Shown here: positions 1 to 24,796 of the stretch, one piece after another
Numbering within the stretch: the first letter of the stretch is position 1
Layout: each line of letters begins with the position of its first letter
Virus record (IMG/VR): IMGVR_UViG_3300017746_000143
Coordinates: 1 to 24,796 of that record
Origin: a virus
DNA length: 24,796 bases
Strand: one strand, 5' to 3'
Translations under genes and position numbers: made by a program
Notes under the pieces: model-generated
The model's database searches: none
The model's input: only the letters and a program-made list of their open reading frames with translations
What the model was told of the DNA's origin: nothing

Positions 1-586
1 ACATGGCTCCAGCATTCCATTCGTTATTGTTTTTCAACTTTTCAACTGACATTGCACAAGGAATTGATCCAATACTATCCCAGAAAAATGCTAAATCATA
101 AGGTAGATTACCTTTTTTCTGTTCATTCTGTAGATCCATTATAAATGCTGCTACGTCTTCAATAGTATGTAAAGTTTCTCTATCAACATAAATAAAGTTT
201 CCTTCATAATCAATAACATTACCTTCATCATCTTTGATTAGTTTAACTTCTAATCCCATTTGAGCGGCATGTTCCCAATTCCATTTCATCTCAGTAATAA
301 TAAAAACAGGTAATATTCCCATTTTTTGTGCTGATACTGCAGCTTCAAGTAAAGCAGTTGTTTTACCTGTATCAGAATGTCCTCTAAGTAATGAAATATG
401 TCCCATGGGTACCCCAGGTACTCCAGCAATTTCTTGAAAAGCAGGAGATAATGGTATCCATTTTTGTTCCTTAAATTTAACGTTTTTATCTAAACCTTTA
501 GATGATTTAAATTTATTTAAGTCAAATTTGCTCTTAATCTCGGCGGATACTGCCGCCGAGAGAGACTTCGATGCTTTTCTTGCCAT
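1..586 (-). CDS. uvsX: UvsX/RecA-like recombinase (3' end beyond window)
   Basis: RecA-family ATPase that would form filaments on single-stranded DNA and drive strand exchange in recombination-dependent replication. The 195 codons visible start at the ATG at 586-584 and run off the window, so the C-terminal half is missing. The Walker A motif GHSDTGKT is at residues 69-76 and a Walker B-like strand DLAFFWD at about 164-170, followed by SIGSIP as in RecA/UvsX cores. The N-terminal 45 residues are basic and have no recognised domain. The gene starts 2 bases after the gp32-like stop codon, so the two share a transcript and probably act together in strand invasion, as UvsX and gp32 do in T4. A GC-rich hairpin lies in codons 9-17. 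UvsX is preferred to host RecA because of the phage context. Confidence 0.9.
   Translation of the reverse strand, partial: MARKASKSLSAAVSAEIKSKFDLNKFKSSKGLDKNVKFKEQKWIPLSPAFQEIAGVPGVPMGHISLLRGHSDTGKTTALLEAAVSAQKMGILPVFIITEMKWNWEHAAQMGLEVKLIKDDEGNVIDYEGNFIYVDRETLHTIEDVAAFIMDLQNEQKKGNLPYDLAFFWDSIGSIPCAMSVEKLKNNNEWNAGAM
538..561 (-). other. GC-rich hairpin inside the 5' end of uvsX
   Basis: A perfect inverted repeat with a 9-bp stem (TCTCGGCGG / CCGCCGAGA) and a 6-base loop lies about 25 bases inside the uvsX coding sequence. It is exceptionally GC-rich for this AT-rich genome. No T-run follows on the coding strand (the next bases are TTAAGAGC), so it is not a standard terminator. It could affect translation or mRNA stability at the gp32/uvsX junction; that role is inference. 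Confidence 0.6.
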
Positions 587-588
587 AT

Positions 589-1416
589 TTAGAAAGGTAG
601 ATCATCAACTTCATTACTAGCTTTATTTTCAAATAAAGAATCAAATTGATCTACTTTACTTTGTTTAGCTTTTGAAGTATCTAAACTAAAGTTTGTAGCT
701 GGTTTAGCTGCTACTGGAGTAGCAACTACTTCTTCTTCATCTTCTTCTGGTGATAACCATTTTTCTAAAGCTGATTTCATGTCTTCAAATGAATATCTTT
801 TAAATAAACCATCTGTTGGGTTTGGTTGTTCATTTGTCCATTTTTCTACTAGTGTAGCATCTTCACTAAGTGGAGAGGTTTTTAATCTAACTCTAACTGA
901 TGATTTATTATAAGGAGTACCTGTTGATTCTGGTCCTACTGTTTCTACTGTAAGATCTCTACCATTTACAATGTCAGTATAATCTCCAATTTCATCATCA
1001 ACTGCAAGTGCTAATAATTCTTCATATACTTGTTTCCCAAATTGCCATAGTCTAACACCTTTATCTTCTTCTCCACGTACTACTACAGGAACAAAAATTC
1101 GGTTTTTAGCATCTAGCTTTTTAGCAAGTATATAATTCTCTTTATTATACTCACCTTCACGTAGTTTCCCAGCGAATAGAGCAATAGGGTCTTTTTCCCC
1201 AAAATTAAGAGGTGAAATCATTACTTTATTAGTAATTCCATAATAAAACTTCAACTCAGTAAATGGGTTGGAAGCATCATACGCTGATGGTACGATTCTA
1301 ATTTGTTGTTTACCTACTGTAGGTCTCCAAAAAATTGTTGTGTAATCGGTCTTTTGACCACCCTGTGGTTTTGATTGGAGGGTATCCAATTTTTGCTTTA
1401 GTGCATTTAAATCCAT
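589..1416 (-). CDS. 32: gp32-like single-stranded DNA-binding protein
   Basis: Probable T4 gp32-type protein that coats single-stranded DNA during replication, recombination and repair. At 275 residues it is close to T4 gp32 (301). The N-terminal helix (MDLNALKQKL) is followed by a tract rich in aromatic and basic residues (TDYTTIFWRP, then FTELKFYYGI), as expected for an OB-fold binding groove. An acidic linker (PEEDEEE, about residue 220 onward) precedes a C-terminal tail ending EVDDLPF, the kind of acidic tip gp32 uses to recruit partners. There is no cysteine, so the zinc site of T4 gp32 (one His, three Cys) is absent. A Bacteroidota-like promoter lies 40 bases upstream. uvsX follows after 2 bases. 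Assignment rests on pattern, length and neighbourhood. Confidence 0.85.
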   Translation of the reverse strand: MDLNALKQKLDTLQSKPQGGQKTDYTTIFWRPTVGKQQIRIVPSAYDASNPFTELKFYYGITNKVMISPLNFGEKDPIALFAGKLREGEYNKENYILAKKLDAKNRIFVPVVVRGEEDKGVRLWQFGKQVYEELLALAVDDEIGDYTDIVNGRDLTVETVGPESTGTPYNKSSVRVRLKTSPLSEDATLVEKWTNEQPNPTDGLFKRYSFEDMKSALEKWLSPEEDEEEVVATPVAAKPATNFSLDTSKAKQSKVDQFDSLFENKASNEVDDLPF

Positions 1417-1456
1417 AATTGTAACTTATTTTTAATTATAACTGTTTATATGTAAC

Positions 1457-1488
1457 CTAATATACGAAATGAAATTTGGGGAACCAAA
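1457..1488 (-). promoter_or_regulatory. Bacteroidota-type promoter of gp32-uvsX
   Basis: Reading the minus strand, TTTG (1488-1485) is followed by exactly 20 bases and then TATATTAG (1464-1457), with the shared flank CG before and G after. This is one mismatch from the Bacteroidota consensus TTTG / TAnnTTTG. It fills most of the 72-base gap upstream of the gp32 gene, and the -33 element abuts the stop codon of the 155-residue gene. Same class as the promoters at 3222-3253 and 22042-22073. Confidence 0.7.
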
Positions 1489-1956
1489 TTATACTTCGAT
1501 TATTTTATATATTTTTGTATTTAATTGGTTTAAATCATTATGTTGTGTGAGTAAAACACAATTTCTATAATGTTGCCAATCTACTTTATATTTAGTATCT
1601 ACTACACCACCATTTAACTTTTTAATAAGTTCGTTAAGAGCATTAATTGTATATAAGGTGTTGGATTCCTTTTTTCTATGTACTAAAATAGTATTGTCTG
1701 GGATTGTGTGTACATTTCCTTGGTCTACATTATATGTAACCACATATTCATCTTTATCTACAATTTCTAAAACAAACATTTTATTATATATGATTGTATA
1801 TCTCGATTGTATTTCTTCAATAAGTGCATCTAACCCTTCTAAGTTGGTGAAAGTACAAAATAATTTATTATTCAAATCTCCTGCGTTTTGGATGTCTTTT
1901 ATGACATCATAATTCGCATTATACGTATTAGTTCTATTTTGTAAAATTGTAGTCAT
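1489..1956 (-). CDS. Uncharacterised protein coupled to the polymerase-like gene
   Basis: A 155-residue soluble protein that I do not recognise. It is mixed alpha/beta, without signal peptide, membrane span or clear catalytic motif. The best-ordered part is the C-terminal third (TINALNELIKKLNGG, then VDWQHYRNCVLL), which reads as a helix-strand fold. Its ATG at 1956-1954 lies inside the 3' end of the polymerase-like gene with a 23-base overlap in another frame, so translation is probably coupled. It sits between the polymerase-like protein and gp32-uvsX, which suggests a replication-associated role, but nothing in the sequence proves this. It is not obviously T4 RegA, although the position in a replication cluster invites that comparison. 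Confidence 0.8.
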   Translation of the reverse strand: MTTILQNRTNTYNANYDVIKDIQNAGDLNNKLFCTFTNLEGLDALIEEIQSRYTIIYNKMFVLEIVDKDEYVVTYNVDQGNVHTIPDNTILVHRKKESNTLYTINALNELIKKLNGGVVDTKYKVDWQHYRNCVLLTQHNDLNQLNTKIYKIIEV

Positions 1957-3205
1957 AACCTTCTATTTCTTTAATATTTAATTTATATTTTTTGAAAATA
2001 TCTCTTATTTTCTCTAATAATTCTGTTTCATTCTCATCCCAATCAAATAAAAACGAATCATAAGTATATAGTACTAGTTTCGTTTTATATTCTCGTAATA
2101 TACAAAGTATATCCCACAATATCAACACATTTGTAGACGTTTCTAAATTTTGTAAAATGTAATTAAATAACTTTTGTGGATTCATATTATCCAAGTTTTC
2201 TTTTTCATATCTATACCCAGAAATCTTACATTCTACAAACCCATCGCTTTGAAACTTACTCCAAAGTTCTCCTACGTATTTTTCGATTTTTTGAAAGAAT
2301 TCCAGGCCTTTGTAATTGTCAAAAACGCCTCCATAGAGCTGTTTGAAGGTAAGTTCTTTCGATTTTTTATAATCCACTCCATATAAGGAAGCAAAATGAG
2401 CGTGAATATCAACCCCGGCAAAATCATAATCAATAAGACGAGCAGACAAGCTAGGATGGTAAGCAGAAATATCAATTTCCACAAACCTATTATTACGTGG
2501 TATAAAACTTTTTCTACAACCATTTTCTTTATTAAGTGCGGCATAATTTACATTTTTAAATTTATTTGAGGGTCTTGTTGTTGTTGTTTTTAAGTTGAAC
2601 TGAGTGTAGATGTATTCACCATCAACGGGATGGAAATATTCATTGAAGGTTTTGTTGTGTATACGTATTCCACTTCTCTCGATAGCGTTGAATACCACGG
2701 ATACTCTACTGTTAAAGAATTCATCATATTTAGTTTTTTCTATGTTAATATTTGTTTTTAGATCTCTAAAAATCGTTTCACACAATTCATAATGTTTAAC
2801 AATCGGTATAATTAAGTTTAACTCCGGATTATCTTTGTGTTCACGATAATATAAATCATGTGTTTGTGTTGTAGGTCGTATATACGTAGTAGGGGGTGGT
2901 GTTATGTCATAAAGAGTTTTGATTGGAAAATAGTGTAATATTTCCTTTTTATCACGACAATATAATACTTCAAATTTATTTAATAAATCGTTTATACGCG
3001 TGTTTAACACATTTAAACATTCACTATGTGTAATGCATACCATAAAGCCTTTACTCGCTTCAATTGGTCTAATATGCACTAAACTAACATGATTTTGTGT
3101 GGGGTGTATTGTGTCATTATAAGGTATTACCTCAATGAAAGCCTCTTTATAACCACTATTTATTAAAACATTTAACTGCTCCTCGTCTTCTACAAGCCAG
3201 TACAT
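1934..3205 (-). CDS. Compact family A DNA polymerase-like protein, no exonuclease domain
   Basis: Predicted nucleotidyltransferase of the DNA polymerase I (family A) fold. The 423 residues carry the family's motifs in order: a T-x-R-P-S tract just upstream of the palm, resembling the TGRLSS region; motif A at VEIDISAYHPSL with catalytic Asp245; DIHAHFASLYG (266-276), resembling DIH..TA...F; motif B as K283-x3-F287-x3-Y291-G; and motif C as YTYDSF with Asp383, where YDS replaces the usual HDE. The first ~150 residues show no DEDD exonuclease motifs, and the palm/fingers part is shorter than in Pol I (38 residues from motif A Asp to the Lys, against 53). T4 itself uses a family B polymerase, so this may be the replicase of this lineage or an auxiliary polymerase. 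A host-like promoter lies 16 bases upstream, and a weak AAGG ribosome site precedes the ATG. Confidence 0.78.
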   Translation of the reverse strand: MYWLVEDEEQLNVLINSGYKEAFIEVIPYNDTIHPTQNHVSLVHIRPIEASKGFMVCITHSECLNVLNTRINDLLNKFEVLYCRDKKEILHYFPIKTLYDITPPPTTYIRPTTQTHDLYYREHKDNPELNLIIPIVKHYELCETIFRDLKTNINIEKTKYDEFFNSRVSVVFNAIERSGIRIHNKTFNEYFHPVDGEYIYTQFNLKTTTTRPSNKFKNVNYAALNKENGCRKSFIPRNNRFVEIDISAYHPSLSARLIDYDFAGVDIHAHFASLYGVDYKKSKELTFKQLYGGVFDNYKGLEFFQKIEKYVGELWSKFQSDGFVECKISGYRYEKENLDNMNPQKLFNYILQNLETSTNVLILWDILCILREYKTKLVLYTYDSFLFDWDENETELLEKIRDIFKKYKLNIKEIEGYDYNFTK

Positions 3206-3221
3206 ATAACCTTATTTTACC

Positions 3222-3253
3222 CTAATATACGAACTCAATTAATAGCCTCCAAA
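3222..3253 (-). promoter_or_regulatory. Bacteroidota-type promoter of the polymerase-like gene
   Basis: On the minus strand, TTTG (3253-3250), 20 bases, then TATATTAG (3229-3222), with the same TTCG-TATATTAGG core as the gp32 promoter. The -33 element lies within the last codons of the upstream structural gene, so replication genes can be transcribed independently of the late cluster. The -7 element is 16 bases from the ATG, leaving a very short leader. Confidence 0.7.
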
Positions 3254-4105
3254 TGTATTTGGGATTACTTTTGTAGGTTCATTATATGAACCAGATTGTG
3301 GAGTTGGAGGTAATGAGTTTAATATAGAACCTGTTGTTGTAAATTCCAAATAATCATGGGCTTCCATTGTATGTTGCCTCCCAACCATTGGTCCTTTTTC
3401 AGGGTGTATATGATAATAACCAATATAAGGTTTTTTAGTTTTAGTATATCTTATCTCTTTTCCATTACTATATAAATTTTCATTATCTTTATATTGATAA
3501 TATTGAGCATATTTATCTTTAAAAAAGTTACTAAATCCAAAAGATCTGGTTCTTTGTTCTAAAAGATTTACATTATTTTTATTCGATTTAAATACACTAT
3601 TATATTTACCAGTTAAACTCCAAGATAAAGTTAGTGGAGTAAATCTATCATATTGAGTATTAGGAGATTTTGATAAAAACATTGAATAATTTAAACTATT
3701 AGTTTCTATAGTAGATTTTTCTACAAAATTATATAAAAAATATCTTGTAAAAAAACCATTAGAATAATTATTATCTGTAGGTAAAGGGGTAATTTGAACA
3801 GGGGGTGATGCGGGAGTAGGAAGGTTTATTCCCTGTTTTTTATTTATATATTGGTATTCATTAGACCAAAAAGCATTTGGGGTTGCAGTTCCATTAGTTT
3901 CAGATACAATATCATTTGATAGTATATTAGATGGTTTACTTATTAGTTGAAAATTAGGGGTATCATTAGGATTTTTTCCTGTAAATCTTTGGTTATTAGA
4001 AGTTTGATAGTAATAACCTATATAAGGCTTTGATGTTGAAGCTATTATATATTCATTACCATTGGTATATAAATTTTCTTGTATTTGAGATTTAGGATAA
4101 TACAT
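3239..4105 (-). CDS. Probable baseplate/tail-associated protein with duplicated GYY motif
   Basis: A 288-residue protein of unknown function, last gene of the tail cluster and 5 bases downstream of the hub-lysozyme gene, so probably a virion or tail-assembly protein. Its clearest feature is an internal duplication: ENLYTNG..Y....KPYIGYY at residues 10-32 and ENLYSNG..I....KKPYIGYYH from residue 209, the second followed by HPEKGPMVGRQH. The middle is Asn/Ser/Thr-rich with a proline-rich stretch (PTPASPPVQITPLP). No signal peptide or membrane span. The repeat may be a small beta domain used for protein contacts; this is inference. The 3' end carries the -33 element of the next promoter. Confidence 0.8.
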   Translation of the reverse strand: MYYPKSQIQENLYTNGNEYIIASTSKPYIGYYYQTSNNQRFTGKNPNDTPNFQLISKPSNILSNDIVSETNGTATPNAFWSNEYQYINKKQGINLPTPASPPVQITPLPTDNNYSNGFFTRYFLYNFVEKSTIETNSLNYSMFLSKSPNTQYDRFTPLTLSWSLTGKYNSVFKSNKNNVNLLEQRTRSFGFSNFFKDKYAQYYQYKDNENLYSNGKEIRYTKTKKPYIGYYHIHPEKGPMVGRQHTMEAHDYLEFTTTGSILNSLPPTPQSGSYNEPTKVIPNTFGGY

Positions 4106-4110
4106 AATTT

Positions 4111-7100
4111 TTAAATTGGATCTCCAGGATTATTAGTAAACCATATGTCAGATTCTTTTTTTCTTCTAGACAATAATTGTCCATTATTAGTAAGAGTTTT
4201 TTCTAATTCAAACCCCGCTGCTACATATTGTTTTGTATTAATTAAGCTATAAAGTTTTTTCTTAGGATTTGATACACCAGGCCCAGAATTATATGAGAAA
4301 GATAAAAGAGCATTATATTCATTTTGGGTTAGAGGCACTTTTATTCTTTTTTTAGATGACATAGTTTTAGCTATTCCTAATAATACATTATCAAATCCCA
4401 TTTCAGCTGATTCTTTAGTAATAGAGTCTCCTTCTTTTACTGGGGATAATGCTCTGGTACCTTTACCTGTTAATAATTGTCCTCCTCTTTCGTATTGTTG
4501 TCCTTGTGCATAATAAGTTTGTCCATATCCAATAGTCCAAGGTTCATTTTCTTTACCCGGATAATAATCACTTTTTCTTTTTATTTGATTGATTTTTTTA
4601 CGAGGTTTAGGATCTGGGTAGGCATAAGCAACAGTACTTGATCTAAATACTCTATTTACTCCTCCACTATAATAACCCTCAGATATTTTAAGTTCGTCTT
4701 TTATGAATTTATTAGGTTGGAGCTGTGTAGCATCAATTCGGGTTTGATCACCTTCTATAGGTTCAGTTGTATCCTCTTCAACGGTTACAACCTTATTTTC
4801 TTCAAATATTCCTTCATCTGCTAATTTTTCATTTTTAGGTGCTGATGGAGGTATACTAAGAGTAGATATTAAAGTTTCCCATTTATTATCAGCCAATTTA
4901 TGATCTACTTTAGTTATTATAAAATCTAATGTACCTGTACTACTATTTGTTTGATATTCTTGAGGTAAAAATTTCTGATTAACATTTATTTTTTGGTATA
5001 TTTTCATTCCAGATAACCCATCCATAGTTATATTTAAAGTTATAGGTAAAAAACCAGATTGATTTGAAGGTGTACCTGAGAGTCTAAATTCTTTTTGGTC
5101 TCTTAAATTAACATATTCTCTAAAAGCTTGTTTTCCTTTTTTAAAAAAGTCTTTATTTTCCATGTTAAGATATTGTGCTCTATCATTACCAATACGAAAG
5201 GGATTCCCATTAACATCTGTTTTACCTGTTAAATTACCAGTAAGAGCGTATATCATCCACTGCTGATAAGAAGAAGCAAGATCAATATCATTTTCAGATA
5301 CTACATTTGCTCCTGCACCTGATTTAAATGATTTAAAACCATCTAATGCTTCTCTATAAGTTAATCCTGTAAAAGTATAACCATTATATGTACCTGATTT
5401 TTGTTCTCCTCTACCCGTTTTATATTGGACTAAACTGGTTCCACTTTTTATTACCCATTTAATAGAATTACCTACACCAACATTACGGGTTACATCGTCT
5501 TTCATTTTTTGTCTTAAACCCCCAATATCAAGATCCCTTAATACAGTTCCATATGAGTTTCTCTGGAGTATACTATCAATTTTAACTCCCCAATATGCTG
5601 CAAATTTAGCTTCTACGTCTTCTTCTTCAGCCTTTTCTGCTTGTTCTGCTTCTTGTATAGGATTAGGAAAACCTGGGGGAGGTAATATTTGTGGTTGGAA
5701 TCTATCTACAAATCCAGCATTCATAGAAGCAAAAGCAGTACCATCAATTGTTTTAGAAGATGAACCCCCAGCAGTTGTTCCTATAGTCATCATAGTAGCT
5801 AAACTAGAGGGTATTTTAGATTCAAATTTAAAATTTTTTATAAAATTTGATTTAGGTTTACCTTTATCAGAATTAAACCCAAAAACTTCAAAAGGAATAA
5901 TTTCTTGTTTTTCAGGAACTCTCTCTAAAAGTCTTTTTAGTAATTCACTATTACCCCTTATAGGATTTTGATCAATAAATACTATTTCATTAATTTCAGT
6001 ATTAATTATAGGTTCTATTTTATTTACATTACCTAATGAACTATTAATTCCATCACATATAGATGAAAGGAAATTAAATAAACCTAAAGTTCCTTCTTTT
6101 GATATATTTTTATTTAAACATGATCTTATAAAAGAAAAATTTAGGTATACATTCATTAATTTACCATAAATTATATCTTCTTTATCACCAGTTTTTTCTA
6201 AAACTAAAAAATCTTTAATTTTTTGATTTTGTAAAAATTGGGGAGGAGTAACTCCTTCAATATTCAATGAAGGTTTAATAAAACATTTACTAATATCAAA
6301 TGAAATTTGATTAGGTTGGGCACTAACAATATTAACATCTTCATCTGTTCCAATAGATAGTAAAGGAGAATCTAGATCTCCACTTACTACTCTAGGTACT
6401 ACATATTTTTGTATAGCATCTAATAAATTTCCAAATGTAGTATAATAACTATTCATTTTAGTTAACCCATTTGTAATATTAAATTGTGAATTAAGTTGTG
6501 ATTTAAAATTATTTAGTTCTTCTTGAAATCTTTCTTTATTTAAACCTTCTTCTCCAGTTTCCTTTTTGTATTCTTCAGTTAAATTTTTTCGGATTTGTGC
6601 CTTAACTTGGGTCATAGTACCATTAAAAATTGACCCATCAGGGTTAGTATATCTAAAAACTTCTTCAGCAATTTGCCTTTCGTAATTAGCATTTAAAAGA
6701 TTTAAAAATTTTTTATTAGGTCTATATACTGTTGTTGAACCCCCAACTTTAGCATTACGTTTTTCCCATTTATTTAACCATACCTCTATTGTGTTTGAAC
6801 CATTAACTTCAGATTTATCTGAAGCTAGAGAATTTATAGGGGCAGGAATATTTACTTGTAAAGATTCTATAATATCTCCTAAAGTTACTAATTTTATGGT
6901 AATATTATAAGTACCATCTGGGGAGAAATCCCAATCAAAATTAGTTACTCTACCAAAGAATCCATCATAATTACCTTGGTATGTTTTTCTATAGTTTTCA
7001 ATATTTTTTAATACACTTAATTGTGTTTTAGGGGATGATGAAAAAAATGAATCTTCTATTAGAGTTGATCCTACTTCTTCTAAAAGTCCTTCGCTACTAA

Positions 7101-7887
7101 AATATTTATTATGTCCCCATTCTAACATCATAGTAAAACCTAATTTTAAATATAATAATTCAATTAATTGAAATTGAAAAGTATTATAGGCTTTAATTTG
7201 TATTGTTGCAGATCTAATTGATCCTCTATTTATACAATTTACAGTAGCCGATGTAATACCAGGCATTGGTTGTTTACCAAATTGATTTCCTCCTAATCCA
7301 TAAGCTGAATCAGGATTCCAAATTGAGTTACCATCTTCAGAAATTCCAAATCTTGATTTAATAGTTTTATCAGATTGAAGTGAACCTAAACCTGCAAATA
7401 ATACTGCACTTTTTGCTAATTGATTAGTATTTGAAAAACTTTTTGATTGTTCTAAACTAAAACCTATATTTCTGAGTTTTTGGATTCCCATTAATCTTTG
7501 GTTTTTGTTATTTTGTTTTATTTGTTCTTTATATAATTTATATTCCTCCTGACCTCTGTCTAATATTATATAACCATTTTCTCTTTCCTCATTTGTATCC
7601 TTTAATTTATGTGCTCCCCCCCACTCAAAAATACCATTAGGATCTATAGCACCAGATTTATAAGCTTCATCAAAAGTTGGGATATCTAAATAACTAAAAA
7701 AGTCAACTCCAGATGCTAATTTAATAAATGAAGATTTATTATTTAATAAATTAATTTCTCTTGGAGATAAAAGATTAGAATCTTCTAAATTAGTTACATC
7801 ATACCCTTTTCCTGAAAGGGTTTGTCTTGCATTTATTTGATTAAAAACATAATCATCAAATTCTTCTCCTATTAGATTTCCTGTCAT
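4111..7887 (-). CDS. Baseplate hub protein with C-terminal GH24 lysozyme domain
   Basis: A 1258-residue tail protein that probably forms the central baseplate hub and cuts peptidoglycan during injection. From about residue 200, a section with PMPGITSATV and LGFTMMLEWGH resembles hub/structural proteins of marine T4-like phages. A second segment near 985-1012 (FIITKVDHKLADNKWETL) is the sort of beta unit found near hub C-termini. A Pro-rich/acidic linker lies near 730-760. Residues ~1060-1258 look like a phage GH24 lysozyme: candidate catalytic Glu1070 (SEGYY), Asp1092 (YPDP) and Thr1124 (TIGYGQT), then GDSIT, the LTQNEYNALLSFSYNSGPG core and RRKKE near the end. About 54 residues separate Glu and Thr, far more than in T4 lysozyme. 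T4 gp5 also carries a lysozyme, but internally. It follows the LysM gene by 2 bases. Confidence 0.82.
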   Translation of the reverse strand: MTGNLIGEEFDDYVFNQINARQTLSGKGYDVTNLEDSNLLSPREINLLNNKSSFIKLASGVDFFSYLDIPTFDEAYKSGAIDPNGIFEWGGAHKLKDTNEERENGYIILDRGQEEYKLYKEQIKQNNKNQRLMGIQKLRNIGFSLEQSKSFSNTNQLAKSAVLFAGLGSLQSDKTIKSRFGISEDGNSIWNPDSAYGLGGNQFGKQPMPGITSATVNCINRGSIRSATIQIKAYNTFQFQLIELLYLKLGFTMMLEWGHNKYFSSEGLLEEVGSTLIEDSFFSSSPKTQLSVLKNIENYRKTYQGNYDGFFGRVTNFDWDFSPDGTYNITIKLVTLGDIIESLQVNIPAPINSLASDKSEVNGSNTIEVWLNKWEKRNAKVGGSTTVYRPNKKFLNLLNANYERQIAEEVFRYTNPDGSIFNGTMTQVKAQIRKNLTEEYKKETGEEGLNKERFQEELNNFKSQLNSQFNITNGLTKMNSYYTTFGNLLDAIQKYVVPRVVSGDLDSPLLSIGTDEDVNIVSAQPNQISFDISKCFIKPSLNIEGVTPPQFLQNQKIKDFLVLEKTGDKEDIIYGKLMNVYLNFSFIRSCLNKNISKEGTLGLFNFLSSICDGINSSLGNVNKIEPIINTEINEIVFIDQNPIRGNSELLKRLLERVPEKQEIIPFEVFGFNSDKGKPKSNFIKNFKFESKIPSSLATMMTIGTTAGGSSSKTIDGTAFASMNAGFVDRFQPQILPPPGFPNPIQEAEQAEKAEEEDVEAKFAAYWGVKIDSILQRNSYGTVLRDLDIGGLRQKMKDDVTRNVGVGNSIKWVIKSGTSLVQYKTGRGEQKSGTYNGYTFTGLTYREALDGFKSFKSGAGANVVSENDIDLASSYQQWMIYALTGNLTGKTDVNGNPFRIGNDRAQYLNMENKDFFKKGKQAFREYVNLRDQKEFRLSGTPSNQSGFLPITLNITMDGLSGMKIYQKINVNQKFLPQEYQTNSSTGTLDFIITKVDHKLADNKWETLISTLSIPPSAPKNEKLADEGIFEENKVVTVEEDTTEPIEGDQTRIDATQLQPNKFIKDELKISEGYYSGGVNRVFRSSTVAYAYPDPKPRKKINQIKRKSDYYPGKENEPWTIGYGQTYYAQGQQYERGGQLLTGKGTRALSPVKEGDSITKESAEMGFDNVLLGIAKTMSSKKRIKVPLTQNEYNALLSFSYNSGPGVSNPKKKLYSLINTKQYVAAGFELEKTLTNNGQLLSRRKKESDIWFTNNPGDPI

Positions 7888-7889
7888 AA

Positions 7890-8186
7890 CTATCTTTCAT
7901 TTAATTGTTTAAAACTATTTAATATAGCTGCTATATTTTGTGGTATTCTAATTTGTATACCTACAGGTGGAAAATATGAATTTTGTTTTAAATTAGGATT
8001 TGCAGTAGAAATAACCCACCATAAACTAGAATCACCATAATGTTTTTGGGCTAATTGATCATATCTGTCATTTTCTTGAGTAATAACATATATATCTGAG
8101 GAACTTAAGGGAGGGGATGGATACTTTGTAGTTCCAAAATATAAAAAATCTCTTCCAAATAAATTTGTATAATTGTATCTATTCAT
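7890..8186 (-). CDS. LysM-like baseplate wedge protein (gp53/gpX type)
   Basis: A 98-residue protein with a single LysM-like module at about residues 31-82: IYVITQENDRYDQLAQKHYGD, a WWVIS core, ANPNL and a closing strand PPVGIQIRIP. Small LysM-bearing proteins (T4 gp53, P2 gpX) join baseplate wedges or bind the tail tube end in contractile phages. In T4, gp53 holds neighbouring wedges together, so an equivalent role is likely. The gene lies between the 627-residue structural gene (13-base gap) and the hub-lysozyme gene (2-base gap), consistent with baseplate assembly. The ATG at 8186-8184 is preceded by AAAAAGAT rather than a Shine-Dalgarno site. Confidence 0.78.
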   Translation of the reverse strand: MNRYNYTNLFGRDFLYFGTTKYPSPPLSSSDIYVITQENDRYDQLAQKHYGDSSLWWVISTANPNLKQNSYFPPVGIQIRIPQNIAAILNSFKQLNER

Positions 8187-8199
8187 ATCTTTTTGGTTT

Positions 8200-10083
8200 T
8201 TATGTTGGTTCTATCATATTATTTATAAAATTATCAGTATTTGAACCTATAGCCTCTTCAGTATTATTAATATCAACTGAAGCTTGTTCTTGTTCGGTTT
8301 TAGAAGAAGGGACTGTAAAATTTTCTGTACCATCAGTACCATCATAATTATTTCCGTTTTGATTTCTTAAAGCAATATATCTTTCATCACCAAATTTAGA
8401 TATAAATGATGCACCTCCTTCTACAAGACCATCATAATTATTTTGTTGAATTTGAGGTACAAAATTATGGATAGGTTTAAATTCAAATCCAGTAACAGTC
8501 ATAATATGGGGTAGTTCTTTAGTTTTTTTCCCTCCATCATTTCTTCCAGATTTACTATTAGTATCAATTTCAAAGGGTGATTCTTTTGGATACGATAAAT
8601 TTAAACTTGTAATTATACCAGGTTGTTCATAACAATATCCACCCATAGTTAAATATGCTAAATTTCCTTGCATATATCCTTGTTGACTATAATCAGGTGC
8701 TAAACTAGAAGCTAAAAAGTTTAATTTTTGATACATAGGAATTAATTCATCTACAGATTGAGCAGCTAAAGTCCACCCCATAGATATTGATCTATTAAAA
8801 GAATTATACCTATAAAAACTTTCAGCTCTACCCATAAATTTTTCTTCAGACCAACCTGCTGAGTAATTATCTGAAAAACTATCTATATATGCTCTAAAAT
8901 GAATGTATGTTTTTAAATCATCATATTCATTACTTAATATACCTATTCTAAATTTTATTAAATCATTTTTAATATTATCTCCTTTATAAGAACCTACTAC
9001 ATTTGAAGAAAGATATAAGGGTAAGGCATTTATTTTATCTAAGGGACCATCTCCAGTTCCAATATTATAATTAGATAAATTTTTATTTCTTCTTCCAGGA
9101 TTACCTAAATGTACTCTATTTTCTATATTATCTCTAGTATAATCTAAAGTTGTAGATATTACAGATTGGTTTGATTCTGGGTTTTTTAGGGATCTAAAAT
9201 CAAGTAAAGTTTGGGCTTTTGAAGTTTTTGAATCTCCTACTGCTACTAATTCACTATAGTTAAGAAGATAAGGTTCTTCATTATTAGTTACTGTTACCCT
9301 TTTTAAAGATGTTTGACCAAGACCTAATGCTGATCCAGGACCTCCATCATATCTTAATATTTCATCCTTATTTAAAGAAATACTATTGAATTTTTGACCT
9401 GCAGTTGCAGATGTAGCTAAAATATTATTTAATAATCCTCCTCCAAATCCACCTAAAAAACCCCCAACACCTTGACCACTTGTAATGTTATCTAAAAAAG
9501 AACTAAAAGGATTAGTGGTTTGAGCTGCTACTCCCATTTTATAATCAACTAAATTAGTTAATCTATTTTCAGAAATAGGTTGAGATTTAGTAACTTTTTT
9601 AACATAAAAGGGTGCTGATAAAGGTAAACTATCAGATAAGAAATTAGCTATGTTATCAATAATTCCTATACCTGTATTAGCAGCATTAGCTGTTGTATTT
9701 GCAAAAGGATTTATACCTTGTTTTAATAAATGACTCCCAGCACCACTAAGTCCTACTTGAGCTAAAGTTGAAGTTGGTAAATAAATTCCATCATTTATAG
9801 GACCATTACTTGCTTGAGCTCTAACTGCTGTTCTAGATAGTAAATTTTGTTTTAATGCAAATTGTATTCCTTTTGGGCTTTTTAAATATTGAAATATTCT
9901 TGAAGTATCATCAGCAGTATGTTGTAAAGCATTTGCTCTTAGAAGGAAATCAGGACCACCAGTATCTCCAGGAGTACTGTCTATAGATGTAGTAATAAAG
10001 GGTTCTTTACTACTCCCTCCACCTATACGGTCTTTACCATACCTTAAAGATTTAAGGTCTGTTGTTAAATCTAAGAGTCCCAT
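8200..10083 (-). CDS. Large baseplate / tail-tube-cap candidate
   Basis: A 627-residue structural protein. The N-terminal ~170 residues are low in structure and Gly/Ser/Ala-rich, with a glycine-rich segment (GGFLGGFGGG) near 215. The region about 370-600 is a beta-rich unit with IHFRAYIDSFSDNYSAGW, KFMGRAESFYRYNSFNR, LNFLASSLAPDY and, near the end, MTVTGFEFKPIH. This organisation resembles tube-fold proteins at the baseplate end of the tail. Position between tape measure and wedge/hub genes favours a gp48/gp54-like tube-initiator role, but homology to those genes cannot be proved by eye. It starts MGLLD, as does the 67-residue protein 6 bases upstream, and both have PDF.L about 25-45 residues later. 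No late motif precedes it, so it is co-transcribed. Confidence 0.72.
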   Translation of the reverse strand: MGLLDLTTDLKSLRYGKDRIGGGSSKEPFITTSIDSTPGDTGGPDFLLRANALQHTADDTSRIFQYLKSPKGIQFALKQNLLSRTAVRAQASNGPINDGIYLPTSTLAQVGLSGAGSHLLKQGINPFANTTANAANTGIGIIDNIANFLSDSLPLSAPFYVKKVTKSQPISENRLTNLVDYKMGVAAQTTNPFSSFLDNITSGQGVGGFLGGFGGGLLNNILATSATAGQKFNSISLNKDEILRYDGGPGSALGLGQTSLKRVTVTNNEEPYLLNYSELVAVGDSKTSKAQTLLDFRSLKNPESNQSVISTTLDYTRDNIENRVHLGNPGRRNKNLSNYNIGTGDGPLDKINALPLYLSSNVVGSYKGDNIKNDLIKFRIGILSNEYDDLKTYIHFRAYIDSFSDNYSAGWSEEKFMGRAESFYRYNSFNRSISMGWTLAAQSVDELIPMYQKLNFLASSLAPDYSQQGYMQGNLAYLTMGGYCYEQPGIITSLNLSYPKESPFEIDTNSKSGRNDGGKKTKELPHIMTVTGFEFKPIHNFVPQIQQNNYDGLVEGGASFISKFGDERYIALRNQNGNNYDGTDGTENFTVPSSKTEQEQASVDINNTEEAIGSNTDNFINNMIEPT

Positions 10084-10089
10084 GTTATA

Positions 10090-10293
10090 TTATCTTGGTA
10101 AATTATCTAAATACTTTACTGGATCACCTGATGTTAAATTTGAAGGTGCTGGTTTACCATTTACTTTAGGAATACCATCTGCTGAGTAAGTATCATGTAA
10201 TTTTGATAATGCAAAATCAGGTGTAGATGGTGTACCACCATTTAACCCTGTTAAATTAGAGTTACCTTGTGTTAATTTGTCTAAAAGTCCCAT
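10090..10293 (-). CDS. Small structural-cluster protein, MGLLD family
   Basis: A 67-residue protein of unknown function with its own late-type motif 14 bases upstream of the ATG, so it heads the baseplate operon below it. It is rich in Gly, Pro, Ser, Thr and Asp, has little predicted secondary structure and ends with SGDPVKYLDNLPR. Its first residues (MGLLDKL) and the PDFALSKL segment echo the N-terminus of the 627-residue protein downstream (MGLLDL, then PDFLLRANAL), which suggests a shared N-terminal interaction segment or an old partial duplication. It may be a minor tail component or assembly factor. Confidence 0.68.
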   Translation of the reverse strand: MGLLDKLTQGNSNLTGLNGGTPSTPDFALSKLHDTYSADGIPKVNGKPAPSNLTSGDPVKYLDNLPR

Positions 10294-10307
10294 AATTATT
10301 GTTTTTA

Positions 10308-10319
10308 TTATAAATATTA
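10308..10319 (-). promoter_or_regulatory. Late-type motif before the 67-residue gene
   Basis: TAATATTTATAA on the coding strand, 14 bases before the ATG, followed by TAAAAACAATAA. It is a full match to the 12-base consensus shared by the structural genes. It lies directly after the tape measure stop codon upstream. Confidence 0.6.
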
Positions 10320-10321
10320 AG

Positions 10322-12322
10322 TTATTGTATTTGTCTAGAACCTACAGAAAAAGCTGTACCTACTTCAGTACTATCCATTTTTACTGTTCCTTCTTTGTTT
10401 AAAATTTGTTTTAATAACATATTTGTTTCACCCATATTGGCATTACCCCCTGCTCCGCCTTGTGTATTTATATTAGGAGAAACTGCTAAACCATCACCCG
10501 CTGCTGTTACTGTAGTAGCACCAAATTTATCTGTAATAGTAAAAGGTCCTGATCCTGGTGGTGCTACACCATCTTCTACGTTACTAAGAGACATTATACC
10601 ACCAACTGCTGCTGCTGTTGCTAATATACCCCCAACAACTAAAGGAGTTGCAGTACCAAATGACATAGCAATAGCAATTGCAGCTGCAGCTGCTGCTGCT
10701 ACTAATAATAATGGACCTAACATTTGAACTGTTTCAGAAAATTTTTCCATTGCTAGTGTTTGTTTTTCTTGTAAAGAAAGCATTTTTTCATTATTTAAAG
10801 CTGCTTGAGCATCTCTATCTAAATCTTCCTGTGCTTGTGTAGATAATGCTTCTTGAGTCATTAAACTATCTGCTAATTGATCGGCACTCATTCCTAGTGA
10901 TGCTGCTAATGCTTTTTGTTGAACAACATTCATACCTTGTAGTTCTTCTAAACTACCTGCTTCTTCAACTAATGCTCTAGCTAATGCTTCTTGATCTCCT
11001 GCTAAAGCTGCTGCCCTAGCTTTTTCTAAATTTAAATCTCTACCAATTAATAATTCTGCCTCTAATTCTTTTTGAATAGAAGATTCAAAATCTAATAATG
11101 ACTCCGCAGACCCTGCAACTGCACTCATTTCAATACCTAAAGATTTAGCTGTAGCAACTGCTTTTGTTAAACCACCTTCAATACCCATAGCATTAACTCG
11201 GGTTAAACCTGTTATTTTATTAGCTTCATCTAAGACATCTGATAATTTTAATCTAATCCCAAATTCTCTTTCAGCATCTAAAACTCCTTTAGCTTGTTCT
11301 TTTTCTAATGCTTTAAAATTTTTACCAGTAACCATAGCTAATTTAGCCATGTTACCTACTGCTTCTTCTGATAGATGAAGTCTGTTTAATGTATCTGCTG
11401 CACCAGCTAAAATATCTTTTTTAAATGCAATTGCAGTACCACCTAGCTCTTTATTTAGAGCCATTACAGTTTTTTTCTGTTCTTTTATAGATACAGCAGT
11501 GGATAGAAATGATCCACTAGTTTCTTTCATTTCTTTTTTAAATTCCTTAGCTTCAGCTTTGGACATACTAAGACCACGAGCAATTTCAGTTGTAGATTGA
11601 TCTGCCTTTTTAAATTGGTCAAATAGTTTACTAGCTAAACCAAATAAAGCACCTGCTCCTAACCCTGCGAGATCTAAATTTTTAACTATGTTCTTAGTAA
11701 CAGTACCTATTTTTTGGCCTGCGGTTGCACTTTTACCTAGGTTTTCTAATTGTACTTTAGATGCTTCATTTGCCTTATCTAAGTTAAAAAACTTATTAAG
11801 ATCACCCATTCCTAGCTTACTTAATAAACCAGTAAATGCCCCTGTAATTTTTCCTATAGCACCTAAAGAATCATCTTGAGCTTTAACTCTTTCTTCAATT
11901 TCTTTAGTAATTTTTTCTTGTTGGTTGTAAACTCCTACTAAAGCATTTGCTTCTTCATAGTTAATTTTTAATCCTTCTCTTTTAGCATTTTCAATTTTAT
12001 CAAGAACTGATTGTCTTTTTGATTCTATATCAGCAAGTTTTGATGCTACTTTAGCTTCACTAGCTTTACCTTTATTAGCTTGATCTTGAAGTTTATTTAT
12101 GGCTTCTTGATCTTTTCTAGATTGAGCTACTGCTTTTGAAAGATCTTTTTCGTAAACTTGAGTAAGTTTTTCTGCTTTTTTTACAGCATCATCCACTCCT
12201 TTACCAAACCCATTTGCAAATGTAGCCGCCAAAGATGCTAATGTTGAGTCTAATTGCAACATTATTTCTTTAAATTCCTGTGCCTCTTGTTTAGCTTTTT
12301 TTACATCGTCTCCTAATGCCAT
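10322..12322 (-). CDS. Tape measure protein
   Basis: Probable tail length determinant and injection-channel protein, playing the role of T4 gp29. The 666 residues are strongly helical: long Ala/Lys/Glu coiled-coil stretches over about 1-150 and 230-530. A long hydrophobic, alanine-rich segment at about residues 535-580 (LLLVAAAAAAAIAIAM, then VVGGILATAAAVGGI) could span a membrane, as in many tape measure proteins. A globular C-terminal part follows (GPFTITDKFGATTVTAAGDGLAVSPNI). Length is a little above T4 gp29 (590 residues), which would predict a tail near 100 nm by the usual 1.5 angstrom per residue rule. It follows the tail tube and chaperone genes, the standard position for this protein, and has its own late-type motif. 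Confidence 0.87.
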   Translation of the reverse strand: MALGDDVKKAKQEAQEFKEIMLQLDSTLASLAATFANGFGKGVDDAVKKAEKLTQVYEKDLSKAVAQSRKDQEAINKLQDQANKGKASEAKVASKLADIESKRQSVLDKIENAKREGLKINYEEANALVGVYNQQEKITKEIEERVKAQDDSLGAIGKITGAFTGLLSKLGMGDLNKFFNLDKANEASKVQLENLGKSATAGQKIGTVTKNIVKNLDLAGLGAGALFGLASKLFDQFKKADQSTTEIARGLSMSKAEAKEFKKEMKETSGSFLSTAVSIKEQKKTVMALNKELGGTAIAFKKDILAGAADTLNRLHLSEEAVGNMAKLAMVTGKNFKALEKEQAKGVLDAEREFGIRLKLSDVLDEANKITGLTRVNAMGIEGGLTKAVATAKSLGIEMSAVAGSAESLLDFESSIQKELEAELLIGRDLNLEKARAAALAGDQEALARALVEEAGSLEELQGMNVVQQKALAASLGMSADQLADSLMTQEALSTQAQEDLDRDAQAALNNEKMLSLQEKQTLAMEKFSETVQMLGPLLLVAAAAAAAIAIAMSFGTATPLVVGGILATAAAVGGIMSLSNVEDGVAPPGSGPFTITDKFGATTVTAAGDGLAVSPNINTQGGAGGNANMGETNMLLKQILNKEGTVKMDSTEVGTAFSVGSRQIQ

Positions 12323-12334
12323 ATGAGTATTTTG

Positions 12335-12346
12335 TTATAAATATTA
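12335..12346 (-). promoter_or_regulatory. Late-type motif before the tape measure gene
   Basis: TAATATTTATAA on the coding strand, a full consensus match 12 bases before the ATG and followed by CAAAATA. It falls in the 36-base gap below the frameshift ORF. Confidence 0.6.
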
Positions 12347-12358
12347 AAAAGAATAATT

Positions 12359-12643
12359 TTACTTATAACTAGACTTGTTTTTAAATTGAGGTCTTTTTAC
12401 TTGACCTTTGGAATTAACTAAAGAATCTTTATTTTTTGACTTATTTGCTCTTTCATTTTGAGCTTTATTATATTCATTTATCTCATGGAATGTAAATTTA
12501 CGAAGCCAAATAGGCATATTATATATTGTAAACCAATCATAGCCTCCATTTCCATGGAAGACTATGTTGTGTATTTGAGTAAATAAATTTTTTCTGTAAG
12601 TTTGACTATTTTCCAAAGTCAGGCCAAAAAAATCCAACCCCAA
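12359..12643 (-). CDS. Tail assembly chaperone extension (frameshift product likely)
   Basis: A 94-codon frame overlapping the end of the gp26-like gene by 38 bases, in the +1 register. As an independent gene it would need a TTG start at 12643-12641 with no ribosome site; its first in-frame ATG is far downstream, at NMPIWL. It more likely forms the C-terminal extension of the preceding protein by +1 or -2 slippage on a T7 run, giving about 326 residues in total. The sequence has an aromatic/histidine-rich core (IHNIVFHGNGGYDWFTIYNMPIWLRKF split over about 25 residues), a helix (HEINEYNKAQNERANKS) and a basic, disordered tail. Position immediately before the tape measure gene matches the G/GT-type chaperones of other long-tailed phages. 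Confidence 0.7.
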   Translation of the reverse strand: MGLDFFGLTLENSQTYRKNLFTQIHNIVFHGNGGYDWFTIYNMPIWLRKFTFHEINEYNKAQNERANKSKNKDSLVNSKGQVKRPQFKNKSSYK

Positions 12644-13340
12644 TTGGAATTGTTTTTGTTGTTTCGCTACCAGAGGGAAAAAAAGTTAAATCTACATCAG
12701 GAGATATTGACTTAATATATTCTCTTAAGGCACGAGCATCTCGTGCCAGTAGATATTTATCTACAAATTCTCGAATATCTTTTTTATCTGTTTTTCCTTC
12801 TACTGATAAAATCATATGTTTTAATCTTGTAGTAAGAGTAGGATCTTCATTTTTATTTATTTTCTTTAAACCATCTAATTCACGTTGGATTTTTACTTCA
12901 TCTCCATGATTTAATAATTTAAATGTAATTTCATTACCCGAATGAGGGAATGTATAATTAAATTCATTTTTACCTGATTTAAATAATTCTTCGTCTATTT
13001 CAATGTTATTTACATCAGTTAGATCAACTGTTTCTTCTACTCCTTCATATGTAAAATTATAATCCTTACCATACCCTAAAATACGAGCTGCGATCATAAT
13101 TGCATTTTTATCTCCTATTAATAAATCATTATAATTTATTTTAGAAACAATTAATGATTGAAATAGTTTATCTAATACTGTTCCTTTTTGGATATAAGAA
13201 GCATTAGTAAGAATATCTTCTTCTTTAGCAGTCATATATTTAATTTCAATTTTTCCTTCTGCTAAAGGAGAATCTTTAGAATATAAGTATCCTTTTGAGG
13301 GTAAATCTACAATTTCAGTAGCTAATTTAAATTCGGCCAT
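12606..13340 (-). CDS. gp26-like baseplate hub assembly / tail chaperone protein
   Basis: A 244-residue protein resembling the T4 gp26 base-plate family (208 residues in T4). Near the N-terminus, VDLPSKGYLY, then KIEIKYMTAKEEDIL recall the LPS...I.YRPF..KEEK signature of that family, followed by a helical region (LDKLFQSLIVSKI) and ARILGYGKDYNF. Later parts are mixed strand/helix, ending FFWPDFGK. It lies after the tube gene and before the tape measure gene, so it may also act as the tail assembly chaperone that holds the tape measure. The last ~20 codons contain two runs of seven T and overlap a second open frame. A late-type motif is 32 bases upstream. gp26 homology is moderate by eye; the chaperone role is inferred from order. 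Confidence 0.75.
   Translation of the reverse strand: MAEFKLATEIVDLPSKGYLYSKDSPLAEGKIEIKYMTAKEEDILTNASYIQKGTVLDKLFQSLIVSKINYNDLLIGDKNAIMIAARILGYGKDYNFTYEGVEETVDLTDVNNIEIDEELFKSGKNEFNYTFPHSGNEITFKLLNHGDEVKIQRELDGLKKINKNEDPTLTTRLKHMILSVEGKTDKKDIREFVDKYLLARDARALREYIKSISPDVDLTFFPSGSETTKTIPIGVGFFWPDFGK
12624..12632 (-). other. Probable +1/-2 ribosomal slippery site (T7 run)
   Basis: In the gp26-like frame the sequence reads GGA TTT TTT TGG. The seven T let a Phe tRNA on the second TTT move +1 and still read TTT, after which translation continues GGC CTG ACT into the 94-codon frame. A -2 shift gives the same frame with one extra Phe. A -1 shift reaches a stop within three codons. The site lies six codons before the zero-frame TAG. 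Confidence 0.6.
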
Positions 13341-13372
13341 AATCTTTATTTGTTAATAACGTTTTTGTGCGT

Positions 13373-13384
13373 TTATAAATATTA
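13373..13384 (-). promoter_or_regulatory. Late-type motif before the gp26-like gene
   Basis: TAATATTTATAA on the coding strand, a full consensus match 32 bases before the ATG. Its upstream edge touches the hairpin at 13384-13407. Confidence 0.6.
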
Positions 13385-13407
13385 ATGTAATAAACTTTTA
13401 TTACATT
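13384..13407 (-). terminator. AT-rich hairpin downstream of the oxygenase gene
   Basis: A perfect 11-bp inverted repeat (AATGTAATAAA / TTTATTACATT) with a 2-base gap, 12 bases after the oxygenase stop codon. The stem is AT-rich and is followed by TAATATTTATAA instead of a T-run, so termination would be weak. It may act as an mRNA 3'-end stabiliser or as part of the promoter region. Confidence 0.4.
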
Positions 13408-13419
13408 TCCACATAATTT

Positions 13420-14088
13420 TTAAAAAAATAATTTATTTGTTTTTGTATTTAGATCATAATAATAATGACCTTGAAAAGTTATTCTTGAATCTCCTTTTTT
13501 TAATTCAAATCCACCTATCCTATGATTTATATTTCCATTCCATATATGCAAACTTCCTAATTTATATTCTTTAGTTCCTGTTTTATAATCTAAATAAGGA
13601 GTAATTCCATTACATTCTATAAGAGATACAAAAGAATATATTTTATTAGTATCAATAGTAGGATAATAATCTAAAATACTAGTATCTACATGATAATTAA
13701 ATTCATTAAAAGGTTGAATATTATTAGCATATACATGAAATCCAGGAATAGTAAGATCAGGTTCTAATTCAGATGTTATTGAAGTAATTTCTGTAATTTT
13801 ATTTGTAATTTTTGTATATAACCAATGAAATGTTTCTAACAACACAAATTGGGTTTCTAACGTTATATCTTCTTTATGTCCCTCTAATCTATATAAAGCA
13901 TCCCCTAGAAGATATTCTGCTTTATATTGGTCTTTTAAAACTTCTATAAGGGGAGTATCTTTGTAGGGTAATAAATGTGAATTTCGATATTGAGAAGAAT
14001 GTTTCCAATATTGTTTTAAATTATATACTTCTTCTTTTATTAAATTAATTTCAGTAGAAGATAAAAAATCTGAATAGTTTTGAACCAT
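13420..14088 (-). CDS. 2-oxoglutarate/Fe(II)-dependent oxygenase
   Basis: A 222-residue oxygenase-like protein expected to use 2-oxoglutarate, O2 and Fe(II) to hydroxylate a protein or small molecule. The metal triad is visible: His133-x-Asp135 (NYHVDTS) and distal His189 (INHRIGG), with Arg202 (DSRITFQG), 13 residues on, as the usual 2-oxoglutarate anchor. Strand-rich surroundings fit the double-stranded beta-helix fold; the first 110 residues are helical. Such enzymes are common cargo in marine T4-like phages, but the substrate is not evident. The gene interrupts the tube-chaperone order of the tail cluster, has a terminator hairpin just upstream, a second hairpin just downstream and no late-type motif. 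It looks like an inserted accessory gene expressed at low level by readthrough. Confidence 0.82.
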   Translation of the reverse strand: MVQNYSDFLSSTEINLIKEEVYNLKQYWKHSSQYRNSHLLPYKDTPLIEVLKDQYKAEYLLGDALYRLEGHKEDITLETQFVLLETFHWLYTKITNKITEITSITSELEPDLTIPGFHVYANNIQPFNEFNYHVDTSILDYYPTIDTNKIYSFVSLIECNGITPYLDYKTGTKEYKLGSLHIWNGNINHRIGGFELKKGDSRITFQGHYYYDLNTKTNKLFF

Positions 14089-14106
14089 ATAGGTAAAATA
14101 AGAAAA

Positions 14107-14126
14107 AGCCTGGCAAAAGCCAAGCT
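14107..14126 (-). terminator. Intrinsic terminator after the tail tube gene
   Basis: On the coding strand AGCTTGGC-TTTT-GCCAGGCT followed by TTTTC: an 8-bp stem with one G-U pair, a 4-base loop and a short T-run. It lies in the 65-base gap after the tail tube stop codon and would limit transcription of the oxygenase gene. Confidence 0.7.
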
Positions 14127-14153
14127 ATTTTCTAATCAGGGGTGGGTAAAATT

Positions 14154-14642
14154 TTAGAAATTTAAAATACAATAATCAGGTTGTACTGTAAGTGAAATAT
14201 TTTGTGCTGTATCAACTGTATCCCAATTGTAATCTCCAAATGAAGCTTGAGTTATAAAAGCACCTTTAATAATCCATTCGGATACAATATCTCCTACAGG
14301 GCCAAGTACATTGAAAGTAAGATCTTTCTTATAGAAGTCACTATACCCATCACGACCAGTAACTGATTCATGATGCAAACGTACCCATTCCATAGTTGCT
14401 TGTGCACCTGAAGGGGTAATTGGGTCAAATAATGTTAAAGAGATTGGATCCCAAGTGGATTTACCTTTTACATATCTTGATACATTAATATGATTTAATT
14501 CAACTGTTCCCTGTGTTAAAGATACAGCCCCTACTTCTTTTACCAAATAAGCTGGAATACCGTCAATATACATGACAAATCTATTTGCTTGTTTTGGCTC
14601 AAAAGCTGTAAAAAATATTTCGTTTGGATCTAATACTGCCAT
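14154..14642 (-). CDS. 19: Tail tube protein (gp19-like)
   Basis: A 162-residue major tail tube subunit, the same length class as T4 gp19 (163). It would polymerise as stacked hexameric rings around the tape measure, inside the sheath. Visible features are the N-terminal PKQANRFVMYIDGIPAYLVK strand pair, the VKGKSTWDPISLTLFDP region typical of gp19-type tubes, WVRLHHESVTGRDGY in the middle and a C-terminal strand set (QNISLTVQPDYCIL). It directly follows the sheath gene as in T4. It has its own late-type motif and is closed by a terminator, giving a monocistronic, probably highly expressed unit. Confidence 0.92.
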   Translation of the reverse strand: MAVLDPNEIFFTAFEPKQANRFVMYIDGIPAYLVKEVGAVSLTQGTVELNHINVSRYVKGKSTWDPISLTLFDPITPSGAQATMEWVRLHHESVTGRDGYSDFYKKDLTFNVLGPVGDIVSEWIIKGAFITQASFGDYNWDTVDTAQNISLTVQPDYCILNF

Positions 14643-14659
14643 TTTATTATTTTATTTTA

Positions 14660-14671
14660 TTATAAATATTT
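14660..14671 (-). promoter_or_regulatory. Late-type motif before the tail tube gene
   Basis: AAATATTTATAA on the coding strand, one mismatch to TAATATTTATAA, 17 bases before the ATG and followed by TAAAATAAAATAATA. Confidence 0.58.
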
Positions 14672-14684
14672 ATCTTTTTAATTT

Positions 14685-17045
14685 TTATGCTGGGAATGTT
14701 GCTCCAGTTGGTAATACATTGAAATCTAATATTACAAATTCAGCTGTTTTAGTTGGTTGTAAGAATATTTGTCCTACTAACTCATTTCTATCTATTACAG
14801 TTGGATTATTATTAGTATCATCCATTACTACTTTAAATGCATACAATCCTTGTCTTTGTTGTACTCCTTCTAAATATGGGTTTACTACACTTAAGAAATT
14901 ATTTCTTGTAGCAATTGTATTTTGTTCAAATACTAAATTATCAGCTACTCCAGAAATAAATCCTTTAAGAGCAATTAACAATCTACGTACATTTACTCTA
15001 TCTAGAGCACTAGCTCTTTTCTGTAAAGTTTTCTGACCAAATACTACTACTCCACTTTGTGGGAATGTTGCTAATGGATTAACATTTGCTTCATACAAAG
15101 TATCTCTATTAGTTGCTGTTAATTTTCTTTCAGCTCTAACTACTTGTCCTAAAGCTCCTCTAGTTAATCCAGCTGGTGCAAACCATGGTTCACTTGAAGC
15201 ATCTGTAAATACATAAACTCCTGGAATTACTGTTGATGCTGGTGAATATACTAATTCTCCAGTTTGAGGATCAATCATTTGAACCCATGGCCAATATGTT
15301 GCTGCATAACTATTATCAAAAGCAGAAGCTGCTTGTGATACTGAAGCTATTGAGCTACCATATTGTACTAAATCTAATACAGCAATATTATCACCTCTGT
15401 TTATCGAGTTATTAATTAAAGCCGTAGTTTGAGTTGCGTGAACTGCGTTAATTAACCCAGGAGCACTTATTACATTATATCTATACTCATCTACATTTCC
15501 TAATAAAGCAATTGCGTTATTATAATCACTACCTGTTAAACCTTGTGTATCAAAAGCTACACCATCTCCAATTTTATCATAGAAATTAGCAACTCTACCA
15601 GATACAATATTATTTCCTACTGCTCCATTAAATGAACCAGATTGAACAGCTGGTAAAGAACCTGTAAATTCAGATTTTGCTTGCCCATTATTATCAAAAT
15701 AATTAGGGGTTTTCATATTTACAGATTTAACTCTTACATATCTTGATAAATTAGCATATGATCCTGATTCTTGTATAAAGTAATCTGCACCTTCATTTAC
15801 TAAACGTTTACTAATATCACCAATTTGAGCTGCGATATAATTTGGTTGGTATGGGTCTAATGACACATTAGTATATTGTTCTAATACTACTTGTTGATTT
15901 GCATTATCATCACCTCTACGAATAAGTAAACTAAATGTTCCTGAACCAGTATTTACACTTGCTACTGACCAGCGTACATTTTCACGAGATCCTGTTGCTA
16001 ATGCTCCTTCACTTAATTCTTGTGTTCCTGTATTCATTATAGCACCTTCAGAAATTGTTTCTAGTTCAAAAGGTTGATTTACATCTGCTAAATTATCTGC
16101 TTCTAATGTTACAACAGCGGTATCAGCAGTTAAATCTGCTTCTTGAATTGTAATAACTGTATCTCCAGTACCTGAACCTGCACCTATTGCATTATTAACA
16201 GCAGCTGCAGATATTGTAAAAATTGTTCCTACTTTAACTCCTTCTCCTAACCCTGTTGCTGTTATAGTTCTAATATTAGCGGCTCCATCTCCACCTGCTG
16301 TAGTTATTGTAAAAGTTACTCCAGTTACTCCTGTTGAATTTACACCACTTACTATTGCGTTTGCGGTTGAAGTGTTTCCTTGGGTAACTGTAAAAGTACC
16401 ATCATTACCATTTGCAAATCCTAAAGTAGCTGAACCTGTTAATTCAGTTGCTACTAATGGAGAACCACCTACATCATTAGTTGAAAATGTAATTGTATCT
16501 CCTACTTCATATCCATTTCCTGCGGAAGAAGCAGTTACTCCTGTTACTATTCCATTATTAGTTTGAAGAGCAAATGTTGCTCCTGTTCCACCACCACTAG
16601 CAATAAAAGTTTGTGGTGCTGCGTAAACCACTACCCCAGAACCTGTAAATGCTGTACCAACAGATGTTACAGAACTAAATAAAGCTGCTGCATTATCATC
16701 TCCTGTTAATAAACCAGATCCATCTACTGTACTAATAAATGAGCTTGTCGCAGAAGTAAAATCTTCTGGAGTTACTCTAGTAACTAATAAACTAGATCCA
16801 CCACTTTGGAAATAATTATTTGCTGCTAATGAGGTTAAGTATGAGTATGCTATTGAAGCACTTTCTACTGTGGTACCAAAAATTGCTGAATATTCACTAA
16901 ATGAAGTAACCAAAGTAGGAACTTCAACTGGACCTAATGCTGTTGGTCCTATAATAGCGGCACCAATTTCAGCTGGTTGTTGAGTAATAAATGATTGGTC
17001 GTTTTCTCTAGCTAATACACCTGGAGATAATAATGTTTCTGCCAT
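14685..17045 (-). CDS. 18: Contractile tail sheath protein (gp18-like) with inserted domain
   Basis: A 786-residue tail sheath subunit (T4 gp18 is 659); contraction of the sheath drives the tube into the host. The N-terminus (LLSPGVLARENDQSFITQQP, then IIGPTALGPV, SFSEYSAIFG) and C-terminal part (ALKGFISGVADNLVFEQN, QRQGLYAFKVVMDDTNN, KTAEFVILDF) have the usual sheath pattern. Between about residues 135 and 325 is an extra Gly/Thr/Ala-rich beta region with units such as GATFAL....GNGYEVGDTITF, of the kind seen in decoration or fibre-like domains. It probably sits on the outer face of the sheath. The tube gene follows 42 bases later. The late-type motif upstream is a one-base variant. Confidence 0.93.
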   Translation of the reverse strand: MAETLLSPGVLARENDQSFITQQPAEIGAAIIGPTALGPVEVPTLVTSFSEYSAIFGTTVESASIAYSYLTSLAANNYFQSGGSSLLVTRVTPEDFTSATSSFISTVDGSGLLTGDDNAAALFSSVTSVGTAFTGSGVVVYAAPQTFIASGGGTGATFALQTNNGIVTGVTASSAGNGYEVGDTITFSTNDVGGSPLVATELTGSATLGFANGNDGTFTVTQGNTSTANAIVSGVNSTGVTGVTFTITTAGGDGAANIRTITATGLGEGVKVGTIFTISAAAVNNAIGAGSGTGDTVITIQEADLTADTAVVTLEADNLADVNQPFELETISEGAIMNTGTQELSEGALATGSRENVRWSVASVNTGSGTFSLLIRRGDDNANQQVVLEQYTNVSLDPYQPNYIAAQIGDISKRLVNEGADYFIQESGSYANLSRYVRVKSVNMKTPNYFDNNGQAKSEFTGSLPAVQSGSFNGAVGNNIVSGRVANFYDKIGDGVAFDTQGLTGSDYNNAIALLGNVDEYRYNVISAPGLINAVHATQTTALINNSINRGDNIAVLDLVQYGSSIASVSQAASAFDNSYAATYWPWVQMIDPQTGELVYSPASTVIPGVYVFTDASSEPWFAPAGLTRGALGQVVRAERKLTATNRDTLYEANVNPLATFPQSGVVVFGQKTLQKRASALDRVNVRRLLIALKGFISGVADNLVFEQNTIATRNNFLSVVNPYLEGVQQRQGLYAFKVVMDDTNNNPTVIDRNELVGQIFLQPTKTAEFVILDFNVLPTGATFPA

Positions 17046-17074
17046 CTTTATATGTTATTTTTAATATTGTTTTA

Positions 17075-17086
17075 TTATACATATTA
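17075..17086 (-). promoter_or_regulatory. Late-type motif before the sheath gene
   Basis: TAATATGTATAA on the coding strand, one mismatch to the consensus (G for T in the centre), 29 bases before the ATG and followed by TAAAACAATA. Confidence 0.55.
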
Positions 17087-17103
17087 AAGACTTTCTCAAA
17101 GAA

Positions 17104-17355
17104 CTATTTTAACTTAATAAATTCTCCTTTTTCTAAATCAATATTACCTTCTCCATATTTTTCCTGTAGTTCCATTCCTAATTTCTCTTGTTTCTGGAGT
17201 TGGTTTTGATATTGAATTTGAAGTTTTTGCTTTTCTTTTTCAATAAATATTTTTCTTATTTCTAATTGTCCTAAAGCAAAAGTAATTTCATTATCCTTTA
17301 ATTGAAAATCTTTTAATTGCTGCAACTCTTCTTTTAATAACTTTGTTGTACTCAT
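17104..17355 (-). CDS. Small coiled-coil protein of the tail cluster
   Basis: An 83-residue, almost fully helical protein, rich in Lys, Glu and Gln, with heptad-like spacing of Leu/Ile (LKEELQQLKDFQLK, then EKEKQKLQIQYQNQLQKQEKL). It ends with a short polar segment (YGEGNIDLEKGEF). No cysteine, signal peptide or enzyme motif. The function is unknown. Its location between the glycan genes and the sheath gene, with a late-type motif 11 bases upstream, argues for an abundant late protein, possibly an assembly factor or scaffold. The start ATG follows the A-rich leader ACAAAAATAAA, typical of this phage. Confidence 0.75.
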   Translation of the reverse strand: MSTTKLLKEELQQLKDFQLKDNEITFALGQLEIRKIFIEKEKQKLQIQYQNQLQKQEKLGMELQEKYGEGNIDLEKGEFIKLK

Positions 17356-17366
17356 TTTATTTTTGT

Positions 17367-17378
17367 TTATAAATATTA
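17367..17378 (-). promoter_or_regulatory. Late-type motif before the coiled-coil gene
   Basis: TAATATTTATAA on the coding strand, a full match 11 bases before the ATG, overlapping the TAA stop of the upstream glycosyltransferase gene. A near copy (TGATATTTATAA, 17395-17406) lies 28 bases upstream inside that gene's final codons. Confidence 0.6.
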
Positions 17379-18284
17379 ATGTTTTTCTATTCTATTATAA
17401 ATATCACTTTTTACTTTAGAGGTAAGATCTATTAATTTATTATTATGATAATACCCTAAACTCTTTATTTCAGAAAAGTATATAATAGATTGTTTATTAT
17501 TTAAACTAATTACTTCTCCATTTATATTTATTTTTACTAATTTTTCTTCAAAATTATCATATACTATAACTTCATTTTTAGAAAAAAATAATTTATATTG
17601 ATTATTACTTTTATTATAATTTAATACATCTGGGTTTCCTGTTTCTAACAATCCTACTATTTTTGTTTCTACTTTAGTATAATCAAAATTAGAAATTAAA
17701 TGTCCCCAATATGCTTCTGCATCTAAATATAAAGATTGTTTTGTTATTGGGTCTGAGCTGGTGTATTCTTGTTTAGATATTAAAGTATTAATTTTATTAG
17801 CATTTTCTTTACTTAAAATGTTAAATAATAAACTTGGAAATAGAGAAACATTGGTAGTTGGGTCTTTAAAATCGCTACATATAAAATCTTTAGGATTATT
17901 AAGTATATTTAATACTTCTTCTGTTATTTCTATATCGTAATTTATAAAAGAATAATGAGAATAATCTAAATTTTGGCAAAATGTAATTGCGTTTTTTTTC
18001 AAATTAAAAACAGTCCACCCATAATCATTCATTATATGTGATATTTTTTGATTTTGAATAATTCTCCAAAATTCCATTCCCCTTTCAGGGTATTTTAAAA
18101 TAGGATTACTTTTATCATATACTAAATAATCTATATCATTTTGAATTGAAATAGGTAAAGGGGAGTGAGATGCTATTAATATATCAAATTTATTTTTTAT
18201 TTGATTAATCATATTATGTAACAATTTTATTTTTTGTTCTGTATCACAATAACATACAATGATAACTAAATTTTTATTTTTCAT
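17376..18284 (-). CDS. GT-A-like glycosyltransferase candidate
   Basis: A 302-residue protein whose N-terminal half resembles family 2/GT-A nucleotide-sugar binding folds: a first strand (LVIIVCYCDTEQKIKLLHNMI), a second strand LIASHSPLP, then DYLVYDKSNPIL. A later acidic strand (SFINYDIEI) could take the place of the DxD metal site. The C-terminal ~80 residues are strand- and lysine-rich and unrecognised. The ATG overlaps the end of the 1243-residue glycan enzyme gene by 11 bases (ATGAAAAATAA), so translation is coupled and the two proteins probably work in one pathway. No hydrophobic segment suggests a cytoplasmic enzyme. Acceptor and sugar donor cannot be read from the sequence. Confidence 0.66.
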   Translation of the reverse strand: MKNKNLVIIVCYCDTEQKIKLLHNMINQIKNKFDILIASHSPLPISIQNDIDYLVYDKSNPILKYPERGMEFWRIIQNQKISHIMNDYGWTVFNLKKNAITFCQNLDYSHYSFINYDIEITEEVLNILNNPKDFICSDFKDPTTNVSLFPSLLFNILSKENANKINTLISKQEYTSSDPITKQSLYLDAEAYWGHLISNFDYTKVETKIVGLLETGNPDVLNYNKSNNQYKLFFSKNEVIVYDNFEEKLVKININGEVISLNNKQSIIYFSEIKSLGYYHNNKLIDLTSKVKSDIYNRIEKH

Positions 18285-21200
18285 AACATGCTATATAAGG
18301 GGTTATATCTTTACTTTCGTTATACTTAGTAATAGATTCATATTCTATATAATTAGTATCAGAATTGCTTTTAAACCAATCACCATTTTTAGTTAATATT
18401 TGATTAATAACAGGTTGTTCTGATTTATATAATTTTAATAATTCTAATTTTTTATCTAAAATATTTTTAGATAATTTTGTAGAATTTTTACTAAAAACAT
18501 AAAATTTATTAGTTAGTTTTTTAATAGTTTCAAATAATCTTTTATGTTTGGGATGACCATATTCTCCTATAGGATTATGAGTTACAATTTTTTCCCAATT
18601 TTTAGATAATAAGTTTTTAAAAAGATTTAAATCATAAATTTCGGTTTCATCATAAAGTGAATCTTTAAAATCCCACATTTCATAAGAACCTACATTAAGT
18701 GATTCCATTACATTTTTAAATTCTTGATTCCTAATTTTATTACTTTTATTTGTAATACAAACTACTTTATACTCTGGGCCATGTTGTATTAATTCTGCTC
18801 CTCCAAATATTAATTCATCATCGGGGTGTGCAACAATCATTAACTTTTTAAGTTGATAATCATGGAATGCCTTATTTAAGGTATTAGCATTTTTAGGTGC
18901 AACTGAAGGGTCTGGTCCATGAATAAAATAGGGTTGAAGAGAAAATTTATCATACATTACATCAAATCCTTGTTTTAAAAAATAGGGGTTAACTAAAATT
19001 TCATCCTGTGAACTATAATAATTATTCCATGTAATAGGTAAATCTAATGTTTTATTTTCTTCCCATAAGATATTATTAGCTACTCTTTCTTCTGAAAATG
19101 CATTATCATCGGTATAAATTTTAATTGAGTATTGGTTTAATTCTTTATTCCATTCTAAACATTTTTCAAAAAATAATTTACATTCTTTATTATAAAAATA
19201 AAACCCTGTTGCTATTAATTTATTATTTGGGTTTCGTTTTAAATTTTTTATTGAAGCTAATTCATTACCATAGTTTCCTTCTAATTTTATACCCTTATGA
19301 TATCTCCATTGATTGATATCTTCATGAAAATATTTCATAAATAAAGGATAATCTTTTAAATTAGATAAGTATTGTAGTGAAGTATCTATATGTTCAGTTA
19401 CAAATGCATCACCATCTATCCATGCAAAATTATCATAGTTTTCTTCTAATGAATCTAAACTTGCTAGATATTTAGCAAAATATATAGAATAATCTTTACT
19501 AAATAAATCTGGTTCATGGGTAGAATTTATAGTTGGTTTTGGTTTGTAATTAATTCTTTTATTTATTACATTAGGTAAATCAATTGTAGAATCACAATTA
19601 AAACTATATACTATAAGTTTATATTCAGAATATTTTAATAAACTTTTAGCTAATACTTCTATCATAGGTAAATAACTTTCATTACCTCCTGTTATCCATG
19701 TAAATTTAAAGTTTTTTTTTGGTTCTAATATTTTTAATACTTTATTATATACTACATCTGTAGTTATTGATTTTTGACATATATGTTGGTTTTGGGTTCC
19801 CTCATTTTCAGGACACCAATCCCAATTACCTGGGTCAAATACATGTTTAGGACTAACCCAACAATTATTACATACAGAGTTATTTTCTATCTTAGTTAAA
19901 TTATGAGTAAATTCAAACCCATGAGGAATAAAATTATTAATCATAACTGTATGTTTATCTAGTACCCAATTAAGCCAAGATAAACCAGAACCTAATCCTA
20001 TAAACAAATCAGCATGGTATAAATGATTTAATGTATCTTCCCATTTTAAATTCTTTTTATCTATTATATTTGTTCCTTTAAAACCTTCTTTTGATATATT
20101 AACTACTTTATATCCTTTACTTTGTAATTTTTTAGCTAATAATCTAAAATTTTCATGAGGCCATTCTTTTAACCCTGATGTTGCTCTAGGGGCAATACAA
20201 ATGTATTTACCTTTAATAGGTCTTTTTTTTGGAGTAAAATCTATACCATAATGTACCTCTTTATAAGGCAAACCTAAAATATCTGTAGCTGCTTGGATAA
20301 GAGGAATAGTATTTACTTGTGTTTTATGATGATCAAAGTTTTTCCAATCACCCTCACTACTTTTAAACCATCCTATTTGATATACTGCATAGGCATTATA
20401 TGGATCTCCAGGTTTTATAAATTTAATATCTTTATATTCTGGGAGATTTTTAAACCATTCATTATGGAATGTACTAACTATTACTTTACATTTATGTTTT
20501 TTATAAAATTCAAGTACTTGTGGGGTCCATGCTAATGTATCTCCTAATGCCTTAGATTCAAAATTAATTTTAACTGTTTTATCTTTTAAATTAAACTTAT
20601 GTACAACTTCCCCATCTATTTTTATAATCCAAGGTATATAATAAGATTTACTACATTTAGTCCACATATTATTAGTAATAGTAGAAGAATGTATAACTTT
20701 ATTATTAGAACTATCTATAAATTCAACAAAATATTTTTGTTTATTATGTCCCTTAATTTCTACTTTAGGGCCTAAATCAAAACTAATTTCTATTTTATTT
20801 TTAGGTATATTAATTAAAAAATCAGATATCTCTTTACTCGCTATTTTTGCTGCATTTTCCCAAGTAAATTTTTCTCTAATAATTTTAGATTCTTTTAAAG
20901 CTATTTCTTTATGTTTTTTATAATTAACATAAGCATCTCTCATTTGTTGTTTTAAATGATTAAAATCAGGTTCATAAAATTCACCTGCTAAAAAAGATTG
21001 AGAAAAACTACTATATTCTCCTCTTTTAGCATCAGACATAGATTTTATAGAAACAGGTAAACCCATTCCCTTTGCAAATTCTAATTGTGCACTACAATTT
21101 GAATAAATAGAAGGAGTACCACAAGCCATAGCTTCAATTAAAGGTAAATTCCATCCTTCAGCTCGGGCACAAGATAAAAATACATGACCCTTTTGGAGAT

Positions 21201-22005
21201 ATTTTATATATTCTTCTCTAGTAGGAAAATGTTTAATTTTTAGTCTTGGATCTTCTAAATTATAGTTTTTAAGTCTATTTTCCGTTGTATCAAATCCATC
21301 TTTAGCAAATGGGTTATCTATAGATAAAACTAAATCTACAGGTTCATTTTCATTAAATTCCTCTAAAAAAGATTCAATAATTTCTTTGGTTGCTTTTCTA
21401 TAATCCCATCTACCAAACATAACAAATTTAAACCTATCATCTTTATATTCTGGAAGTGTTACATTTGCATCTGGGTAGAATATTTTCCCATCAACTGCTT
21501 CAGGTATAACTTTAACCTTTTTAGGGTCCATTCCTTGTTCTATAGTGCAATCTCTTTGCCAGTTAGAAGCAACCCATACTTGATCATATTCTTTTAGTTT
21601 ATTAAAAAAATCATCTGGTTGGCGAGTTGATTCCCATACATTATAAGCTATTTTAGGACCATCATAGTTTTGGTAATAAAAATGATGAGCAGTTTCATTT
21701 AAAACAATATTCACATTATGATCAAAATTTTGACCATATGATGAATACATAGAATGATGGTTTAAAATTCTATTTTCATCCCATAATGATTGTTCACATA
21801 AAAGTTGTTTATCTAAAGAATCTAAATATTTTTCATTATTATGTGGTTCTTCACTATGACCATCCCAAGATTTCCCTACTGTATAATTTCTAACTTTTAA
21901 TGGGTGTAATTTAGATAATTCTCTATAAAAAAATCTAGTATGATTTGCATAACCTGTAGTTCCTATATAACTACCATGAGCAAATATTTTAGGTATTTTA
22001 TTCAT
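18274..22005 (-). CDS. Four-domain glycan enzyme: GT4 + TibC-like heptosyltransferase + GT-A + PIG-L deacetylase
   Basis: A 1243-residue cytoplasmic multi-enzyme. Residues ~1-400 form a GT4-type glycosyltransferase (FGRWDYRKATKEI; EX7E with Glu283/Glu291 in EGWNLPLIEAMACGTP). Residues ~480-760 resemble the TibC/AAH autotransporter heptosyltransferases: SKALGDTLAW at the start, PGDPYNAYAVYQIGWF, APRATSGLKEWP, IGLGSGLSWLNW, and a finger with Cys712, Cys715, Cys731 and Cys743. Residues ~765-1010 look like a GT-A transferase with Asp864-Gly-Asp866 (WIDGDAF). Residues ~1053-1243 are PIG-L/LmbE de-N-acetylase-like: AHPDDE (His1060, Asp1062, Asp1063) with GG, and GEYGHPKH (His1151, His1154). The fusion could add, extend and deacetylate a glycan on a virion or host protein. 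It lies between tail-completion and sheath genes, but its upstream promoter is the host-like type. Domain limits are approximate. Confidence 0.83.
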   Translation of the reverse strand: MNKIPKIFAHGSYIGTTGYANHTRFFYRELSKLHPLKVRNYTVGKSWDGHSEEPHNNEKYLDSLDKQLLCEQSLWDENRILNHHSMYSSYGQNFDHNVNIVLNETAHHFYYQNYDGPKIAYNVWESTRQPDDFFNKLKEYDQVWVASNWQRDCTIEQGMDPKKVKVIPEAVDGKIFYPDANVTLPEYKDDRFKFVMFGRWDYRKATKEIIESFLEEFNENEPVDLVLSIDNPFAKDGFDTTENRLKNYNLEDPRLKIKHFPTREEYIKYLQKGHVFLSCARAEGWNLPLIEAMACGTPSIYSNCSAQLEFAKGMGLPVSIKSMSDAKRGEYSSFSQSFLAGEFYEPDFNHLKQQMRDAYVNYKKHKEIALKESKIIREKFTWENAAKIASKEISDFLINIPKNKIEISFDLGPKVEIKGHNKQKYFVEFIDSSNNKVIHSSTITNNMWTKCSKSYYIPWIIKIDGEVVHKFNLKDKTVKINFESKALGDTLAWTPQVLEFYKKHKCKVIVSTFHNEWFKNLPEYKDIKFIKPGDPYNAYAVYQIGWFKSSEGDWKNFDHHKTQVNTIPLIQAATDILGLPYKEVHYGIDFTPKKRPIKGKYICIAPRATSGLKEWPHENFRLLAKKLQSKGYKVVNISKEGFKGTNIIDKKNLKWEDTLNHLYHADLFIGLGSGLSWLNWVLDKHTVMINNFIPHGFEFTHNLTKIENNSVCNNCWVSPKHVFDPGNWDWCPENEGTQNQHICQKSITTDVVYNKVLKILEPKKNFKFTWITGGNESYLPMIEVLAKSLLKYSEYKLIVYSFNCDSTIDLPNVINKRINYKPKPTINSTHEPDLFSKDYSIYFAKYLASLDSLEENYDNFAWIDGDAFVTEHIDTSLQYLSNLKDYPLFMKYFHEDINQWRYHKGIKLEGNYGNELASIKNLKRNPNNKLIATGFYFYNKECKLFFEKCLEWNKELNQYSIKIYTDDNAFSEERVANNILWEENKTLDLPITWNNYYSSQDEILVNPYFLKQGFDVMYDKFSLQPYFIHGPDPSVAPKNANTLNKAFHDYQLKKLMIVAHPDDELIFGGAELIQHGPEYKVVCITNKSNKIRNQEFKNVMESLNVGSYEMWDFKDSLYDETEIYDLNLFKNLLSKNWEKIVTHNPIGEYGHPKHKRLFETIKKLTNKFYVFSKNSTKLSKNILDKKLELLKLYKSEQPVINQILTKNGDWFKSNSDTNYIEYESITKYNESKDITPYIACYEK

Positions 22006-22041
22006 TTAATACTTTATAACTATGGTTAATTTTTAGTAACC

Positions 22042-22073
22042 TTAATATACGTAACTATTTAGCAAATTCCACA
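22042..22073 (-). promoter_or_regulatory. Host-type promoter of the glycan operon
   Basis: On the minus strand TGTG (22073-22070), 20 bases, then TATATTAA (22049-22042), in the context ACG-TATATTAAGGTTAC. It matches the replication promoters (CGTATATTAGG) but has a weaker -33 element and a weaker -7 end. A perfect TTTG also occurs here, but with only 13 bases of spacing. The -7 element is 36 bases from the ATG. Confidence 0.6.
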
Positions 22074-22997
22074 CTATTCTTCCCTAGTCTGTCCACCAGG
22101 AAAAGTTTTTATTCCCTGCTCAAATGTATCTACATTACTAATAGTTTCAAAATTAATTGTAACTTTAGATTTACTATTCCATTTATTAATTGAGTGCATT
22201 TCTTTTTGGATAGTATCAGGTATAATATAACCTCTTAATTGTATATTAAATGTACCTTTTACTAATCTATCTTTACCTTGAGTCAATTCTGTAGCAGTTG
22301 TAAATTGGTCTATAAATGCTCTAAATTTAAATCTTTCTGGATTACCCCAATAGGCATCAGAGGCATATTCACATGCTTCAATAATTTTATTTAACTGTTC
22401 CATATAGTATGTTTGAATAATACAACTATATTCTAATGTAACAAAATCAGGAACAGCAACTGCATAATGTTCTTTTATTGGTTTTTTATTATTTAATACT
22501 GAAAAATTATTATAAAAATTATCAGGACTATATCTTTTTTGGAATGAACTATATAAATTTACACCATTAGCATCTAATTTATTATAAACTGATCTATCTT
22601 TTGCTATTGAATCTCTTTTTACAACAATAATAGGTAACATTATAGCACCTTTTTTATCTCTATAATAACCATCTCTTTGAAATGATTTCCATCTTTCAGG
22701 AGATCCATAAATTATAGGTACATTTCTTCTTCCACCATTTTGATATACAAAAGGTTTAATAACTTCTTTAAAATAATAAAATACCGCTTCATCTAAATCT
22801 TGAAGGCCAATAGAGAAGGGTTTTGTATCATCATTTTTAAAACTTAATTTAGTTGATCTATTAAAATCTATTCCGGTTTCAGATTCATTTGGGTTAATAC
22901 GAGCATTAGGATTACCCCTTTCAGTATCAAAAGCTTTTTGTTGTTCAATACTTATTTGTCTTTGTGTTTTAGGTATAGGTTTTCTAATTTTACTCAT
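22074..22997 (-). CDS. Tail completion / sheath terminator candidate (gp15-like)
   Basis: A 307-residue protein whose pattern parallels T4 gp15 (272 residues), the ring that caps the tail and joins it to the neck. Shared landmarks, in order, are an early VPIIYGSPERWKS strand-turn, a LPIIVVKRDSI strand, the TLEYSCIIQTYYMEQLNKIIE strand-helix, FKFRAFIDQF and a late TFNIQLRGYIIPD. The N-terminal ~45 residues are polar and basic, and the C-terminus ends in a flexible GGQTREE tail. It starts on the stop codon of the preceding gene (TAATG, one-base overlap), and lies third in a gp13-gp14-gp15-like order. Similarity is by pattern only; gp3-like function is the main alternative. Confidence 0.72.
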   Translation of the reverse strand: MSKIRKPIPKTQRQISIEQQKAFDTERGNPNARINPNESETGIDFNRSTKLSFKNDDTKPFSIGLQDLDEAVFYYFKEVIKPFVYQNGGRRNVPIIYGSPERWKSFQRDGYYRDKKGAIMLPIIVVKRDSIAKDRSVYNKLDANGVNLYSSFQKRYSPDNFYNNFSVLNNKKPIKEHYAVAVPDFVTLEYSCIIQTYYMEQLNKIIEACEYASDAYWGNPERFKFRAFIDQFTTATELTQGKDRLVKGTFNIQLRGYIIPDTIQKEMHSINKWNSKSKVTINFETISNVDTFEQGIKTFPGGQTREE

Positions 22998-23512
22998 TAC
23001 ATTCTTTCTTGATATGGAGAAATTGCTACTTTATCTGCTGGTATATAATAGGTTGATACTAATATTGATAAATTATTTCCAAAATATTCTAACCCAGGAT
23101 TTAATGGGTTTATATTATTTGGATAATCTGGATTTTTGCCTCCAAAATATTGGTTTGCTACTGTACTTTGTACTCCATAATATCCTTCTTGATATAAAAT
23201 TATATCACCAACTTCAGGTACCACATCGGCATCTACTAAATCGTCTCTAAAGAAATAAAAATCAATTGGTTGATTAAACTGAATTCCTTCTTCGTCTTCA
23301 CCAAACACCTCATTTGATCTATTTATTAATACATTAAATAAGAAAGGACCATTATAAAATTTAGCACCAGCAGCTTCACCATATATATTAACTTTAGTTT
23401 CTTCTAATTTAAATTGGTATAAAGCACATTGTTGGGTAATAATATTACCCATCAATTCTCTATTTAATTTTCTTACCAGAGAGACATCTCTCTGTCCTGT
23501 AAACATTGCCAT
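22997..23512 (-). CDS. Neck protein candidate (gp14-like)
   Basis: A 171-residue protein shorter than T4 gp14 (256), the neck ring that closes the head. Similar landmarks include an early NIYGEAAG, the VFGEDEEGIQFNQPIDFYFF segment (compare FGED near the same place in gp14), then VPEVGDIILYQEGYYGV, a strand-turn that matches the EGDLIYFP...LFEI pattern, and finally NNLSILVSTYYIP. The gene lies between the gp13-like and gp15-like genes, one base from the former's stop and overlapping the latter's start by one base, so the three are co-translated. Assignment depends heavily on the gene order. Confidence 0.68.
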   Translation of the reverse strand: MAMFTGQRDVSLVRKLNRELMGNIITQQCALYQFKLEETKVNIYGEAAGAKFYNGPFLFNVLINRSNEVFGEDEEGIQFNQPIDFYFFRDDLVDADVVPEVGDIILYQEGYYGVQSTVANQYFGGKNPDYPNNINPLNPGLEYFGNNLSILVSTYYIPADKVAISPYQERM

Positions 23513-23513
23513 A

Positions 23514-24665
23514 TTATCCTACATAAATAGTCCAAGGGACTTGTTGTAATTCTACCATTTTAGATTCTGCTTCTTGTGCTTTTCTATTTAATAAAGCTGC
23601 TCTAGAAGTTTCGTCTAAATATGCTCTTAGTCTTTCCAATAATGCTGTTTTTTCTGCTGTTGCGGCTGACAATAAATCTCCTTGATTTAAATTAACTTCC
23701 GCATTTGGGATTGGGATACTAGAATATTTACCTCTAACATACCCTAACATTTCTTTAGCAATAGCTAATGTCATTTCAAATATCCACTGTCTACCAATTG
23801 AATTTATTAATGAGTATTTAGGGTTTTTAAAATTAGCATTACCAACATTATTAACTTGATCAGCAGCACATTTTACTCCTCCTCTATCTTTTTCAAAAAT
23901 ATATTGGAACCATATTTTACCGTTTTGTTCTGGAACAGGAAATACTTTAAGATCATTACCATGCATTTCAAAACTATAATTTGACCATCTGACCATTTCA
24001 TTCATTTCAATGGCTTGAATAACTTGCATATCATAACTTAAGGGCATCATCAAATAACCCATATCACCTCCAAATCCACCTACTCCTACTAATCCTGCAG
24101 CTATGGATCCACCAAAACCCCAACCTGTATATGGATCTAAATATTGAGCTGATGCAGGAACTGGTTCTTGGTAGAACACTCTTTTTATCTCAATACCTTC
24201 TGAATATGCAGATCCTGTAAATCCACTTGCTGTCATAAAGGTTTCAAAACTATAATTTTGTTGTCCTTTAACTAAATCAAAAGAACCAGAATACCAAGGA
24301 ATTGTTCCTCCTACCCCTGCTTCATCTGCATATTGTTGAGTTAATCTAACTATAGTTTTCATACTAGGAGTAATAATAGTTTCATTTAACTCTTCAAATA
24401 TAGAAAGTCCTTCTAAATCCAGAAAATTATCTCTAACAATATAAGCCCATATTTCATTTCCATAAATAGTTACCGCTTCTTCAAATGCTGTATAGAAAGA
24501 TCCAGATTGTAATTCAATATCAACTAAAGGGTAACCCATTCTATTAGCACAAAAAACAGCTACTTTATCTGCGTCCCTTCTAAATTCAGGATCGTTATCA
24601 TAAAAGCCAAAAGGTGTTTCTCCGGGTGCGAATGAACTTGAACCAGGCCAAATAGGTACATTCAT
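23514..24665 (-). CDS. Neck / head completion protein candidate (gp13-like)
   Basis: A 383-residue virion protein that opens the neck block (T4 gp13 is 309). The N-terminus has FAPGETPFGFYDNDPEF and MGYPLVDIELQSGSFYTAFEEAV, a helix-rich domain typical of neck/adaptor-like proteins in T4-like marine phages. The middle contains a Gly/Met-rich loop (GGSIAAGLVGVGGFGGDMGYL), and the last 100 residues are helical (IFEMTLAIAKEMLGYVRGKY, AEKTALLERLRAYLDE), ending VPWTIYVG. It has a late-type motif 13 bases upstream of the ATG at 24665-24663 and lies just beyond a terminator, so it heads its own operon. The two following genes are packed at 1 and -1 bases. Confidence 0.74.
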   Translation of the reverse strand: MNVPIWPGSSSFAPGETPFGFYDNDPEFRRDADKVAVFCANRMGYPLVDIELQSGSFYTAFEEAVTIYGNEIWAYIVRDNFLDLEGLSIFEELNETIITPSMKTIVRLTQQYADEAGVGGTIPWYSGSFDLVKGQQNYSFETFMTASGFTGSAYSEGIEIKRVFYQEPVPASAQYLDPYTGWGFGGSIAAGLVGVGGFGGDMGYLMMPLSYDMQVIQAIEMNEMVRWSNYSFEMHGNDLKVFPVPEQNGKIWFQYIFEKDRGGVKCAADQVNNVGNANFKNPKYSLINSIGRQWIFEMTLAIAKEMLGYVRGKYSSIPIPNAEVNLNQGDLLSAATAEKTALLERLRAYLDETSRAALLNRKAQEAESKMVELQQVPWTIYVG

Positions 24666-24678
24666 AATTTATATTTTG

Positions 24679-24690
24679 TTATAAATATGA
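24679..24690 (-). promoter_or_regulatory. Late-type motif before the neck operon
   Basis: TCATATTTATAA on the coding strand, one mismatch to TAATATTTATAA, 13 bases before the ATG and followed by CAAAATATAAA. The T-run of the upstream terminator leads straight into it. Confidence 0.58.
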
Positions 24691-24696
24691 AAAAAA

Positions 24697-24715
24697 AGAC
24701 CTCAAATTGAGGTCT
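24697..24715. terminator. Bidirectional intrinsic terminator
   Basis: A palindromic stem AGACCTC / GAGGTCT with a 5-base loop. On the minus strand it is followed by a run of T matching the A-run at 24690-24697, ending transcripts of the upstream gene. On the plus strand it is followed by TAATTTTTTATTTT. It separates the upstream gene from the neck operon. Confidence 0.8.
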
Positions 24716-24742
24716 AATTTTTTATTTTAAAAATTAATAAAT

Positions 24743-24796
24743 TTATAAAGATATTTTTATTGTTCCACTATCATTATAAAGTTGACCAGCAACACC
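24743..24796 (-). CDS. 3' end of an upstream gene (partial)
   Basis: The last 17 codons of a gene that begins outside the window. The frame reads GVAGQLYNDSGTIKISL and stops with TAA at 24745-24743, 28 bases before the terminator. The frame is supported by the stop placement and by the sequence looking protein-like. A Gly/Ser/Thr-rich, beta-type C-terminus of this sort occurs on virion structural proteins, but 17 residues are too few to name a family. In T4 the gene before gp13 is the whisker fibritin; this C-terminus does not resemble its foldon. Confidence 0.55.
   Translation of the reverse strand, partial: GVAGQLYNDSGTIKISL

What the first reader, a model, noticed from the sequence alone, without database searches (positions are those of the whole stretch)
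18274..22005. Single phage polypeptide carrying a four-step glycan pathway
One 1243-residue gene joins a GT4 transferase (EX7E Glu283/Glu291), a TibC/AAH-like heptosyltransferase (four-Cys finger), a GT-A transferase (DGD 864-866) and a PIG-L/LmbE deacetylase (AHPDDE, HPKH). Families are established; the fusion and its position between tail-completion and sheath genes in a T4-like phage look unusual. It could build and trim a glycan on a virion or host protein. An alternative is capsule/LPS modification or base modification of phage DNA.
Basis: partly seen in the sequence, partly recalled or inferred. Interest (0 to 1): 0.85.

Follow-up and report, generated by a model that had tools for sequence, protein, structure and literature searches.

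The report
Phage four-enzyme polypeptide glycosylating tail proteins
A marine phage carries one giant protein made of three sugar-transferring enzymes and one sugar-trimming enzyme, the core of an optional gene island next to its tail genes that most likely coats serine/threonine-rich tail-fibre repeats with sugar, something I found no description of for phages.

Summary
The ORF at 18274-22005 (minus strand, 1243 aa) joins a GT4 transferase, a TibC/AAH-like transferase, a GT-A transferase and a PIG-L deacetylase. Key catalytic residues are invariant in 28 distinct full-length fusions; HMMs, PDB matches and a predicted structure support the domains. The overlapping gene (17376-18284) is another GT-A-fold enzyme.

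It is not an oddity of one phage. The TibC domain recurs in hundreds of viral contigs; in 121 of 138 assessable clusters it lies upstream of a sheath gene, in an optional, variable sugar-gene island. Sheath relatives lacking it have tail-completion directly before g83-sheath. Domains also occur split, fused otherwise, or in a 2859-aa chain.

The substrate clue is new. TibC-bearing phages often encode fibres with long Gly-Ser/Thr-Ser tracts. TIGR04414 occurs in 13/36 contigs with such tracts, 0/34 with proline-type collagen. In methanotrophs all eight phage-like TibC genes adjoin a Ser/Thr-repeat protein gene; the five genomes (of 121) with strict GT-repeats are all TibC-positive.

Best reading: phage-encoded O-glycosylation of repetitive tail fibres. 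Shown: enzymes, architecture, associations. Inferred: chemistry, substrate. The window holds no such fibre; a 119-kb relative does.

The parts
18274..22005 (-). Four-domain fusion gene, 1243 aa (GT4 - TibC-like - GT-A - PIG-L)
20806..22005 (-). GT4 glycosyltransferase domain, residues 1-400, EX7E E283/E291
   Evidence: PF00534 1.1e-10, phrog_2170 1.4e-29; E283 and E291 in 28/28
19711..20805 (-). TibC/AAH-like glycosyltransferase domain, residues 401-765; base D489, K613, W677, four-Cys finger C712/C715/C731/C743
   Evidence: TIGR04414 9.1e-59 at 199.3 bits; PDB 4rap 3.5e-33; residue mapping and conservation
18856..19710 (-). GT-A glycosyltransferase domain, residues 766-1050, D864/D866
   Evidence: AlphaFold pLDDT 91; Z 15.6 over 219 aa to alpha-1,3-galactosyltransferase; both Asp invariant over 28 aligned sequences down to about 24% identity
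18277..18855 (-). PIG-L/LmbE de-N-acetylase domain, residues 1051-1243, AHPDDE and HPKH
   Evidence: PF02585 2.1e-11; Z 15.7 over 169 aa to teicoplanin deacetylase; a domain with its own recombination history
17376..18284 (-). g302: GT-A-fold glycosyltransferase, start overlaps the fusion gene by 11 bases; fused to the GT-A domain or lying between GT4 and TibC in relatives
   Evidence: AlphaFold pLDDT 94, Z 14.1 over 176 aa to GlcAT-S; fusions L014, L043
17104..17355 (-). g83: small conserved protein that precedes the sheath gene with or without the island
14685..17045 (-). Tail sheath gene, downstream flank of the island; variable Ser/Thr/Gly-rich insert after about residue 95
   Evidence: phrog_23 2e-61, PF04984; insert seen
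22074..22997 (-). Tail-completion-type gene, upstream flank of the island
   Evidence: name from gene order only; directly before g83-sheath in relatives that lack the island

Best explanation
The gene is the core of a phage-encoded protein O-glycosylation island. The TibC-like domain attaches the first sugar to Ser/Thr in highly repetitive Gly-Ser/Thr-Ser (collagen-like) tracts of the phage's own tail fibres; the GT4 and GT-A domains and the g302 enzyme add further sugars; the PIG-L domain removes an acetyl group from an N-acetylated sugar, leaving a free amine. Fusion keeps the steps on one chain in fixed proportion, which suits a substrate with tens to hundreds of near-identical sites. The island is optional and its extra genes (dehydratase, methyltransferases, nucleotidyltransferases, further transferases) differ between relatives, so the glycan probably differs too. 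Shown here: enzyme families and catalytic residues, conserved fusion, island position, genomic association with Ser/Thr-Gly repeats in phages and in bacteria. Inferred: the chemistry and order of the steps, the substrate, and the benefit to the phage (shielding or altered adsorption).
For: Domains and residues. TibC is the constant element of the island. Known TibC/AAH enzymes are protein O-glycosyltransferases that hyperglycosylate repeats (PMC4358343). Fibres linked to TibC loci are 60% GSS/GTS triplets; in loci away from the sheath TibC lies 33-95 bp from such a fibre gene (L290, L295, L308). Reverse test: TIGR04414 in 13/36 contigs with Ser/Thr tracts, 0/34 with proline-type tracts. Within the sheath lineage strict tracts in 11/19 TibC-positive viral contigs, 0/8 TibC-negative records. 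Methanotrophs: eight of eight phage-like TibC genes adjoin a secreted Ser/Thr-repeat protein gene, the one canonical TibC adjoins an AIDA-like protein; all five genomes of 121 with strict GT-repeats are TibC-positive. Close 119-kb relative of the window's fusion has a 57 GTS + 38 GSS fibre tract. No membrane segment in the protein (maximum 19-residue hydropathy 0.94).
Against: No biochemistry. The window itself has no collagen-like gene. Of the TibC-positive sheath-lineage contigs, 8 of 19 show no strict tract and 23 of 36 contigs with tracts show no TibC (fragments, or other enzymes). Sheath adjacency is more constant than fibre adjacency. Associations are not phylogenetically independent. 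Donor and linkage unknown; the adenine contact Arg286 is lost.
Confidence: 0.55

Rival explanations
1. Virion O-glycosylation, but the main acceptor is the neighbouring tail sheath (or another tail protein) rather than the fibre repeats.
For: TibC lies upstream of the sheath gene in 121 of 138 assessable clusters, median distance 354 bp; sheaths carry a variable Ser/Thr/Gly-rich insert after about residue 95.
Against: Relatives without TibC have similar sheaths, also 750-770 aa forms with the insert; short sheaths of about 570 aa also go with TibC; where TibC leaves the sheath locus it is often beside a fibre gene; the bacterial homologues have repeat-protein partners and no sheath.
Confidence: 0.22
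2. The enzymes modify host LPS, O-antigen or capsule, for instance to exclude other phages, as proposed for glycosyltransferases of pelagimyophages (PMC7029224).
For: Sugar-nucleotide enzymes and transferases in the island resemble O-antigen genes; some contigs carry nucleotidyltransferase genes.
Against: The gene sits among late virion genes; no flippase, polymerase or membrane-bound initiating transferase appeared among the island proteins scanned; the TibC family acts on proteins; the bacterial homologues pair with secreted repeat proteins.
Confidence: 0.15
3. The enzymes glycosylate modified bases of the phage DNA.
For: A role often proposed for phage glycosyltransferases (e.g. PMC10202952).
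Against: No base-modifying enzyme among the proteins scanned; protein-acting TibC family; secreted-protein partners in bacteria.
Confidence: 0.02

Closest known systems
Bacterial autotransporter heptosyltransferases TibC/AAH (TIGR04414; PDB 4rap, 4rb4; PMC4358343)
   Same: Homologous domain; same catalytic Asp, Thr/Lys/Trp donor contacts and four-Cys iron finger; acts, in bacteria, on repetitive passenger proteins encoded next door.
   Different: Arg286 adenine contact replaced, thumb shortened in the window's branch, Pro300/Ser294 position is Gly; fused to three other enzymes; no strand-loop-strand target; phage-like relatives pair with Gly-Ser/Thr repeat proteins.
Chlorovirus PBCV-1 multidomain glycosyltransferases A111/114R and A064R (PMC7826918)
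   Same: Viral single polypeptides with several sugar-transferring domains that build a glycan on a virion protein independently of the host pathway.
   Different: Eukaryotic virus, N-glycan of the major capsid protein, unrelated TibC/PIG-L content; here a tailed phage, probably O-glycan of tail proteins.
Glycosyltransferases in tail-fibre regions of pelagimyophages (PMC7029224)
   Same: Marine T4-like phages with glycosyltransferases beside fibre genes and collagen-repeat virion proteins.
   Different: Interpreted there as host O-antigen modification; no TibC-like enzyme or multi-enzyme fusion mentioned.
Collagen lysyl hydroxylase/glycosyltransferases LH3, ColGalT1 and mimivirus R699
   Same: Among the best Foldseek matches of the GT-A domains; some islands carry GT25 and 2OG-oxygenase genes; the acceptor would also be Gly-X-Y repeats.
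   Different: Fold-level resemblance only (about 10% identity); those enzymes act on hydroxylysine, here Ser/Thr would be modified.

Membership tests
TibC/AAH autotransporter heptosyltransferase (TIGR04414) | Score at or above the curated cut-off of 200 bits | tested here: inconclusive
   199.3 bits for the window protein; methanotroph and several phage relatives exceed the cut-off
TibC/AAH autotransporter heptosyltransferase (TIGR04414) | Catalytic Asp110 and donor contacts Thr226, Lys230, Trp305 | tested here: met
   D489, T609, K613, W677; conserved in nearly all relatives
TibC/AAH autotransporter heptosyltransferase (TIGR04414) | Arg286 contact to the adenine of ADP-heptose | tested here: not met
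   Thr in the window; Arg in only 29 of 84 phage-type rows and in none of eight methanotroph rows
TibC/AAH autotransporter heptosyltransferase (TIGR04414) | Iron finger of four Cys | tested here: met
   C712, C715, C731, C743
TibC/AAH autotransporter heptosyltransferase (TIGR04414) | Beta-hairpin thumb (Phe265, Val266) that builds the dodecamer | tested here: not met
   gap at these columns in the window and in 42 of 84 phage-type rows
TibC/AAH autotransporter heptosyltransferase (TIGR04414) | Strand-loop-strand autotransporter target (TIGR04415) | tested here: not met
   none in 17 phage records; most records are fragments
TibC/AAH autotransporter heptosyltransferase (TIGR04414) | Uses ADP-heptose, modifies Ser | not testable with these tools
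   needs biochemistry
GT4 glycosyltransferase | Glycos_transf_1 domain above the Pfam cut-off and EX7E motif | tested here: met
   41.8 bits against 26.4; E283/E291 in 28/28
GT-A fold glycosyltransferase (residues 766-1050) | GT-A fold with metal-binding DxD | tested here: met
   Z 15.6 over 219 aa; D864 and D866 invariant
PIG-L/LmbE de-N-acetylase | PF02585 above cut-off, AHPDDE and HPxH motifs, fold | tested here: met
   44.8 bits against 28.2; motifs; Z 15.7
GT-A fold glycosyltransferase (g302) | GT-A fold with acidic metal-binding motif | tested here: inconclusive
   fold met, Z 14.1 over 176 aa; invariant Y116-D117 rather than a classic DxD

The most novel reading that the evidence does not exclude
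A distinct TibC-like branch, carried mainly by phages and also by methanotrophs, is dedicated to hyper-O-glycosylating (Gly-Ser/Thr-Ser)n collagen-like tracts. In phages it anchors swappable, often fused, glycan-building islands that dress the tail fibres: a phage counterpart of the virion-glycan machinery of giant viruses.
Probability: 0.5. Interest if true: 0.87.

Novelty: new variant of a known kind. Interest (0 to 1): 0.74.

Why it matters
Glycosyltransferases are common in phage genomes and are usually assigned to DNA or host-envelope modification. This island offers a specific, testable alternative: phages that build elaborate sugar coats on their own fibres, with an identifiable acceptor sequence (GSS/GTS triplets) and a marker enzyme. 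It bears on phage adsorption and virion stability, gives a way to predict protein glycosylation from metagenomes, and offers single-chain enzyme sets as models for coupled glycan synthesis.

Tried and rejected
TIGR04415 target repeats in the phage records: none. Sheath insert as a TibC-dependent acceptor: its presence does not track TibC. First reading of L030 and kin as 'g302 + TibC': a clustering artefact; the 358-aa neighbour is a GT4 enzyme. 2OG-oxygenase idea for the gene at 13420-14088: no Pfam, PHROG or NCBIfam hit and no similarity to a confirmed 2OG protein of a relative. Paper searches found no report of TibC-like enzymes or glycosylated Gly-Ser/Thr tracts in phages, but only open-licence papers are held. 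Searches were malformed queries without result; one search was a badly formatted submission.

Full report
OBSERVATION. The ORF at 18274-22005 exists, on the minus strand. It encodes 1243 aa: GT4 (about 1-400; PF00534 1.1e-10, phrog_2170 1.4e-29), TibC/AAH-like (404-758; TIGR04414 9.1e-59, PDB 4rap 3.5e-33), a stretch without convincing Pfam match (766-1050) and PIG-L (1055-1161; PF02585 2.1e-11). An AlphaFold model of residues 761-1243 (pLDDT 91) gives a GT-A fold closest to GT6/GT8 enzymes (Z 15.6 over 219 aa) and a PIG-L fold closest to glycopeptide-antibiotic deacetylases (Z 15.7 over 169 aa). The motif residues are at the stated positions and the catalytic ones are invariant across 28 full-length fusions. 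The GT4 and TibC-like domains were not modelled; they rest on sequence matches.

SURROUNDINGS. Read along the minus strand the order is neck-type genes (23514-24665, 22997-23512), tail-completion-type gene (22074-22997), the fusion, g302 (17376-18284), g83, sheath, tube. The neck and tail-completion names rest mainly on order. The g302 gene starts 11 bases before the fusion gene ends. Its model (pLDDT 94) is a GT-A fold (Z 14.1 over 176 aa). The region has lower GC (about 0.21-0.29) than the sheath gene (0.30-0.37), as expected of accessory DNA.

RELATIVES. The TibC domains held fall into 154 clusters at about 90% identity by a k-mer measure. Of 138 viral clusters that can be judged, 121 have a sheath gene downstream on the same strand, median distance 354 bp. 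Among sheath loci newly fetched, 23 had TibC, 30 had none with at least 1.5 kb upstream held, and 18 were too short to tell; many of the 30 show the tail-completion-type gene directly before g83-sheath, so the island is optional. One of the 30 (L691) keeps GT-A/PIG-L and g302 genes and is probably cut off.

MODULARITY. The four domains occur as one chain (28 distinct sequences); as GT4-TibC plus GTA-PIGL (L010, L016-L018, L028); as GT4-TibC plus GTA-g302 without PIG-L (L014, L015, L019, L021); as GT4-TibC alone (L022-L026); as TibC behind a separate GT4 gene (L030, L032, L033, L041); as GT4-g302-TibC with a methyltransferase-like stretch in the cultured Microcystis phage Mel-JY01 (L043); and in L105 as a 2859-aa chain of GT4, three FkbM methyltransferase stretches, DUF6625, two GT-A domains, PIG-L, a CmcI-type methyltransferase and TibC. 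Inside the window's fusion the PIG-L domain has a different history: against L002/L003 its dS is 0.69-0.72 while the other domains have 0.24-0.58; against L009 it is 0.40 while the others have 0.68-0.78. This indicates recombination of one domain inside a fused gene. dN is well below dS throughout.

OTHER ISLAND GENES in relatives: Polysacc_synt_2 dehydratase and RmlD-like protein, APS kinase, small CTP_transf_like, C-methyltransferase, FkbM methyltransferase, GT25, GT2, flavin amine oxidoreductase, NTP_transferase and 2OG-Fe(II) oxygenases.

SUBSTRATE. In loci without a neighbouring sheath the TibC gene is often beside a collagen-like fibre gene (L290, L308, L295 at 33-95 bp; tail-fibre PHROGs for L290 and L308). 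Over all loci held, 84 distinct collagen-like ORFs contain 10811 Gly-X-Y triplets, of which 3281 are GSS and 3250 GTS; X is Ser or Thr in 72%. The reverse test started from contigs chosen only by triplet DNA of the Ser/Thr type or of the proline type: TIGR04414 was present in 13 of 36 and in 0 of 34 (Fisher 7e-5). Two more contigs with mixed tracts, found by the Ser/Thr pattern, were both positive. Within the sheath lineage, strict Ser/Thr tracts occur in 11 of 19 TibC-positive viral contigs and in 0 of 8 TibC-negative records, two of which exceed 110 kb. Mel-JY01 did not match the strict pattern, although an ORF in its record has 77 GTS and 57 GSS triplets. The 119-kb relative G001, with a full fusion of the same kind, has 57 GTS and 38 GSS. 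The window itself has no collagen-like gene.

BACTERIAL PARALLEL. The closest clearly chromosomal relatives are in Methylobacter and kin. In 121 genomes of that family, nine exceed the TIGR04414 cut-off. Eight are of the phage-like type and all eight adjoin a gene for a secreted protein with Ser/Thr repeats, mostly (GTS)n-like; in one (L615) the tract is Ser-rich and the gene has an internal stop. The ninth is the canonical type (654 bits) and adjoins an AIDA-like protein, a built-in positive control. A strict GT-repeat DNA pattern matches five of the 121 genomes, all five TibC-positive, two of them at places away from the TibC gene (hypergeometric 3e-7). In a tree rooted on the single canonical sequence the eight form one clade nested among phage sequences (quick search, one long outgroup).

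MECHANISM. By homology the TibC-like domain would start the O-glycan: the catalytic base and three donor contacts are kept, but the adenine-contacting Arg is replaced and the thumb is missing (residue roles from PMC4358343), so neither ADP-heptose nor the dodecamer should be assumed. GT4, GT-A and g302 would extend the glycan and PIG-L would deacetylate an N-acetylated sugar. The order of steps is not known.

LIMITS. The associations are genomic and not phylogenetically independent; most contigs are fragments; counts rest on my own HMM and triplet definitions. The host is unknown: sheath similarity to a Flavobacterium phage and phage-like contigs in Flavobacteriales MAGs are only hints. The literature search covers open-licence papers only.

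Noticed in passing
L105:270-8849 (IMGVR_UViG_3300009320_000478): A single 2859-aa ORF: GT4, three FkbM methyltransferase stretches, DUF6625, two GT-A domains, PIG-L, CmcI-type methyltransferase, TibC; followed by a 770-aa protein with a cytidylyltransferase-like domain.
   Followed up: partly
L251, L252, L613, L614, L616, L617, L618 (Methylobacter and relatives): Chromosomal TibC-like genes beside genes for secreted proteins with (GTS)n-like tracts: a possible bacterial O-glycosylation pair apart from the autotransporter type.
   Followed up: yes
G027 (IMGVR_UViG_3300025687_000056), G020, G031: Very long collagen-like ORFs (open frames of 4184, 2745 and 2645 aa) in phage contigs.
   Followed up: partly
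window 13420-14088: Gene of 222 aa between tube and hub genes, absent at that place in some relatives, with HxD and later H/R residues reminiscent of 2OG-Fe(II) oxygenases; no family match.
   Followed up: partly
L005:7370-8401, L007:7126-8571 and others: Four small genes before the fusion in relatives: APS kinase, HAD-like (by eye), cytidylyltransferase-like, and a 72-aa membrane-like protein (by eye).
   Followed up: no
window 4111-7887: A 1258-aa baseplate-type protein whose C-terminal part looks by eye like a phage lysozyme.
   Followed up: no
window 1934-3205: A 423-aa protein with motifs that look by eye like a family A DNA polymerase, near ssDNA-binding-like and RecA/UvsX-like genes.
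   Followed up: no
L071 (IMGVR_UViG_3300046167_000884): The fusion gene is broken within the GT4 domain (290 + 967 aa) in a 120-kb contig: sequencing error or a decaying copy.
   Followed up: no
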